Source: Mucilaginibacter lacusdianchii
GTDB lineage: Bacteria > Bacteroidota > Bacteroidia > Sphingobacteriales > Sphingobacteriaceae
Direction of reading: 5' to 3'
DNA: 64,000 bases
Assembly (NCBI RefSeq): GCF_009770985.1
Contig: NZ_WSRW01000001.1
Span: 372,001-436,000, forward strand
Shown: positions 1 through 64,000 of the stretch, one piece after another
Layout: every line of letters begins with the position of its first letter
How positions within the stretch are numbered: the first letter of the stretch is position 1
Translations under genes and position numbers: made by a program
Notes under the pieces: model-generated
Told to the model about the DNA's origin: nothing
Databases searched by the model: none
What the model saw: only the letters and a program-made list of their open reading frames with translations

Positions 1-171
1 GCACTTACCGCCCACATTGTAATAGCACAAGATACGTTACTAACGTTTGACAAAATTAAAGCTGATTTAAGGCACCGGCTGGAACATTTGAACATCAGCC
101 ACTGCACGTTTGAACCCGAACTGGTAACCGAGCAGTGTACCCAGCACGATTGTTTGATTGCCGAGTCGTGA
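1..171 (+). CDS. Cation diffusion facilitator transporter, C-terminal end (partial)
   Basis: Frame 1 is open from the window edge to TGA at 169-171, giving 56 residues that begin ALTAHIVIA and end in a Cys/His-rich stretch (CTQHDCLIAES). The pattern 'AHIVI...LRHRLEHLNISHCTFEPE...C' fits the cytoplasmic ferredoxin-like C-terminal domain of CzcD/ZitB-type cation diffusion facilitators, which export Zn/Co/Cd by proton antiport at the inner membrane. The membrane domain lies outside the window. The gene converges on the next one, and both share the palindromic terminator that starts right after this stop codon. The assignment rests on a short fragment. Confidence 0.6.
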   Translation, partial: ALTAHIVIAQDTLLTFDKIKADLRHRLEHLNISHCTFEPELVTEQCTQHDCLIAES

Positions 172-210
172 AAACAAAAGAAGCTGAATATTATTCAGCT
201 TCTTTTGTTT
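172..210. terminator. Bidirectional terminator overlapping the 3' end of the DUF5606 gene
   Basis: Perfect 39-bp palindrome: 19-nt arms at 172-190 and 192-210 around a single base, A-rich on the left and T-rich on the right. It starts directly after the TGA of the plus-strand gene. The stop codon of the minus-strand gene (191-193) sits at its centre, so one arm is also coding sequence. Confidence 0.8.
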
Positions 211-631
211 CTTCTTCTTGGGTTTCGACTACCGGCTCGACGGCTTGCGGCTCGTTGTTGAAGATAGGCATATCCTTCAAAATCTGATACCAGGATAAAA
301 CCTTTTTAATATCTGATGAGTATACTTTCTCCTCGTCATGATCGGGCGCTACCTCTCTAAAAAACTCGCGCAGTGCCTTACCATCAGCTTTAGCGTCGGG
401 TACTGATGAAGCAGTTTTGATACGTTCAAAAACGTCTGTTAGCTTAATATCGTCATCTTCGCCAAAGATGGTGATTTCATCCAGGGCTGCCAGCTTAGCA
501 GTAGACAGGTTTACCACCAGCTTGGTTCTTTTCTCGTCCAAACTCTCCAGCACAAACCCGGTTTTGTTTTGGGCCAGTGCTCTCCATAATCCCGGCTTAC
601 CGGCTACGGATACTATTCCTTGTAAATTCAT
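191..631 (-). CDS. DUF5606 family protein
   Basis: 146 aa, ATG start. The N-terminus (MNLQGIVSVAGKPGLWRAL) followed by 'GFVLESLDEKRTKLVVN' is the hallmark of DUF5606, a Bacteroidetes family of unknown function. The N-terminal ~50 residues look like a small beta domain; the middle has helices; the last ~20 residues are a Glu-rich acidic tail. There is no signal peptide or membrane segment, so it should be cytosolic. The cyclophilin gene lies 85 bp upstream on the same strand, so the two may be co-transcribed; a long inverted repeat fills the gap between them. No function can be assigned from sequence. Confidence 0.85.
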   Translation of the reverse strand: MNLQGIVSVAGKPGLWRALAQNKTGFVLESLDEKRTKLVVNLSTAKLAALDEITIFGEDDDIKLTDVFERIKTASSVPDAKADGKALREFFREVAPDHDEEKVYSSDIKKVLSWYQILKDMPIFNNEPQAVEPVVETQEEETKEAE

Positions 632-647
632 ATTCTTTGAGTTGTCA

Positions 648-711
648 GTTGTGGGTTGTCAGTTGTGAGTGCAACTTTAATTCAGACAACTCACAACTGA
701 CAACTCACAAC
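648..711. repeat. Long inverted repeat built from GTTGTGAGT units
   Basis: Arms at 648-670 and 689-711 (23 nt each) match with one mismatch across an 18-nt loop. Each arm consists of tandem variants of GTTGTGAGT / GTTGTCAGT. It fills almost the whole gap between the cyclophilin and DUF5606 genes. There is no T-run, so a simple terminator is unlikely. The same ACTCACAAC word recurs at 38845-38852 next to another inverted repeat. Confidence 0.75.
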
Positions 712-716
712 GTTAT

Positions 717-1154
717 TTATTCTTCAATTACATCTACGCTCAAAATCTTATCGCCTTGGCGGATAGCGTCAACTACATCTACGTTCTCAATTACTTTACC
801 AAAGCAAGTGTGGTTGCGATCTAAGTGAGCAGTGTTGGTACGGCTGTGGCAGATAAAAAATTGTGAGCTACCGGTGTTACGGCCAGCATGAGCCATTGAA
901 AGTACACCACGATCATGATACTGGTTATCGCCGGTTAATTCGCAATCAATGCGTTTACCTGAGCCACCTGCACCGGTACCGGTTGGATCGCCACCCTGAA
1001 CAACAAAGTTAGGAATAACACGGTGAAAAGTTACACCATTGTAAAAGCCCGATTTAGCTAGTTCAAGGAAGTTAGCTACGGTATTAGGCGCATCTTTATC
1101 GTAAAATTCGATAGTCATGTCACCTTTTTCGGTTTTCATTATTGCTTTGCTCAT
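717..1154 (-). CDS. Peptidyl-prolyl cis-trans isomerase, cyclophilin type
   Basis: 145 aa, single cyclophilin domain with no signal peptide, so cytosolic. Visible signatures are 'NFLELAKSGFYNGVTFHRVIPNF' in pieces (the FHR catalytic Arg), 'VQGGDPTGTGAGG' and 'SSQFFICH', which hold the active-site Arg, Gln and Phe residues. It catalyses isomerisation of X-Pro peptide bonds during folding. Its size matches the short bacterial PpiB-like forms. A promoter-like CAAAGTTA (minus-strand TAACTTTG) lies 28 bp before the start codon. The DUF5606 gene lies downstream on the same strand. Confidence 0.93.
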   Translation of the reverse strand: MSKAIMKTEKGDMTIEFYDKDAPNTVANFLELAKSGFYNGVTFHRVIPNFVVQGGDPTGTGAGGSGKRIDCELTGDNQYHDRGVLSMAHAGRNTGSSQFFICHSRTNTAHLDRNHTCFGKVIENVDVVDAIRQGDKILSVDVIEE

Positions 1155-1181
1155 TTCTTTCTAAGTTTAAAAACTGAGGCG

Positions 1182-1189
1182 CAAAGTTA
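1182..1189 (-). promoter_or_regulatory. Candidate -7 element of the cyclophilin gene
   Basis: The minus strand reads TAACTTTG, matching the Bacteroidetes -7 consensus TAnnTTTG, 28 bp before the start codon. No clear -33 TTG is seen at the expected spacing. Confidence 0.4.
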
Positions 1190-1239
1190 ATCATTTCTGC
1201 CATTCCCGTAAACTTATAATAGCTTATGCTATTAATCGT

Positions 1240-1247
1240 TATATTTG
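1240..1247 (+). promoter_or_regulatory. Candidate -7 element of the secreted protein gene at 1301
   Basis: TATATTTG fits TAnnTTTG and lies 53 bp before the ATG at 1301. No good -33 TTG is visible. Together with the element at 1182-1189 it makes this a divergent promoter region. Confidence 0.4.
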
Positions 1248-1300
1248 GTAATAACGTATTTACGCAACAACGGTTATAAGTTGACCATTCAACATCTTAA

Positions 1301-2560
1301 ATGAAATTCAAATACTTTTTAGCCTTCGCCTTTATCTTTTCTCCTTTCTTCCTCCGGGCAGCTTCTATTTTAATACCGATGGATGAAACGCAAAAAGACC
1401 ACTTAAAATCTTACGGTATTGCTTATTGGGTATTAAGTCATAGCGAAGAGGTTGACTGGTTGCTCAATTACCGTGGCGGTAGTTTTATGACTAGATACAA
1501 CAAAGCTACCGAAGACGAATGCAAAATTCGTGGCATCAGCTATGAAGTAATTGCCGATGCCAAGGTTACCGCTATCCTATCAGAAGTAACGGACCCGTCT
1601 GCAAATATGGACATGGTAAAGTTGGAAAAAGCACCTAAGATGGCAGTGTACTCCCCAAAAAGTAAGTTACCATGGGATGATGCCGTAACGCTGGTTTTAA
1701 AATATGCAGAAATACCTTATGATGTGGTGTATGATGAAGAGGTCATACACGGCGATTTGCTTAAATACGACTGGCTGCACCTGCATCATGAAGATTTTAC
1801 CGGTCAGTACAGCAAATTTTACGGTGCTTATCGCATGATGCCCTGGTACGTAGAAGATGTAAAAAGCCAGGAGGCGACGGCCCGTAAGTTGGGCTTTAAA
1901 AAAGTATCACAAATGAAGCTGGCCGTAGCGCAGCACATTCATGATTTTTGTGAAGGTGGCGGCTTTTTATTTGCCATGTGCTCGGGTACCGACACGTTTG
2001 ACATTGCCCTATCGGCAGCAGGTACCGACATTTGTGAAAACATGTTTGATGGTGATGCCGCCGATTATCAAGCCCAATCTAAGTTGGATTTCAGCCAAAC
2101 GTTTGCCTTTCAAAATTTCACATTGGATATGAACCCCATGTCGCACTCGTTCAGCAATATCGACGTAACACCCGGACGACAGGTAGAGCGTTCGCGCGAT
2201 TTTTTTACACTGTTTGATTTTTCGGCTAAGTGGGATGTAGTGCCCAGTATGCTTACCCAAAACCACGATAAGGTTATTAAAGGTTTTATGGGATTGACTA
2301 CCGCTTTTAACAAAAGCCTGCTTAAACCCAGCGTAACCGTAATGGGCGAAATGAAAACACAAAACGAAGCCCGCTACATACACGGCGAATACGGCAAAGG
2401 CCAATGGACTTTTTACGGCGGCCACGATCCGGAAGATTATCAGCACGCCGTTGGCGACCCACCTACCGATTTGAAACTGCACCCTAATTCGCCGGGATAC
2501 CGGCTAATTTTGAATAATGTACTATTTCCAGCGGCAAAGAAGAAAAAACAGAAAACCTGA
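1301..2560 (+). CDS. Secreted amidotransferase-fold-like protein (often labelled 'asparagine synthetase B')
   Basis: 419 aa with an N-terminal signal peptide (hydrophobic 3-20, cleavage after LRAA). The mature part contains 'GGGFLFAMCSGTDT' (about residue 220), which resembles a class-I glutamine-amidotransferase nucleophile elbow (G-x-C-x-G type), and a C-terminal 'YGKGQWTFYGGHDPE' that looks like the closing part of a GATase1-like or ThuA-like fold. I recall Bacteroidetes homologues carrying the database name asparagine synthetase B, but no Ntn-type N-terminal Cys or ATP-pyrophosphatase motif is visible, so that name looks wrong. It is probably periplasmic or surface-exposed. It stands alone, between a divergent promoter and a strong palindromic terminator. 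Confidence 0.6.
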   Translation: MKFKYFLAFAFIFSPFFLRAASILIPMDETQKDHLKSYGIAYWVLSHSEEVDWLLNYRGGSFMTRYNKATEDECKIRGISYEVIADAKVTAILSEVTDPSANMDMVKLEKAPKMAVYSPKSKLPWDDAVTLVLKYAEIPYDVVYDEEVIHGDLLKYDWLHLHHEDFTGQYSKFYGAYRMMPWYVEDVKSQEATARKLGFKKVSQMKLAVAQHIHDFCEGGGFLFAMCSGTDTFDIALSAAGTDICENMFDGDAADYQAQSKLDFSQTFAFQNFTLDMNPMSHSFSNIDVTPGRQVERSRDFFTLFDFSAKWDVVPSMLTQNHDKVIKGFMGLTTAFNKSLLKPSVTVMGEMKTQNEARYIHGEYGKGQWTFYGGHDPEDYQHAVGDPPTDLKLHPNSPGYRLILNNVLFPAAKKKKQKT

Positions 2561-2588
2561 TGTTACCTCATAATATTGCACCTTGCAT

Positions 2589-2634
2589 ATAAACGTAAAA
2601 AGCCGGTTGCTAGCAACCGGCTTTTTACGTTTAT
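2589..2634. terminator. 46-bp perfect palindrome, bidirectional terminator
   Basis: Arms at 2589-2610 and 2613-2634 are perfectly complementary around a TA centre. A GC core (AGCCGGTTGC) is flanked by A-runs and T-runs on both sides. It lies between the convergent genes ending at 2560 and 2650. Confidence 0.88.
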
Positions 2635-2649
2635 AAAATCATTAGAACT

Positions 2650-4806
2650 TTAATTATAGAAAGTCCATGACACGCCAAACTTAATCAGCTTATCGGGCAT
2701 GGGATACCGGTTAACGGTATAGTAGCCATTACTCTGCAAGCCTTGGTTGGCATAATCATACTGCACAAATAGGTTGGTACGGTACAGCGTAGCTTTAATA
2801 TACGGTGTAATAATGGGGTAAGAGTTAAAGGTAACGTCGGCACCATTATAAAACTGGCTGATACCTACGGCATATGAAGGCGCCACATAAGTAGTATTAT
2901 AGCGCACATTAACCCCCAACGTGGTATTAAGTACGTTAAAAAACTTTTTAGTGTACGACAAATTAGCAAAGTTATATATCTCGGGCGTGCGCAACGTAGT
3001 TTGATAGTCAGATTTCTGGTACACGAAAAAGTCTTCGAAATGCCAGCGGCCCCAATTGATAGTTTTGCCCACACTTATTTTGAGCAGGTTAATTGCCGAG
3101 CTCAGTTGTGCAGGCACTGCGTCTATACCACCGGGCGTTAATGATCTAAAGTATTGGTAACCGGTAATTAAAAAGTATTCGGCTTTTAAATCCAATTGCA
3201 GCTTATCATTTATATAATTGAATGATACGTTGTTGGTTTTTTGTTTACCGATATCTGTGTTCTGGTAAATATAGTGGTTGGATATCCAGTCGGTAAAAAT
3301 AAGCGGTGCTTTATTATTTTGAGCGTAAGCACCCAGTATAATACGACCGGCACGCTCACCGCCAGATACGGTTAAGCGGGCATCGTACAAGTAATCGCCA
3401 AAATTGTAGCCTTGTGCCACCTGCTGAAAATCGCCCTCCAAACCCACGCGGTCGCTAAAGCGGTAACTGAAACGAGCATTCAGTTTTACGTTCTGAAAGG
3501 TTTCATCTTTAAGCTTAACCTTTTGTGTAGTGTATACCGAGTTAACCAATACTGAATCGAGCACATGCTGTTTGTAATGGTATAAATCGTGCGTTAAACC
3601 CACATCCAGTTTCACCTCGTTTTTTACAAAGCTTACCGATTTACCCCGCAGGTAGAAGCTGTATGAAAAATCGTTACGGATGTCGGTTAATGCCAGCGAG
3701 TCTGTAGAAAGATTGTTGCTGTAATACGCGTCGGGAAACACCTTGTAGGTGTCGGCCTCGTTTTGAGTAAATTTGTATTTACGTACATTGTAAAACAACG
3801 TATGGGCAATACGCTGTGTAGGCAATATTTTAGCAGCTTCTTTACCAGTGCCCTGTATGGTATCAATACGCCCTAAATAATAAAACTGTTTAATGTAAAG
3901 GCCATTATTACGCTGGTTGATGTTAGAACTGGCAAGCCTTACGTTTTCATAATACCGGTTAAAACTTGCCGTAGTGGTTGAACTGAATAAATCATCAGTA
4001 TAGGAACCGCTTTCGGGCACTTTCAGGTTATTAAAAAAGGCATTGGCCAACAGGTTATACCGCTTGCTGCGCGACTCGTACCAGGTAAACACCGCTGCGT
4101 TCATATCACCCACATTTTGCCGCCGGTGAAACCCGCGCGAACCGATGGTGTTAAAATTAGCACCGACGTTCCAATTGGGTTTTAAGTTTTGCGTATGCAC
4201 CAGCCTGAATACCTGCTCGGCAGTAGGGTTATTAACAATACCGCCTATATAGGTTAAGTTGGTATATGCAACACGTGACCGGTAGTAATTGATATCCTGC
4301 GGGGTAAGCATATAGGCATCCAGCGAATGTATACCTACATCAAAGCCGATGCTTTTGGCAGGTTCAAACAACAAAGGACGCTGCGGCAAGCCTAAGCTAC
4401 CCAAATAAATGCGCGGACTGCGGGGTTGTAATAGCGGGCTGTAATTTTCAAACCCTACTATACCTGTATCCAGCGGAAACACCTGCGTGCTATCGTTCAG
4501 CAACCGCTCGTTGGTAACTTTTACAAATTTGGATGTATAAACTACAGAGTCTCCTCTATTTTCTTCGCGTTTTCGCAGGGTATCCAGCAATTCGTCGCCG
4601 CTTAGTTGGCGGCCCCGCCTGCTGGCTGTATCATTGATAGGCACAGTTTGGCCAGGATTCATGGGCATAGGCCGCATTTGAGCATGCGTGTTTTGCCATG
4701 CAAAGCTAAGTAACGCAATTAGTATACAGCCAAACCTTTGTAGCCATAAACCATTTGGTCTCCACTCGGGAGTATTTTTCATTATATAATTTAGCGTATT
4801 AGGCAT
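2650..4806 (-). CDS. Putative outer-membrane porin (Porin_10 family type)
   Basis: 718 aa with a signal peptide (hydrophobic core around residues 25-42, ending NTHAQ). A Pro/Arg-rich low-complexity region follows, then many amphipathic beta strands rich in Tyr, Asn and aromatic residues. It ends in FYN, with the aromatic near-C-terminus usual for outer-membrane barrels. Segments such as 'GSLGLPQRPLLFEP' and 'LTYIGGIVNNPTAEQVFRLVH' are typical of the Bacteroidetes 'putative porin' family (Porin_10). Its start is 22 bp after the purine nucleoside phosphorylase stop, so the two may share a transcript. An in-frame ATG at 4782 is an alternative start that would give a more ordinary signal peptide. 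Substrate unknown. Confidence 0.8.
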   Translation of the reverse strand: MPNTLNYIMKNTPEWRPNGLWLQRFGCILIALLSFAWQNTHAQMRPMPMNPGQTVPINDTASRRGRQLSGDELLDTLRKREENRGDSVVYTSKFVKVTNERLLNDSTQVFPLDTGIVGFENYSPLLQPRSPRIYLGSLGLPQRPLLFEPAKSIGFDVGIHSLDAYMLTPQDINYYRSRVAYTNLTYIGGIVNNPTAEQVFRLVHTQNLKPNWNVGANFNTIGSRGFHRRQNVGDMNAAVFTWYESRSKRYNLLANAFFNNLKVPESGSYTDDLFSSTTTASFNRYYENVRLASSNINQRNNGLYIKQFYYLGRIDTIQGTGKEAAKILPTQRIAHTLFYNVRKYKFTQNEADTYKVFPDAYYSNNLSTDSLALTDIRNDFSYSFYLRGKSVSFVKNEVKLDVGLTHDLYHYKQHVLDSVLVNSVYTTQKVKLKDETFQNVKLNARFSYRFSDRVGLEGDFQQVAQGYNFGDYLYDARLTVSGGERAGRIILGAYAQNNKAPLIFTDWISNHYIYQNTDIGKQKTNNVSFNYINDKLQLDLKAEYFLITGYQYFRSLTPGGIDAVPAQLSSAINLLKISVGKTINWGRWHFEDFFVYQKSDYQTTLRTPEIYNFANLSYTKKFFNVLNTTLGVNVRYNTTYVAPSYAVGISQFYNGADVTFNSYPIITPYIKATLYRTNLFVQYDYANQGLQSNGYYTVNRYPMPDKLIKFGVSWTFYN

Positions 4807-4827
4807 TCAACAGTTCAGTACCTGGGT

Positions 4828-5655
4828 TTATTGGGCCGGGGCCAATTGTGCAATCAGTTCTTTAAGTATCAGGGTTAACTTCGGCTCAGCTTTTTGTGCC
4901 ACTTCAATAATTTCTTCTACAGATACCGGTTTCAACGTTTCCGGAAAACCTTCATCTGTGAGCACCGAAATAGCAAAAACCGGTAAACCCATATGGTTGG
5001 CTACAATTACTTCGGGCGCTGTACTCATGCCCACTGCATCACCGCCAATAATGCGCAAGTAACGATACTCGGCCCGGGTTTCCAGATTAGGTCCGGTTAC
5101 TGCTACATAAACTCCTTTATGGCAGGTAATATTGTTTGCCGACGCAATATCCAGCGCTTTTTGAATCAAGTCCAATTTGTAGGGTTCGCTCATGTCTGGA
5201 AAGCGTGGGCCAAGTTCATCTTCATTACCGCCAATCAAGGGGTTATCGGGCTGCATATTGATGTGGTCTTCAATCACCATCAGGTCGCCTTTTTGAAAAG
5301 CCGGGTTTAAAGCGCCACTGGCGTTAGATACAAACAGGGTTTTAATGCCCAGCATTTTCATTACCCTTACCGGAAAGGTAATTTGCTGCATGCTGTAACC
5401 TTCATAGTAATGCAAGCGCCCTTGCATAGCCACTACTTTTTTTCCGGCTAGGTAACCAAAAATCAGCTTACCGGAATGGAACTCGAGCGTAGCCACCGGA
5501 AAATCAGGAATGTTAGCGTACAGCATTTGCTTTACTACTTCAATTTCGGTAACCAATCCGCCTAAGCCCGTACCTAATATAATGCCTACTTCGGGCTCAA
5601 AATCGCCAATGCGGTTTTTAATGTACGCTGCGGTGCGTTGTATATTTTCTAACAT
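4828..5655 (-). CDS. punA: Purine-nucleoside phosphorylase (trimeric class)
   Basis: 275 aa. It catalyses phosphorolysis of purine (deoxy)nucleosides to free base and (deoxy)ribose-1-phosphate in purine salvage. Visible motifs: phosphate-binding 'GTGLGG' (about residue 29) and 'FHSGKL', then 'VSNASGALNP', and the base-site block 'TGPNLETRAEYRYLR..GGDAVGMSTAPEV' (about 190-215), all diagnostic of the low-molecular-mass PNP/MTAP family. Length is normal. Its first 38 bp overlap the 3' end of lpxK in another frame, so translation of the two is probably coupled. Confidence 0.95.
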   Translation of the reverse strand: MLENIQRTAAYIKNRIGDFEPEVGIILGTGLGGLVTEIEVVKQMLYANIPDFPVATLEFHSGKLIFGYLAGKKVVAMQGRLHYYEGYSMQQITFPVRVMKMLGIKTLFVSNASGALNPAFQKGDLMVIEDHINMQPDNPLIGGNEDELGPRFPDMSEPYKLDLIQKALDIASANNITCHKGVYVAVTGPNLETRAEYRYLRIIGGDAVGMSTAPEVIVANHMGLPVFAISVLTDEGFPETLKPVSVEEIIEVAQKAEPKLTLILKELIAQLAPAQ

Positions 5656-6682
5656 ATTGTTTTATAGTTTGATTGAACGGCTGCTCGCCGTCATTTAAAA
5701 ATTGTATACCGATGGGCAGCACCCATATTGGCAACGTCAGTACCACGCTCAGTAAACCTGGCTCGCGCAGGCGCTGGGCATCTTTCTCGGTAGTAATAAT
5801 TACTTTTTTAGATGCTTTACTAACACGAAAGTCATTGGCAAGTTTAGTAATATTTTTTAAGGTAAACTGATGATGATCGGCATATTTATGCTGCACCAGC
5901 TGCGAGGAGTATTTTTGGAGATGCTGCACTAAAGGTTGTGTATTAGCGATGCCGGTCAGCAAAAACACAGTAGTATCAGCATCCAACGTTGCCCCTACCG
6001 GGTTACTTTTCAAATCCTGAAAAGACAAATAACTGATGGTTGTAAAATACACCTGCTGGTATGCAAACGGACGTAGTTTATTGGCAATATCCTGTTGCCG
6101 TTGCTCAGGTAAATTAGATGGGCATTTACTCACAACTAGTACATTAGCCCGTTTACGACCACTCAAAGGTTCGCGCAGGTTACCGGCGGGTAGCATCAGG
6201 TTCGGTTGATTAATTTGGCTATAATCAAACAGCAAAATACTCAAACCCGGCTTAACCGCCCTGTGCTGGTAAGCATCATCCAAAATAACAACATCATGAT
6301 TGGACATTAATTTTTCGATACCAAATACCCTTTTTTCGCACACGGCTACGGTCAGTTCCGGAAACTTTTGTTTGAACTGTGCAGGTTCATCGCCTACCGT
6401 TGCAGCGGTACTTTCGGTATTAGCTATTCCGAACCCCTTGGTTGTACGGCCATATCCCCGGCTTAAGGTAGCCAGTTGGTAGTCATTTTTGAGCAACCTT
6501 ACCAAGTATTCCGTCATCGGACTTTTGCCCGCCCCACCTACATTTAAATTACCTACCGAGATCACGGGAAAATCAAACTCCTTACTTTTAAAAATACCCG
6601 CATCAAAACACCAGTTACGGATAATGATGATGAAGCCGTAAATGAGCGAGAAAGGCAGTAATAACCAACGCAGGTATTTCAT
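5618..6682 (-). CDS. lpxK: Tetraacyldisaccharide 4'-kinase
   Basis: 354 aa. LpxK phosphorylates the 4' position of the lipid A disaccharide at the inner face of the cytoplasmic membrane. An N-terminal hydrophobic anchor (residues 6-22) precedes the Walker A-like 'GNLNVGGAGKSPM' (about 42-54); further on are 'LSRGYGR', 'GDEPAQF' and 'VILDDAYQHR', the family's conserved Asp region. Length is typical. It overlaps the start of the phosphorylase gene by 38 bp. No other lipid A gene lies nearby, as is usual for lpxK in Bacteroidetes. Confidence 0.94.
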   Translation of the reverse strand: MKYLRWLLLPFSLIYGFIIIIRNWCFDAGIFKSKEFDFPVISVGNLNVGGAGKSPMTEYLVRLLKNDYQLATLSRGYGRTTKGFGIANTESTAATVGDEPAQFKQKFPELTVAVCEKRVFGIEKLMSNHDVVILDDAYQHRAVKPGLSILLFDYSQINQPNLMLPAGNLREPLSGRKRANVLVVSKCPSNLPEQRQQDIANKLRPFAYQQVYFTTISYLSFQDLKSNPVGATLDADTTVFLLTGIANTQPLVQHLQKYSSQLVQHKYADHHQFTLKNITKLANDFRVSKASKKVIITTEKDAQRLREPGLLSVVLTLPIWVLPIGIQFLNDGEQPFNQTIKQYVRKYTTHRSVH

Positions 6683-7212
6683 AAAGCCTGTAAAGATACG
6701 AAATGATGAGTTGTTAGGTACGGATGCGTTTGTTAGTTTATTTTAAGTTGGTGCTGTATGTTATTGCTGTGCCCTGTTAGGATAGTGATGTACTTATATT
6801 ACAGCCTGTGGATGTTCCTTTTTCTTTTACCGCAAAAGAAACCAAAAAGAAAGCTCTCGGCTGCACCTTCTTTCTACTTAAGACAGTGCTTGCACTTAAG
6901 TTAGAAGCTGCCGAAAGAAGCTGAATGCCGATTCTTTTTTGAGATCTTGTTCTGACAGTGCTTTTGTTGAATAAGGATCGAGAAAGAAAATAAAAAGAAG
7001 CGCAAAGGCCCGCTGTTGCGCCCGGGCCAGCGATGGCCTTGCGGGCGGAGAGGTGATCGCAACAGCTAGGCCTTTTTGGATACTTTTGTGGCTATGACAA
7101 AAGTATCTAGCCCCTGCGGCAATGAGCAGACGAAGTAAGTAAATGACCACTACAGGATGTTAAACTAACAGCACAAACCCAACAATAATAGCAGTACAAT
7201 CAAAAACAATCG
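6683..7212. other. 530-bp gap containing a folded, repeat-like element; no convincing gene
   Basis: The gap between lpxK and the next minus-strand gene contains A/G-rich stretches near 6826-6870, a GC-rich nested inverted repeat at 7004-7075 and a perfect hairpin at 7079-7107. An 84-codon reading frame at 6896-7150 runs through this structured DNA with no recognisable protein features, so I do not call it a gene. The pattern looks like a degraded copy of a dispersed intergenic element. Confidence 0.55.
7004..7107. repeat. Nested inverted repeats (GC-rich stem plus hairpin)
   Basis: Arms at 7004-7020 and 7058-7075 pair apart from small internal mismatches (AAAGGCC...CTGTTGCG against CGCAACAG...GGCCTTT). 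They enclose a smaller GCCA/TGGC hairpin. Immediately after, 11-nt perfect arms at 7079-7089 and 7097-7107 (GATACTTTTGT/ACAAAAGTATC) form a second hairpin. GC content is clearly above that of the surrounding AT-rich DNA. Confidence 0.6.
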
Positions 7213-7773
7213 TTAAAAAATAAAACGTTCCTCTTTCACACTCTTATCAACACTAACATTCCGCCGTCCTTCATCACATACTTCAAAATAAAAGAAGTTG
7301 CCAACATAACGCTGCACAGCGCCTTGTCCGTTGGTGCCCGGATCGGAATAGGTTACTTTTTTGACACCATATTTAGCCGACTGTGTGCCCTTTTGAAACA
7401 GTGATACATCGACGACATTTTCGTTATTGCCTGCCGGATGAAAGTTAACCGTGTAGGTGCCCGGTGCCTGACGGTAGCCGGCTTTCAGCTTCTCGGCACC
7501 CAGTTCATTTTTCAATTTCTCTAAGGCTTGAGTTAAGTCGGTTACGGCATCGGTTTCGCCGTAGGCAATTACAGAATATGGTTTTTTAGCTGCGTTGTAA
7601 GAAATGACAATATGCGCCGTTACCTCCTGATTGTCGAGGTGGATAATTACCTCGCTGGTGTCTTTATATAATTTCCAAAGGCGATCAACGTCAAGTGCCG
7701 GCTCGGCTTTGTTCTGGGCAAAAGCTAAATGAGTTAATAGTATACTGATAATAATGAGGAAAGCTTTGCGCAT
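7213..7773 (-). CDS. Hypothetical secreted protein
   Basis: 186 aa with a clear type-I signal peptide (residues 1-19, cut after LAFAQ). The mature part has alternating beta strands (residues 40-75, 100-165) with a short amphipathic helix around 80-95, and one Cys near the C-terminus. I do not recognise the family; it looks like a small periplasmic or exported beta protein. A minus-strand TATTTTTG (7801-7808) fits the -7 promoter pattern 28 bp upstream. It stands alone with no visible terminator hairpin. Confidence 0.65.
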   Translation of the reverse strand: MRKAFLIIISILLTHLAFAQNKAEPALDVDRLWKLYKDTSEVIIHLDNQEVTAHIVISYNAAKKPYSVIAYGETDAVTDLTQALEKLKNELGAEKLKAGYRQAPGTYTVNFHPAGNNENVVDVSLFQKGTQSAKYGVKKVTYSDPGTNGQGAVQRYVGNFFYFEVCDEGRRNVSVDKSVKEERFIF

Positions 7774-7950
7774 AAATTAGGGCGGCGGATTAATTAGATA
7801 CAAAAATAACAGATTTTCAAGGGATTTGGAATATGTAATGGACTTAAAGGACAAGCGGTACTAAACGTTATTGCGATAATATGATGTTACTAGAACGGGT
7901 TAGTTCCATGATTTTTGCTTCAAGCATCGATAATAATTACCTTTACAATT

Positions 7951-8586
7951 ATGTCAAGTTGGTCATTAGATAATGCTATAGAGTTGCAAAATGAATTTCC
8001 TTATACGTTTTATAGACCGTCGGACGCTGTTATAGAAAGACTGAAACCGGAAGCAGCTACTGTAAAGTTAATATTCCGTTTTGATCCTTATGAGAAAGGA
8101 CAACCCTCTGCCGAACGAATGTGGGTAATTATTACCTCTGTCAATAAAGATGGCACTTATAAAGGCACTTTAGACAACGATCCTTATTATATTAAAGACC
8201 TTAAAGCTGGTGATGAGATTACTTTTAGAAGAGAGCATATAATTCAGTACGACACACTGGATGAATTAGACGTTGAAGATATTAATGCTGAAAAAGTTGA
8301 GCAATACTTAAAAAAGTGTTTTGTGTCCAATCACATCATGCTTGAGGGTTACAAAGTTGGCAGATTATATAGAGAAGAGCTAGACGAAAAAGAATATACA
8401 GGCTGGATATTTATGAGTGGATATGAAACACAAGAATATGTAGACGACCCAAACAACCTTCAGTACATTGCAATAGGTACAGTTCTCAATCTTGATGATA
8501 GTTTTATTCACCTTTTGGAGGCGCCTATTGGTTCTGAGTTTGAAAGAGACAAAGCCACAGGGACTTTTTACTTGTTTGAAGAATAA
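7951..8586 (+). CDS. DUF2314-like plus DUF2185/Imm33-like fusion protein
   Basis: 211 aa from the ATG at 7951; an upstream start at 7915 would add 12 residues that look like leader translation. Residues 1-~95 resemble DUF2314 ('VKLIFRFDP...ERMWVIITSV...GTYKGTLDNDPYYIKDLKAGDEITF'). Residues ~115-211 match the DUF2185/Imm33 immunity-protein pattern ('CFVSNHIMLEGYKVG', 'YREELDEKEYTGWIFMSGYETQEYVDD'). Imm33-type proteins are known as predicted immunity proteins in polymorphic-toxin loci, but no toxin gene lies beside it, so its role here is open. No signal peptide: cytosolic. Confidence 0.7.
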   Translation: MSSWSLDNAIELQNEFPYTFYRPSDAVIERLKPEAATVKLIFRFDPYEKGQPSAERMWVIITSVNKDGTYKGTLDNDPYYIKDLKAGDEITFRREHIIQYDTLDELDVEDINAEKVEQYLKKCFVSNHIMLEGYKVGRLYREELDEKEYTGWIFMSGYETQEYVDDPNNLQYIAIGTVLNLDDSFIHLLEAPIGSEFERDKATGTFYLFEE

Positions 8587-8652
8587 GATTTTTAGCTTAA
8601 CAGCTTGCCTTTTCAACCTCATCCTCTATTCGCACATCTCCTCTTAAACCCC

Positions 8653-8660
8653 TATCTTTG
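8653..8660 (+). promoter_or_regulatory. Candidate -7 element of the P5C dehydrogenase gene
   Basis: TATCTTTG is an exact match to TAnnTTTG, 17 bp before the ATG at 8678. This implies a leader of only about ten bases. No TTG is seen at the -33 position. Confidence 0.5.
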
Positions 8661-8677
8661 CGAAAAAAACTGCGTCT

Positions 8678-10309
8678 ATGCTAAAAGGATTTTTTAATGT
8701 GCCGGAGCCTATAAATGAGCCGGTACTCAACTACGGCCCGCACAGTGCAGAGCGTGCCGCCCTGAAAGCCGCGCTCAATGAAGCCCGCGGACAGGTGATA
8801 GATATACCCATGTACATTGGCGGACAGGAAGTGCGCACCGGCAAAACGCTGGAAGTGCATCCGCCGCACGATCATAAACATTTACTGGCTACTTATCATG
8901 AAGGTGATGCCAGCCATGTAAAAGCTGCTATTGATGCTGCCTTGGCTGCTAAAGAGGCTTGGGAAAATTTACCTTGGGAACAGCGTGCTGCCATCTTTTT
9001 AAAAGCTGCCGATTTGGTAGCCGGTCCGTACCGCGCTAAAATCAACGCAGCTACCATGCTGGGCCAGTCTAAGAATGCTTACCAGGCCGAAATTGATGCG
9101 GCTTGCGAGCTGATAGACTTTTTGCGCTTCAATGTGCATTACATGACCGAGATTTATGCACAGCAACCGCAATCGGGTAAAGGCACCTGGAACCGTTTAG
9201 AGCAACGCCCGCTGGAAGGTTTTGTGTTTGCCATTACACCGTTTAATTTTACGGCCATTGCCGGCAACCTGTGCGCCGCTCCTGCCCTAATGGGTAACGT
9301 GGTGGTTTGGAAACCTGCGCCTACCCAAATTTATGCAGCCAATGTTTTGATGCAGATTTTCAACGAAGCTGGCGTGCCTCCAGGTGTAATTAATTTAATT
9401 AGTGTTGACGGTCCTGTTGCGGGCGATGTTATTTTCAGTCACCCTGACTTTGCCGGTTTACACTTTACCGGTTCAACCCATGTATTCCAAAACTTGTGGA
9501 AAATCATCGGCTCTAATATTCACCTTTACCGTGGTTACCCACGCATTGTAGGCGAAACCGGCGGCAAAGACTTTGTGTTAGCCCACAGCAGTGCCGATGC
9601 TGACGTGGTAGCTACAGCGCTGGTGCGTGGTGCATTTGAGTACCAGGGACAAAAATGTTCAGCAGCTTCACGTGCTTATGTACCAAAATCATTATGGCCG
9701 GCTGTTAAAGAAAAAATGCAACGCGATATCGCTTCGTTTAAAGTTGGTCCGGTTGAGGATTTCGAAAACTTTGTGAATGCCGTAATCAGCGAAGCTTCGT
9801 TTGATAAACTGGCTAAATACATTGATGAAGCTCAGGCTGATGATAGTGTAGAAATTATAGCAGGTGGTAAATACGATAAATCAGCAGGTTACTTTATTGA
9901 GCCAACTGTTATCCAGGTGCAAGACCCTTATTACCTGACGATGTGCGAAGAGCTGTTTGGCCCGGTACTAACGGTTTATGTTTATGAGGATGATGAATTC
10001 GAAAAAATCATGGACATTGTTGACAAAACATCGCCATACGCCCTAACCGGTTCTATCATTGCACAAGACCGTTACGCCATTTCATTAGCCACCTACCGCT
10101 TACGTAATGCAGCCGGCAACTTTTATATTAATGATAAACCAACAGGTGCCGTAGTGGGCCAGCAACCATTTGGTGGTGCACGCGGCTCGGGTACTAATGA
10201 TAAGGCCGGTTCTATGCTGAACCTGTTGCGCTGGGTATCGCCGCGAACTATTAAAGAAACTTTCGATCCGCCAAAAGACTATCGTTATCCGTTTTTGGTG
10301 AAGGAATAG
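8678..10309 (+). CDS. pruA: L-glutamate gamma-semialdehyde (1-pyrroline-5-carboxylate) dehydrogenase
   Basis: 543 aa, aldehyde dehydrogenase superfamily. It oxidises glutamate semialdehyde to glutamate with NAD+, the second step of proline catabolism. The N-terminal 'FFNVPEPINEPVLNYGP' is characteristic of stand-alone P5CDH. Catalytic features: 'ITPFNFTAIAGNL', 'FTGSTHVF', the general-base Glu in 'GETGGKD' and the nucleophile Cys327 in 'GQKCSAASR'. Length matches eukaryote-like P5CDH (about 540 aa) rather than bifunctional PutA. No proline dehydrogenase gene is in the window. It is followed by a short repeat and a convergent terminator. Confidence 0.93.
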   Translation: MLKGFFNVPEPINEPVLNYGPHSAERAALKAALNEARGQVIDIPMYIGGQEVRTGKTLEVHPPHDHKHLLATYHEGDASHVKAAIDAALAAKEAWENLPWEQRAAIFLKAADLVAGPYRAKINAATMLGQSKNAYQAEIDAACELIDFLRFNVHYMTEIYAQQPQSGKGTWNRLEQRPLEGFVFAITPFNFTAIAGNLCAAPALMGNVVVWKPAPTQIYAANVLMQIFNEAGVPPGVINLISVDGPVAGDVIFSHPDFAGLHFTGSTHVFQNLWKIIGSNIHLYRGYPRIVGETGGKDFVLAHSSADADVVATALVRGAFEYQGQKCSAASRAYVPKSLWPAVKEKMQRDIASFKVGPVEDFENFVNAVISEASFDKLAKYIDEAQADDSVEIIAGGKYDKSAGYFIEPTVIQVQDPYYLTMCEELFGPVLTVYVYEDDEFEKIMDIVDKTSPYALTGSIIAQDRYAISLATYRLRNAAGNFYINDKPTGAVVGQQPFGGARGSGTNDKAGSMLNLLRWVSPRTIKETFDPPKDYRYPFLVKE

Positions 10310-10370
10310 GTTGGCAATAAAAATTAGAGTCAAGAACCAGGAGCTAAGAGGTTGCTGGATTTAACATTTA

Positions 10371-10445
10371 TCATTGCGAGCGATAGCGTGGCAATCCACT
10401 CGCGTTTGTAACCATTCGACGGGATTGCTTCGTTCCTCGCAATGA
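10371..10445. repeat. MITE/REP-like palindromic element (TCATTGCGAG ... CTCGCAATGA)
   Basis: 75 bp with inverted ends: TCATTGCGAG...GCAATCC at the left, GGGATTGC...CTCGCAATGA at the right. 'Cattgcgagcgatagcgtggcaatc' type elements are known as dispersed short repeats in several bacterial phyla. It has no coding potential and sits between convergent genes, a typical place for such elements. Confidence 0.72.
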
Positions 10446-10461
10446 CAACTTATAAAATAAG

Positions 10462-10494
10462 AAAGCCGACGGTAAAAATATGCAGTCGGCTTTT
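10462..10494. terminator. Bidirectional terminator between pruA and the aldolase-like gene
   Basis: AAAGCCGAC (10462-10470) pairs with GTCGGCTTT (10485-10493), followed by a T-run to 10496. On the minus strand the A-run gives a weaker U-tail. Confidence 0.75.
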
Positions 10495-10516
10495 TTATTT
10501 GAAAAATAGAGTGTTG

Positions 10517-11551
10517 TTACTTTGCCGCAATAGTCTCCAGCGTTTCAATAAACTTATCTACCGCCTCATCAGGCGTTGACCAGCTAGTTACCAAACGGAT
10601 AGCCGCATGGTATTCATCAATCTTTTGCCATTGGTAAAACTCAAACTGTTCCAACAACTGCTGAATAACGGTTTGGGTAAGGATAGGAAAAATTTGGTTG
10701 GTAGTAGATACGGTAAGCAACGGAAAGCCTAGGCGCACAAATGCGTCAGACAAGCGGGCGGCCAGTTGGTTGGCATGGCGGGCCATCTCAAAAAACAAAT
10801 CACCCCTAAACAATTCCGCAAACTGGATACCTAAAATACGGCCTTTGGCCAGCAACGCACCACGCTGTTTCAGGTGGTATCTAAAATCGGTTTGCAGGGC
10901 AGGGTTGTTAATCACAATAGCTTCGCCCAGTAAGGTTCCATTTTTTGTACCACCAATATAGAATACGTCTGTATAAGTGCCTAAATCGGTTAAAGTCATG
11001 TCACTCCCTTCGGCACATAAGGCCGATGCCAGTCGGGCACCGTCTAAAAAAAGGTATAAGCCATTTTCACGACAGCAATTGGATAAATCAACTAGTTCCT
11101 GACGTGTGTATATGGTCCCAATTTCTGTAGAGTTGGATATGTATACCAGTCGAGGCCGCGTCATATGCACTTCCTCAAACTTGCTAAGCACGCCCCATAT
11201 ATGCTCGGGCTTTAGCTTACCATCGGTTGTAGGCACAGCTTCAATACGGTGACCTGTAGCTTCGATAGCCCCTGTTTCGTGCACATTAATATGGCCGGTT
11301 GATGCAGCAATAACCGACTCATGCGGGCGAAGTATGGAGGCAATTACAATAAGGTTAGCCTGTGTACCACCCGATACCAGATGAACATTTGCCGCTGGGT
11401 TACCAATCTTTTTACGTATCAATGCTACCGCTTCTTGTGTGTATTCATCATCTCCGTATCCGGGCTGCTGCTTCAGGTTGTTATCCACCAGTGCCTGCAG
11501 TATTGCAGGGTGAGCGCCTTCGCTATAATCGTTCTTAAAACTATATTTCAT
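10517..11551 (-). CDS. Low-specificity threonine aldolase family (PLP beta-eliminating lyase)
   Basis: 344 aa, fold-type I PLP enzyme. Family features: 'NDYSEGAHPAIL' at the N-terminus, 'GYGDDEYT', 'LVSGGTQANL' (phosphate loop), 'GHINVHETGAIEATGH', 'LFLDGARLASAL' with the PLP-contacting Asp, and the Schiff-base Lys in 'YIGGTKNGTLLGEA'. It probably cleaves threonine or allo-threonine to glycine and acetaldehyde; a related beta-hydroxy-amino acid substrate is possible. 'YSEG' where many family members have 'RSDT' suggests a subfamily. Convergent with pruA. Confidence 0.82.
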   Translation of the reverse strand: MKYSFKNDYSEGAHPAILQALVDNNLKQQPGYGDDEYTQEAVALIRKKIGNPAANVHLVSGGTQANLIVIASILRPHESVIAASTGHINVHETGAIEATGHRIEAVPTTDGKLKPEHIWGVLSKFEEVHMTRPRLVYISNSTEIGTIYTRQELVDLSNCCRENGLYLFLDGARLASALCAEGSDMTLTDLGTYTDVFYIGGTKNGTLLGEAIVINNPALQTDFRYHLKQRGALLAKGRILGIQFAELFRGDLFFEMARHANQLAARLSDAFVRLGFPLLTVSTTNQIFPILTQTVIQQLLEQFEFYQWQKIDEYHAAIRLVTSWSTPDEAVDKFIETLETIAAK

Positions 11552-11660
11552 TATTGTTGAGTACTTGCGCCGAATTTAGGTTATTGTTGCTTGAGTAGAT
11601 TAAAACGCAACGCTTTTTTTACATGCCGGCGGTACAAACCGCATATGCCATCATCCATAA

Positions 11661-11687
11661 AAAAAGCGGGCCTCGCGCCCGCTTTTT
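11661..11687 (-). terminator. Terminator downstream of the carbonic anhydrase gene
   Basis: AAAAAGCGGG (11661-11670) pairs with CCCGCTTTTT (11678-11687) around a 7-nt loop; symmetric A/T tails allow it to act on both strands. It lies 50 bp beyond the stop of the carbonic anhydrase gene and upstream of the aldolase-like gene. Confidence 0.78.
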
Positions 11688-11736
11688 GGATTAAACATTA
11701 ATTAAACACTAATTGAGAATATATTGGGAAGGTCAA

Positions 11737-12405
11737 TTATTCAAAACGGAACACCTCGTTTAAGTTGGTGTTGTTGCTGCAACTCACTTTCAGGTCTGTA
11801 ATTTCGCCGGTAGCCAAAGCGTACACCCACCCATGAATACTAAGATTTTGTCCATTTTTCCAGGCGTTCTGCACAATAGAAGTTTTGGATAAATTTTGCA
11901 CACCTTCGGCTACGTTTAATTCAACCAGTCGGTTACCACGCTCTTTTTCGTCGGTTATGGCATCCAGTTCTTTGGTATGGTAACGATAAACGTCTTTAAT
12001 ATGGCGCAGCCAGTTGTCAATCAGGCCTACCTGTTGGTTACTCATGGCCGCCAGCACACCGCCGCAGCCGTAGTGCCCTACCACAATTACATGTTTTACC
12101 TGCAATACATTTACAGCATAGTCCAATACCGACAGCATGTTCATATCGGTATGCACTACCACATTGGCAATGTTGCGGTGAACAAATATCTCGCCTGGTT
12201 TAGTATTGGTAATTTGGTTGGCTGGTACGCGGCTATCGGCACAACCTATCCATAAAATTGGTGGCTTTTGGCCGTTAGCCAGCTTGTCAAAAAATTCGGG
12301 GTCTTCAGCTAATGATTTAGCAACAAACTGTTTGTTACCTTCCAGCAAACTTTCGTAAGAAATATGGCTGGTGTCGTGAATTTCATTATTCATTTGAGCA
12401 CACAT
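11737..12405 (-). CDS. can: Beta-class carbonic anhydrase
   Basis: 222 aa. Interconverts CO2 and bicarbonate. Zinc ligands are visible in 'CADSRVP' (Cys plus the Asp-Arg dyad) and 'HVIVVGHYGCGGV' (His-x2-Cys), with 'FVHRNIANVV' between them, the standard beta-CA layout. No signal peptide; cytosolic. Its start lies 27 bp after the stop of the DUF1275 membrane protein gene, so the two form a likely operon. A second in-frame ATG (12393) gives a protein four residues shorter. Confidence 0.93.
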   Translation of the reverse strand: MCAQMNNEIHDTSHISYESLLEGNKQFVAKSLAEDPEFFDKLANGQKPPILWIGCADSRVPANQITNTKPGEIFVHRNIANVVVHTDMNMLSVLDYAVNVLQVKHVIVVGHYGCGGVLAAMSNQQVGLIDNWLRHIKDVYRYHTKELDAITDEKERGNRLVELNVAEGVQNLSKTSIVQNAWKNGQNLSIHGWVYALATGEITDLKVSCSNNTNLNEVFRFE

Positions 12406-12432
12406 AGTTATTGTATTTTTAAAGTGAGTTGA

Positions 12433-13191
12433 TTAAATGCTGGTTGTTTGCTTTTTACGGTTATTTCCGGATAGCCATTGCGTTAACTTATGCAAAGCCA
12501 ATGGCGACAGATCGTAGTACAAAATTGTTAATAATATGGCTGGTATAAAATAGAATATCAACATATCATACTTATTAAAGAAGTAACCGCCAACCAATCC
12601 GCCGATGATATAAAATGCCAGAATAGTAATGCGTACATAAATGCGCTCATTTACTGCCTTTGCCTTATCTACCTGGGTATGCAGCCGTTCGGCCACATCA
12701 CTGCCTAGATCAGTAAATAAGCCGGTAAGGTGCGTGGTTTTAATTAACCCGCCTGATATATTAGATACCAAGCCATTTTGCAAACCCATTGAAAACAACA
12801 GAGCGGTAATAACAAATATCCGCTCGGTTTCTGTTTCTTCGTAAAAATGGTGCCCATAAACAGCTACCAGTAATAAGACAACCGTTTCAATAATAATAGG
12901 CGTTGCATGAGCCTTATACCGGCTGGTATCGCGTATGGATCGTACTAAAAAATTGGCCAGAAATGTTCCGGTAAAGAAAGCCAAAAGCCAAAGGGCAAAT
13001 ACTTTAATTTCATGCAAATCCTGTTCAACAATGTTTTTGGCCAGTGTTGCTACGTGCCCGGTAACATTAGCAGTAAACACCAAAAAGGCGAGCACACTAG
13101 CTACATTCGTCACGCCTGACACAAAAGCTGTGGAAGATGCCAGCATCAGGTTCTCTTTCAGTGTACGTTCGTCTTTAAAATTTCTGAGCAT
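12433..13191 (-). CDS. DUF1275 (YoaK-like) membrane protein
   Basis: 252 aa from the ATG at 13191; a longer frame to 13203 would need a TTG start. Six to seven hydrophobic segments are visible. Conserved motifs include 'AFVSGVTNVASVLAFLVFTANVTGHV' in pieces near the N-terminus and 'GLQNGLVSNISGGLIKTTHLTGLFTDLG', diagnostic of DUF1275/YoaK. The function of the family is unknown. The 27-bp gap to the carbonic anhydrase gene suggests co-transcription and possibly a shared link to bicarbonate or anion handling; that link is an inference from position only. Confidence 0.85.
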   Translation of the reverse strand: MLRNFKDERTLKENLMLASSTAFVSGVTNVASVLAFLVFTANVTGHVATLAKNIVEQDLHEIKVFALWLLAFFTGTFLANFLVRSIRDTSRYKAHATPIIIETVVLLLVAVYGHHFYEETETERIFVITALLFSMGLQNGLVSNISGGLIKTTHLTGLFTDLGSDVAERLHTQVDKAKAVNERIYVRITILAFYIIGGLVGGYFFNKYDMLIFYFIPAILLTILYYDLSPLALHKLTQWLSGNNRKKQTTSI

Positions 13192-13569
13192 AATATATAA
13201 CAATCAACTGCCTGTAATACGCAGGGGGTGTTTAACTTGTTTTTAAATTAGATTTCTTAAGTAACTTCATTTATCTTTTATAAACCAGCGCTTTAAAAGC
13301 GTACATACATCATATCAAAACTTCCTTTAATGCAGATGTGATAACCAAACTTATAACAACTTAAAAAGGTCGTTCAGCAAAAAAGACGTAGTATGAGTTG
13401 AAGGTGCCATATTATCTGCCAGATTTTTTTATATTATTGTACATGAAATAAAAGTGCAGATGCAAAACGCCTGATGCATACCCTTGCTGCACGATTATGA
13501 AACAATGAAATTAAAACACGGTAAACAATAACAACAACTATGTGTGGACAGTATTAGTCCAGGATATAG
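13192..13569. other. Intergenic region between DUF1275 and a small membrane-anchored protein gene
   Basis: About 380 bp, AT-rich. A short palindrome CGCTTTAAAAGCG lies near 13289-13301. I see no open frame with protein-like features, no tRNA fold and no clear TAnnTTTG promoter. Confidence 0.4.
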
Positions 13570-13917
13570 TTATACCAGTGTGTTTGGAGGAGGGGTAGGT
13601 ACGGTAGGATGATACACCTGCGGAGAAAAAGCATGCTCATGAATCAGCAATAAATTGGTTTCAATTATTTGAATGATATGCTGATGAGCGTAGATGTGCA
13701 CAAAGTTTTCGTCGCAAAACTTTTTTTCTTTGGCTGCATCTTTTTCCGCAGTATCTTTTTCGTTTTTATTTTCCTGTTCTAACTGCATAATTACAGCCTT
13801 TACAGTTTTATTATTACTTAAACTTAAAAACGCAGGGGCAACCGATATAACCATCTTTATAAAAAAGATGGTTATAAATAAGAGGCTAATTCCTATTTTG
13901 TAACTCTGCGTTTTCAC
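13570..13917 (-). CDS. Small N-terminally anchored hypothetical protein
   Basis: 115 aa if it starts at the GTG at 13917 (reading VKTQSYKIGISLLF). The frame opens at a TTG at 13935 and the next ATG is internal to the membrane segment, so the start is uncertain. One hydrophobic segment (residues 9-28) is followed by a charged helical stretch ('QLEQENKNEKDTAEKDAAKEKK'), a His-rich part ('IYAHQHIIQIIE') and a Pro-rich end (VPTPPPNTLV). This looks like a small membrane-anchored periplasmic protein, and I recall similar proteins in Sphingobacteriaceae without assigned function. No neighbour suggests a role. Confidence 0.55.
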   Translation of the reverse strand: MKTQSYKIGISLLFITIFFIKMVISVAPAFLSLSNNKTVKAVIMQLEQENKNEKDTAEKDAAKEKKFCDENFVHIYAHQHIIQIIETNLLLIHEHAFSPQVYHPTVPTPPPNTLV

Positions 13918-14007
13918 TCTACGCAAGTATAACAAATATTATCAAATAATATTGTCAGGCTTTTAACAAGTTTTTACTTTAACGCGCGAATTGAATTTTA
14001 TTTATTG

Positions 14008-14430
14008 ATGGCTATAAGAAACAATGTTACTATTGAACAAATAAGGCCCCAACTTACCTGGCGTTTGCGCAACGAGGTACTTTACCCCAACGAGCCATTG
14101 CATGCCATGGCAATGGACGAAGACAACCAGGGCCTGCACTTTGGCGCTTTTACAGCCGACAAACTGGTGGGCGTTATTTCACTTTTTCAAAAGGCAAACG
14201 ATTTTCAGTTCCGAAAATTCGCTATCTCTTCTGCATTTCAAAACCAAGGCATCGGTGCACTGATGCTGCAATACATTACAGAATTTGCGCAATTACAGGG
14301 CGGTACACGGTTATGGTGCAACGCACGCCTGTCTGCTGTAAACTTTTATCAGAAAGCCGGCTTCCGCACCACGGGCAATACTTTTACCCGCAACAATATT
14401 ACCTTTGAGGTTTTTGAAAAAGAGCTGTAA
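14008..14430 (+). CDS. GNAT family N-acetyltransferase
   Basis: 140 aa from the ATG at 14008; the frame opens one codon earlier at a TTG. The acetyl-CoA binding motif A is visible as 'RKFAISSAFQNQGIGALMLQYI' in pieces (Q-N-Q-G-I-G, about residues 75-85), followed by 'NARLSAVNFYQKAGFRTTGNTF', the usual motif B with Tyr and Gly-Phe. Substrate unknown; ElaA-like or general GNAT. It stands alone; a GC hairpin without a T-run follows it. Confidence 0.85.
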   Translation: MAIRNNVTIEQIRPQLTWRLRNEVLYPNEPLHAMAMDEDNQGLHFGAFTADKLVGVISLFQKANDFQFRKFAISSAFQNQGIGALMLQYITEFAQLQGGTRLWCNARLSAVNFYQKAGFRTTGNTFTRNNITFEVFEKEL

Positions 14431-14437
14431 AATAAAA

Positions 14438-14463
14438 GAACCGGTTTTCCCCAAAACCGGTTC
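14438..14463 (+). terminator. Hairpin after the GNAT gene, possible terminator
   Basis: GAACCGGTTTT (14438-14448) pairs perfectly with AAAACCGGTTC (14453-14463) around CCCC, 7 bp after the stop. The following AGTCATTAAC is not a T-run, so intrinsic termination may be weak. Confidence 0.5.
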
Positions 14464-14576
14464 AGTCATTAACTCTTGAAAAAATTTTACTTACCCAAAA
14501 CAAGGCTTCTGATATGAACTTTATATTAAAGCATTAACAACTTTATAATTATCCGATACAAAGCTGGGATAAAATA

Positions 14577-14605
14577 TTGCACTTACAGCAGCTTTATTAT
14601 ATTTG
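14577..14605 (+). promoter_or_regulatory. Promoter of the M42 peptidase gene (-33 TTG, -7 TATATTTG)
   Basis: TTG at 14577-14579, an 18-bp spacer, then TATATTTG at 14598-14605, a near-perfect Bacteroidetes housekeeping promoter. Start of transcription is expected near 14612, leaving a leader of about 35 bases before the ATG at 14648. Confidence 0.65.
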
Positions 14606-14647
14606 CTCATCATGCTTATCAAAAACATCTTTATTTTATAATTGAAT

Positions 14648-15763
14648 ATGGCTGAACAAGAAAATGAAAAACCACAGCACCAGGCCGTGGTAACAAACAG
14701 CTCTCTTGCATTTTTCGAGAAATACATCAATAACCCCTCGCCTACCGGTTTTGAATGGAAAGGTCAGGAACTTTGGCTGGAATACATAAAGCCTTATATT
14801 GACGAATACTTTGTAGACAACTATGGCACTGCCGTAGGCGTTATTAATCCACAGGCCGAATACAAGGTAGTAATTGAGGCCCACGCTGATGAAATATCTT
14901 GGTTTGTAAATTACATCACCAGTGATGGCCTGATCTACGTAATTCGCAATGGCGGCTCCGATCATCAAATTGCACCATCCAAACGCGTAAACATCCATAC
15001 TGATAATGGCGTTGTAAAAGCCGTGTTCGGCTGGCCTGCTATTCACACACGTTCGGGTGGCGAAAAGGAAGAAGCACCTACCCTTAAAAATATCTTTTTG
15101 GATTGCGGTTGTACATCCAAAGAAGAGGTAGAAAAATTAGGTATCCATGTAGGTTGCGTAATTACTTATGAAGATGAGTTTACCGTACTGAACGACCGCT
15201 ATTATGTTGGCCGTGCTTTGGACAACCGTGCTGGCGGCTTTATGATTGCCGAGGTAGCACGTTTGCTGAAAGAAAACAACAAGCAATTACCTTTCGGCTT
15301 ATATATTGTAAATGCCGTTCAGGAAGAAATAGGCTTACGCGGTGCCGAAATGATTGCACATCGCATTAAACCGAATGTAGCTATTGTAACAGATGTTACG
15401 CATGACACACAAACACCAATGATCAATAAAATAGTGCAAGGCGATTTGGCTTGCGGTCGTGGTCCGGTGGTATCATACGCACCTGCTGTTCAAAATAATT
15501 TAAACCGTTTGTTGATCGAATCGGCTCAAAAAGCAAATATTCCGTTCCAGCGCCAGGCGTCATCACGCTCAACCGGAACAGATACTGATGCATTTGCATA
15601 TTCAAATGATGGGGTACCATCTGCCCTTATTTCTTTGCCGCTACGCTACATGCATACTACAGTAGAGATGATTCATAAAGAAGATGTAGACAATGTGATT
15701 CGCCTGATTTATGAAACTTTGCTGAACTTAGAAGCCGGACAAGATTTCAGGTATATCAAATAA
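14648..15763 (+). CDS. M42 family metallopeptidase (glutamyl aminopeptidase/endoglucanase-type)
   Basis: 371 aa from ATG 14648; an in-frame TTG two codons earlier is unlikely. Co-catalytic zinc residues of clan MH are visible: His in 'IEAHADEISWFV', Asp in 'VGRALDNRAGGFM', the Glu pair in 'VQEEIGLRGAEM', Asp in 'VTDVTHDT' and a final His in 'RYMHTTVEMI'. M42 enzymes are self-compartmentalising dodecameric aminopeptidases (TET, PepA/FrvX, YpdE) that trim peptides in the cytosol. Length is normal, no signal peptide. It has its own promoter and precedes the nucleotidyltransferase gene by 82 bp on the same strand. Confidence 0.92.
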   Translation: MAEQENEKPQHQAVVTNSSLAFFEKYINNPSPTGFEWKGQELWLEYIKPYIDEYFVDNYGTAVGVINPQAEYKVVIEAHADEISWFVNYITSDGLIYVIRNGGSDHQIAPSKRVNIHTDNGVVKAVFGWPAIHTRSGGEKEEAPTLKNIFLDCGCTSKEEVEKLGIHVGCVITYEDEFTVLNDRYYVGRALDNRAGGFMIAEVARLLKENNKQLPFGLYIVNAVQEEIGLRGAEMIAHRIKPNVAIVTDVTHDTQTPMINKIVQGDLACGRGPVVSYAPAVQNNLNRLLIESAQKANIPFQRQASSRSTGTDTDAFAYSNDGVPSALISLPLRYMHTTVEMIHKEDVDNVIRLIYETLLNLEAGQDFRYIK

Positions 15764-15845
15764 TACGCAATCCAAAACAATTCAACCTTTAACATGTTTA
15801 TAGGCTTTCCACTAAGCTTATATTCGCTTACTTTAACAATTTAAT

Positions 15846-16745
15846 ATGAAACCTACACTACTTATCCTGGCCGCTGGTATGGCCAGCCGCTACGGAAGTA
15901 TGAAGCAAGTGGATGGCTTTGGCCCAAATGGCGAAACCATCATTGACTATTCTATATATGATGCTATTAAAGCTGGCTTTGGTAAAATAAGCTTTATCAT
16001 TCGCGAAGAATTTGCGGAGGCTTTTAAAGCTAAATTTGAGCCTAAACTACAAGGTCGGGTAGAAACCGATTACGTATTTCAAAGCTACGATTTAACCCAG
16101 TTTGGTATAGACAAAACTATTGATCGTGCTAAACCTTGGGGTACTGCACATGCTGTTTTAGCAGCCCGCAACCAAGTAAATGAGCCTTTTTGTGTAATTA
16201 ACGCTGATGACTTTTATGGTTACGAAGCCTTTGAAAAAATGGCTCAGTTTTTAACTACTGAAGTTGCCGATGATAATTATTCATTAATGGGTTACCAGAT
16301 TGACCGTACTTTATCTGACTACGGTTCTGTATCTCGCGGTGTATGTAAAGTAGATGAAAACGGTAATATGGTTGAAATCAACGAACGTACTGAAGTTTAC
16401 TTCAAAGACGGCGATGTATTTTACAAAGATACTGAAGGTGAACACCAATTAGCGCCTGATACCCGTGTATCGATGAATTTCTGGGGCTTTACTCCTGCTG
16501 TTTTCAAACAAAGCGAAGCTATGTTCAAACGTTTTGTTGAAGCTAACGAAAACAACCCTAAAGCTGAGTTCTTTATTCCGCTGGTGGCAGACGAACTGAT
16601 TAAAACCGGTACGGCTTCATTCAAAGTAATTCCAACCGGCAACAAATGGTTTGGTGTTACTTACAAAGAAGATAAGCCAATTGTGCAGCAAAGCATTTCT
16701 GAACTGGTTGAAAATGGCACTTACCCAAGCAACTTGTGGTCATAA
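15846..16745 (+). CDS. Sugar-1-phosphate nucleotidyltransferase-like protein
   Basis: 299 aa. The N-terminal 'LLILAAGMASRYGSMKQVDGFGPNGETIID' (in pieces) is the nucleotide-binding G-x-G-x-R-x-GxxK signature of NTP_transferase enzymes. 'GTAHAVLAAR' and 'VINADDFYG' supply the metal-binding Asp region, and 'WFGVTYKEDKP' lies at the C-terminus. It probably forms an NDP-sugar from NTP and a sugar-1-phosphate; UTP/glucose-1-phosphate is one possibility, but the substrate cannot be read from sequence. Next to the M42 peptidase gene; ends at a shared convergent terminator. Confidence 0.82.
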   Translation: MKPTLLILAAGMASRYGSMKQVDGFGPNGETIIDYSIYDAIKAGFGKISFIIREEFAEAFKAKFEPKLQGRVETDYVFQSYDLTQFGIDKTIDRAKPWGTAHAVLAARNQVNEPFCVINADDFYGYEAFEKMAQFLTTEVADDNYSLMGYQIDRTLSDYGSVSRGVCKVDENGNMVEINERTEVYFKDGDVFYKDTEGEHQLAPDTRVSMNFWGFTPAVFKQSEAMFKRFVEANENNPKAEFFIPLVADELIKTGTASFKVIPTGNKWFGVTYKEDKPIVQQSISELVENGTYPSNLWS

Positions 16746-16762
16746 GCTTTTAATCACCCATT

Positions 16763-16796
16763 ATAAAAAGCCTGCTCTTGTGAGCAGGCTTTTTAT
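16763..16796. terminator. Bidirectional terminator between the nucleotidyltransferase and TlpA-like genes
   Basis: 15-nt arms 16763-16777 and 16782-16796 pair perfectly around TTGT. The T-run at 16790-16800 contains the stop codon (minus strand, 16793-16795) of the opposite gene, so the terminator reaches into its coding end. Confidence 0.85.
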
Positions 16797-17422
16797 TTTT
16801 TACGAAGTTCTTGATTTAATATTTTTTCCAGTTTACCTAAATACGCTTTTTCCTCACTGGCATCGTAACCAGTTTTAAAGAAAATGCATTTTCCTTGCTG
16901 ATTGAAAATCATCAGTGTTGGATAGCCTTTAAAATTAAATAAAACATTAGGGCAGGCACGCTCATTATCCGGCTTATAACTTGCAAAAAACTTACCGTTA
17001 TATATTTTTTGATTGCAGCCAGGAATAAAATAAACAGGCATTTTAAAATCTTTACGTCCGCTAAAATTTTCATACATAGCCTGATACTTGCTCATGGACG
17101 CATCTTTTGCCAAAAAATCTTTAACCAAGGCGGGATCGGTACGACACAGGGTAACAAAATTAATTCGTGAATTGCTGCGGTACTTAAAATATAATTTGTG
17201 CAACATTCCTAATTCACGAAAGCAAGGCGGGCATGGAATAAACCAGCAATCAAGCACCGTGATTTTACCAGCTGCCATACTTTTCAAATTATCATACTTC
17301 CCATTCAAGTCAAGCACCCGAAGGTTGGGGATTTTCAGTGTATTATGCTGCCGTTTTGGCTGCGCGTGAGCACCTAAAATAGATGCAATTAAAAAGAACG
17401 TAATGTGCAAAAGGTTTTTCAT
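16793..17422 (-). CDS. Exported TlpA-like thioredoxin-family protein
   Basis: 209 aa with a signal peptide (residues 1-20, ending GAHAQ). The thioredoxin motif is 'DCWFIPCPPCFREL' (about residues 57-70), i.e. Cys-Pro-Pro-Cys after Trp, with cis-Pro region 'YPTLMIFNQQGK' near 170. Such TlpA/ResA-like proteins reduce periplasmic disulfides or support cytochrome maturation. An extra Cys just before Trp (DCW) and others in the loop after the active site (TLCRT, PGCNQ, RACPN) are unusual. It stands alone with no cytochrome genes nearby, so the partner is unknown. Confidence 0.85.
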   Translation of the reverse strand: MKNLLHITFFLIASILGAHAQPKRQHNTLKIPNLRVLDLNGKYDNLKSMAAGKITVLDCWFIPCPPCFRELGMLHKLYFKYRSNSRINFVTLCRTDPALVKDFLAKDASMSKYQAMYENFSGRKDFKMPVYFIPGCNQKIYNGKFFASYKPDNERACPNVLFNFKGYPTLMIFNQQGKCIFFKTGYDASEEKAYLGKLEKILNQELRKK

Positions 17423-17703
17423 GGTTTACTTAGTTAACTAAAGATAACCTTTGGTTAACAAATACATTACTACCAATTAACAGTTATTGCATTAAAGATA
17501 TTTTATAAGTTGACTAGCTTAACTTTTTATTAAGTATTTACGTTCAAGCCATTATATTTCATATTCATTGTAATATGGCGTAATTTTGTTTATCCTGATT
17601 TAATTTCCGGCTCTGGTTTAATTATTGGATAGGGCTGCAACAGCTATTGTAGCATCACCCATAAACCCACCAGATACGGAGGTGTAACTATTGATTGATA
17701 CTC

Positions 17704-20094
17704 ATGAACTTCTTTCGGCCCTTGTTCTGGCTTATTACTATTTTGCTGCTCAACAGCTCTCCGGCTTATTGTGCGGCATCAGGCAGTAGCCACGCAAATA
17801 AAACGCCGCAAAGCATTTTAGACCTGCGCAAGCAAAGCTTCGCAACCAAAATCAATCTAAACGGCAGGTGGTTGTTTACCTGGGGGCAGTTGGTAAACTC
17901 CGAAAGTTCTGACAAACAAACAGGTCAGCTTATACAATTTCCTCAATTATGGAATGGTCATTTGCTCAATAATAAACCGTTACCTGCCTTTGGTTACGCC
18001 AGTTATAGCACCACCGTATTATTGCCTAAAACTGCCGGCCCGCTTCAAGTGATAGTGCCTGATGTATACTGTGCATATCGTTTATATGCTAATGGAAAAA
18101 TAGTAGCCGAAAACGGCAAAGTGAGCACTTCGGCAAAAGGCTTTAAACCGCATTGGGAAAGCAAAACCTTTGATGTACCGCTACATACCGATACTTTGAA
18201 ACTTATTTTGCAAGTGGCCAACTTTGTCCATTCAAAAGGTGGCATTAACCAGCCTATTGTTATCGGCAAAAAAGAGGTTATCGAATTACAGCAAAAGCGT
18301 GCATATGCAGCCGACCTACTTTTGGCCGGATGCTTGATGATGGGCGGCCTGTTCTTTTTTGGTTTATACCTGTTTGGCAACCGCGATAAAGCTATTCTGT
18401 TTTTTGCCTTGTTTACCCTTGCCTATAGCTACCGTATTATAGGGTCAGGTAATTATGAGCTACACACCATATTGCCCAATTTTGACTGGGACCTAGCGGC
18501 ACGATTGGAATACATCAGCTTATATGCCAGCATTGGCCTGTTTGGTTTTTATTGTCGTTACCTGTATCCGCAAGATCAGAACACGCGTATTGTTTTTACA
18601 GTAGGCGGCATTAGTCTTCTTTTTTCAGTTGCTACACTCCTGCTTCCTCCGTTGTACTTTACACAACTAATGGATCCTTTTCTACTTGTGGCGGTGTTTT
18701 GCATTGCATATGTACCATTTTTATACATCAAGGCCTATCGTAACAAACGCCAAGGTTCAGTGTATTCATTGGCAAGTGCTTTGGTGCTGATGGTGTTGTT
18801 TACGATCAGCTTGCTGCATTACTGGGCAATCATTTCTTCCTTTACCCTTTTTAGCTTTGCAGGCTACATCGCTTTTTTCTTTTTACAATCCATGATCCTG
18901 TCTGGTCGGGTAGCCTATCTGCTCAAAAAAGCAGGCGAGCAGGCTGCAGAGGGTTTGAAAGCCAAGTCGGAGTTTTTGAGCACCATGAGCCATGAAATTA
19001 GAACGCCATTGAACTCGGTAGTGGGCATGAGCCACTTGTTGCTGAAAAACAATCCGCGCGACGATCAACGCGAGCAGTTGAACGCTATGATCTTTTCTGC
19101 CAACAACCTGCTTAACATTGTTAACGACATACTGGATTACAGTAAAATTGAAGCAGGTATGATCAAGCTGGAAAACATCGAGATGGATGTAATGGGTATT
19201 GCGCAAAGCGTGGTTACCAGCCTGCTTAGTTCGGCACAAGATAAGGGCCTTCAATTAAACTTTGCGACAGATACAGCGCTACAAAACAAAATATTGGGCG
19301 ATCCAACCCGTACATCGCAGGTGATAACTAATTTGGTTCACAACGCCATTAAATTCACATCGGTTGGCGAGGTTAAGGTTACTATCCGGGTGCAAGAGCA
19401 AAATGCAAATTTTGTTACCTTGTTATTTGAGGTGAGCGATACAGGGATTGGCATTTCGGCTCAAAAGCAGGCTTTAATTTTTGACCGCTTTACACAAGCC
19501 GATTCTTCTATATCCAGGGGCTTTGGTGGTACCGGATTGGGCCTGGCCATCTGTAAAAAAATACTGGAGCTACAGCACTCTACGTTGCGGGTAAAAAGTG
19601 AAGAAGGACGGGGGTCTACTTTTTGTTTTGTACAAACTTTTGAAAAAGGTGGCAACCTATCTAAGCTGCCCTCAATAGAACCCAATAAGTTAAAAGACGA
19701 AAAACCGTTCACCGGTTTACGGGTGTTGGTGGTAGACGACAACCCGATGAACATTATGGTGGCTCAATCTTTTCTAAAGCGCTGGGGGGCATTGGTTGAT
19801 GTTGCTACCGATGGGCAACAAGCTTTAAATAAAATTGATACCGCTATTCACAAACTGGTACTAATGGATATTCATATGCCGGTGATGGATGGCTACGAAT
19901 CGGCCAGAACCATGCGTACTAAAGGTATCAACACCCCTATTATTGCCCTTACTGCAGCCCTTCCGTCTGAAATAGAAACACAGGTAGAACTGGCAGGCAT
20001 GGATGATATTATTGTAAAACCCTTTTTGCCCGATGAACTGTACAGCAAGGTATATCAATACATTTTTAATAGTCCGCCTGAAGTAATCATTTAA
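17704..20094 (+). CDS. Hybrid sensor histidine kinase/response regulator with 7TMR-DISM-like sensor
   Basis: 796 aa from ATG 17704 (an in-frame TTG at 17695 is the alternative; a GGAGG at 17679 is better spaced for the TTG). Order: signal peptide (1-25); periplasmic beta domain (about 30-190, 'LNGRWLFTWGQLV', 'YRLYANGKIV'); seven hydrophobic helices (about 200-400), a 7TMR-DISM layout; HisKA with His430 in 'FLSTMSHEIRTPL'; HATPase_c with 'HNAIKFTS', 'DTGIGIS', 'GFGGTGLGLAI'; receiver domain with phospho-acceptor Asp722 in 'LVLMDIHMPVMDG' and Lys in 'IIVKPF'. An inner-membrane phosphorelay protein probably sensing a carbohydrate-like ligand. No cognate regulator gene is adjacent. Confidence 0.92.
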   Translation: MNFFRPLFWLITILLLNSSPAYCAASGSSHANKTPQSILDLRKQSFATKINLNGRWLFTWGQLVNSESSDKQTGQLIQFPQLWNGHLLNNKPLPAFGYASYSTTVLLPKTAGPLQVIVPDVYCAYRLYANGKIVAENGKVSTSAKGFKPHWESKTFDVPLHTDTLKLILQVANFVHSKGGINQPIVIGKKEVIELQQKRAYAADLLLAGCLMMGGLFFFGLYLFGNRDKAILFFALFTLAYSYRIIGSGNYELHTILPNFDWDLAARLEYISLYASIGLFGFYCRYLYPQDQNTRIVFTVGGISLLFSVATLLLPPLYFTQLMDPFLLVAVFCIAYVPFLYIKAYRNKRQGSVYSLASALVLMVLFTISLLHYWAIISSFTLFSFAGYIAFFFLQSMILSGRVAYLLKKAGEQAAEGLKAKSEFLSTMSHEIRTPLNSVVGMSHLLLKNNPRDDQREQLNAMIFSANNLLNIVNDILDYSKIEAGMIKLENIEMDVMGIAQSVVTSLLSSAQDKGLQLNFATDTALQNKILGDPTRTSQVITNLVHNAIKFTSVGEVKVTIRVQEQNANFVTLLFEVSDTGIGISAQKQALIFDRFTQADSSISRGFGGTGLGLAICKKILELQHSTLRVKSEEGRGSTFCFVQTFEKGGNLSKLPSIEPNKLKDEKPFTGLRVLVVDDNPMNIMVAQSFLKRWGALVDVATDGQQALNKIDTAIHKLVLMDIHMPVMDGYESARTMRTKGINTPIIALTAALPSEIETQVELAGMDDIIVKPFLPDELYSKVYQYIFNSPPEVII

Positions 20095-20259
20095 ATTTTC
20101 AGGCTTCACATTGCCCATACTCATTCTGGTAACATATAGGCTCGCTGGCGTTACTATGCAAAATTGTGCTAACGTTATACTTCAAACATTTTGAGTAATT
20201 GATAGTTCAGTGTTAGAGGATATAAACGATTTCATATCCCCAAATTAAGCACTTGTACC

Positions 20260-21615
20260 GTGGCAAAAAAGCATCATACCACCTGTAGTAAATTTACTTT
20301 TTGGGGGATTCTTTTATCAGGCATTTTACTGACAGGCTTACCTAGCTATGTATATAGTCAAGTGGCCGCGCCTGCTGATTCTTTGAAAGAAGATTCGTTA
20401 CGGATAAAGCCTAAACCCGTAAGGCCACGTACCGATTCTTTGCAGAACCAGTATGACATAGGTAATTTGTTCAAAGATATTTTTCATCCGCACCGTAAGG
20501 CCGATTCTGTTCAAAAAAAACCTTCGGGCATTACCGTTATCCCCAACGTAGGGGCCAACCCTAGTATTGGGTTTCAAATCGGCATTAAAGCGGTAGCCGG
20601 AAGAGTGCTGGGTAGTACGCCTAATACACTCATGTCGGTGGCTGCTACATCTGCTTCCATCACCACCAAAGGCATTATTTACTTTTATGTAAATCATAAT
20701 GTTTTTACGCCCGGCAATAAATGGAATTTGCAAGGCAGCTTAGTGGCTGCCAAAACCGTTACACCTGATTTTGGATTGGGTATTGGCCGCAGCCCCAGCA
20801 ACAACCCCACCGACCAGATTTTAAACGATCCGCAACGCAAAGGTTACGCATTACATTCACAGTATTATAATTTTAGGGAAAGAGTGTATAAGCAGGTAGC
20901 GCATGATCTTTTTGTAGGTGCCGGGGTGTCTTTTGATATCCGTCGAAAAATTGAAGATCGTGCCGCTGGCGACCAGTCGGTGCCATCTACACCCTATTAT
21001 ATTTACAGCGAAAGGTATGGGTTTAATCCCAATAGCTATTCATCAAACGGATTAATGTTTAACGTAGAATATACTTCCCGTGACAATCAGAACCGTGCTT
21101 ATAAAGGCATTTATGCTGATGCGGGTATACGTATTAACCAAACCTGGCTGGGCAGTACGCGCAACGCTACCGTATTTACAGCAGACATGCGAAAATACTG
21201 GAGCCTATCAAGACGCAACCCCGAACACGTATTAGCCTTCTGGAACTGGGGAGCCGCCGTATTAAGCGGGGCAATGCCTTACCTGGAATTACCGGGTACT
21301 GCTAAAGACCCTAGTTTGCGAAGTGGCCGGGGCTATACCGTTGGCTATTTTAAGGCGCCGCAATTTTATTATTCTGAACTGGAATACCGCTTTCCTATCA
21401 CCCGCAACAAATTTTTAAGCGGCGTAACTTTCGCTAATGTGCAAACTGCTAATGATGAAACCGGCACTAAAATATTTCAGCAATGGCAGCCTGGGGCCGG
21501 CGGTGGTTTAAGGGTGTTGTTTAACAAAGCAACCCGCACCAATTTATGCCTGGATTATGCCTTTGGCCGATATGGTGCAAAAGGCTTCTTTTTGGGATTG
21601 AATGAGGCTTTTTAA
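20260..21615 (+). CDS. BamA/TamA-like outer-membrane beta-barrel protein
   Basis: 451 aa; the only reasonable start is GTG at 20260, because it places the signal peptide (hydrophobic 12-33, ending VYSQ) at the N-terminus and no in-frame ATG follows for over 100 codons. A Lys/Pro/Asp-rich linker (35-90) precedes a barrel: 'VGANPSIGFQIGIKA', repeated aromatic-Gly strands, and the ending 'YGAKGFFLGLNEAF' with a terminal Phe as expected for a BAM substrate or Omp85-type barrel. No POTRA domain is visible, so it resembles short patatin-less/POTRA-less surface-antigen barrels. Lies 165 bp after the hybrid kinase. Confidence 0.68.
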   Translation: MAKKHHTTCSKFTFWGILLSGILLTGLPSYVYSQVAAPADSLKEDSLRIKPKPVRPRTDSLQNQYDIGNLFKDIFHPHRKADSVQKKPSGITVIPNVGANPSIGFQIGIKAVAGRVLGSTPNTLMSVAATSASITTKGIIYFYVNHNVFTPGNKWNLQGSLVAAKTVTPDFGLGIGRSPSNNPTDQILNDPQRKGYALHSQYYNFRERVYKQVAHDLFVGAGVSFDIRRKIEDRAAGDQSVPSTPYYIYSERYGFNPNSYSSNGLMFNVEYTSRDNQNRAYKGIYADAGIRINQTWLGSTRNATVFTADMRKYWSLSRRNPEHVLAFWNWGAAVLSGAMPYLELPGTAKDPSLRSGRGYTVGYFKAPQFYYSELEYRFPITRNKFLSGVTFANVQTANDETGTKIFQQWQPGAGGGLRVLFNKATRTNLCLDYAFGRYGAKGFFLGLNEAF

Positions 21616-21785
21616 AAACCCTTTTACTTACGCATAAAATTAATTAAAAACTGTGGATACTACCATCCGTGTCAGTACACTATGCTTTTACTAACTCACA
21701 AAGCAAGTAACGGCAAACTATAAAATTGTGTAACTGTTCCCTAACTAATTAAAAGGTTATTAAGCGAGGTTAATATAACACCCTT

Positions 21786-24056
21786 ATGGAATTTAAGATT
21801 ATTAGTAACACCCAAAGCATCAATCAGCACAACGACACTTTATTGCTGAACACTGCCGAAGCGCAGGTACAGGTAAGTGTTTACAGTTCTACGGTAATAC
21901 GGGTAAACATCACTACACAAGCTAATAAACCGGATACTTCTTTTGCAGTTATTCGCGAACCGTTACCTGATTTGAGCTATGAGGAAACATTGCAAGAGAT
22001 TGTTATCAACACCACTGCCTTACAGGTTCGTATTCAAAAAGACCCGCTCCGCGTTGCTTTTTATACGGCTGATGGTGTGTTGTTAAGCAAAGATGATGAC
22101 CGTTTTGCTACCGCTTGGCAGGATGCCAAAGTAATAAACCACCGTTCTGTACAACCCGACGAAAAATTTATTGGCTTGGGCGAAAAAGTAGGTAACCTCA
22201 ATCGCAGAGGTAGTGCTTACGTAAACTGGAATACCGACGCTGCAGATTATCAACTCTTAACCGATCCGTTATATAAAACCTTCCCATTTTACATAGGCAT
22301 TCACAGCGGATTAACTTATGGTTTGTTTCTGGATAATACGCATCGCTCTTATTTTGACTTTGCGGCGTCTACCGACAATCAGTTTATGTGGATTGGCGCT
22401 GATGCTGGTGACCTGAACTATTACTTTTTTGGAGCTCAAACCGTAGCCGAGATTATTAAAGATTACACCTGGCTTACTGGCCGAATGGAAATGCCGCCGT
22501 TATGGAGCCTGGGTTATCAGCAATGCCGATGGAGTTATATGAGTGCCGATGAGGTGCTGGAAATAGCACAGGGCTTTCGGGACAGGCAAATACCTGCCGA
22601 TGTAATTTACTGCGATATTGATTACATGCAGGACTTTAAAATTTTTACCTGGAATAAAGAAACCTTTGCAAGGCCGAAAGATTTTATCAACCAACTAAAA
22701 GACATCAACTTTAAACTGGTAACTATTGTTGATCCCGGTATTAAAGTGGAGCAAGGCTATCAGCAATATGATGAAGGGGTTGAAAAGGGTTACTTTGCCA
22801 CTTACCCTAATGGCGAAAATTATGTAGGCGAAGTATGGCCCGGCCGCTGCCATTACCCCGACTTTTTTAGAGAGGACGTGCGCGAATGGTGGGGAACATC
22901 ATTCAATACTTTGACCGAGCCTGGTGTAGACGGTTTTTGGAACGACATGAACGAACCTTCGGCCTGGAACCAGAACATTCCCCCAATTGTAAAATTTGGC
23001 GATCAATTCATGCCCGAGGTACGCAATGCATATGGCATGCAAATGGCGCGCGCTACTTATGAAGGTACGCGCAAACTCTTAGGCAACAAGCGTCCGTTTG
23101 TGCTTACCCGTGCGGCATATTCAGGCATGCAACGCTACTCGGCCGTATGGACGGGTGATAACGCCGCTACTGATGAACATCTATTGCTAGGCCATCGCCT
23201 GGTGAACAGTTTAGGACTTACCGGGATGGCCTTTGTAGGCGTAGACATTGGTGGCTTTGCCGGCAACCCATCGCCCGAACTGATGGTTCGCTGGAACTCA
23301 TTAGGCACTTATACACCTATGTTCCGTAACCATGCCATGAAAGAGGCTGATATGCGTGAGCCCTGGCGCTTCGGGCCCGAAAATGAAGCCATTATTAAAA
23401 AGGATATTGAGCAGCGTTATCGCCTGCTACCCTACCTGTATTCAACATTTTATGAAGCCAGCCAAACCGGTATGCCGGTAAGCCGTACATTGGCCATAGA
23501 TTATACATATGATAAAAGTGTGTATTTTGAAGATTATCAAAACCAGTTTATGTTTGGTGATGCTTTATTGGTTGCACCGGTTGTAAGCTATGCCCATACA
23601 GCAAAAGTCTATTTGCCACAAGGTGCTTGGTACCGTTTAAGCAGTGACGAGCGTTACACTGGAGGAAACACATATGAAGTTGATGCTCCTTTGACCGACT
23701 TACCGGTATTTGTAAAAGCCGGTGCCATCATCCCCATGCAAAATATTGTACAAAGTACCGCTGATGCTGGCGATGGCGTAATGCAACTGCATGTATGGCA
23801 GGGTGACAAACCTACCAGCTTTATATATTACGAAGATGATGGTAATACGTATGATTATGAGCATGGTGCTTTTTATAAACGTACTATCAGTTTTGATCCG
23901 GCTAATCAAGAGGTTACGATATGTGCTGTTGAAGGTTCTTTTGTATCAAAGTATAATAAGATAACCATGGTTTGGCATGGGTTTGATAACAGAATTGCTA
24001 TTCAGGAAGTGGATAATGTTCAAGATAAGATTGTGATTGTTTATAAAATACAGTAG
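21786..24056 (+). CDS. Glycoside hydrolase family 31 alpha-glucosidase
   Basis: 756 aa. N-terminal beta-sandwich (1-~220), then the catalytic (beta/alpha)8 barrel. The catalytic nucleophile is Asp387 in 'GFWNDMNEPSAW'; 'SLGYQQCRWSY', 'DVIYCDIDYMQDFK' and 'TGDNAATDEHL' (acid/base Asp region) and 'GVDIGGFAGNPSPEL' are standard GH31 blocks. It probably hydrolyses terminal alpha-linked glucose from oligosaccharides. No signal peptide is seen, suggesting a cytosolic enzyme. C-terminal 'DGNTYDYEHGAFYKR' belongs to the DUF5110-like beta domain. It converges on dnaK with a terminator between them. Confidence 0.94.
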   Translation: MEFKIISNTQSINQHNDTLLLNTAEAQVQVSVYSSTVIRVNITTQANKPDTSFAVIREPLPDLSYEETLQEIVINTTALQVRIQKDPLRVAFYTADGVLLSKDDDRFATAWQDAKVINHRSVQPDEKFIGLGEKVGNLNRRGSAYVNWNTDAADYQLLTDPLYKTFPFYIGIHSGLTYGLFLDNTHRSYFDFAASTDNQFMWIGADAGDLNYYFFGAQTVAEIIKDYTWLTGRMEMPPLWSLGYQQCRWSYMSADEVLEIAQGFRDRQIPADVIYCDIDYMQDFKIFTWNKETFARPKDFINQLKDINFKLVTIVDPGIKVEQGYQQYDEGVEKGYFATYPNGENYVGEVWPGRCHYPDFFREDVREWWGTSFNTLTEPGVDGFWNDMNEPSAWNQNIPPIVKFGDQFMPEVRNAYGMQMARATYEGTRKLLGNKRPFVLTRAAYSGMQRYSAVWTGDNAATDEHLLLGHRLVNSLGLTGMAFVGVDIGGFAGNPSPELMVRWNSLGTYTPMFRNHAMKEADMREPWRFGPENEAIIKKDIEQRYRLLPYLYSTFYEASQTGMPVSRTLAIDYTYDKSVYFEDYQNQFMFGDALLVAPVVSYAHTAKVYLPQGAWYRLSSDERYTGGNTYEVDAPLTDLPVFVKAGAIIPMQNIVQSTADAGDGVMQLHVWQGDKPTSFIYYEDDGNTYDYEHGAFYKRTISFDPANQEVTICAVEGSFVSKYNKITMVWHGFDNRIAIQEVDNVQDKIVIVYKIQ

Positions 24057-24110
24057 TGCTATTTGTTTGGCAGTATTTTCCTCTTCTCAACAACACTGAA
24101 AGCCTCAAAA

Positions 24111-24145
24111 CAAAAAAGCCTCTAACCATAACGGTCAGAGGCTTT
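24111..24145 (-). terminator. Terminator after dnaK
   Basis: AAAGCCTCTAACC (24115-24127) pairs with GGTCAGAGGCTTT (24133-24145) with one mismatch. The A-run at 24112-24117 gives a U-tail for the minus-strand transcript, so it serves dnaK. Confidence 0.75.
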
Positions 24146-24166
24146 CATCTATTACAAAACTATTAC

Positions 24167-26077
24167 TTATTTTACTTCTTCAAAGTCAACATCAGTAACG
24201 GCATCACCACCGTTTTGAGTGCCTGCACCTGCGCCGGCATCAGCACCTGGCTGACCGCCTTGTGGCTGGCCATCGGCAGTGGCTTTGTACATGTCTTCAG
24301 AAGCAGCGCTCCAGGCGTTGTTCAGCTCGCTTTGAGCTACTTCAATATCTGGCAGGTTTTTAGCTGAGTAAGCAGTTTTCAAACGCTCTAAAGCAGATTC
24401 GATAGGTGCTTTTTTGTCAGCCGGGATTTTATCACCGTATTCTTTCAGTTGTTTTTCAGTTGAGAAGATCAGGGCATCAGCAGAGTTCAGTTTTTCAACT
24501 TCTTCTTTTGCCTTTCTGTCAGCATCAGCATTAGCTTCAGCTTCTTCTTTCATTTTCTTAATCTCGGCATCAGTTAAGCCAGATGAAGCTTCGATACGGA
24601 TTTTTTGCTCTTTACCAGTAGCTTTATCTTTAGCTGATACATGCAGGATACCGTTAGCATCAATATCAAAAGTTACTTCGATTTGAGGCACACCACGAGG
24701 CGCTGGCGGAATGCTATCCAGGTGGAAGCGACCTAAGGTACGGTTTTGAGAAGCCATTGGGCGCTCACCTTGCAAAATGTGGATCTCTACAGATGGCTGG
24801 TTATCAGACGCAGTAGAGAAAGTTTCTGACTTTTTGCTTGGGATAGTAGTGTTTGACTCGATAAGCTTAGTCATCACACCACCCATAGTTTCGATACCTA
24901 ATGAAAGAGGCGTAACATCTAACAGCAATACGTCTTTTACGTCGCCGCTTAATACACCACCTTGAATAGCTGCACCGATAGCTACGACCTCATCAGGGTT
25001 AACACCTTTTGAAGGCGCTTTACCGAAGAATTTTTGTACCGCTTCCTGAATAGCAGGAATACGGGTTGAACCACCTACCAGAATGATCTCATCGATATCT
25101 GAAGTGCTGTAACCAGCATTTTTCAATGCAGTGCGGCAAGGCTCAATAGTACGTTTAATTAAGCTGTCAGCCAATTGCTCAAATTTTGCACGGGTTAATG
25201 ATTTAACCAAGTGTTTAGGCATACCATCGGCAGCAGTAATGTATGGTAAGTTGATCTCGGTTTGAGTAGAGCTTGACAACTCAATTTTAGCTTTCTCAGC
25301 AGCTTCTTTTAAGCGCTGTAAGGCCATTGGGTCGCGGCGCAGGTCAACACCTTCATCGCTTTTAAATTCGTCGGCCAGCCAGTCGATAATAACCTGGTCA
25401 AAGTCGTCACCACCTAAGTGTGTATCACCGTCGGTAGCTTTTACTTCAAACACGCCATCACCTAACTCTAATACAGACACGTCATGTGTACCACCACCAC
25501 AGTCAAATACTGCGATTTTCATGTCTTTGTGCGCTTTATCTAACCCGTAAGCCAAAGCAGCAGCAGTAGGTTCGTTGATAATACGACGTACTTTCAAGCC
25601 GGCGATTTCACCAGCCTCTTTAGTAGCTTGACGCTGAGCATCGTTAAAGTAAGCCGGAACGGTAATAACCGCTTCGGTTACTTCAGTACCCAAAAAGTCT
25701 TCGGCAGTTTTCTTCATTTTTTGAAGAATCATTGCTGAGATTTCTTGTGGCGTATATTTACGGTCGTCAATTTCAACACGTGGAGTATTGTTGTCGCCTC
25801 TTACTACAGCGTAAGGCACACGACCAGTTTCGGTGGTAACCTCACTAAATTGGTTACCCATAAAACGCTTAATTGAATAAATTGTCTTTTTAGGGTTGGT
25901 AATAGATTGACGTTTAGCAGGGTCACCTACTTTACGTTCACCATTATCAACAAAAGCAACTACGGATGGTGTAGTGCGTTTACCCTCGCTGTTGGCAATA
26001 ACTACCGGCTCGTTACCTTCCATTACGGACACACAGGAGTTTGTTGTTCCTAAGTCGATTCCAATGATTTTAGACAT
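24167..26077 (-). CDS. dnaK: Chaperone DnaK (Hsp70)
   Basis: 636 aa. ATP-driven chaperone for unfolded proteins. Nucleotide-binding domain: '[14 protein letters not shown]' at the N-terminus, '[21 protein letters not shown]', '[17 protein letters not shown]' (canonical proteins usually have DLGGGT/DFGGGT, so Cys here replaces Leu/Phe), '[13 protein letters not shown]'. Linker '[15 protein letters not shown]', then substrate-binding beta domain and helical lid with a Gly/Gln-rich tail ending DVDFEEVK, the EEVK end typical of bacterial DnaK. Not accompanied by grpE or dnaJ here. Upstream there is a -24/-12-like sequence rather than a clear CIRCE element. Confidence 0.97.
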
Positions 26078-26127
26078 ATGATTGATTTTTCCTTTGATTA
26101 AACCTTGTGATTAACTACTCTTATTTA

Positions 26128-26143
26128 TCAACCCTTGTGCCAA
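26128..26143 (-). promoter_or_regulatory. Sigma-54-like (-24/-12) sequence upstream of dnaK
   Basis: The minus strand reads TTGGCACAAGGGTTGAT. This matches the RpoN consensus TGGCAC-N5-TTGCW with the right spacing, except that the usual GC at -12 is GA. It lies about 50 bp before the start codon, leaving a leader near 40 nt. The -12 mismatch makes activity uncertain. Confidence 0.3.
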
Positions 26144-26282
26144 GGCGCTAATGGCAGAAAATATTATTTAAAATCAGACACAGGTTATACTTTCGTCAGT
26201 GCAGGCAGACAATCCGATGACAGCTTGGCAGATTATGACGTGATTGTTAGATGCCTTAGCATATAACTTTATAACTTTAGAC

Positions 26283-26837
26283 ATGTTCTTAGAATCGGCC
26301 AGATTGAAATTGATAGCCTTAAACCACCAGCAGTTATTACTGTGCCGGGCTAATCGGGCTGCGCTTGAAAAATCGCTGAGTTTAAAGCAATCGAACTTGA
26401 AGGTCCCGATCCTATTTCAAAGGGAAATGGCCGAAGCCATGCAAAATATATGGCTGCCTGATACCTTAAGATATCCTGACCTGTATACCTGGTATACCAA
26501 TTGGGAAATTATTGATAAAAGCATTAATACAGCCGTAGGCAGTATTGGATTTGGCGGTTACCCTGATGATTATGGCGAAACATCCGTTGGTTATATGATA
26601 GACCAGCACCACTGGGGCAAAGGTTATGCTACAGAGGCATTACTTACTATATTACAATGGGGGTTTTCTTTTAGTGTGCTGAAAACGATTGTTGCTGATA
26701 CATCAGTTGATAATATCGCATCACAAAAAGTATTATTAAAGGTTGGTTTTAAACAAGTAAGAGCAGGAACGAAATTGCTGTTTTATAAACTACAGAAACG
26801 CCAATTGCTTCTAAAGGACTTTTTAAAAGCTCTGTAA
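26283..26837 (+). CDS. GNAT family N-acetyltransferase (RimJ/RimL-like)
   Basis: 184 aa from ATG 26283; the frame extends upstream to a TTG at 26244 but those 13 residues do not look like part of the fold. Motif A is 'YMIDQHHWGKGYATEALLTI' split around residues 102-120 (G-K-G-Y-A-T), followed by 'VDNIASQKVLLKVGFKQVRAGTKLLFYKL', typical of RimJ/RimL-type Acetyltransf_3 enzymes. Substrate unknown. It lies 28 bp upstream of the Crp/Fnr gene on the same strand and may be co-transcribed with it. Confidence 0.85.
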   Translation: MFLESARLKLIALNHQQLLLCRANRAALEKSLSLKQSNLKVPILFQREMAEAMQNIWLPDTLRYPDLYTWYTNWEIIDKSINTAVGSIGFGGYPDDYGETSVGYMIDQHHWGKGYATEALLTILQWGFSFSVLKTIVADTSVDNIASQKVLLKVGFKQVRAGTKLLFYKLQKRQLLLKDFLKAL

Positions 26838-26864
26838 CTCGCACTAAAAAACTCTAATTTACAT

Positions 26865-27434
26865 ATGTACAATGCACTGCTTAACCATATTCAAAAGTTT
26901 GTTCAACTCACTAATGATGAGCAAAAACTTGTTATAAGTTATCTTAAATATGAGGAGATAAATAAAAAGCATTATTTGTTTAGCGAAGGCGACAAGTGCA
27001 ATGCACAATACTTCGTAATTGAAGGATGTGTAAGAATGTATTTCGTTAAAAAAAGCGGTACAGAACAAATTGTACAGTTTGGTATCGATAACTGGTGGAT
27101 AACCGATTATACTAGTTTTACTTCACATACCCCTACAGCATTTTACCTGCAAGCGGTACAAGAGAGTAAACTAATAATACTTAAGCAGGATAAGCAAGAA
27201 GAATTACTGAGCATATTGCCTAAGCTGGAACATTATTTCAGGCGTATATATCAACGTGCTTATGCCGCGGCGCAAACCCGGTTAATCTTTTTTACAGACC
27301 TTTCAGGTGAAGAAAAGTATCACCATTTTGCCAGCCGATTTCCTGAATTTGTGCAGCGTGTACCGCAGTACATGCTCGCATCCTACTTAGGCTTCTCGCC
27401 AGAGTTTCTAAGTCGTTTAAGGGCAAAACAGTAG
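26865..27434 (+). CDS. Crp/Fnr family transcriptional regulator
   Basis: 189 aa. N-terminal cyclic-nucleotide-binding-type beta roll (about 20-120: 'KKHYLFSEGDKCNAQYFVIEGCVRMYF'), dimer helix (120-140), C-terminal winged helix with 'PQYMLASYLGFSPEFLSRLRAKQ' in pieces. The recognition helix has Glu180, Ser183 and Arg184 (E-x-x-S-R), the arrangement FNR uses to read TTGAT half-sites. It lacks the N-terminal four-Cys cluster of FNR, so it is not an Fe-S oxygen sensor of that type. A perfect TTGAT-N4-ATCAA palindrome lies just downstream, before the AhpD-like gene it probably controls. Confidence 0.9.
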   Translation: MYNALLNHIQKFVQLTNDEQKLVISYLKYEEINKKHYLFSEGDKCNAQYFVIEGCVRMYFVKKSGTEQIVQFGIDNWWITDYTSFTSHTPTAFYLQAVQESKLIILKQDKQEELLSILPKLEHYFRRIYQRAYAAAQTRLIFFTDLSGEEKYHHFASRFPEFVQRVPQYMLASYLGFSPEFLSRLRAKQ

Positions 27435-27446
27435 CTTATATCGTTT

Positions 27447-27462
27447 CTTGATCATGATCAAG
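27447..27462. promoter_or_regulatory. FNR-type operator box (TTGATCATGATCAA)
   Basis: A perfect 16-bp palindrome, CTTGATCATGATCAAG, whose core is an exact TTGATnnnnATCAA box. It sits 12 bp after the Crp/Fnr stop and 80 bp before the AhpD-like start, placed as an activator site for that gene. A TGATCAA half-site at 27513-27519 may be a second contact. Confidence 0.65.
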
Positions 27463-27541
27463 ATTTTTGTGCCGTTGTATGTTGACATTTGCTAATACAA
27501 TGGCTGGCCAGCTGATCAATTAATACAACAAATCAAAAATC

Positions 27542-27982
27542 ATGGAAACCAGAATCAATATTAACCAGGTAGATCCCGAGGCTTACAAAGCTATGATGAC
27601 TTTAGAAACTTATGTGCATAAAAGCGGGTTGAACCGCAACCATTACGAACTCATTAAAATACGAGCCTCACAAATAAATGGCTGTGCCTTTTGCCTGGAT
27701 ATGCATACTAAAGACGCGCGCAAATTAGGTGAAAGCGAACAGCGTATTTATTTACTTAACGCATGGCACGAAACGACGCTTTTTACAGAAACAGAACGAG
27801 CAATTCTTTCACTCACTGAAGAAATAACAAAAATACAGAACGGTGTAAGCGCGGAAACTTACAGCAACGCTGTAAAAGTATTAGGTGAAAATACAACCGC
27901 TCAGGTAATCATGGCAGCAGTAACTATCAACGCCTGGAATCGCATTGCTATCACAACGCAATTACAACCGGCATTAGCGTAA
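27542..27982 (+). CDS. AhpD-like carboxymuconolactone decarboxylase family protein
   Basis: 146 aa. The core 'LIKIRASQINGCAFCLDMHTKDARKLGES' (in pieces) holds the CxxC plus downstream His that define AhpD-type alkylhydroperoxidase proteins, with Cys60 and Cys63 as the likely redox pair and the His proton relay. Such proteins reduce peroxides or act as redox adaptors. It lies just downstream of a Crp/Fnr regulator and an FNR-type box, so it is probably its regulated target. It ends at a perfect terminator shared with rplQ. Confidence 0.9.
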   Translation: METRININQVDPEAYKAMMTLETYVHKSGLNRNHYELIKIRASQINGCAFCLDMHTKDARKLGESEQRIYLLNAWHETTLFTETERAILSLTEEITKIQNGVSAETYSNAVKVLGENTTAQVIMAAVTINAWNRIAITTQLQPALA

Positions 27983-27988
27983 AACGGT

Positions 27989-28034
27989 ACAAACAAAAAA
28001 GCCCTGCTCGTTTGAGCAGGGCTTTTTTGTTTGT
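27989..28034. terminator. Terminator of the S10-spc-alpha transcript (bidirectional)
   Basis: 46 bp: perfect 21-nt arms 27989-28009 and 28014-28034 around GTTT, with GCCCTGCTC as the GC core and A/T-runs both sides. It ends rplQ on the minus strand and the AhpD-like gene on the plus strand. Confidence 0.9.
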
Positions 28035-28046
28035 GTAATCTAAAAA

Positions 28047-28595
28047 TTACTCGCCTTTTTCAGCGTTTTCCTCATTTTGTGCAGGTGCATTTACAGTTGT
28101 AGTATCATCAGCAACAACTGCGTCATCAGCTGGAGTAACTTCTGCAGTTGCAGCTGGAGCAGCAACTTTAGCTTTACCACCACGACGTGAACGACGGGTT
28201 GCAGCCGGAGCCGCAGCAGCGTTAGCACCGTATACAGTGTTATAGTCTACCAACTCGATGATCGCCATCTCAGCGTTGTCACCTAAACGGTTTTCTAATT
28301 TAATGATACGAGTGTAACCACCTGGACGGGTAGCGATTTTCTCTGCAATTTCACGGAACAAAATAGTAACCGCGTCTTTGTTTTGCAAATAGCTAAATAC
28401 AGTACGACGTGAGTGAGTAGTATCGCTTTTAGATTTGGTTAACAAAGGCTCAACATAAACACGCAGTGCTTTTGCTTTTGCCAGTGTTGTAGTGATACGC
28501 TTATGCAAGATAAGCGATGAAGCCATGTTACCCATCATCGCTTTACGATGACTGTCTGTACGGCCTAAGTGGTTGTGTTTTTTACCGTGTCTCAT
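28047..28595 (-). CDS. rplQ: 50S ribosomal protein L17 (bL17) with Ala-rich tail
   Basis: 182 aa. The first ~115 residues are the normal L17 fold ('[21 protein letters not shown]' start, '[13 protein letters not shown]', '[25 protein letters not shown]'). The last ~65 residues are an Ala/Val/Thr-rich, acidic low-complexity extension (runs such as [15 protein letters not shown] and [10 protein letters not shown]) absent from the E. coli protein (127 aa). It lies last in the superoperon, after rpoA and a 136-bp gap containing a hairpin. Confidence 0.96.
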
Positions 28596-28682
28596 TGTTT
28601 TGTTTGTTGTGGCACGTGCATACCGTTGGGCGGCGTATTATCGTCAAGCCCGCGGAATTACGCCAGATTATAGAAATAAAAA

Positions 28683-28724
28683 GTGAGTAGTGAAAAACAA
28701 CCTCATGTTGCCTTCGCTACTCAC
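28683..28724. repeat. Inverted repeat between rpoA and rplQ
   Basis: GTGAGTAGTGAA (28683-28694) pairs with TTCGCTACTCAC (28713-28724) with one mismatch, around a loop that contains a CAAC/GTTG mini-stem. No T-run follows in either direction. Confidence 0.6.
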
Positions 28725-28731
28725 CAAGTGA

Positions 28732-29724
28732 TTACTCTTCGTCGAGTTTGTATTTTGACAGGTTCATACCAAAAGATAAGCCTTTTGATTTAACCAGGTC
28801 TTGAATCTCTGTCAGTGATTTTTTACCGAAGTTTCTGAATTTTAACATATCAGCCACGTCGTAAGAAACCAAATCAGCTAGGCTGCGAATATCGGCTGCT
28901 TTTAAGCAGTTCAACGCACGAACTGATAAATCAAGATCAACTAATTCAGTTTTCAAGATTTTGCGCATATGCAGAATCTCTTCATCAACTTCTTTGGTTT
29001 CTTCCTTAGCTTGAGCTTCCAGCATCATGTTCTCATCAGAGAACAACATGAAGTGTTGAATCAAGATCTTAGCAGCTTCTTTCAAAGCGTCTTCAGGATG
29101 AACAGAACCATCAGTAGCAATATCCAGAACTAATTTCTCATAGTCAGTTTTTTGCTCAACACGATAGTTTTCGATGGTATATTTTACGTTTTTAATTGGC
29201 GTGTAGATAGAATCTACAGCAATTACACCTAAAGCAGCATCCGGGTTTTTGTTCTCTTCACTCGGTACGTAACCACGACCTTTGTTAACAGTCAGCTCAA
29301 CTTCTAATGTGATTGAAGGATCCATGTTGCAAAGCAGCAAATCTGGGTTCAATACGGTAAAGTTGTTAGAGAACTTAGTAATATCGCCGGCTTTGAATGT
29401 ATCCTGACCATTGATAATTACAAAGATTTTTTCTAAATCGCCTGATTCACCAGTCTTTTTAAATCTAACCTGTTTCAGGTTCAAGATGATTTCGGTTACG
29501 TCTTCAACCACACCTTTGATAGTTGAAAACTCATGAGTTACTCCTGAGAAACGAACAGAAGTAATAGCATAACCTTCCAGTGATGACAGTAAGATACGAC
29601 GTAAAGCATTACCTATGGTTACACCGAAGCCTGGTTCTAACGGACGGAACTCAAACGTACCCTCAAAGTCAGTCGACTTCTGCATGATAACCTTGTCAGG
29701 TTTTTGGAATGCTAATATTGCCAT
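28732..29724 (-). CDS. rpoA: DNA-directed RNA polymerase subunit alpha
   Basis: 330 aa. The N-terminal domain (1-~230) forms the assembly dimer ('[31 protein letters not shown]' in pieces is diagnostic). A linker is followed by the C-terminal domain with '[34 protein letters not shown]' split around 270-305, the helix-hairpin-helix that touches UP elements and activators. Normal length. In the alpha operon between rpsD and rplQ. Confidence 0.98.
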
Positions 29725-29770
29725 TTATATGCTTTGTTTATTGGTTACTTATTAAACAGATATAAGACAT

Positions 29771-29822
29771 GGAATGTCAGATATGAGGCTTCCTTTCGGA
29801 AAATTCCCAAATCTAACATCCC
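29771..29822 (-). repeat. Imperfect inverted repeat between rpsD and rpoA
   Basis: Arms 29771-29788 and 29805-29822 (18 nt). Of five differences, three are G-U pairs when read as minus-strand RNA. The loop contains its own TTCC/GGAA stem. No T-run; it occupies the rpsD-rpoA gap. Confidence 0.55.
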
Positions 29823-29841
29823 ATATCTCAAATCCAAATTG

Positions 29842-30450
29842 TTATTTAGAGTATAACTCGACGATTAAGTTTTCTTTGATATTCTCAGGAATCTCATCGC
29901 GGTTAGGATAGTTAAGCAACTTACCGCTTAGCGCAGCTGCATCCCATTCAAACCAGCTATATTTGTTTATTTTACGGCCAGCCACTGAATTACTGATAGC
30001 CTCTAAAGATTTTGATTTCTCACGAACGGCAATTACGTCACCAGCTTTCAAAGTGTATGAAGGAATGTTCACCACTTCGCCGTTTACTGTAATGTGTTTG
30101 TGACCTACCAACTGACGTGCAGCTGAACGTGTAGGCGCAATACCTAAACGGTATACAGCATTATCTAAACGAGCTTCCAATAATTGAAGCAAGTTAGTAC
30201 CAGTAATGCCTTCACGAGCAGAAGCTTTGTGAAACAAGTTTTCGAAGTAACGCTCTAATACACCATAAGTGTATTTAACTTTTTGCTTCTCTTGTAACTG
30301 AACAGCGTACTCAGATTGTTTACCTCTACGTTTAGACACGCCATGCATACCTGGAGGATAATTTTTTCTTTCTAACACTTTATCAGGACCGAAGATCGGC
30401 TCTCTGAATTTACGTGCAATTTTGGACTTTGGTCCGGTATATCTAGCCAT
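29842..30450 (-). CDS. rpsD: 30S ribosomal protein S4 (uS4)
   Basis: 202 aa. Primary 16S rRNA-binding protein nucleating 30S assembly. Start '[18 protein letters not shown]' and S4 RNA-binding domain '[31 protein letters not shown]' (in pieces, about 95-130) are clear. The zinc-finger Cys residues of some S4 proteins are absent (no Cys in the N-terminal 40 residues), so this is the zinc-free type. In E. coli S4 represses the alpha operon; whether the hairpin after rpsD plays that role here is unknown. Confidence 0.98.
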
Positions 30451-30459
30451 TTTGTTGTG

Positions 30460-30508
30460 TTTTTAAAGTATCATACAACCTGTAGTTGCAGAATCTTAGC
30501 TTTAAAAA
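30460..30508. repeat. AT-rich inverted repeat between rpsK and rpsD
   Basis: TTTTTAAAG (30460-30468) pairs with CTTTAAAAA (30500-30508), with an inner CAAC/GTTG stem (30477-30487). It fills most of the 67-bp gap. Confidence 0.4.
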
Positions 30509-30517
30509 ATATATTAA

Positions 30518-30907
30518 TTAAACTCTTCTTCTTTTAGCCGGACGACAACCGTTGTGTGGCAATGGTGTGATGTCGCGGATAGTAGTAACTTCGATACCTG
30601 AAGTTTGCAGTGTACGGATAGCTGATTCACGACCAGCACCCGGGCCTTTAACAAATACTTCTACCTTACGTAAGCCTAAGTCATAAGCAACTTTACCGCA
30701 ATCGGCAGCAGCTTGTGAAGCAGCATATGGAGTGTTCTTTTTAGAACCCTTGAAACCCATTTTACCAGCTGAAGACCAAGATATTGCCTGACCTTGGCTG
30801 TTGGTTAAAGTGATGATAATGTTGTTAAAAGTAGCGTTTACGTGTGCTTGACCCACAGGCTCAACAATCACAATACGCTTTTTGGTTACTTTTTTAGCTT
30901 TAGCCAT
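30518..30907 (-). CDS. rpsK: 30S ribosomal protein S11 (uS11)
   Basis: 129 aa. Platform protein near the E site. Conserved blocks '[21 protein letters not shown]', '[20 protein letters not shown]' and '[12 protein letters not shown]' with the basic end '[13 protein letters not shown]' identify it. Normal length. Followed by rpsD after 67 bp. Confidence 0.98.
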
Positions 30908-30923
30908 TTTTTTAATTATTGAC

Positions 30924-31015
30924 TCAATGAATTACTGGATTAGCGAATAATCAGGACTCATTGATCGTTGGATAATTGTTATATTCCTAATGACCGGAGC
31001 AAACTCCAGTCATTA
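30924..31015. repeat. Two stem structures between rpsM and rpsK
   Basis: First stem: TCAATGA (30924-30930)/TCATTGA (30958-30964) enclosing GATTA/TAATC (30938-30942/30948-30952). Second stem: 12-nt arms 30988-30999 and 31004-31015 with one mismatch around CAAA. Together they fill the 116-bp gap. Confidence 0.55.
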
Positions 31016-31023
31016 ATCATTTA

Positions 31024-31401
31024 TTACTTAGTAGCTTTTTTCTTGTTAGCAACTGTTTTACGTTTACCTTTACGGGTACGTGAATTGTTCTTGGTACGCT
31101 GACCACGCAGAGGTAATCCTTTACGGTGACGGGTACCACGGTAGCAACCGATATCCATTAAACGTTTAATGTTCAGTTGAACTTCTGAACGTAAAGCACC
31201 TTCTACTTTGATTTGATCGTTGATAATACCACGAATGGCAGCTAACTGATCGTCGCTCCAATCTTGTACCTTAGTATCGCGAGAGATACCAGCCTGATCT
31301 AAAATTGCTTGTGCAGTTGAGCGGCCAACACCATAAATGTAAGTAAGACCAATCTCTCCTCTTTTGTTTCTTGGTAAATCAATACCTGAAATCCTTGCCA
31401 T
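31024..31401 (-). CDS. rpsM: 30S ribosomal protein S13 (uS13)
   Basis: 125 aa. Head protein forming the bridge to the 50S subunit and touching P-site tRNA. '[26 protein letters not shown]' (in pieces), '[27 protein letters not shown]' and the basic tail are diagnostic. Normal length. First gene after rpmJ, with a 75-bp gap that holds a small GC hairpin. Confidence 0.98.
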
Positions 31402-31476
31402 GTTTGTAAATTGTTTTTAAGATGAACGACCGAACGGCGGGCCACCGTTGTACGGATAACGTTCCAATGTTTTTAA

Positions 31477-31593
31477 TTAACCCTGACGTTGCTTGAACTT
31501 AGGGTTCTTTTTGTTAATAACGTAAAGCTTACCTTTGCGGCGGATGATTTTGCAATCAGCACTACGTTTTTTGATGGATGCTCTAACTTTCAT
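31477..31593 (-). CDS. rpmJ: 50S ribosomal protein L36 (bL36), zinc-free type
   Basis: 38 codons from ATG at 31593 to TAA at 31477-31479, 7 bp after infA. Start [15 protein letters not shown] and end PKFKQRQG are clear L36. Only Cys14 remains of the four zinc ligands: positions 11, 27 and 33 are Ser, Asn and Phe, so it is a C-minus form that should not bind zinc. Confidence 0.95.
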
Positions 31594-31600
31594 CGCTTGT

Positions 31601-31819
31601 TTATTTATATCTGTAAGTTATTCTACCTTTGGTTAAATCATACGGACTCATTTCCAACTTAACCCTGTCACCAGGTAAGATTTTAATGTAGTGCATACGC
31701 ATCTTGCCTGATATATGCGCAATAATCTCATGACCATTTTCCAGTTCCACCCTAAACATAGCATTTGATAATGCTTCTCTGATAGTACCGTCTTGCTCAA
31801 TCGAGGATTGTTTCGCCAT
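31601..31819 (-). CDS. infA: Translation initiation factor IF-1
   Basis: 72 aa, the standard length. Single OB-fold domain with '[47 protein letters not shown]' in pieces. Blocks the A site during initiation. It lies between map and rpmJ, the usual place in Bacteroidetes. A -7-like element lies 46 bp upstream, so it may also be transcribed separately. Confidence 0.98.
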
Positions 31820-31843
31820 ATTTTACTGATTATTACTTGTTTA

Positions 31844-31872
31844 TAACCGACCTAAATCGGGTTGCAAAAATA
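31844..31872 (-). promoter_or_regulatory. Candidate internal promoter and hairpin before infA
   Basis: Minus-strand TATTTTTG (31865-31872) fits TAnnTTTG; no clear -33 TTG. Downstream of it the leader contains AACCGA/TCGGGTT (31845-31862), a small hairpin before the infA start. Confidence 0.35.
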
Positions 31873-31886
31873 TAAAAAATATTTTA

Positions 31887-32675
31887 TTAATTGTTATTTT
31901 TTTCTAAAACTTCTTCGATGTAAGAAAAAGTAGATAGAATATCAGGCTGCCCTTTTTTAACAGCTACTGTATGCTCATAATGCGCCGAAGGCTTGCCGTC
32001 AACTGTCGAAACTGTCCAACCATCTTTCCAAAATTTAACACCGGCTTTACCAGCGTTGATCATCGGCTCGATGGCAATCACCATCCCTTCTTCCAGTTTA
32101 GTACCAGCACCCCTTTTACCGTAGTTAGGAACATCCGGCTTTTCATGCAGTTTTAAGCCAACACCATGGCCAACCAATTCTTTAACAACGCCGAAACCAT
32201 GCTTTTCAGCATGCTCCTGCACAGCGTAACCGATATCGCCAACACGCATGCCCGACACGGCCTTTTCAACGCCGCGTACTAAACATTCTTGTGTTACCTT
32301 CATCAATGTTTTAGCTGTTTCGCTTACCTCGCCCACTGCAAAAGTATAGGCAGAATCGCCATAGTAGTTGTTCTTGACAACACCGCAATCTATGGAAAGC
32401 AGATCGCCTTCTTTTAAAACGTGGTCACCAGGAAAACCGTGCACTACCTGATCGTTCATGGATATGCACAAAGAAAACGGGAAACCGTGGTAGTTCAAGA
32501 ACGCCGGAACACCACCGTTATCCCGTATAAAAGTTTCTGCTGCCTTATTCAAATCAATGGTCTTGATACCAGGTTTAATCATCTTGGCCATCTCGCCCAA
32601 AGTTTTCGACACAAGTAGAGCGCTTTCTCTAATCAGCTCTATTTCTTCAGCAGACTTGAAATGAATTTTTGCCAT
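31887..32675 (-). CDS. map: Methionine aminopeptidase type I
   Basis: 262 aa. Removes N-terminal Met from nascent proteins. Metal ligands: Asp in 'LLSIDCGVVKNNYYGDSAYTF' (two Asp), His in 'ELVGHGVGLKLHEKPDVPN', Glu in 'GMVIAIEPMIN' and the last Glu in 'AHYEHTVAV'. Short type-I form without a zinc-finger extension. Stands 7 bp after secY in the operon, as in many bacteria. Confidence 0.97.
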   Translation of the reverse strand: MAKIHFKSAEEIELIRESALLVSKTLGEMAKMIKPGIKTIDLNKAAETFIRDNGGVPAFLNYHGFPFSLCISMNDQVVHGFPGDHVLKEGDLLSIDCGVVKNNYYGDSAYTFAVGEVSETAKTLMKVTQECLVRGVEKAVSGMRVGDIGYAVQEHAEKHGFGVVKELVGHGVGLKLHEKPDVPNYGKRGAGTKLEEGMVIAIEPMINAGKAGVKFWKDGWTVSTVDGKPSAHYEHTVAVKKGQPDILSTFSYIEEVLEKNNN

Positions 32676-32682
32676 GTCAAAC

Positions 32683-34041
32683 TTAGATAGCCGGAGGTAC
32701 GGTACCAGCAGCAGTTGGAACTGCTGTACGGCCTTTTACTCTACCGGTTTTCATCAAACCGTCATAATGGCGCATTAGCAAATGACTCTCAATTTGTTGT
32801 AGAGTATCTAACACTACACCTACCAGAATGATCAACGAGGTACCGCCAAAGAAACGGGAAAATTGACTATTCACATGTGCCATATTAGCCAAAGCAGGTA
32901 TAACTGCAATGATCGCTAAAAAGATAGAGCCTGGTAAGGTAATACGTGAGATAACATTATCTATAAATTCAGACGTAGCATTACCTGGTGCAACACCCGG
33001 AATGAAACCGCCGTTCTTCTTCATGTCATCTGACATTTGTTTAGGATTTACAGTAATTGCTGTATAGAAATACGTAAACAGGATAATCAGAATGCCAAAT
33101 ACTAAGTTGTGCAACCATGATGTGTAACTTGACAGAGCAATCATTACACTGTTAGAAGCAACATTAGGAAAGAATGATGAAATCGTAGCCGGGATGAACA
33201 TTAATGCTTGCGCAAAGATGATAGGCATTACACCAGCTGCATTCACTTTTAACGGAATGTACTGACGAACGCCACCATATTGTTTGTTACCTACAATACG
33301 CTTAGCATATTGAACAGCAATTTTACGGGTACCCTGCACCACCAAGATGGTAAACATAATAACCGCAACGAGTGCCAATATTTCAACAATGAATAATAAC
33401 GGACCACCGGTAGCATTTTTACCGCTAACCCGTGACGTAAACTCGTCAACAATAGCAGCCGGCAATTGTGCAATGATCCCCGTCATGATGATTAAAGATA
33501 TACCGTTTCCGATACCTTTGTCTGTAATTTTTTCTCCCAACCACATTACAAATAATGTACCGGCGGTTAAAATGATTACTGATGAAAAAGTAAACAAGCC
33601 CTGACCCATAACCGGGCTGATAGCCGTTGGATTGATTTGCGAACGAACATATCCAACACCTTGTAATAAGGTAATTAGGATAGTTAGATAACGGGTCCAC
33701 TGGTTTAATTTAGTACGGCCGCTTTCGCCTTCTTTTTGCAACTTGGTAAAATAAGGTACAGCAATACCTAATAACTGCACCACAATTGATGCAGAAATAT
33801 ATGGCATTACCCCTAATGCAAAAATGGAGGCACGTGAAAACGAACCACCAGCAAACATATTCAATAAACCTAGCAAGCCTTCTTTATTGGCCTGGCTACC
33901 TAAAGCATTCGCATCAACACCCGGAAGTGCTACATATGAACCTACACGGTATATTAAAAGAAATAAGAGTGTGTTTATAATACGCACTCTTAAATCTTCA
34001 ATCTTCCAAATATTGGATAATGTGTTGAAAAAATTTTTCAT
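32683..34041 (-). CDS. secY: Protein translocase subunit SecY
   Basis: 452 aa with ten hydrophobic segments. Channel-forming subunit of the Sec translocon in the inner membrane. 'LLIYRVGSYVALPGVDANAL' at TM1, 'FALGVMPYISASIVVQLL' (plug/TM2 region), 'KFGGTSLIILVGVVLDTLQQIESHLLMRHYDGLMKTGRVKGR' split around the last loop (here RFFGGTSL) are typical. Normal length. Upstream rplO by 6 bp, downstream map by 7 bp: tight operon. Confidence 0.98.
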   Translation of the reverse strand: MKNFFNTLSNIWKIEDLRVRIINTLLFLLIYRVGSYVALPGVDANALGSQANKEGLLGLLNMFAGGSFSRASIFALGVMPYISASIVVQLLGIAVPYFTKLQKEGESGRTKLNQWTRYLTILITLLQGVGYVRSQINPTAISPVMGQGLFTFSSVIILTAGTLFVMWLGEKITDKGIGNGISLIIMTGIIAQLPAAIVDEFTSRVSGKNATGGPLLFIVEILALVAVIMFTILVVQGTRKIAVQYAKRIVGNKQYGGVRQYIPLKVNAAGVMPIIFAQALMFIPATISSFFPNVASNSVMIALSSYTSWLHNLVFGILIILFTYFYTAITVNPKQMSDDMKKNGGFIPGVAPGNATSEFIDNVISRITLPGSIFLAIIAVIPALANMAHVNSQFSRFFGGTSLIILVGVVLDTLQQIESHLLMRHYDGLMKTGRVKGRTAVPTAAGTVPPAI

Positions 34042-34047
34042 TTAAAA

Positions 34048-34494
34048 TTACAACTTAACGATTGAACCGCCTGCTGCTTCAATTGCTTTTTGAGCCGAAG
34101 CAGAAAACGCATGGGCTTGAACATCAACTTTAGCAGTCAGTGTACCACGACCCAGAATTTTCACTATGTCGTTTTTTGACACTAAACCGTGTTCTTTTAA
34201 TGTATCAAAGTTAATAGAAGATACTGAATAAGTATCAACTAATTGTTGTAAAGTATCTAAGTTGATACCATTGTACTCAACGCGGTTAGGATTTTTAAAA
34301 CCTACCTTAGGTAAGCGACGCTGTAATGGCATCTGACCACCTTCAAAACCAACTTTTGTGCTGGTACCTGAACGTGAGCCCGCACCTTTGTGACCACGGG
34401 TTGATGTACCGCCACGGCCTGAACCAGTACCACGGCCAATTCTTTTTCTATTTTTAGTAGAACCTTCTGCAGGTTTAAGATTACTTAAATTCAT
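34048..34494 (-). CDS. rplO: 50S ribosomal protein L15 (uL15)
   Basis: 148 aa. Start 'MNLSNLKPAEGSTKNRKRIGRG' in pieces, the Gly/Arg-rich 'GTGSGRGGTSTRGHKGAGSRSG' stretch and 'GFEGGQMPLQRRLPKVGF' are diagnostic. Late 50S assembly protein. Four-bp gap from rpmD. Confidence 0.98.
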   Translation of the reverse strand: MNLSNLKPAEGSTKNRKRIGRGTGSGRGGTSTRGHKGAGSRSGTSTKVGFEGGQMPLQRRLPKVGFKNPNRVEYNGINLDTLQQLVDTYSVSSINFDTLKEHGLVSKNDIVKILGRGTLTAKVDVQAHAFSASAQKAIEAAGGSIVKL

Positions 34495-34498
34495 AACA

Positions 34499-34678
34499 TT
34501 AAATGTTTTCTACTGCTACCAAATGATTAACTTTTCTAATCATGCCAATGATTGCAGGATTAGCTTCAACTTCAACGCTATGGTTAATTTTCTTTAAACC
34601 TAAAGCCTCGATGGTTTTTTTCTGGCGCTCGCTTCTATCGATCACGCTTTTAATCTGAGTTATTTTGATTTTCGCCAT
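34499..34678 (-). CDS. rpmD: 50S ribosomal protein L30 (uL30)
   Basis: 59 aa from ATG at 34676-34678 to TAA at 34499-34501. Sequence begins [20 protein letters not shown] and continues with '[32 protein letters not shown]' in pieces, the L30 pattern with the 'GL.K...V....P...GM...V.HLV' core. It fits exactly between rpsE (6 bp) and rplO (4 bp). Confidence 0.95.
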
Positions 34679-34684
34679 GACTGA

Positions 34685-35203
34685 TTATCCGTTAAATACT
34701 TTACCTAAATTAACGCCACGGTGCTGAGCTACGGTATAAGCGTCGCGTAATTGCGCTAACGCTGATACGGTTGCTTTAACCACGTTGTGCGGGTTTGATG
34801 AACCTTTTGATTTTGCCAATACGTTGTGAACACCTGCTGACTCTAATACAGCACGCATTGCACCACCAGCAATTACACCGGTACCGTTAGAAGCTGGTTT
34901 GATGAAAACGAAGCCACCAGAAAATTTGCCGATTTGCTCGTGAGGTACAGTACCGTTAATGATAGGAACTTTTACCAAGTTCTTTTTAGCATCATCAATA
35001 CCTTTAGCAATTGCTTCAGTTACCTCTTTTGCTTTACCTAAACCGTAACCAACAACGCCGTTCTCATCACCCACTACCACGATAGCAGAAAAGCTGAAGG
35101 TACGGCCACCTTTGGTTACTTTGGCAACGCGTTGTATGCTCACCAAGCGATCTTTTAATTCAATCTCGCTCGTTTTTACTCTTTTAATATTTATAGTTGA
35201 CAT
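34685..35203 (-). CDS. rpsE: 30S ribosomal protein S5 (uS5)
   Basis: 172 aa. '[43 protein letters not shown]' (in pieces, dsRNA-binding-like domain) and '[36 protein letters not shown]' are diagnostic. Involved in decoding fidelity and mRNA unwinding at the entry channel. Normal length. Confidence 0.98.
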
Positions 35204-35215
35204 TACTCGTTTCGG

Positions 35216-35566
35216 TTAAAAGTTTAAACCACCTTCACGTGCACCTTCAGCCAGTTGTTTAACACGGCCATGATACAAGTATCCATTTCTATCGAAAACC
35301 ACGGCTTCGATACCAGCTGCTTTCGCTTTCTCAGCGATTAATTTACCTACTGCTACTGACTGTTCGCCTTTAGTACCTTGTGCGTTAAAATCTTTTGATA
35401 AAGATGAAGCTGATACTAGGGTTTTGCCGGCAACATCGTCAATAATTTGTGCATAGATGCCTTTGTTGCTTCTGTACACTGACAAGCGCGGACGTTCCGC
35501 AGAACCTGAAAGACGCTTTCTGATTCCTTTTTTAATTCTTTCTCTTCTTGAATATTTACCTGCCAT
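35216..35566 (-). CDS. rplR: 50S ribosomal protein L18 (uL18)
   Basis: 116 aa. '[35 protein letters not shown]' in pieces and '[28 protein letters not shown]' at the end are the L18 hallmarks. Binds 5S rRNA with L5. Five bp from rplF. Confidence 0.98.
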
Positions 35567-35571
35567 GACGA

Positions 35572-36129
35572 TTATTTTTTAGATGCTGATTTACCTGCTT
35601 TTCTTCTTAATACTTCGCCTACAAACTTGATACCTTTACCTTTGTAAGGCTCTGGAGCACGCAGTGAGCGGATTTTGGCAGCAACCTGGCCAATTAACTG
35701 TTTGTCAATAGACTCCAGGATGATGGTTGGGTTTTTACCTTTCTCAGCAGTAGTGGATACTTTAATTTCTTTTGGTAATTCAAACACATAGTGGTGAGAA
35801 TATCCCAGCACTAAGTCTAAAGTATTACCTGTATTGGTAGCACGGTAACCTACACCTACCAACTCTTGCTCTAGTTTGTAACCAGTAGTTACACCTGTAA
35901 CCATGTTGTTGATAAGCGCACGATACAAACCATGTAATGCTTTGTGACGTTTTTGATCAGTTGGACGAGTTACTGATAACACGCCTTCTTCTTGAGATAC
36001 AGTGATATCACTGTCTACCGCCTGCTGCAATTCGCCTTTAGGGCCTTTAACGGTTACTACGTTGCTGTCTGAAACAGTAACGGTAACACCTGCAGGGATA
36101 GTAATTGGGGCTTTTCCTACTCTTGACAT
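35572..36129 (-). CDS. rplF: 50S ribosomal protein L6 (uL6)
   Basis: 185 aa, two-domain L6. Start [17 protein letters not shown], '[16 protein letters not shown]', '[21 protein letters not shown]', and the L6 signature '[24 protein letters not shown]' split near the C-terminus. Twenty bp after rpsH. Confidence 0.98.
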
Positions 36130-36149
36130 TTCTTAGTTTCTACTTGCAA

Positions 36150-36548
36150 TTAATAAACGAAGCATAATACCTCGCCACCGATGTTTTGCTGACGGGCTTC
36201 TTTATCTGTCATTACTCCTTTTGAAGTTGACAGGATAGCGATACCCAAACCATTTAATACTCTTGGCATAGTGTCCATGCCTGCATATTTTCTCAAACCT
36301 GGTTTGCTAACACGGGTTAACGTGCGGATTGCAGGAACTTTGGTTACAGGATGATACTTTAACGCTACTTTGATGTTTCCTTGAGGACCGTTGTCTTCAA
36401 ATTTGTAGTTAGCGATGTAACCTTTGTCGAAAAGCACTTTAGTGATTTCCTTTTTCAGATTTGATGCAGGAATTTCAACAACCCTTTGGTTGGCTTTAAT
36501 AGCATTCCTTACTCTGGTAAGATAATCTGCGATTGGATCTGTATTCAT
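36150..36548 (-). CDS. rpsH: 30S ribosomal protein S8 (uS8)
   Basis: 132 aa. Start MNTDPIADYLTRVRNAIKAN, 'YHPVTKVPAIRTLTRVSKPGLRKYAG', 'GLGIAILSTSKGVMTDKEARQQNIGGEVLCFVY' in pieces. Central-domain assembly protein; in E. coli it is the translational repressor of the spc operon. Here the gene is preceded by an unusually long 168-bp gap holding a canonical promoter nested in an inverted repeat, which suggests regulation centred on rpsH. Confidence 0.98.
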   Translation of the reverse strand: MNTDPIADYLTRVRNAIKANQRVVEIPASNLKKEITKVLFDKGYIANYKFEDNGPQGNIKVALKYHPVTKVPAIRTLTRVSKPGLRKYAGMDTMPRVLNGLGIAILSTSKGVMTDKEARQQNIGGEVLCFVY

Positions 36549-36628
36549 TATTATAAAAATGTGATGGTGGTTTCCTTCGCCTCCCGGCGGCGACCTGCCA
36601 TCGGTTAAAAATTCTGTTCAGACAGTTG

Positions 36629-36704
36629 CAGGTATAATTTGCAAATTGCCGGCCGCAAAGGTAAGAAATTAATTCTCAACCTGCAACCGGCAATTTTATA
36701 CCTG
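36629..36704. repeat. Inverted repeat enclosing the rpsH promoter
   Basis: CAGGTATA...AAATTGCCGG (36629-36652, 6-nt insertion inside) pairs with CCGGCAATTTTATACCTG (36687-36704). An overlapping alternative pairing exists: GTTGCAGGT (36625-36633) with ACCTGCAAC (36679-36687). The two share bases and cannot form together. The promoter at 36656-36686 lies between the arms. Confidence 0.65.
36656..36686 (-). promoter_or_regulatory. Internal promoter for rpsH and downstream genes
   Basis: Minus strand: TTG (36684-36686), 20-bp spacer, TACCTTTG (36656-36663): a canonical Bacteroidetes promoter in the rpsN-rpsH gap. Expected start of transcription near 36649, with a leader of about 100 nt before rpsH. 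Confidence 0.6.
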
Positions 36705-36716
36705 TAATGCCGTTTA

Positions 36717-36986
36717 TTACCAGCTAGCTTTCTTTACTCCTGGGATTTTACCAGCTAAAGCCATTTCACGGAATGTAACACGTGAAATACCAAACTGACG
36801 CATATATCCACGAGGGCGGCCGGTAAGCTTGCAACGGTTGTGCAATTTTACTGGAGATGATGCTTTTGGTAATTTATCCAAAGCTGCATAATCGCCAGCG
36901 GCTTTAAGGGCTGCTCTTTTCTCAGCATATCTAGCTACTAATTGAGCACGTTTGCGTTCACGTGCTTTTACACCTTCTTTAGCCAT
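36717..36986 (-). CDS. rpsN: 30S ribosomal protein S14 (uS14), zinc-free type
   Basis: 89 aa. '[27 protein letters not shown]' in pieces and the C-terminal '[40 protein letters not shown]' in pieces. Only one Cys, so it is the longer zinc-independent form. Its start codon overlaps the rplE stop by one base. Confidence 0.98.
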
Positions 36987-37552
36987 TATTGATTATTTTG
37001 AGTTTGATTCTTAAACGGTAAACCAAATTGTTTCAACAATTCTAACGCCTCAACGTCATTAGTTGCTGAAGTTACAAAGGTAATATCCATACCTTGGATT
37101 TTATTGATTTTATCAATATTTATCTCCGGGAAAATAATTTGCTCGGTGATACCTAAAGTATAGTTACCTTTTCCGTCAAAACCTTTATCGTTGATACCTT
37201 TGAAGTCACGGATACGTGGCAAAGCTACAGCGATCAAACGATCCAAAAACTCGTACATGTTATTATCACGTAAAGTTACACGTACACCTACTGGCATACC
37301 TTTACGCAATTTGAAGTTCGAGATATCTTTTTTAGATTTTGAAGCAACTGCTTTTTGACCAGTTATGGTAGACAATTCAGAAATTGTAGTTTCTATTAAC
37401 TTTTTGTCTGTTGTAGCAGCACCAACACCTTGGTTGATTGCAATTTTTTCCAGCTTTGGAACTTGCATTACGCTTTTGTACTGAAATTTATCTTTCAATG
37501 CAGTGCGGATCTCGTCTTTATATTTAGATTTTAATCTTGGAACGTATGCCAT
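36986..37552 (-). CDS. rplE: 50S ribosomal protein L5 (uL5)
   Basis: 188 aa. '[17 protein letters not shown]', '[33 protein letters not shown]' in pieces and '[29 protein letters not shown]' in pieces identify L5, the central 5S rRNA-binding protein. Single-base overlaps with both rplX and rpsN indicate coupled translation. Confidence 0.98.
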
Positions 37553-37884
37553 TACTTAATTTCCTCCCCTGATTTTTTTGCTACTCTAACTAATTTACCA
37601 GCGTCATTTTTCTTGCGGCCAACACGTGTTGCTGCACCTGTTTTAGGGTCAACCAATGCCAGGTTTGAAATATGAATAGGAGCTTCTTTTTTTACAATAC
37701 CGCCGTTAGGATTAGCTGCATTTGGTTTAGTATGTTTAGATATCATGTTGACACCTTCAACAACCGCACGGTTAGTGGCTACAATAATTTCAGTTATTTT
37801 ACCTTGCTGACCTTTTGAGTCGCCGGCAATAACCTTAACCAAATCACCTTTGCGGATCTTTAATTTTACTTTCTTGTTTTCCAT
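37552..37884 (-). CDS. rplX: 50S ribosomal protein L24 (uL24)
   Basis: 110 aa. KOW motif '[24 protein letters not shown]' in pieces at the N-terminus, then '[14 protein letters not shown]' and '[23 protein letters not shown]'. Assembly initiator for the 50S subunit. One bp after rplN. Confidence 0.98.
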
Positions 37885-37885
37885 G

Positions 37886-38254
37886 TTACAATACCTCCGG
37901 TGCTAATGATACAATTTTCATGAATTGTTTCTCGCGTAACTCTCTTGCTACCGGACCGAAGATACGTGTGCCACGAGGCTCATCCTGGTTATTTAACAAA
38001 ACAGCTGCGTTATCGTCGAAACGAATATATGAACCGTCTTTACGGCGAACTTCTTTTTTAGTTCTTACTACTACGGCTTTAGATACGGTACCTTTTTTTA
38101 CGTTACCTGATGGGATAGCGCTTTTTACAGTAACTACAATCTTATCGCCAACAGAGGCATAGCGTTTAGCAGTACCGCCTAATACGCGGATAACCAACAC
38201 TTCTTTTGCGCCGCTGTTATCAGCTACGTTTAATCTTGATTCCTGTTGTACCAT
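37886..38254 (-). CDS. rplN: 50S ribosomal protein L14 (uL14)
   Basis: 122 aa. '[27 protein letters not shown]' in pieces, '[15 protein letters not shown]', and '[30 protein letters not shown]' in pieces: standard L14 of normal length, at the 50S-30S interface. One bp after rpsQ. Confidence 0.98.
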
Positions 38255-38255
38255 C

Positions 38256-38510
38256 TTATTTAGCCCTTTCTAAAATTTGAACTAATCTCCAGTTTTTATT
38301 TTTACTCAATGGACGGGTTTCCATAATCAATACGGTATCACCAATACCACAAGTATTAGCTTCGTCATGAGCCATGAACTTGGCAGTTTTATTTACGAAC
38401 TTGCCATAGATCGGGTGTTTCACTTTCCGTTCTACTGCTACAACAATAGATTTATCCATCTTATTGCTAACTACCAGGCCGGTACGTGTTTTTCTTAAAT
38501 TTCTTTCCAT
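38256..38510 (-). CDS. rpsQ: 30S ribosomal protein S17 (uS17)
   Basis: 84 aa. '[37 protein letters not shown]' in pieces and '[24 protein letters not shown]' in pieces match the S17 OB-fold. Primary 16S-binding protein. Seventeen bp after rpmC. Confidence 0.98.
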
Positions 38511-38527
38511 TTTCTTCGACGCTTAAA

Positions 38528-38737
38528 TTATTGCTGTTCAGAAGCTGACGCCGCTTTGCGCTTGGTTAATTCAGTATTTAAACGAGCAACCTCCCGGCGT
38601 ACATTTTTGATACGGATTGGGTTTTCGATAGCTGAAACGGCGTGAGCAAATTTCAGTTTCGTCAAGTTGGTTTTCTCCTCGCTAATTCTTGCAACCAACT
38701 CTTCAGTTGACAGCGCTGATATTTCTGAGCTTTTCAT
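38528..38737 (-). CDS. rpmC: 50S ribosomal protein L29 (uL29)
   Basis: 69 aa. Two-helix protein near the peptide exit: 'LSTEELVARISEEKTNLTKLKFAHAV' in pieces and 'NPIRIKNVRREVARLNTELTKRK'. Preceded by a 134-bp gap after rplP, where many genomes have these genes touching; the gap holds a hairpin. Confidence 0.97.
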   Translation of the reverse strand: MKSSEISALSTEELVARISEEKTNLTKLKFAHAVSAIENPIRIKNVRREVARLNTELTKRKAASASEQQ

Positions 38738-38819
38738 TTTCTTGTGAGTTTTTGACTTGTGAGAGGTAAGCTGGAGGCTTACGTCACCTTTCTTCTGTTA
38801 TTATTATTACTTTTCAGGT

Positions 38820-38865
38820 TACAGGTTGTAAGCTTATAAAAGCGACTCACAACTTACAACCTGTA
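38820..38865. repeat. Inverted repeat between rplP and rpmC
   Basis: TACAGGTTGTAAG (38820-38832) and CTTACAACCTGTA (38853-38865) are perfectly complementary over 13 nt; the loop contains ACTCACAA. A second small stem (GTAAGC/GCTTAC, 38766-38771/38777-38782) and the direct repeats CTTGTGAG lie in the same gap. Confidence 0.65.
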
Positions 38866-38871
38866 AACTTA

Positions 38872-39294
38872 TTATGCTTCGGCGTAATCTCTACGCACCA
38901 CAAATTTAGTTTGCACCGGCAGTTTTTGAGCAGCCAGGCGAAGTGCTTCTTTAGCAACTTCTAATGGCACACCTTCTGCTTCGAAGATGATCCGACCAGG
39001 GCGTACTACCGCTACCCAGTACTCAGGAGCACCTTTACCTTTACCCATACGTACCTCTGCTGGTTTTTTGGTTACAGGCTTGTCAGGAAATATTCTGATC
39101 CATACCTGGCCTTCACGTTTCATAAAACGTGTTACAGCGATACGGGCGGCCTCGATTTGACGGCTGGTGATCCAAGCCGGCTCGAGTGATTTTATACCGA
39201 AAGATCCGAATGAAAGTTCAGCACCACGAGAAGCGGTTCCTTTCATCCTGCCTTTTTGCATCTTTCTGAACTTCGTTCTTTTTGGCTGTAGCAT
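38872..39294 (-). CDS. rplP: 50S ribosomal protein L16 (uL16)
   Basis: 140 aa. '[24 protein letters not shown]' in pieces, '[22 protein letters not shown]', '[39 protein letters not shown]' in pieces: the 23S A-site region protein, normal length. 48 bp after rpsC. Confidence 0.98.
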
Positions 39295-39342
39295 TTTATT
39301 AGCTTTTTATATCTAAACGATGTCTGTCTCGACTTTGATTAA

Positions 39343-40230
39343 TTATCTGTTTCCGCCTGGACGGTTGCCACCTGGGCGATTGCCACCACCTTGGCGGTTT
39401 TGGCCACCTGGACGGTTACCGCCACCTTGGCCACCACGTTGGTTGTTGTTACCACCTCTGCGGTCACCACCACCTTGACGACGGTCGCCACCACCTCTGC
39501 GGTCGTTACCACCACGCTCGTTACCAAACGCTGCTGCGCCTTCCGGACGTCCACCTCTGCCGCTTGCGCTGCTAGTAGAACCAATGTTTGGAGAAAGATC
39601 ACGTTTACCGTAAACTTCACCTTTACAGATCCATACTTTAACACCTATTTTACCATAAGTAGTTAAAGCTTCAGCCAAAGCGTAATCGATATCAGCACGC
39701 AGTGTATGCAATGGAATTCTACCTTCTTTGTATTGCTCAGTACGCGCCATCTCAGCACCGCCTAAACGGCCAGATGTCATTACTTTGATACCTTCAGCAC
39801 CCATTCTCATGGTTGAAGCGATGGTAGTTTTCATTGCACGACGGAAAGAGATACGGGCTTCCAGCTGTTTTGCAATGCCTTCAGCAACTAACTGAGCATC
39901 CAGTTCAGGACGTTTAATCTCGAAGATGTTAATTTGAACATCTTTTTTAGTTAGTTTTTTTAGCTCTTCTTTAATCTTGTCAACTTCCTGACCACCTTTA
40001 CCAATTACAATACCCGGACGAGCAGTGTGAATAGTAACAGTGATGCGTTTTAAAGTACGCTCAATAACAACTTTAGATACGCCGCCTTTAGCGATACGAA
40101 CTGAAAGATATTTGCGGATTTTTTCGTCCTCAACTAATTTATCGGAGTAGTTGTTGCCACCGAACCAGTTAGAATCCCAACCTCTGATGATTCCTAAACG
40201 GTTACCTATTGGATGTGCTTTCTGTCCCAT
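39343..40230 (-). CDS. rpsC: 30S ribosomal protein S3 (uS3) with RGG-rich tail
   Basis: 295 aa from the ATG at 40230 ([18 protein letters not shown]); a frame extension to 40263 overlaps rplV and is not used. KH domain ('[34 protein letters not shown]' in pieces) and C-terminal domain ('[27 protein letters not shown]') are complete by about residue 222. The last ~70 residues are Gly/Arg/Asn-rich with repeated RGG, RRGG and RPGG units, an intrinsically disordered RGG-type extension absent from E. coli S3 (233 aa). S3 lies at the mRNA entry channel, so the tail could touch incoming mRNA. Confidence 0.97.
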
Positions 40231-40234
40231 TATA

Positions 40235-40663
40235 TTAGTTAATTTCGGTTTTACTATCCACAATTAAAGTTACGTGGTTAGAGCGTTTACGGATACGGTA
40301 TCCGCGGCCCTGAGGAGCTGGGCGCAATCTTTTCAACTGACGGCCACCACCTACTGAAACTTCTTTTACATATAAAGCACTATCTTCAACGCGTTTGCCT
40401 TCATTTTTTGCTTCCCAGTTTTTGATAGCTGACAGCAATAATTTCTCAACACGGATAGCCGCTTCTTTATTGGTATATTTTAAGATATACAGTGCTTTTT
40501 CAACCTGCTCACCGCGAATCAGATCTACCACTAAGCGCATTTTACGCGGCGAAGTTGGGCAGTTCTGTAATTTGGCAACAGAAGCTCCTCCTTGCTGAGC
40601 TTTCTCTTGCTCTTTGCGTTGTCTGATTAATACAGACTTTTTAATTTTTGTTGTTGCTTCCAT
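40235..40663 (-). CDS. rplV: 50S ribosomal protein L22 (uL22)
   Basis: 142 aa, with a basic ~25-residue N-terminal extension ([17 protein letters not shown]...) ahead of the core '[27 protein letters not shown]' in pieces. '[32 protein letters not shown]' in pieces is the exit-tunnel loop and end. Four bp before rpsC. Confidence 0.97.
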
Positions 40664-40669
40664 TGCCTA

Positions 40670-40936
40670 TTATTTTTTCTTTTCTGCGTGACCACGGAAT
40701 GTACGGGTTGGCGCAAACTCTCCCAGCTTGTGACCTACCATGTTTTCTGTTACATACACAGGTATAAATTTATTACCGTTATGTACTGCAAATGTATGAC
40801 CAACGAAATCAGGAGAGATCATGGAACGACGTGACCATGTTTTTACAACTGATTTCTTGCTTGATTCATTCAAGGTAAGAACTTTTCTTTCCAGGTTATG
40901 ATCAATGTAAGGTCCTTTTTTAATCGAACGTGCCAT
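40670..40936 (-). CDS. rpsS: 30S ribosomal protein S19 (uS19)
   Basis: 88 aa. '[19 protein letters not shown]', '[52 protein letters not shown]' in pieces: canonical S19, partner of S13 in the head. One-base overlap with rplB. Confidence 0.98.
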
Positions 40937-41760
40937 TATTTCTTCCTTCTTTCTATGATATAACGATCAGATGTTTTTTTCTTGTCGCGGGTTTTGTAGC
41001 CTTTAGCTAACAAACCTTTACGTGAGCGTGGGTGACCACCTGATGAACGGCCTTCACCACCACCCATAGGGTGATCGACAGGGTTCATGGCAACACCACG
41101 TACTCTTGGACGACGACCGATCCAACGTTTACGACCTGCTTTACCTAACACTTCGTTAGCTTTCTCGGCATTTGATACAGTACCGATAGTTGCTAAACAA
41201 GTTGAAAGGATCATGCGGGTTTCACCTGAAGGCAATTTAATAATGGCGTATTTACCATCACGTGCAGACAGTTGTGCGTATGTACCTGCTGAGCGGGCAA
41301 TAGTGCCACCCTGGCCAGGGTTCAGTTCAATGTTATGAATGATAGAACCTAAAGGAATGTTCTTCAACGGCAAGGTATTACCTACTTCAGGAGGTGAACC
41401 TGAACCTGAAAGAACTACCTGACCTACGGTCAAGCCTTCTGGAGCAATCATGTAGCGTTTTTCGCCATCTGCATAATGTAACAGGGCGATACGTGCTGAA
41501 CGGTTTGGATCGTACTCGATAGTCGCAACAGTAGCGGGGATGTCAAACTTGTCACGTTTAAAGTCGATCAATCGGTATGATTTCTTATGTCCCCCACCGA
41601 TGTAACGCATGGTCATTTTACCGGTGTTGTTACGTCCGCCTGATTTTTTGTGTGAAACCACTAATGATTTTTCTGGAACATTAGTAGTCACATCAGAGTA
41701 ATCGGCGCCCACTCTGAAGCGGGTACCCGGAGTAACCGGTTTAAATCTTTTAACTGCCAT
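40936..41760 (-). CDS. rplB: 50S ribosomal protein L2 (uL2)
   Basis: 274 aa. '[19 protein letters not shown]', '[30 protein letters not shown]' in pieces, '[54 protein letters not shown]' in pieces including the conserved His of the peptidyl-transferase region. Normal length. Confidence 0.98.
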
Positions 41761-41768
41761 TTCTCTTT

Positions 41769-42059
41769 TTATATTGTGCTATAAAAATCTATTGTTTCAC
41801 CATCCTGTAAAGTGATGATCGCTTTTTTGAAGGTAGCCGGACGACCGGTTACAATACCTGCTTTAGTGTTGCGACTTTTCAGCTTTCCAGAATATTTCAT
41901 AGTGTTTACCGCTTTCACGTTTACACCATACATTGCTTCAATTGCTCCCTTGATCTGAATTTTGTTAGCTCTGGGATCAACTTTAAAAGCATAACGATTA
42001 AGTTTCTCTGTAAGCAGAGATACTTTTTCAGTAAGTAAAGGTTTCTTTAAAATTTCCAT
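41769..42059 (-). CDS. rplW: 50S ribosomal protein L23 (uL23)
   Basis: 96 aa. '[52 protein letters not shown]' in pieces: L23 fold at the exit-tunnel rim, docking site for trigger factor and SRP. Two bp after rplD. Confidence 0.98.
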
Positions 42060-42061
42060 AA

Positions 42062-42691
42062 TTACTTAGCGAACGCTTCCTCCAGAGTTTTAACAGAACC
42101 AGCAGTTAGCAATACCTTGCCTGCGTTTAACACATCATAAGTGTTCAACTGATCGGCAGTGATAACCTTAGCTTTTTTCAGGTTTCTGCTTGATAAATAA
42201 ATATTGTTGTTTGCAGCAGGCAATACCAGCAATGTTTTCTCATTAGTGAAATTCAAGTCGGCTACCAGTTGTATGTAGTTTTTGGTTTTAACTGAATCAA
42301 AGTTAAAATCTTCTAATACTACGATGCTGTTATCCTGAGCTTTATAGGTCAGTGCTGATTTACGAGCTAATTGCTTAAGTTTTTTGTTCAGCTTAAAGCT
42401 ATAGTCGCGAGGTTGCGGACCGAATACACGGCCACCACCGTTAAACAAAGGTGATTTGATGCTACCTGCGCGGGCGCCACCAGTACCTTTTTGTTTATGT
42501 AATTTGCGGGTTGAACCTGCAATTTCGTTACGTTGTTTTGCTTTGTGTGTACCTTGACGTTGGTTAGCTAAAAATTGCTTAACATCAAGATAGATAGCGT
42601 GATCGTTGGGTTCTACCGCGAAAACCGAATCAGGAAGCTGCACCTTGGCACCCGTTTCTTTACCTGATACATTTAATACATTAACTTCCAT
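42062..42691 (-). CDS. rplD: 50S ribosomal protein L4 (uL4)
   Basis: 209 aa. '[62 protein letters not shown]' in pieces is the tunnel loop, diagnostic of L4. In E. coli L4 also controls the S10 operon by binding its leader. Normal length. Confidence 0.98.
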
Positions 42692-42692
42692 C

Positions 42693-43310
42693 TTATTTGT
42701 CTACGATTACGAATGAACCCTTAGCTCCTGGGATAGAACCTTTAACTACCAGCAGGTTTTGCTCAGCAAATACTTTAACCACTTCAAGGTTTTGTACTTT
42801 AACACGAGCATTACCAGTTTGACCGGCCATACGCATACCTTTAAATACGCGTGAAGGCCATGATGAAGCACCCAGTGAACCTGGCGCACGCAAACGGTTG
42901 TGCTGACCGTGAGTTTGCATACCCACACCACCGAAACCGTGACGTTTTACAACACCCTGAAAACCTTTACCTTTTGAGGTACCTACTACATCCACAAAAT
43001 CTCCGGCAGCAAAAATATCTACGGTAACAGTGTCACCTAGATTTTTTTGATCTTCGAAAGTTTTGAATTCTACCAGTCTGCGTTTTGGCGTAGTACCGGC
43101 TTTTTGGAAGTGGCCTTTTAAAGGAGCAGGGGTGTTTTTTTCTTTTTGCTCATCATATGCCAGCTGAACAGCTGCATACCCGTCTGCATCTACAGACTTC
43201 ACTTGTGTAACTACACAAGGCCCAGCTTCGATTACTGTACAAGGAATATTCTTTCCTGTCTCATCGAAAATGCTGGTCATTCCTACTTTTTTACCAATAA
43301 TTCCTGACAT
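42693..43310 (-). CDS. rplC: 50S ribosomal protein L3 (uL3)
   Basis: 205 aa from ATG 43310 ([19 protein letters not shown]); a frame extension to 43358 would run through the structured leader and is rejected. '[58 protein letters not shown]' in pieces includes the Gln that is methylated by PrmB in E. coli. First gene of the S10-spc-alpha transcript here, because rpsJ is 5.2 kb upstream. Confidence 0.98.
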
Positions 43311-43671
43311 TTTCTTGTTTTTTTGTTTTGCCCATCGAAGCAGTAGGGCTTCGTTCAAGGCATAGTTGCCCCCGAAAGGGACGGCAAAGATAGGAATTTT
43401 TAATTAACTATCAAACAGTTACAAAATAATTTTTCGTTGTTTTTTAGTCTGATTCTCAGTGTTTAGACTGTGCAGTTTTCGACGGTAAAATGTTGCTTTG
43501 AGAAACAACGTCATAAATATAAATAAGTGCGATAAATCTTCTTCTATTTTGGTAGTATTTATTGACTGTTGGCTTATTAAGTGGTTACTGTATAATGGTA
43601 TCGATACGGTAGTGCTTCCTTGCGTTTTTTGATGCACGTAGGCAAATTCAGGTCGGTTGACTCGGATATTG
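43311..43671. other. Leader and promoter region of the rplC operon; no gene
   Basis: 361 bp between the tyrA-like gene (same strand, upstream) and rplC. It holds the rplC promoter (43385-43414), a leader of about 65-70 nt with a perfect 6-bp hairpin CGAAGC/GCTTCG (43336-43353) and an A-rich stretch just before the ATG. The AT-rich DNA at 43415-43671 includes a 72-codon frame (43419-43637) of low-complexity composition that I do not call. Confidence 0.6.
43385..43414 (-). promoter_or_regulatory. Promoter of the rplC (S10-spc-alpha) operon
   Basis: Minus strand: TTTG (TTG at 43412-43414), 19-bp spacer, TATCTTTG at 43385-43392. This is an essentially perfect Bacteroidetes housekeeping promoter; transcription should start near 43378. 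Confidence 0.75.
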
Positions 43672-44931
43672 TTATTTAACTGTTAATCGTCTAATCAGGT
43701 CGGCACTTTGCTTTTGCCCCTCTTTTAAGCGGTCCTGAAAAAATGTTTGTACCTGGTTAAAATGCTTTTTATAGCCTTCCATATCACCGTAGTTGATGAT
43801 CGACGCCCATTCGCGCACAGCAGAATGAAACTCCAGGTCATCTCCACGTATAGATTTATCATACAAAGCAGCCTGGATAGATTCTTCCAGCAATTCTTCA
43901 TCCTTAAATAAATATTCGGCAATGCCCAGGCGCAAACGGAAAGGCGGCGTTTGCCCTACCAAGTTATCATACGGGTTTACGCCCAGGTGATACCATGCAT
44001 CTACCATACTCAATATACTTAAGTGCGAATTTGGCTTACGTTCGCTCACATTTCCATGAAAGGTGAATTCATCCATAACCGAATCATTGAGCATGATCGG
44101 CTTGCGGCTTTCATGAAATACGAAGTCACGGGCTTTATATAACCGTTCTCTGAAGGCTTCCTCCTCTTCCTGTATCATCAACTTAAACAATTCCGATTCG
44201 GATTGCGCATAGCGCTTTACCTGCTGACGAGCGTAAGGGTTAAGAATAGCCAGCCCGGCATATACGTGCGCTTTGTAGCTAAATATGCGGAGGGTAATGA
44301 GAATCTTAACATTATCAATTCCTCCGAGATAAGAAGCATTCTCCCATGGGAAAAAGCCAGCTGATGCCCAAGCCGTACCCATGCTTTCGAAACCTACGTG
44401 CGTAACAGCTTGCGTATCGGCCACAATGCGGTCATGCTCGTGATAGTCGGGCAATTCTACAACATCAGATTTGATAGCGGTGAACAAATCTAACATGCGC
44501 TGATAGGCCTCATCGGTAGCACGATGGCGGATGAGAATCAGCTTTTGCCCTTCGGGTTCGAAGCCGCCACCATGCATGGCATGAAAAGTGACAATCTGCG
44601 CATCGGCCGGCAAATGTGCCTCAAACAAGGCAATCTCCGGACTTTTTACCGAAGTTTGACCGGCTACTATAGCGCCATATTTGGTTGATGGGCTGCACTC
44701 GGCCACCACTTTAGCCATATGATCGGCTTCTACAGAATAAATGATCAAGTCGCAGGTGCGGGATACTTGTTTGCCGTCGTCGAGCAATGCAACGCCTAGT
44801 GGAATTAATTCATGTTCTAGCGCTTCGCGATTTTGCGGTAAATCGCATCCACATACGGTATAACCGGCTTTAGCAAACGCCTTTGCATAAACCTTACCCA
44901 TATCACCCAAACCAATTATTCCGATGTTCAT
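43672..44931 (-). CDS. Prephenate dehydrogenase, fungal TYR1-like type
   Basis: 419 aa. N-terminal Rossmann fold 'IGIIGLGDMGKVYAKAFAKAGY' in pieces binds NAD(P). Then 'DLIIYSVEADHMAKVV', 'GQTSVKSPEI', 'VTFHAMHGGG', 'HDRIVADTQAVTHVGFESMGTAWA', 'LRIFSYKAHVYAGLAILNP' and 'SHLSILSMVDAWYHLGVNPYD'. This block order and the length resemble fungal TYR1 (about 440-450 aa) far more than ordinary bacterial TyrA (about 280-370 aa). It would convert prephenate to 4-hydroxyphenylpyruvate in tyrosine synthesis. No ACT or chorismate-mutase domain is seen. It sits alone inside the ribosomal cluster, with no aromatic-pathway neighbours. The assignment rests on recalled family patterns. Confidence 0.75.
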   Translation of the reverse strand: MNIGIIGLGDMGKVYAKAFAKAGYTVCGCDLPQNREALEHELIPLGVALLDDGKQVSRTCDLIIYSVEADHMAKVVAECSPSTKYGAIVAGQTSVKSPEIALFEAHLPADAQIVTFHAMHGGGFEPEGQKLILIRHRATDEAYQRMLDLFTAIKSDVVELPDYHEHDRIVADTQAVTHVGFESMGTAWASAGFFPWENASYLGGIDNVKILITLRIFSYKAHVYAGLAILNPYARQQVKRYAQSESELFKLMIQEEEEAFRERLYKARDFVFHESRKPIMLNDSVMDEFTFHGNVSERKPNSHLSILSMVDAWYHLGVNPYDNLVGQTPPFRLRLGIAEYLFKDEELLEESIQAALYDKSIRGDDLEFHSAVREWASIINYGDMEGYKKHFNQVQTFFQDRLKEGQKQSADLIRRLTVK

Positions 44932-45090
44932 GCTGCTAATATAATTATGATTGGTAAATTTAAGGTAGATATGCTATTTTCGTTTTTTGCACAACGTGGC
45001 CAATACAGCACTTGATTGCATCATTTATCACATCCCCTAAACAATTTTGAGGTTACTTAATTTTACATCTATACATTCCATAAGCTATTT

Positions 45091-45813
45091 ATGACTAAAT
45101 CATATATATTAAAAAGCCTAACCGCCATTATATTTGCGGCTACTGTGGTAACGGCCTCGGCGCAAGACTCGGCACGAGCCAAGCCCAAGGTTCCGGCTGC
45201 AACACCCAGATCTGCCGCTAGTCAGCCAGCAGGTGCAACAGCTAATCGCCCGGCAACGCCAGTCAACCCATATGCCGGTCGGCCGGTAACACCGTCACCT
45301 GTAGCGCCTAATGACAAAAGCTTAAACGGCCAGTACCAATATTTGCTGACTAAAATATACGGCTACCAGCGTCCGCAACTGTCGGCGTTTTATAAGAATA
45401 TAACTGATACGATTCGCATGCAGCGTCAAAAGCTGCAAGACGTACAACGCAAGCTAACCGCTCAAGGCAAAGCCGTACAAGACCTGCAGTCTGATGTATC
45501 TGCTAAAGAACAAAGTTTGAATGAATCCAATTCAAAGGCAGACGCCATCAGTTTCTTGGGAATACCGGTAACAAAGTCTACTTACAACTTAATAATGTGG
45601 GGATTGGTGCTTGTATTTGGCATAGTGACAGCTATTGTGCTGTTCCAATCTACCAGCGCCCGCCGCGAGGCCCGTTACCGCACCAAGTTGTATGACGAGC
45701 TGGATGAAGAGTATAAAACTTACAAAGTAAAAGCTAACGAGAAAGAGAAGAAGCTAGCCCGTGAATTGCAAACCGAGCGGAATAAATTGGATGAATTGCT
45801 GGGAAGAAGCTAA
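45091..45813 (+). CDS. Secreted/membrane coiled-coil protein of unknown function
   Basis: 240 aa. Signal peptide (1-24, ending ASAQ); Pro/Ala-rich linker (28-80); coiled coil (about 90-150, heptad-like 'RMQRQKLQDVQRKLTAQGKAVQDLQ' in pieces); one transmembrane helix (about 163-187, 'LIMWGLVLVFGIVTAIVLF'); then a highly charged cytoplasmic coiled coil (190-240, rich in Glu/Lys/Arg). I see no enzymatic domain. The topology (periplasmic coil, TM, cytosolic coil) suggests a structural or signalling bridge across the inner membrane. Divergent from the prephenate dehydrogenase gene. Confidence 0.7.
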   Translation: MTKSYILKSLTAIIFAATVVTASAQDSARAKPKVPAATPRSAASQPAGATANRPATPVNPYAGRPVTPSPVAPNDKSLNGQYQYLLTKIYGYQRPQLSAFYKNITDTIRMQRQKLQDVQRKLTAQGKAVQDLQSDVSAKEQSLNESNSKADAISFLGIPVTKSTYNLIMWGLVLVFGIVTAIVLFQSTSARREARYRTKLYDELDEEYKTYKVKANEKEKKLARELQTERNKLDELLGRS

Positions 45814-45830
45814 CGATTCCCAAAGACATA

Positions 45831-45865
45831 AAAAAAGGCTGCTCACTCAATGGGCAGCCTTTTTT
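45831..45865. terminator. Bidirectional terminator within the insertion
   Basis: AAAAAAGGCTGC (45831-45842) pairs with GCAGCCTTTTTT (45854-45865), between the convergent genes ending at 45813 and 45874. Confidence 0.85.
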
Positions 45866-45873
45866 AAGTCTTT

Positions 45874-48246
45874 TTATTCTGTTCGTAAACTTTTTACCGG
45901 ATTAGCAATAGCCGCCTTTATGGCCTGGAAGCTTACGGTTAACAAAGTAATTACCATTGCACCCGCTCCTGCTGCCAAAAACACCCACCCTGATAAAGAG
46001 GTGTGATAATCATAACCTTGCAACCATTGGTTAAGATAATACCAAGCCAGCGGAATAGCGATAAAACAGGAAATGATAACCAAGGTTAAAAAGTCACGTG
46101 ATAGCATACTCCATAAGTTGTAAACAGATGCCCCCAACACTTTGCGCACACCTATTTCTTTAGTGCGCTGTTCGGCTACAAATGATGCTAAACCAAACAG
46201 TCCCAATGCAGAGATAAAGATAGCCAATACTGCAAAAAATGTAGCGAGGTTTCCGATACGTTCTTCGTCAGAAAACTTTTGAGCATACTCATCATCAGTA
46301 AATTTATATTCAAATGAGCTGCCCGGATCATATTTTTTAAAAACCCCCTCTACCTTGCCCAGTGCATCATTTACAGGCAAAGAAGGTTTCATTTTAATGG
46401 TTATTAAATTAGACCACCCATAATTGAGCATAAACACAGTAGGAACCATTTCGCGGTAGGGCGATTGCATAATCATGTCTTTTACTACCCCTATTACGGT
46501 ATAAGGCCTATCATTCCATTTTATTGTTTCGCCGATGATATTTTTGATACCAATTAATTTTACTGCGGCTTCGTTCACTAACATACTGCTGGTATCAGTA
46601 GTAAAGCTTCTTGAAAAATCGCGCCCTTCCTTAATTTGCCAACCTATTGTTTTTCCGTAATCATGGCTTATGGCTATGGTTCCAAATATGGGATTGGTGC
46701 CTGGATCTTTACCTTTCCAATCAAAACCAATATTATTGCTGTATATATCGGTTGATGGACTAGATGACTGAGCCATATTTTCAACTGCGCCTGTTTTCAG
46801 TAAATCATCTCTGAGCGCATCATAATGCCCTCTTATTTCGGGCGTATTCATGGCAATTGTTATTAGCCCTTCTCTATCATATCCAACCGGTCTGCTCTTG
46901 GCAAATTGTACTTGCTTAAACACGATGATAGTGCCGATGATTAAAGTAACAGATACGGTAAACTGAATAATCACTAACACTTTACGCGGCACCGCTGCAA
47001 AACGGCCTGCTTTAAAGGTTCCTTTTAAAACGGCAACTGGATTGAAACTGGATAAATAGAAAGCGGGATAACTGCCCGAAACTAAACCGGTGATAGCCGT
47101 AAAGGTTAAAGCCAATAGCCAAAACACAGGATTGCTCCACGGCAGGTGAATATCTTTTTCAGATAAGCTATTGAAGAAAGGTAAAAATAACAACACAAAT
47201 GCCATTGCCAACACAAATGCCAATACCGACATAACAACTGACTCGCTTAAAAACTGCCCAATGAGCTGCTGGCGCATTGACCCGATAGCCTTGCGAATGC
47301 CTACTTCTTTAGATCGTTTTTCGCTACGGGCCGTGCTTAGATTCATGAAATTGATGCAGGCCAGCAGTAACACAAATACACCGATAATACCAAACAACCA
47401 TACGAATTTTATACGGCCGCCAACCAGCCTACCTTCTTTAAACTCGCTTTGCAACCGCCATTTGTTCATAGGGTGCAACAATATCTCCTCATCGCCAGCC
47501 TTAAAATACTGGCCGGGTATACTTTTTACCTTTGCGGTGATTTTGTTAAAATCGGCTTGTTCTGAAATTTGTACAAACAACTGATGGCTATGATCGCCCC
47601 AGTATGTACTGGATGATTTTACGTATGGGTTCTCATCCACATACTTACTCCAAGGCATTAGTATTTGGGTGGTATGTAAAGTAGCGTTAGTGGGTATATC
47701 TTCATAAACACCGGCTACCTTCATATCTGTCTGATTATTGATACGTACCGTTTTACCCATAGGATCAGCGTCGTTAAACAGCACTTTAGCTACTGTCTCT
47801 GACAGTAACATGGACGTTTGGTCTTTTAATGCGTTTCGCCTTCCTTTAAGCATCTTTAGGGTAAGCATCTCCGGAAAACCCGGCTCAACCCACATACCTT
47901 GTTTAGATATCTTTTTGTCACCTACAGCTATTATATAGTCGCTGTTCCAAGTGGCCAATACCACGTGTTTAAAATCGGCCGAATGCTTTAATCTCAACTC
48001 ATTAGCCAATGGGATAGCTACTGCAGGGTGCGTGCCGCGGTGTCCATTAAAGGTTTGTGATGTCATGATCTGGGCAATGCGGTCATGGTTATCATGGTAA
48101 CGGTCAAATGATACTTCGTCCCAAATCCATAAGCCTATAAGTATAGCTACCGCCATGCCTAGTGCAAGTCCTACAATATTAATAAGTGAGTATACCTTAT
48201 TTTTTAAAAGGCCACGCCAGGCAATTTTGATGTAGTTTTTAAACAT
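45874..48246 (-). CDS. FtsX/MacB-type ABC transporter permease
   Basis: 790 aa. N-terminal TM helix ('NKVYSLINIVGLALGMAVAILIGLWI' in pieces, about 15-40), a large periplasmic MacB_PCD-type domain, three TM helices (about 285-400), a second TM plus periplasmic domain, and a final FtsX triplet (about 670-785). This duplicated layout is the common Bacteroidetes 'antimicrobial peptide transport system permease'. No ABC ATPase gene adjoins, so it must pair with an ATPase encoded elsewhere or act as an orphan. It ends at the shared terminator at 45831-45865. Confidence 0.88.
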   Translation of the reverse strand: MFKNYIKIAWRGLLKNKVYSLINIVGLALGMAVAILIGLWIWDEVSFDRYHDNHDRIAQIMTSQTFNGHRGTHPAVAIPLANELRLKHSADFKHVVLATWNSDYIIAVGDKKISKQGMWVEPGFPEMLTLKMLKGRRNALKDQTSMLLSETVAKVLFNDADPMGKTVRINNQTDMKVAGVYEDIPTNATLHTTQILMPWSKYVDENPYVKSSSTYWGDHSHQLFVQISEQADFNKITAKVKSIPGQYFKAGDEEILLHPMNKWRLQSEFKEGRLVGGRIKFVWLFGIIGVFVLLLACINFMNLSTARSEKRSKEVGIRKAIGSMRQQLIGQFLSESVVMSVLAFVLAMAFVLLFLPFFNSLSEKDIHLPWSNPVFWLLALTFTAITGLVSGSYPAFYLSSFNPVAVLKGTFKAGRFAAVPRKVLVIIQFTVSVTLIIGTIIVFKQVQFAKSRPVGYDREGLITIAMNTPEIRGHYDALRDDLLKTGAVENMAQSSSPSTDIYSNNIGFDWKGKDPGTNPIFGTIAISHDYGKTIGWQIKEGRDFSRSFTTDTSSMLVNEAAVKLIGIKNIIGETIKWNDRPYTVIGVVKDMIMQSPYREMVPTVFMLNYGWSNLITIKMKPSLPVNDALGKVEGVFKKYDPGSSFEYKFTDDEYAQKFSDEERIGNLATFFAVLAIFISALGLFGLASFVAEQRTKEIGVRKVLGASVYNLWSMLSRDFLTLVIISCFIAIPLAWYYLNQWLQGYDYHTSLSGWVFLAAGAGAMVITLLTVSFQAIKAAIANPVKSLRTE

Positions 48247-48523
48247 GAGTGATAGCGGATTAGTTTGAATATCAATATGTACGGCTTTAATAGTACTAAA
48301 AAGATACCCAATTCACAAACATCTGTCTTTCAGGATATTTATAAAATATATACATAAATTATTGTTCGGATATGATACAGAAGCTTGTTTCATAAACGAA
48401 CATTTATAGCGCAATGATGCGAGCATGCACCTGGATATAACAAACTACAGCCAACCATAAAATAACAAAGGCTACCTTTTGCAAGGTAGCCTTTGTATTA
48501 AGTATCGTTATAAAATCAAAAAC
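48247..48523. other. Gap between the permease gene and rpsJ
   Basis: 277 bp, AT-rich, containing the rpsJ terminator at 48465-48496. Minus-strand transcription from the str operon should end there, so the permease must start from its own promoter; I see no convincing TAnnTTTG in this gap. Confidence 0.45.
48465..48496 (-). terminator. Terminator after rpsJ (end of the str operon)
   Basis: 14-nt perfect arms 48465-48478 and 48483-48496 around TTGC (ACAAAGGCTACCTT/AAGGTAGCCTTTGT), 28 bp beyond the rpsJ stop. U-richness after it on the minus strand is moderate. Confidence 0.7.
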
Positions 48524-48829
48524 TCACACTTTGATTTCTACTTCAACACCGCTAGGTAATTCAAGTTTCATTAAAGCGTCTACTGTTTTAGAGTTAGAGC
48601 TATAAATGTCCAACAGGCGTTTGTAGCTGCACAATTGGAATTGCTCACGAGCTTTTTTGTTTACGTGTGGTGAACGTAATACAGTAAAAGTTTTCTTTTC
48701 AGTAGGTAAAGGAAGCGGTCCGCTTACTACAGCGCCGGTTGGCTTTACAGTTTTAACGATTTTTTCAGCTGATTTATCAACCAAGTTATAATCGTAAGAT
48801 TTTAATTTGATTCTGATTCTTTGGCTCAT
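48524..48829 (-). CDS. rpsJ: 30S ribosomal protein S10 (uS10)
   Basis: 101 aa. '[22 protein letters not shown]', '[28 protein letters not shown]' in pieces: canonical S10 (NusE), also an antitermination factor. In related bacteria it usually leads straight into rplC; here it ends the str operon at a terminator and rplC lies 5.2 kb away. 108 bp after fusA, with a hairpin in the gap. Confidence 0.98.
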
Positions 48830-48891
48830 TTTATTTATTTGTTTTAACCATGTGTAAGAGCTATTTATTACAGCATGGCGGTTATTTATTT

Positions 48892-48924
48892 ACAGATGTA
48901 CTGATTTAGCATCAGCACATCTGT
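48892..48924 (-). repeat. Hairpin between fusA and rpsJ
   Basis: ACAGATGT-A-CTGAT (48892-48905) pairs with ATCAG-C-ACATCTGT (48911-48924). The only mismatch is a G-U pair in minus-strand RNA, so the 14-bp stem is continuous in the mRNA. No U-run follows. Confidence 0.65.
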
Positions 48925-48937
48925 TTAATTATATCAA

Positions 48938-51049
48938 TTAAGCAATAGCGCCTTTTGATTTACCTTTTGATTTAGCAACCACTTCTTCTTGTACGTTACG
49001 TGGTGCTTCTTCATAATGGTCAAACTCCATGGTTGAAGTTGCACGGCCTGAAGTGATAGTACGTAATTGAGTTACGTAACCAAACATTTCAGAAAGTGGA
49101 ACCATCGCTTTAATTACCTGAGCACCGTTACGGCTGTCCATACCTTGCAGCTGGCCACGACGACGGTTCATGTCACCGATTACATCACCCATGTTTTCTT
49201 CAGGGGTTAAGATTTCGATTTTCATGATAGGCTCTAATAGTACAGGACGACATTTTGGTAATGCCTCGCGGTAAGCCGAACGTGCTGCAATCTCGAAAGA
49301 TAATGCATCTGAATCGACTGCGTGGAATGAACCATCAATCAAACGTACTTTTAAGCTGGTTAAAGGATATCCTGCTAATACACCATTTGCCATGGCAGCA
49401 GCAAAGCCTTTTTCAACAGATGGAATGAACTCGCGAGGGATTGCACCACCAGTGATTTCGTTCACAAACTGTAAACCTTCTTTACCTTCATCAGCCGGAG
49501 AAACAACGATTTGGATGTCCGCGAATTTACCACGACCACCGGTTTGTTTCTTATAAGTTTCGCGGTGTTGCGCTTGACCTGTGATAGCCTCTTTGTAAGC
49601 TACCTGAGGAGCACCTTGGTTTACTTCCACTTTAAACTCACGTTTTAAGCGGTCCATGATGATATCCAAGTGTAACTCACCCATACCCGAAATAACGGTT
49701 TGGCCGGTCTCTTCATCAGAGTTTACACGGAAGGTTGGATCCTCTTCAGCTAATTTACCTAAAGCCATACCCAGTTTATCAACGTCGGCCTGAGTTTTAG
49801 GCTCAATTGCCAAACCGATTACCGGCTCAGGGAATACCATTGACTCTAGAACGATTGGGTTCTTTTCGTCGCACAGGGTATCACCTGTTTTAATATCTTT
49901 AAAGCCTACTACCGCAGCAATATCACCAGCACCTACGTTAGGGATTGGGTTTTGCTTGTTGGCGTGCATTTGGAAGATACGAGAGATACGTTCTTTGTTA
50001 TCTGAACGCATGTTGTGCACATACGAACCTGCTTCCAGGTTACCAGAGTAAACGCGAATAAAGCACAAACGGCCTACAAACGGGTCGGTTGCAATTTTAA
50101 ACGCTAAAGCAGCAAAAGGCTCTTTTACGTCTGGTTTAACCAAAATTTCTTCGCCGGTGTTAGGGTTAGTACCTACCACACCTTTTGAATCAATTGGTGA
50201 AGGCAACAACTCCATTACATAATCCAGCATGGTTTGTACACCTTTGTTTTTGAAAGATGAACCACAAGTCATCGGAACGATTTTACCAGCTAAAGTAGCT
50301 TGGCGTAAAGCGTCTAATACTTCGCGCTCGGTGATAGTAGTCGGATCGTCAAAGAATTTCTCCATTAACGTATCATCGTACTCAGCAACAGCTTCCAGTA
50401 ATTTCTCTCTCCACTCGGTAGCTTCGTCTAACAAATCGTCAGGAATTGGCACTTCGGTAAAGGTCATACCTTTATCATGCTCATTCCAAACCACACCACG
50501 GAAGTTGATCAAGTCAACAACACCTTTAAAGCCGTCTTCAGCACCGATAGGGATTTGCAGAGGAACCGCGTGGCTACCCAGCATATCACGTACTTGTTTA
50601 ACAACTTTTAAGAAGTCGGCACCAGAACGGTCCATTTTGTTAACAAAACCGATACGAGGTACGTTATAGTTGTTAGCCAAACGCCAGTTAGTTTCTGACT
50701 GAGGCTCAACACCGTCAACAGCAGAGAACAGGAACACTAAACCGTCCAGTACACGCAATGAACGGTTTACCTCTACGGTAAAGTCCACGTGTCCGGGAGT
50801 ATCAATTACGTTTACCTGATATTTGTTACCGCGGTAGTTCCAGAATACGGTAGTAGCAGCCGAAGTGATGGTGATACCACGCTCCTGCTCTTGTGCCATC
50901 CAGTCCATGGTAGCTGCACCTTCGTGCACCTCGCCAATTTTGTGGCTAACACCCGCATAGTAAAGAATACGCTCGGTAGTAGTGGTTTTACCGGCATCAA
51001 TGTGAGCGGCAATACCAATGTTTCTAGTATATTTAAGATCTCTTGACAT
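48938..51049 (-). CDS. fusA: Elongation factor G
   Basis: 703 aa, the usual length. G1 '[17 protein letters not shown]', G3 'DTPGHVDFT', G4 '[10 protein letters not shown]', then domain II, III, the IV loop and C-terminal domain V ('[30 protein letters not shown]' in pieces). GTP-driven translocation on the ribosome. In the str operon between rpsG and rpsJ, without tuf, as common in Bacteroidetes. Confidence 0.98.
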
Positions 51050-51064
51050 TTTCTTTTTTATTAA

Positions 51065-51095
51065 GTAAGGGAGTAATTATTCATCACTCCCTTAC
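51065..51095. repeat. Hairpin between rpsG and fusA
   Basis: GTAAGGGAGT (51065-51074) and ACTCCCTTAC (51086-51095) are perfect 10-nt arms around 11 nt in the 58-bp gap between rpsG and fusA. There is no T-run on either side. Confidence 0.6.
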
Positions 51096-51107
51096 AGATT
51101 TCTTTTA

Positions 51108-51575
51108 TTAGAAACGGAAATGCGAGAACGCTTTGTTGGCCTCGGCCATTTTGTGCGTATCTTCTTTTTTCTTCACAGCAGCGCCTTCACCTTTAGCAGC
51201 AGAGATGATTTCGCCGGCCAGTTTCTCCATCATGGTTTTTTCACCACGACGACGGGCATAGCTAATTAACCATTTCATACCTAAAGCGATTTTACGCTCC
51301 GGACGAACCTCGGTAGGTACCTGGAAGTTAGCACCACCCACACGACGAGATTTAACCTCAACAGCAGGCATAACATTGTTTAATGCTTTTTTCCAAGTTT
51401 CCAGACCGTTTTCGCTGGTTTTTTTCTCAACGATTTCAACAGCGTTGTAGAAAATGCCGTATGCGGTAGATTTTTTACCGTCATACATCATGTTATTTAC
51501 GAACCTGGTTACCAAAACATCATTAAATTTTGGATCAGGAAGAAGGATTCTCTTTTTTGGTTTTGACTTTCTCAT
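51108..51575 (-). CDS. rpsG: 30S ribosomal protein S7 (uS7)
   Basis: 155 aa. '[39 protein letters not shown]' in pieces, '[31 protein letters not shown]' in pieces, '[12 protein letters not shown]' at the end: canonical S7, head nucleator and E-site contact. Nineteen bp after rpsL. Confidence 0.98.
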
Positions 51576-51594
51576 TGTTACTATCCTCCTTTAA

Positions 51595-52020
51595 TTATTT
51601 CTTTTTGCCTTTAGCTGGTGCACCTTTAGTTGCTGCTGCCGGTTGACCTGGTTTAGGGCGTTTAGTACCATATTTAGAACGACGTTGGTTACGACCGTTT
51701 ACACCTGAGGTATCCAATGCACCACGGATGATGTGGTAACGAACACCTGGTAAATCTTTAACCCTGCCGCCACGGATTAACACGATAGAGTGCTCCTGTA
51801 AGTTGTGACCTTCACCAGGGATGTAGGCATTCACCTCTTTACCGTTGGTTAGGCGCACACGGGCCACTTTACGCATTGCTGAGTTTGGTTTTTTAGGGGT
51901 AGTGGTGTATACACGGGTACACACGCCTCTTCGCTGTGGACAGCTGTCCAACGCTGGGGATTTACTCTTATCCTCCAGAGCTACTCTACCTTTTCTAACT
52001 AATTGTTGAATAGTAGGCAT
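51595..52020 (-). CDS. rpsL: 30S ribosomal protein S12 (uS12)
   Basis: 141 aa. '[12 protein letters not shown]', '[35 protein letters not shown]' in pieces (with the conserved Lys-Pro-Asn streptomycin-site loop) and '[38 protein letters not shown]' in pieces. A 15-20 residue Pro/Ala/Lys tail extends past the E. coli length (124 aa). First gene of the str operon with its own promoter. Confidence 0.98.
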
Positions 52021-52065
52021 TTCTTCCTTTTTGTTTTACTTTTATTAACCCGCATTTCGGGACTG

Positions 52066-52096
52066 CAAAAGTACGAACATATTTTTTGATTTTCAA
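52066..52096 (-). promoter_or_regulatory. Promoter of the str operon (rpsL)
   Basis: Minus strand: TTG (52094-52096), 20-bp spacer, TACTTTTG (52066-52073). Expected start near 52059; the leader of about 40 nt contains a CCCG/CGGG hairpin around 52050-52062. Confidence 0.68.
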
Positions 52097-52280
52097 GCAG
52101 TTGAGTGAAGTTTTTTTATTGTGAAGAGCGAGGAAGGTTAGAGGGTGAACGAAGTTCAAGTAGTAAGTCCTCTGTTTGAAACCAATTTGGCAAATCTAAA
52201 ATAAAGGACTACTGGAAAAACTTATGGCTTTCCAAAATGAATGTTTAAGCGCCCTTAATTATATCAATAAAACAAACTTA

Positions 52281-52652
52281 TTACTGACTGTCTAGATCAG
52301 GCGCTTCTTCTCCAACGCCAATATATCTGAAATTTTCTATGGGCTGCTTTTTAGAAACTAATAATCTTACTTTATCACCTTCCTTTAAACTATCTGCATG
52401 AACATCAGACGTACCAAAGTCCGATTTAAATTTTTTTCCGTTATAATCAAATTCTACATCTATATAAGTAGTTCCTCGAAAAGAAAGCTTACGTGTGATT
52501 TTAGCGACTACCTGAACGCTGCCTCCATTATCCAAATATTGATCTAATTTTCTATCATGTAGGTATAATATAATAATAATTATCAATACTATAACGCCTC
52601 CAAAGGACAATATTTTATTACGCCATCTAGCCTCAAAAGTATCGGCTTCCAT
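52281..52652 (-). CDS. Hypothetical membrane protein
   Basis: 123 aa. One TM helix (about 14-31, hydrophobic 'ILSFGGVIVLIIIIILYL'), then a soluble domain of beta strands (about 48-115: 'VQVVAKITRKLSFRGTTYIDVEFDYNG', 'EGDKVRLLVSKKQP') resembling DUF3592-like small beta domains. No lipobox. Probably anchored in the inner membrane with the domain in the periplasm. AT-rich compared with neighbours. Function unknown. Confidence 0.55.
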   Translation of the reverse strand: MEADTFEARWRNKILSFGGVIVLIIIIILYLHDRKLDQYLDNGGSVQVVAKITRKLSFRGTTYIDVEFDYNGKKFKSDFGTSDVHADSLKEGDKVRLLVSKKQPIENFRYIGVGEEAPDLDSQ

Positions 52653-52772
52653 TTATCTCAATTATTTATTTTGTAAATATATTGAATAATAATTTACTTG
52701 CTTTGACGTCACCCGTTGTTTCCAAACTGTAAACCAATACGCCCGATACTTCAATATGCCACAAAACAAAAA

Positions 52773-52805
52773 AGCTGCCCTAACCCTTGCAGGTTATAGG
52801 CAGCT
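52773..52805 (-). terminator. Terminator after the LTxxQ-repeat protein gene
   Basis: AGCTGCCCTAACC (52773-52785) pairs with GGTTATAGGCAGCT (52792-52805) with a one-base bulge; the A-run at 52766-52773 gives the U-tail on the minus strand. Confidence 0.7.
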
Positions 52806-52827
52806 CTATGAAACATCATGCTAACAA

Positions 52828-53358
52828 TTAGACTTTATCAGTTTTATCTGCTTTGTGATGACGGAACCCGCCATGCTCGCGGCGGCCTTTAAACATTTCT
52901 TTCATCTCCGCTTTTTGCGCATCAGTTAAGGTGGCTAAAAAAGCTTGGCGGTTGGCTTTACGCAATTCGCGGTTGGCAGCCATCATTTTTTTCTGATCGG
53001 CAGTTAGCAAAGATGTCAATTTGGTATGACGATCTTTACGTGACAAAGCTTTATCTTTCATTACCGATTTCTGGTCGGCAGTCAGTGTAGCACGGAAAGC
53101 TTTCATGGCTTCTTTTTGCTTTTTATGGTTAGTTTTCAACATAGCCTGCTGGTCGGCAGTTAGTTTATCTTTAAAAGCTTTAAAAGCGGCAAAACGATGA
53201 TGCCCTACCCTGCTGCTGTCAGCCGCACCCTGTGCATGTGCACCGAAGCGGTGACGCTTAACTTTAACACTGTCTGTTTTGGTTTGTGCTTGTGCACCAA
53301 CTGCAAATGCGGCAACCACTAAGGTTACCAGTGAAATTGATTTTATGAACTTTTTCAT
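52828..53358 (-). CDS. Periplasmic LTxxQ-repeat (Spy/CpxP-like) protein
   Basis: 176 aa. Signal peptide (1-24, ending GAQAQ), then a very basic, His/Lys-rich helical protein with four LTxxQ motifs (LTADQQAML, LTADQKSVM, LTADQKKMM, LTDAQKAEM) spaced about 25-30 residues apart. This motif defines Spy/CpxP-type periplasmic chaperones and stress-adaptor proteins. The N- and C-termini are rich in His and Arg, which could bind metal; that is inference. Confidence 0.78.
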   Translation of the reverse strand: MKKFIKSISLVTLVVAAFAVGAQAQTKTDSVKVKRHRFGAHAQGAADSSRVGHHRFAAFKAFKDKLTADQQAMLKTNHKKQKEAMKAFRATLTADQKSVMKDKALSRKDRHTKLTSLLTADQKKMMAANRELRKANRQAFLATLTDAQKAEMKEMFKGRREHGGFRHHKADKTDKV

Positions 53359-53492
53359 CTTTTTTATTCTTTGTTTTATGAATAGATGAAAAATATGGCT
53401 GATGGTTTAAGTAACAAATTTGTGGTAAATTGAATACTCAAACCATGAGCACTTAAACGTACATTACATGAATTAGATGAGTAGGAGGTTTA

Positions 53493-54797
53493 TCATGAAG
53501 CTATTTCCTCCGGGTCCTGATCTGAATTATCAGTTGTAAGAATAATGGTTTTAATTACTTCATCCAGCTCCTTAACCGATATATTTAAATACTCCATCAT
53601 CTCATAATCAACCCCGTTCTCTTTATATTTCATAATTAAGTCTACCAACCCCATTATACGGCACAAAGGCGCCCTTACAATGTGCGATTGCATAAACGCT
53701 ATTTGCTGCAGCTTATGGTTTTGTTTTTCAATGTCCTGCAAATGCTTAATTTGTGCTGATATATCATTGGCGATAACCAGGCGTGCGTTCTTACCTCTAA
53801 ACGGTATGGCATTACAACGCACATCTACATAAAACTCCTCGCCGTTTTTACGCCGATGAATTGCCGTGTTTCGGGTGGGTGCGGTGGCGTGTTGTTCTCG
53901 TTTCAACATAGCAAACAGCTCATCTACCTGCCCCTCCGGCCTGATATCTTTTAAAGTCATGCCCATATATTCTTCATGCGTGTATCCGTACTTGTACATG
54001 GCCGACTCGTTGACCTGCAAAAATGCCAGCGTGTCGACATCATAAATCCACATGGGTGAGGGATTGTGGTGAAACAAGGTCTTGTAGTGCTCTTCCGATT
54101 CTGCCAGCCGTTCGGTACGGCGCACACGTTCGCCAATTTCCACTTCCAAATCCTGACGTAATTTGGCTTCTTGTGCTATATTGTTCTCTAATTTGTTAAT
54201 TACGTGCCGAACCTGAACTACCGTAGCAATATTCAAAAAAATAAAGTTACATGAATAGGCTATCCAAAAGCCGACACTGTAATGTTTTATAAGGGGCGTA
54301 TCGAACAACTTTAAGTACATTACCACTGCAAAGCCAGCATATACCGTAATATTAGCTATGATTGACCAAAACACAGACCTTGACGAGTATAACAGCGAAA
54401 TGAATACACATAAAGCCAGCAAATAAATGCTACCAATACCAAACGAACCCAACGTACCCATAAGCGTTGTGGCCAGCAGGTAAAACATTACCACAATAAA
54501 AGTTTTACGAAAACGCAAGGATATGCGCTTATTGAAGGTAACCAGCGTAATAGCTATTACCATAAAAACATCAAATAGGGGTAAAAACTGGTACCCCGCA
54601 TCTACCAAAACACTTACGCTGGGAATTAACGCTAAAAAACTTACCGGTATTGCATAAAGGATGCAATTGGTAAGCATCTTTTCGCGCCAGTACTCTATGT
54701 CATTAATATCATCGGTATCATGAGTTCCTACCGCTTGTTCTACAAAATTTTTGTAGCGGTACCATATAGCCGATGGGTAGTGGGTAACCGATTTCAT
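53493..54797 (-). CDS. PAS-domain membrane sensor with DHp-like domain and no HATPase
   Basis: 434 aa from ATG 54797; the frame extends 36 codons upstream to a TTG at 54905. Order: six to seven TM helices (about 55-220), coiled linker (225-260), one PAS domain (about 265-375, 'HYKTLFHHNPSPMWIYDVDTLAFLQVNESAMYKYGYTHEEYMGMT' in pieces), then a helical 'FMQSHIVRAPLCRIMGLVDLI' with His372 in the position of the HisKA phospho-His (S-H-x-x-R-x-P-L). The protein ends 62 residues later, with no ATP-binding N, G1 or G2 boxes. It therefore cannot autophosphorylate by itself, and may receive phosphate from or dimerise with another kinase. Confidence 0.72.
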   Translation of the reverse strand: MKSVTHYPSAIWYRYKNFVEQAVGTHDTDDINDIEYWREKMLTNCILYAIPVSFLALIPSVSVLVDAGYQFLPLFDVFMVIAITLVTFNKRISLRFRKTFIVVMFYLLATTLMGTLGSFGIGSIYLLALCVFISLLYSSRSVFWSIIANITVYAGFAVVMYLKLFDTPLIKHYSVGFWIAYSCNFIFLNIATVVQVRHVINKLENNIAQEAKLRQDLEVEIGERVRRTERLAESEEHYKTLFHHNPSPMWIYDVDTLAFLQVNESAMYKYGYTHEEYMGMTLKDIRPEGQVDELFAMLKREQHATAPTRNTAIHRRKNGEEFYVDVRCNAIPFRGKNARLVIANDISAQIKHLQDIEKQNHKLQQIAFMQSHIVRAPLCRIMGLVDLIMKYKENGVDYEMMEYLNISVKELDEVIKTIILTTDNSDQDPEEIAS

Positions 54798-54905
54798 ATA
54801 GTGATGAAGGATAGATGTTTCATTTAACTTATTTACATGTTGCTGTAAAACTATTGCAGGTTTAATTCTACGTATTTCTGGCAAAAAGTTATACCATTCT
54901 ATCAA

Positions 54906-55179
54906 AAAAGTGAATTTTTATAAAAGTAATATCGATAGATAGTTTACAATGGCTAACTATTAAGATTTGTAGGTAGATATTAAATATGTATCAACATTTT
55001 AGTTAAATCCTAAAATTGAATGGTGTCAATTCTGAAAATAGCCTAATCTTAAATAGCAATATATGCCTTAATTTATACCACCAAATGAAATAGCTTTAAC
55101 AAAATTTAACATTTTCCACACCTCCATTTTTCTTTAAAATATTCTCATCTTGTAGGCGTCAACCCCCTTAATTGCAAGA
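54906..55179. other. Divergent intergenic region
   Basis: About 270 bp, strongly AT-rich, between the sensor gene (minus strand) and the DUF5686 gene (plus strand). No clear TTG-N19-TAnnTTTG is seen on either strand and no hairpin or small gene stands out. Confidence 0.4.
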
Positions 55180-57633
55180 ATGAAAGTTATCTTATCGACA
55201 CTGCTATTTTTCATAACCACTCTACAAGCTTTTGCACAGCAATCTGTTTTAAGCGGAACCATTAAAGATAATAACGGCTATCCTGTACCGTTTGCAACGG
55301 TATTAGTTAAAGGTACCAGTAAAGGCACGTCGGCCAACAGCGAAGGGCGCTTTACGCTCGGACTAAATAATGGCACTTACAATTTTCTGTTTAAAGCTAT
55401 CGGCTACCGGCAGGAAAGCCGCGAGGTAAACGTTCAGGGCAACCAAACCATTAATATCATACTAGCGGGCGAGGCTTATCAACTGCAAAATGTAACGGTT
55501 AAGGCTGGTGGCGAAGACCCTGCCTATGCCATCATTCGCAAAGCCATCCGCAAACGCAAGGGCTATTTGCATGAGGTGCAGGCTTACACATGTGACACCT
55601 ACATTAAAGGTTTGCAAAAGCTACTGGCTGCACCCAAGCGCTTTATGGGCCGGGATATTGGTCAAATGACGCGGGAAATGGGGTTGGATTCTAATCGACA
55701 AGGTATTGTGTACCTGTCTGAGTCGGAATCTAAATATAGCTTTATGCAGCCCAACCTTACGCACGAGGAAATGATATCTTCTAAAGTATCAGGCAGCAAT
55801 CGGGCATTCAGTATCAACCGGGCGTCTGATTTGAATGTGAACTTTTACGATAACCTGCAAACCTGGGAAGGTATCAGCAACCGTCCGCTAGTGTCGCCTA
55901 TTGCAGATAATGCGTTATCTTTTTACAATTATAAATGGATGGGCTTAACGGTTGAAAACGGTGAGACTATCAACAAAATAAGCGTTACGCCCAAACGTCA
56001 ATACGATCCTGCTTTTACCGGTTATATCTATATTATGGAAGACAGCTGGCGCCTGCACAGCTTAGATTTGGAACTCAACAAATCGGCCGGTATCAACTTT
56101 GCTGATACGATTCGGGTAAAGCAGCAGTTTATTCCGGTTGAGCGCAAAGCCTGGATGCCATCGCTTACCCGTTTTGATTTTAGTGGCGGTTTGTTTGGCT
56201 TTAGGCTTGGCGGTTACTTTGTGATATTGTATAAAAATTACGATATCAATCCTAACCTTAGCAAAAAGCAGTTTGCTGAGGTAATGCGTGTACCCACGGG
56301 TGTAAATAAAAAGGATAGCACTTACTGGCAACAAGCCCGCCCTATCCCGCTTACCGACGAAGAAAAGACTGATTACAACAAAAAAGAAGTACTGGCCCAA
56401 AAACGTGAGTCGAAGCCGTACCTTGATTCGCTTGACCGTGCGTTTAATAAAGTTACACCAGGTAAGATATTACTAACCGGTGTAACCATTCGTAACCGTT
56501 ACGACAAATCGTTTTTTAGGATAGACCCCATTATTGGCTCGATGTTTTACAATACGGTTGAGGGACCGGCCATTAAATATGGAGCCAGCTACATCAAACA
56601 AATCGATAGTATCAACAACAAGTATCTTCGGCTCGGTGGATACCTGCGCTATGGCTTTAGCAATCAGCAGCTACATGGCGGATTAAATGCTATTGTGCCC
56701 GTTAAGAATTATACCTGGGGTTTTGACGTTGGTACCGATGTGGTAGATTTGAATAATACCAACCCGATTACACCTTTTTCCAACATGGTATCAAGCTTGC
56801 TGTACCGTCGCAATTATCAAAAATTGTACGACAAGCGTTTTGCATCCATTTCCTTATCACACCGCATAGCAGGCGGCTGGCAAGGCAATGTGCTGGCCGA
56901 ATTTGCGGACAGGCGCTGGCTCAACAATACCAATTACTTCAGCTTATTTCACAAAGAAAGAAATTATACCAGCAATAACCCTTTCGTGCCCAATAGCGAG
57001 AATGTTCCGCTATTTGATCGCAATCAGTCTTTTAAAATCAACGTACGCACAAGCTACAACTTTAGCAACAAATACGTAACTTATCCAACCGGTCGCTATT
57101 ACTTGCCATCGCCCTACCCTACGGTAGCGTTATCGTACACTAAGGGCATTAAAGATGTACTGGGTTCTGATGTTGACTATGATCAGCTTTCGGCAAGCGT
57201 TACTAAAGAAAATATCAACCTGGGGTTATGGGGTAATTTTTCTTTTTATATAGGCGCCGGCAAATTTCTGAACAATAACAAGCTTTATTACCCGGATTAT
57301 AAACACTTTTTAGGCAACCAGATTGTATTGTACCAACGTGGTATCAACGCGTTTCTAATGCTCAATTATTATCAATATAGCACCGCTGATAAATATTTAG
57401 AAGGCCACATTGAACATACCTTTGGCGGTGCAGTGCTTAGTAAAGTTCCGGTTGTTCGCAAACTTAAACTGCAGGAGCTGATTGTGCTTAATTATCTAAC
57501 AACACCTGATTTAAAAAATTATACAGAACTGGGTTTAGGAGTAAAGTATTTAAATTTCCGCATGCTGTATGGATGGTCGTTTAACCGGGGTATTAATGAT
57601 AAATCGAGCCTGCGTTTAGACCTCAATTTTTAG
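55180..57633 (+). CDS. DUF5686 outer-membrane protein with carboxypeptidase-like regulatory domain
   Basis: 817 aa. Signal peptide (1-19, ending AFAQ). Residues ~24-105 form the CarboxypepD_reg-like beta sandwich ('GTIKDNNGYPVPFATVLVKGTSKGTSANSEGRF' in pieces), as at the N-terminus of many TonB-dependent receptors. The rest matches the DUF5686 pattern ('AYAIIRKAIRKRKGYLHEVQAYTCDTYIKGL' in pieces, then a barrel-like Tyr/Asn-rich region) and ends 'SSLRLDLNF', with a terminal Phe. No TonB box or plug is visible, so it is not a classic TonB receptor. Function unknown; likely an outer-membrane barrel. Confidence 0.85.
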   Translation: MKVILSTLLFFITTLQAFAQQSVLSGTIKDNNGYPVPFATVLVKGTSKGTSANSEGRFTLGLNNGTYNFLFKAIGYRQESREVNVQGNQTINIILAGEAYQLQNVTVKAGGEDPAYAIIRKAIRKRKGYLHEVQAYTCDTYIKGLQKLLAAPKRFMGRDIGQMTREMGLDSNRQGIVYLSESESKYSFMQPNLTHEEMISSKVSGSNRAFSINRASDLNVNFYDNLQTWEGISNRPLVSPIADNALSFYNYKWMGLTVENGETINKISVTPKRQYDPAFTGYIYIMEDSWRLHSLDLELNKSAGINFADTIRVKQQFIPVERKAWMPSLTRFDFSGGLFGFRLGGYFVILYKNYDINPNLSKKQFAEVMRVPTGVNKKDSTYWQQARPIPLTDEEKTDYNKKEVLAQKRESKPYLDSLDRAFNKVTPGKILLTGVTIRNRYDKSFFRIDPIIGSMFYNTVEGPAIKYGASYIKQIDSINNKYLRLGGYLRYGFSNQQLHGGLNAIVPVKNYTWGFDVGTDVVDLNNTNPITPFSNMVSSLLYRRNYQKLYDKRFASISLSHRIAGGWQGNVLAEFADRRWLNNTNYFSLFHKERNYTSNNPFVPNSENVPLFDRNQSFKINVRTSYNFSNKYVTYPTGRYYLPSPYPTVALSYTKGIKDVLGSDVDYDQLSASVTKENINLGLWGNFSFYIGAGKFLNNNKLYYPDYKHFLGNQIVLYQRGINAFLMLNYYQYSTADKYLEGHIEHTFGGAVLSKVPVVRKLKLQELIVLNYLTTPDLKNYTELGLGVKYLNFRMLYGWSFNRGINDKSSLRLDLNF

Positions 57634-57708
57634 AACGTTTGCTATCAATAATTTTACCTGTAACTAATTACCAAAAACGTATCTTAGCAGCCTTTTTAAT
57701 TACATAAC

Positions 57709-58587
57709 ATGGAAATGTTTCACGGAACCGGAGTAGCCATGGTTACCCCGTTTGATGAAAGTGGACAGGTTGATTATAACGGCCTGAAAAACTTGATTAA
57801 CTATTTGATTGACGGTGGTGTAGAATACCTGGTATCATTAGGCACCACCGGCGAAAGCGCTACATTGAGTAAGGAAGAGAAAAAGAAGATATGGGCGTTT
57901 ACCGCCGAGGTAGTAAATAAGCGTGTTAACCTGGTTGCGGGTATAGGCGGCAATAACACTTACGAGGTGGTTGAAGCAGTAAAACAATTTGACACCACTG
58001 GTTATGATGCTATTTTATCGGCCAGCCCTTACTATAACAAACCAATTCAAGAGGGCATTTACCAACACTATAAAGCCATTGCCGAAGCATCGTCTTTGCC
58101 AATACTGTTATACAACGTTCCGGGCCGTACCGGCAGCAATGTAAGTGCCGAAACCACCGTGCGCCTGGCTAACGACTTTAAAAACATCATCGGTATTAAA
58201 GAAGCATCGGGCAATTTTGATCAGTTCAACCAAATTATGCGCGATAAACCGGAAGACTTTCTGTTTATTTCGGGTGATGATCCGGTTACCTTGCCTATGA
58301 TTGCCATGGGTGCCGTGGGTGTCATTTCGGTTGTAGGCAATGCTTTGCCACGCCAGTTTTCTGATATGATTCGCACTTGCTTAGCAGGCGATTTTAAAGC
58401 GGCACAGCAAGCACATTATTCGATGATTGAGTTTACCCGACTAATGTTTGCAGAAGGTAGCCCGGGCGGTATCAAAACCGCTTTAAAGCAATTAAACGTT
58501 TGTGGTGATGCACTGCGCTTACCATTAGTACAAGTAAGCGCTAAAGCAGCTGAAAGTATTGACGCCGAACTGAAAAGATTATTTTAA
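57709..58587 (+). CDS. dapA: 4-hydroxy-tetrahydrodipicolinate synthase
   Basis: 292 aa. Condenses pyruvate with aspartate semialdehyde in lysine/diaminopimelate synthesis. TIM-barrel motifs: 'TGESATLSKEE' (Thr pair), 'ASPYYNKPIQEGIYQHY', Tyr in 'ILLYNVPGRTG', Schiff-base Lys164 in 'IIGIKEASGN' and 'FISGDD'. Length matches the family. Its product feeds diaminopimelate of peptidoglycan. Stands alone, converging on the histone-H1-like gene. Confidence 0.96.
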   Translation: MEMFHGTGVAMVTPFDESGQVDYNGLKNLINYLIDGGVEYLVSLGTTGESATLSKEEKKKIWAFTAEVVNKRVNLVAGIGGNNTYEVVEAVKQFDTTGYDAILSASPYYNKPIQEGIYQHYKAIAEASSLPILLYNVPGRTGSNVSAETTVRLANDFKNIIGIKEASGNFDQFNQIMRDKPEDFLFISGDDPVTLPMIAMGAVGVISVVGNALPRQFSDMIRTCLAGDFKAAQQAHYSMIEFTRLMFAEGSPGGIKTALKQLNVCGDALRLPLVQVSAKAAESIDAELKRLF

Positions 58588-58623
58588 TACTAGCAGTACG
58601 CTGCACTAAAAATGTGCCTATAC

Positions 58624-58658
58624 AAAAAAAGCCGGTTAATAAACAACCGGCTTTTTTT
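58624..58658. terminator. Bidirectional terminator between dapA and the histone-H1-like gene
   Basis: 14-nt perfect arms 58624-58637 and 58645-58658, with seven A's and seven T's at the ends and GCCGGTT as the core. Confidence 0.88.
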
Positions 58659-58679
58659 ATAGAGTAGTAAAAGTTTACC

Positions 58680-58862
58680 TTATTTTTCAGCTTTATTTTT
58701 AGACTCCTGAACTTCCAGGCGGATAGCTTGCGCTAGGTTTTTCAGGTCTTGCATACCTTTACGTACACGGGTACCAGCTGCACTGTTACCTTTATTGTAA
58801 AATTTGTCAGCATCAGCTTCTAGAGAAGCGATAAGGTTTTTAACTTCAGTAAATTTTTCCAT
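58680..58862 (-). CDS. Histone H1-like (Hc1-type) protein
   Basis: 60 aa. 'MEKFTEVKNLIASLEADADKFYNKGNSAAGTRVRKGMQDLKNLAQAIRLEVQESKNK' in pieces fits the small histone-H1/Hc1-like family conserved across Bacteroidetes, a two-helix protein with a basic centre (RVRKGMQ). Expected to bind DNA as a chromosomal protein, although this one is only mildly basic. Single gene, converging on dapA; no clear promoter is seen. Confidence 0.8.
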   Translation of the reverse strand: MEKFTEVKNLIASLEADADKFYNKGNSAAGTRVRKGMQDLKNLAQAIRLEVQESKNKAEK

Positions 58863-59251
58863 TTTAAATTACTCCTTTTTAAGATTAAGGTTTGTTGATT
58901 TATATACGGCTAATCTAAAGCGTTTTTTGAAATAAAAAAAAAATCACGCCGCGAAATCTGCGTTTTAAGCTGTTTTTGAGGGTTTTCTGAGAATGATGAG
59001 CATTTGTTTAAATTATAATATTAAAAGAAGCCTATTGATTAATTTTTGGCAACAATTAAAACACTCATTAATAACAATTAGCATCTTAAATTATCATTTT
59101 TGCAATGATAACCTTTACATTGAAATATAAAGCGCCCTCATAAGCCTATAAAGCAACATTACCATGTAGCCTTATTAACAAATTTTCATAAAAACACATT
59201 ACAAAAAAAGGCCTCCCATTTAGGAGGCCTTTAATATATTATGTTTGTTGA
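58863..59251. other. AT-rich intergenic region with terminator
   Basis: 389 bp between the histone-like gene and the alpha-oxoamine synthase gene, both on the minus strand. It holds the terminator of the latter (59207-59232), a 10-A run near 58934-58943 and no open frame with protein-like features. Confidence 0.45.
59207..59232 (-). terminator. Terminator after the alpha-oxoamine synthase gene
   Basis: AAAGGCCTCC (59207-59216) and GGAGGCCTTT (59223-59232) pair perfectly around CATTTA; the A-run at 59203-59209 gives a U-tail for the minus strand. Confidence 0.82.
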
Positions 59252-60496
59252 TTAGGCTTCTACCATGCTGTTTTCCTTATAAAAACCAGCTTTCAATTTT
59301 TCAGACACTTCGCTGTAAGCATCTAATGTACGTTGCACATCTTCTAATGTATGGGTTGCAGTAGGAATTAACCGTAGGATAATTAATCCTTTAGGGATGA
59401 CCGGATACACCACAATTGAACAGAAAATGCCATAGTTCTCGCGCAGATCGCGAGTAAGGCTAGTGGCTTCAAATAATTCGCCTTTTAAAAATACAGGAGT
59501 TACCATAGTATTGGTTACACCAATATCAAAACCACGTTCTTTTAAACCGTTTTGTAAGGCGGTGGCTACTTGCCATAGCTTTTCGCGCAACTGCGGCTGA
59601 GATTTCAACAATTCCAAACGCTTTTGCAAACCTATTACCATTGGCATTGGCAATGCTTTAGCAAATGTTTGTGAGCGCATATTATAACGCAAAAAGCTTA
59701 CAATATCTTTATTAGCCGCCACAAAAGCACCGATACCTGCCATTGATTTAGCGAAGGTACCGAAGTAAACGTCTACACCTTCAATACAATCTTGCTCTTC
59801 GTGCGTACCGGCACCGGTTTTACCCATAGTGCCAAAGCCGTGAGCATCATCAATCAGTAAACGGAAGTTGTACTTGCTTTTCAGTTCAATAATTTCTTTC
59901 AGCTTACCTTGCGCACCCGACATGCCGAACACGCCCTCGGTAATTACCAAAATGCCGCCGCCAGATTGTTCTGTTAAGCGGGTGGCACGTTCCAATTGCT
60001 TTTCAAAGCTGGCGATATCATTATGCTGGTAAACAAAGCGTTTACCCATGTGCAAACGTACGCCATCAATAATACAAGCGTGCGACTCGGCATCATACAC
60101 AATTACATCGTTACGATCTACCAGTGTATCAATAATTGATACCATACCCTGATAACCATAATTCAGCAAAAAAGCATCTTCCATACCTACGAAGGTGGCT
60201 AGGTCACGTTCAAGCGTTTCGTGCTGGATAGTGTTACCCGACATCATACGGGCACCCATTGGATACGCCATACCGTAATCGGCCGCTGCTTTAGCGTCAG
60301 CTTCCCGTACTTCGGGATGATTAGCCAAACCTAAATAGTTATTTAAACTCCAAACAACATGCTCTTTGCCGTTGAAGTTCATGTGCGATGCTATTTCACC
60401 TTCCAATTTTGGAAATGAAAAGTAACCATGCGACCATTTTTGGTGTTGACCGATAGGGCCGCCTATATTTTTTGATATTTTCTCGAATAAATCCAC
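59252..60496 (-). CDS. Alpha-oxoamine synthase family PLP enzyme (SPT/KBL-like)
   Basis: 414 aa; GTG start at 60496 (no ATG in the right place). Class-II aminotransferase fold of the AOS family: 'SLNNYLGLANHPEV', 'YPMGARMMSGNTIQHETLERDLATFVG' in pieces, 'YDAESHACIIDG' (substrate-stacking His), 'IDDAHGFGTMGKTGAGTHE' (PLP-binding Asp-x-x-His), Schiff-base Lys in 'GTFAKSMAGIGAF'. The family includes serine palmitoyltransferase, 2-amino-3-ketobutyrate CoA ligase and AONS. Sphingobacteriaceae make sphingolipids, so an SPT-like role is plausible, but the sequence differs from the Sphingobacterium SPT as I recall it. Single gene. Confidence 0.8.
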   Translation of the reverse strand: MDLFEKISKNIGGPIGQHQKWSHGYFSFPKLEGEIASHMNFNGKEHVVWSLNNYLGLANHPEVREADAKAAADYGMAYPMGARMMSGNTIQHETLERDLATFVGMEDAFLLNYGYQGMVSIIDTLVDRNDVIVYDAESHACIIDGVRLHMGKRFVYQHNDIASFEKQLERATRLTEQSGGGILVITEGVFGMSGAQGKLKEIIELKSKYNFRLLIDDAHGFGTMGKTGAGTHEEQDCIEGVDVYFGTFAKSMAGIGAFVAANKDIVSFLRYNMRSQTFAKALPMPMVIGLQKRLELLKSQPQLREKLWQVATALQNGLKERGFDIGVTNTMVTPVFLKGELFEATSLTRDLRENYGIFCSIVVYPVIPKGLIILRLIPTATHTLEDVQRTLDAYSEVSEKLKAGFYKENSMVEA

Positions 60497-60618
60497 TATG
60501 CTCTATATAATGTCTAATATCTACACAAAGATAGTTTAAAATAAAAGCGGAAACAATCGTTATAACTAATTATGATAGCTTATAACGAAAGAATGACACG
60601 GCAGTTTAAAATCGGTAT

Positions 60619-60656
60619 AAAAAGAAAGCCCTTACTCAAGTAAGGGCTTTCTTTTT
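60619..60656. terminator. Terminator after ftsZ
   Basis: Perfect 18-nt arms 60619-60636 and 60639-60656 around CA, GAAAGCCCTTACT core with A/T ends; just beyond the ftsZ stop at 60672, so it ends the division-gene transcript. Confidence 0.85.
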
Positions 60657-60671
60657 ATATTGTTATGTGTT

Positions 60672-62252
60672 TTAATCTACGTTATCGTGCAAAAACGAGT
60701 TATTTCTGCGAATTTCGGTGTTCCCATCATTATCAGATAATGAAAACTTAGAAATCTGGCTCTCGTCAGAAGCAGGCGTTTGCTGCAAAGCAATCTCTTT
60801 ACGACGATAAGCCGGAACGTTTTCCATTTCTTGGATATTGCCGTTACGCAGCTTCATGCTTAAATCTTTTAAACGTAAGATACGCTCGCGAGATTTGCGC
60901 AATTGCTCCTCAATAGACTCGTCGGTTTTATTTTCATCGGCACCTAATTGCTGCGGTTCAGGCTGTGGCTGCTGTTGCACCACTTCTTTAACCTGTTCAA
61001 AGTTCATTACCGAATCAGTTACCTTATAAACAAAATCATCGTTATCAGGTTCCTGAGCCTGTTGCGGTTCTTCGGCCATTAGGCTGTGGCGTACAACAAC
61101 CGGCTCTTCGTTTTGCGGCAACATATCAAATAAACCGTTTTGCTTTTGCTGCGGTGTAGCCTTGGCATAAACAGTATCTTTTGGAGTGGCGCCGGGTTTG
61201 ATAAATTCGTTTACCGGTTTTACCAAAGGTGTATTTTCTGGCATCAGCATAGATACTACCTTTTTGTTATTGTGCTCTTTTTCGCGCTCGTCTTTAGTTT
61301 GGAAGCCAGTAGCAATGATGGTTACCGAAAGCTTGTTACCCAAGGCTTCATCGACACAGTTACCCCAAATTAAATCGGCTGCTAAGCCAGCTTCTTCCTG
61401 AATGTAATCGGTAATAATGCTTACCTCATCCATGGTAACTTCCTGATCGGTACCAGAGCTGATATTTAACAAAATATAACGGGCACCTTCAATCTGGTTA
61501 TCTTTTAACAATGGAGATGACAAAGCACCTTGTACCGCTCTTGAAGCACGGTCGTCACCATCGGCAGAATAGCTACCCATGATGGCCACACCGCTGTCTT
61601 TCATTACGGTACGTACGTCTTTGAAATCGACGTTGATATAACCCGGATGTGTGATAATTTCAGCAATACCTTTGGCTGCTGTAGTTAATATATCATCGGC
61701 CATAGCAAATGCCGAACCTAAAGTAAGGTTGCCATAAATCTGGCGCATTCTGTCATTAGAAATAACCAGAAAAGAGTCTACATATTTTTTCAACTCTTCC
61801 AATCCCTCTTCGGCTTGCAATTTACGACGCTTCCCTTCAAACGAGAAAGGCGTTGTGATGATACCCACAGTTAAAATATCCAGTTCACGCGCGGCTTTGG
61901 CAATTATCGGGCTGGCACCTGTACCGGTACCACCACCCATACCTGCTGTAATGAACAACATTTTGGTATTGTTGCCCAGCATGCGCTTTACATCTTCAAT
62001 ATTTTCGATAGCTGAATTTTTACCCACTTCCGGTATCGAACCTGCTCCCATCCCCTCGGTTAAGCTGGCACCCAATTGTACTTTGTTTGGTATAGGGCTA
62101 AGCTCAAGAGCTTGCGCATCGGTATTACAAATTATAAAGTCAACACCGGTGATACCTTGCCTATACATGTGGTTTACCGCATTACCGCCACCACCGCCAA
62201 CACCAACTACTTTGATGATTGACGATTTTTCTTTTAACATCTCAAACTGCAT
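60672..62252 (-). CDS. ftsZ: Cell division protein FtsZ
   Basis: 526 aa from ATG 62252 (MQFEMLKEKSSIIKVVGVGGGGGNAV in pieces); an extension to 62369 would run into the ftsA-ftsZ gap and is rejected. GTP-binding tubulin signature 'TAGMGGGTGTGASPII' (about residues 100-115), 'NVDFKDVRTVM' T7 loop. After ~320 comes a long Gln/Glu/Pro-rich linker, then a conserved C-terminal part with 'ENVPAYRRKEIAL'. Longer than E. coli FtsZ (383 aa), as usual in Bacteroidetes. Forms the Z ring; follows ftsA by 124 bp. Confidence 0.96.
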   Translation of the reverse strand: MQFEMLKEKSSIIKVVGVGGGGGNAVNHMYRQGITGVDFIICNTDAQALELSPIPNKVQLGASLTEGMGAGSIPEVGKNSAIENIEDVKRMLGNNTKMLFITAGMGGGTGTGASPIIAKAARELDILTVGIITTPFSFEGKRRKLQAEEGLEELKKYVDSFLVISNDRMRQIYGNLTLGSAFAMADDILTTAAKGIAEIITHPGYINVDFKDVRTVMKDSGVAIMGSYSADGDDRASRAVQGALSSPLLKDNQIEGARYILLNISSGTDQEVTMDEVSIITDYIQEEAGLAADLIWGNCVDEALGNKLSVTIIATGFQTKDEREKEHNNKKVVSMLMPENTPLVKPVNEFIKPGATPKDTVYAKATPQQKQNGLFDMLPQNEEPVVVRHSLMAEEPQQAQEPDNDDFVYKVTDSVMNFEQVKEVVQQQPQPEPQQLGADENKTDESIEEQLRKSRERILRLKDLSMKLRNGNIQEMENVPAYRRKEIALQQTPASDESQISKFSLSDNDGNTEIRRNNSFLHDNVD

Positions 62253-62376
62253 GGCTCTTATTTTCAGGAATATGTGAATTCGTGGATATTTAATTTTCGC
62301 AATCGTAATATTAACACTTTTTTCGGTTACATTTTTGAAATATTTTTCATTTTCAGATAAATACTTCAATTGTATT

Positions 62377-63723
62377 TTACTTCAAAAAGTCTTCGTCCTT
62401 GATATCGTCTTTGATGAATTTTTTACCGGTTTCCAGTATTTTGCCCAACAAACCAAACCGGCGCTCATCAGCATTAAACTTCGGCTTTTCGGTTTTGGTT
62501 TCGGGTTGTACCGAAGCCTGGTTGTTATATTCCATTTTTTGAATACCTTTTATCAGTAAACCGATACCAGTGGCAAAAGTTGGGCTTTGCAGTTCTTCAA
62601 ATGTATTTTTGGGTAACACTTCGTTTTTGGCCAAGTGCTCATTAGGGTATCCTACACGGCAATCCAAACCGGTTACATATTCTACCAATTGCGGCAAGTG
62701 TTTCAGTTGTGCACCACCACCGGTAATAACAATACCCGCAATCAGTTTCTTTTCGTAACCCGATGATTTGATTTCGTAATACACATGCTCAATGATCTCT
62801 TCAACACGGGCCTGGATGATATACGCCAGGTTTTTAACTGAAATTTCCTTTGCATCACGGCCACGCAAACCCGGTACGCATACAATTTCATTTTCCCGGT
62901 TCTCATCTGCCAGGGCCGAACCAAATCTTACCTTTAGTTGCTCGGCAATGTTGCGCATTACTGCACAGCCTTCGCGAATATCCTCCGTTACACTGTTACC
63001 ACCAAACGGAATTACCGCTGTATGACGAATAATGCCTTCATGAAAAATAGCTACGTCGGTAGTACCACCACCAATATCCACCAGTACCACGCCGGCTTCT
63101 TTTTCTTCGTCGCTCAGTACAGATTCTGAAGATGCCAAAGGCTCCAAAATCAGCTCCTGACTTTCCAAATGTGCTTTAGTTACACATTTTACGATATTTT
63201 TGATAGCCGTAACCTGCCCAGAAATGATATGGAAATTTGCTTCCAGACGCACACCCGACATCCCGATCGGGTCTTTAATTCCTGGCTCGTTATCTACAGT
63301 AAATTCTTGCGGTAACACATGAATAATTTCCTCGCCCGGAGGCATTACCAGATTATACATATCTTCAATCAGCTTTTCTATATCCTTACGGCTGATTTCG
63401 GAATTTAAATCACGGCGGGTAATTAAACCGCGATGTTGCAGGCTTTTAATGTGCTGACCGGCAATACCTACGTTCACTACACGTATCTCTACGTTAGATT
63501 GTGAACCGGCAATTTCTACCGCCTGGTTTATGCCTTGTACAGTTTTATCGATGTTAGATACCATCCCCCTGGTAACGCCTGCCGACTCGGCTTTACCTAT
63601 TCCTAATACTTCAATTTTGCCGTTTTTACTGCGGCGGCCAACAATAGCGCAGATTTTGGTGGTACCAATATCTAACCCTACTACAATTGGCGAACTCTTT
63701 TCCTGTGGTATACTCTTTTCCAT
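62377..63723 (-). CDS. ftsA: Cell division protein FtsA
   Basis: 448 aa. Actin-like ATPase that tethers FtsZ to the membrane. 'VVGLDIGTTKICAIVGRRS', 'EFTVDNEPGIKDPIGMSGVRLEA' (1C region), 'VLVDIGGGTTDVAIF' and 'GIVITGGGAQLKHL' are conserved. The C-terminal 'RFGLLGKILETGKKFI' is the amphipathic membrane-targeting helix, followed by a charged end. Length is slightly above E. coli (420). ftsQ ends 3 bp upstream. Confidence 0.96.
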   Translation of the reverse strand: MEKSIPQEKSSPIVVGLDIGTTKICAIVGRRSKNGKIEVLGIGKAESAGVTRGMVSNIDKTVQGINQAVEIAGSQSNVEIRVVNVGIAGQHIKSLQHRGLITRRDLNSEISRKDIEKLIEDMYNLVMPPGEEIIHVLPQEFTVDNEPGIKDPIGMSGVRLEANFHIISGQVTAIKNIVKCVTKAHLESQELILEPLASSESVLSDEEKEAGVVLVDIGGGTTDVAIFHEGIIRHTAVIPFGGNSVTEDIREGCAVMRNIAEQLKVRFGSALADENRENEIVCVPGLRGRDAKEISVKNLAYIIQARVEEIIEHVYYEIKSSGYEKKLIAGIVITGGGAQLKHLPQLVEYVTGLDCRVGYPNEHLAKNEVLPKNTFEELQSPTFATGIGLLIKGIQKMEYNNQASVQPETKTEKPKFNADERRFGLLGKILETGKKFIKDDIKDEDFLK

Positions 63724-63726
63724 AAA

Positions 63727-64000
63727 TCAATTTTTTTGGGATGTGTTTTCCGTTAGGTTGCTGTTGGTTGAATCCTGTTTTGTTACATTAATATGCTTAC
63801 CAGCGCTATCGGCTTTAAAGTTTTCACTTTTAATGCCAATTACCTGGTTTGCGTATTTAATGTTGATAATTTTATACTTGTCCCACCCGGTTTGCGGAAT
63901 GGCTTGCTTGTAAAATATTTTAAGGTTATGAAACTTTGTATCCAGCGAATCGGCATTGCCCAGTAATATCTTGTGACTGCCAACCCGTGGAACCAGCTCC
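63727..64000 (-). CDS. ftsQ: Cell division protein FtsQ, C-terminal part (partial)
   Basis: Minus-strand frame open from the window edge (64000) to TGA at 63727-63729, 90 residues: 'ELVPRVGSHKILLGNADSLDTKFHNLKIFYKQAIPQ' in pieces, then 'GWDKYKIINIKYANQVIGIKSE' in pieces. The pattern 'vPr.G...I..G......kf.kL..fY......gw..y..in.ky..qv' is the end of Bacteroidetes FtsQ (periplasmic beta domain), and position directly before ftsA and ftsZ supports it. The N-terminus, TM helix and POTRA domain are outside the window. A Ser/Thr/Asn-rich C-terminal tail follows. Confidence 0.85.
   Translation of the reverse strand, partial: ELVPRVGSHKILLGNADSLDTKFHNLKIFYKQAIPQTGWDKYKIINIKYANQVIGIKSENFKADSAGKHINVTKQDSTNSNLTENTSQKN

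Follow-up and report, generated by a model that had tools for sequence, protein, structure and literature searches.

P0001, the protein encoded at positions 43672 to 44931 of the window (the whole stretch of 64,000 nucleotides analysed), is likely the sole prephenate dehydrogenase of its host and of the TYR1 subtype otherwise known from fungi, its gene having been acquired in the spacer between the ribosomal genes rpsJ and rplC by an ancestor within the Sphingobacteriaceae and mostly transmitted vertically, with loss of the native tyrA and of the aminotransferase gene beside it. The host genome, of the Mucilaginibacter group of this family, comprises 5.06 Mb in 24 contigs. P0001 would consist of a Rossmann domain that binds NAD(P), a catalytic core made of helices and, in addition, a C-terminal part that is helical throughout. 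It would convert prephenate by oxidative decarboxylation into 4-hydroxyphenylpyruvate, on the way to tyrosine.

The gene and its neighbourhood

The reading frame starts with an ATG and encodes 419 residues on the minus strand, which the preliminary description had not specified, and all the blocks listed in the preliminary description (GLGDMG, ADTQAVTH, MGTAWA, YAGLAI and NPYD) are found in its product. Homologues are about 74-89% identical throughout Mucilaginibacter and are conserved, at 59-89% identity, in hundreds of genomes, which indicates that P0001 is encoded by a real gene under selection. The rpsJ-rplC spacer contains this gene, a divergent ORF of 240 codons and a MacB/FtsX permease gene; no RNA element was found in the region. 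The features are the following:

42693..43358, minus strand: rplC (L3), downstream neighbour, whose true start is likely an internal ATG near 43310
43385..43415, minus strand: predicted Bacteroidota-type promoter for rplC, TTTG-N19-TATCTTTG, between the stop of the tyrA-like gene and rplC
43672..44931, minus strand: tyrA of the probable fungal TYR1 type, encoding the predicted prephenate dehydrogenase P0001, 419 aa (ORF, Pfam/NCBIfam, AlphaFold model)
43675..44139, minus strand: residues 265-419 of P0001, all-helical C-terminal part, probably in common with TYR1, no Pfam family
44140..44931, minus strand: residues 1-264 of P0001, Rossmann domain and TyrA-like helical core with Ser94 and His117 (profile alignment, fold)
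45091..45813, plus strand: orf240, divergent companion with a signal peptide, a coiled coil and a membrane segment, as read from its sequence
45874..48246, minus strand: MacB/FtsX-type permease, at the same place in only some close relatives
48524..48829, minus strand: rpsJ (S10), bordering the insertion upstream

Family and fold of P0001

P0001 is a member of the TyrA superfamily, that of the prephenate/arogenate dehydrogenases. Pfam detects its PDH_N domain at 27.3 bits, for a cut-off of 26.5, as well as a Rossmann domain; the PDH_C dimerisation domain is under its cut-off (13.8 bits for 22), and no chorismate mutase domain was found by the same search. In NCBIfam, its best-scoring profiles are without exception those of prephenate dehydrogenases, headed by the archaeal and gamma-proteobacterial types PRK08655 and PRK11199, which match residues 1-286 only and score far under their curated cut-offs (85.5 bits vs 464 for PRK08655, over profile positions 8-267 of 443). 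With PRK08507, the profile of ordinary TyrA, P0001 scores 28.8 bits for a cut-off of 295, which is exceeded by the ordinary TyrA of genome G507, with a score of 358. In addition, BLASTP finds no significant alignment between P0001 and the ordinary enzyme of a sister genome. Profiles and BLASTP thus agree in setting P0001 apart from the ordinary short enzyme, and the preliminary description was right to call the latter shorter: within the same family, it has about 280-298 residues and contains PDH_C.

By sequence, the closest solved structure is that of soybean PDH1 (E 1.4e-13 with a profile); bacterial TyrA entries stand with it as the nearest PDB relatives, in sequence as in fold. The AlphaFold model of P0001 has a pLDDT of 90.6, and the solved folds nearest to it by Z score include the TyrA/PDH/ADH entries 4wji, 5whx, 2f1k and 2pv7; the matches to TyrA folds cover residues 1 to about 280, with Z scores of about 21-23. 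Residues 265-419 form an additional all-helical part in the model and correspond to no Pfam family; when folded alone, this part gives a poor model (pLDDT 65.6). A whole-length likeness to class II ketol-acid reductoisomerase, proposed by Foldseek, was rejected, the rmsd being near 18. No solved structure of a fungal TYR1 is present among the PDB matches found for P0001.

Active site and predicted substrate

In soybean PDH1, Ser101 and His124 are catalytic and residue 222 acts as a substrate switch, an acidic residue directing the enzyme to arogenate and a non-acidic one to prephenate (PMC5681985). In a profile alignment, these three positions correspond to Ser94, His117 and Phe217 of P0001. 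Ser94 and His117 are invariant, together with His166, Asp172, His178, Arg215, Lys220 and His222, in 134 homologues and in the approximate yeast TYR1 sequence discussed below, and position 217 is Phe in 133 of these homologues and Tyr in the remaining one. Since the residue at the arogenate-specificity position is non-acidic, prephenate is the expected substrate, and P0001 is predicted from its sequence to be a prephenate dehydrogenase. The same invariance holds for Asp30, where the second strand ends; an Asp at this place often accompanies NAD+.

Likeness to fungal TYR1

The yeast TYR1 sequence used as a query is an approximate one, written out without a database record and before any homologue other than P0001 itself had been seen. 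It has 454 letters, for a true protein which we take to be of 452, and must therefore contain small errors. P0001 (residues 3-416) is 46% identical to this approximate sequence, with an E value of 9e-135, the identity to it being 50% over the initial 267 residues, compared with 39% for the C-terminal part. As the query was not a database sequence, it could have echoed P0001. The two were therefore compared at the 48 sites where P0001 departs from the majority of 19 homologues from other genera: the yeast sequence agrees with the majority at 22 of them and with P0001 at 11, so that it carries independent information and is no echo of P0001. It is likewise 45.7% identical to P0001 and 46.9% to the median homologue, and is roughly equidistant from all members of the group (43-49% identity). 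This approximate TYR1 and P0001 also share the same best NCBIfam profiles, PRK08655 and PRK11199, as opposed to ordinary TyrA, which belongs to PRK08507 over its cut-off. This comparison is to be taken as a lead rather than as a database result. The fungal likeness put forward in the preliminary description holds over the full length, albeit against this one approximate yeast sequence, and does not extend to a direction of transfer.

When P0001 is set beside known enzymes, it would share with yeast TYR1 (Saccharomyces cerevisiae, EC 1.3.1.13) the block order and the C-terminal part, as judged from the approximate sequence, but is bacterial, has 419 residues instead of about 450 and lacks the yeast N- and C-terminal extensions. 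With the archaeal and gamma-proteobacterial TyrA of clade II (PRK08655, PRK11199), it has in common the Rossmann domain and helical core of residues 1-286; its C-terminal part is however unmatched there, it has no chorismate mutase domain and its scores are far below the curated limits. Soybean PDH1 (PDB 5t9e, 5whx) is superimposed with a Z score of about 22 over some 245 residues and its Ser101 and His124 have equivalents in P0001, but the identity is only about 20%, PDH1 is devoid of the C-terminal part and its position 222 is Asn where P0001 has Phe. Finally, ordinary Bacteroidota TyrA (PRK08507, mostly encoded beside an aminotransferase gene) is expected to catalyse the same reaction and takes that place in the metabolism of sister genomes, but is a PDH_N-PDH_C protein of about 280-298 residues that never shares a genome with the TYR1 type. 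Fungi, some archaea and gamma-proteobacteria have been grouped in TyrA clade II, with no mention of Bacteroidota members (PMC5681985), and our literature search found no paper tying a fungal-type TyrA to Bacteroidota.

Distribution and probable replacement of ordinary TyrA

Two draws of 395 genomes each, one from the phylum Bacteroidota and one from the class, contained the TYR1 type in 9 and 11 genomes, respectively, all of them Sphingobacteriaceae. A wide spread over Bacteroidota, which would have spoken against the reading of the preliminary description, is thus not what is observed in the sampled genomes. Within the family, the TYR1 type is present in 144 of the 251 genomes and in 12 of the 25 genera, at 59-100% identity, and ordinary TyrA (PDH_N search, E below 1e-26) in 80 of the 251. 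Both types are never found together (0/251), and 27 genomes have neither; the exclusion is highly significant by Fisher's test (p 2e-42, uncorrected for shared ancestry). No TYR1-type relative was detected in viral contigs or phages, and plasmids matched only through distant, ordinary prephenate/arogenate dehydrogenases. The nearest relative of P0001 may be found in a bacterium outside the sampled Bacteroidota. In the GapMind study, which included a Pedobacter, four TyrA-like proteins of the bacteria examined are reported to be confirmed by fitness data (PMC7311316).

The genomes with neither type include G437, G456, G484, G499 and G611 (Pedobacter-like, g3) as well as G442 and G452 (g4). Some of these 27 genomes are about 99% complete; such bacteria may require tyrosine or derive it from phenylalanine.

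In most of the ordinary-TyrA genomes of the family that were examined, tyrA follows an aminotransferase gene. The aromatic cluster of the host reads aroB, pheA, DAHP synthase-chorismate mutase, aroA, and contains within its limits neither a tyrA nor such an aminotransferase gene; the genome as a whole has no second PDH_N match over the cut-off. The absence of co-occurrence and the aromatic cluster without tyrA together lead us to regard P0001 as the sole prephenate dehydrogenase of the host, and the TYR1-type enzyme seems to have displaced the native TyrA in much of the Sphingobacteriaceae.

The reverse replacement seems to have occurred as well. In G554 (g3) and in G507, G512, G517 and G522 (g185), ordinary TyrA forms a separate clade with a support of 100, and a second lineage of ordinary TyrA seems to have replaced the TYR1 type there. 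The corresponding loci (L179 for G554; L182, L183, L186 and L187 for g185) carry a TyrA that stands apart from that of Sphingobacterium and g177. G554 retains the 240-aa companion ORF beside rpsJ.

History within Sphingobacteriaceae

The species tree was built from six ribosomal proteins (1004 positions), which served better than FusA, whose tree scattered the genera and was discarded for this purpose. Two genera with ordinary TyrA, g174 and g177, fall with full support outside all the carriers of the TYR1 type. The Sphingobacterium group, which also has ordinary TyrA, is placed among the TYR1-type genera with a weak support of 50-68; the topology corresponding to a single gain without reversal at Sphingobacterium is not the best one, and is not rejected either (p-AU 0.19). 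In a FastTree analysis, the fusA genes of G492 (L167) and G456 (L251) group inside Sphingobacterium (g2); for G492, this placement contradicts the ribosomal-protein tree and could reflect a fusA transfer.

The position of the gene adds to this picture. A TYR1-type gene lies between, or adjoins, rpsJ and rplC in many genera, among them the ones that diverge most from the window, and has been relocated in several Pedobacter-like genomes (L151, L152, L159 and L161). In G419, G422 and G401, which belong to the early-branching genera g174 and g177 with ordinary TyrA, rpsJ and rplC are separated by about 340 bp or less; in G444, from these genera too, the spacer is not short and contains inserted transposase-like ORFs. 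The TYR1-type gene probably entered the rpsJ-rplC spacer once and was then mostly inherited vertically. According to the scenario that we propose, an ancestor within the Sphingobacteriaceae would have gained it there, a single gain being the simplest case, the native aminotransferase-tyrA cassette would then have been lost, and the vertical descent of the new gene would have been interrupted by a few later reversals to ordinary TyrA.

Origin of the TYR1-type gene

Because the TYR1 type is lacking, in the sampled genomes, from the basal genera of the family and from the remainder of the phylum, the family appears to have received it from outside. The donor was probably either a fungus or some third lineage from which fungi obtained the gene as well. 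We give about an even chance to the more specific possibility that a fungal housekeeping gene for tyrosine synthesis passed to an ancestral sphingobacterium, came to lie between rpsJ and rplC, took the place of the native tyrA in most of the family and was kept throughout its radiation, a core biosynthetic enzyme of bacteria being thus replaced by a eukaryotic one.

Alternatively, the TYR1 type could be an ancient form, present early in bacteria or archaea and surviving in fungi and Sphingobacteriaceae after its loss elsewhere. The N-terminal part of P0001, which is nearest to the archaeal and gamma-proteobacterial profiles, and the single clade II that unites fungi with some archaea and gamma-proteobacteria (PMC5681985) would both fit such an origin. 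We nevertheless hold it to be unlikely, as neither 395-genome draw yielded a match outside Sphingobacteriaceae, the early-branching g174 and g177 have ordinary TyrA, the gene is inserted in the rpsJ-rplC spacer, a short one in these two genera, and descent alone would need very many losses. That the type arose in Sphingobacteriaceae and was then transferred to a fungal ancestor, as its restriction to this family among the bacteria sampled could suggest, is less probable still: the lack of the type in the basal genera and in the rest of the phylum makes the family itself a recipient, and the approximate yeast TYR1 sequence, instead of falling inside one branch, is about as distant from every member. 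Least probable of all, despite a PDH_N score barely above the cut-off, is a TyrA-like dehydrogenase acting on another substrate, such as arogenate or an unrelated metabolite, with tyrosine made otherwise, given the strict exclusion with ordinary TyrA across the 251 genomes, the conserved catalytic Ser and His, the Phe at the arogenate-specificity position and the lack of another TyrA candidate over the cut-off in the host genome.

The TYR1 kind of enzyme is already known, and the interest of the present case, which we rate as moderate, lies in its bacterial occurrence and in the clean replacement. Reports of gene flow from eukaryotes to bacteria are, to our knowledge, far rarer than those of the opposite direction. 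A gene from outside that fully replaced an enzyme of core amino-acid metabolism in a clade this large and well sequenced would, if our interpretation is true, provide a clean case of such flow, whose timing could be studied. Annotation is concerned too, since tools that seek ordinary TyrA could list such bacteria as auxotrophic for tyrosine. Work on the fungal enzyme could in turn use a bacterial one of the TYR1 type as a convenient model.

Ribosomal context and companion gene

The promoter predicted upstream of rplC is not peculiar to the window. Among the 52 loci that have rplC downstream on the same strand, at no more than 4 kb, a site of the TTTG-N19-TATCTTTG type is present in the gap in 52/52, these loci being related and not 52 independent cases, vs 4% of shuffled gaps. 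Judging from this motif, the main ribosomal run seems to have its own promoter. A predicted separate promoter for rplC means that the location of the tyrA-like gene needs no functional link to the ribosome. The preliminary description had found the ribosomal location unexpected: the gene does lie there, but as an insertion in the rpsJ-rplC spacer, with a predicted promoter proper to rplC downstream, and gives no evidence of a ribosome-linked role. An operon shared by the tyrA-like gene and the ribosomal genes was also considered and rejected, owing to the promoter in the gap.

In the Sphingobacterium group, unrelated genes break the link between rpsJ and rplC (L221-L223, L227 and L228), from which this junction appears to be unusually plastic in the family. 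The companion orf240, for which no Pfam family was matched, keeps its place in 122 of 136 loci, next to either rpsJ or the tyrA-like gene, and is also retained in genomes devoid of the TYR1-type gene (L191 and L195).
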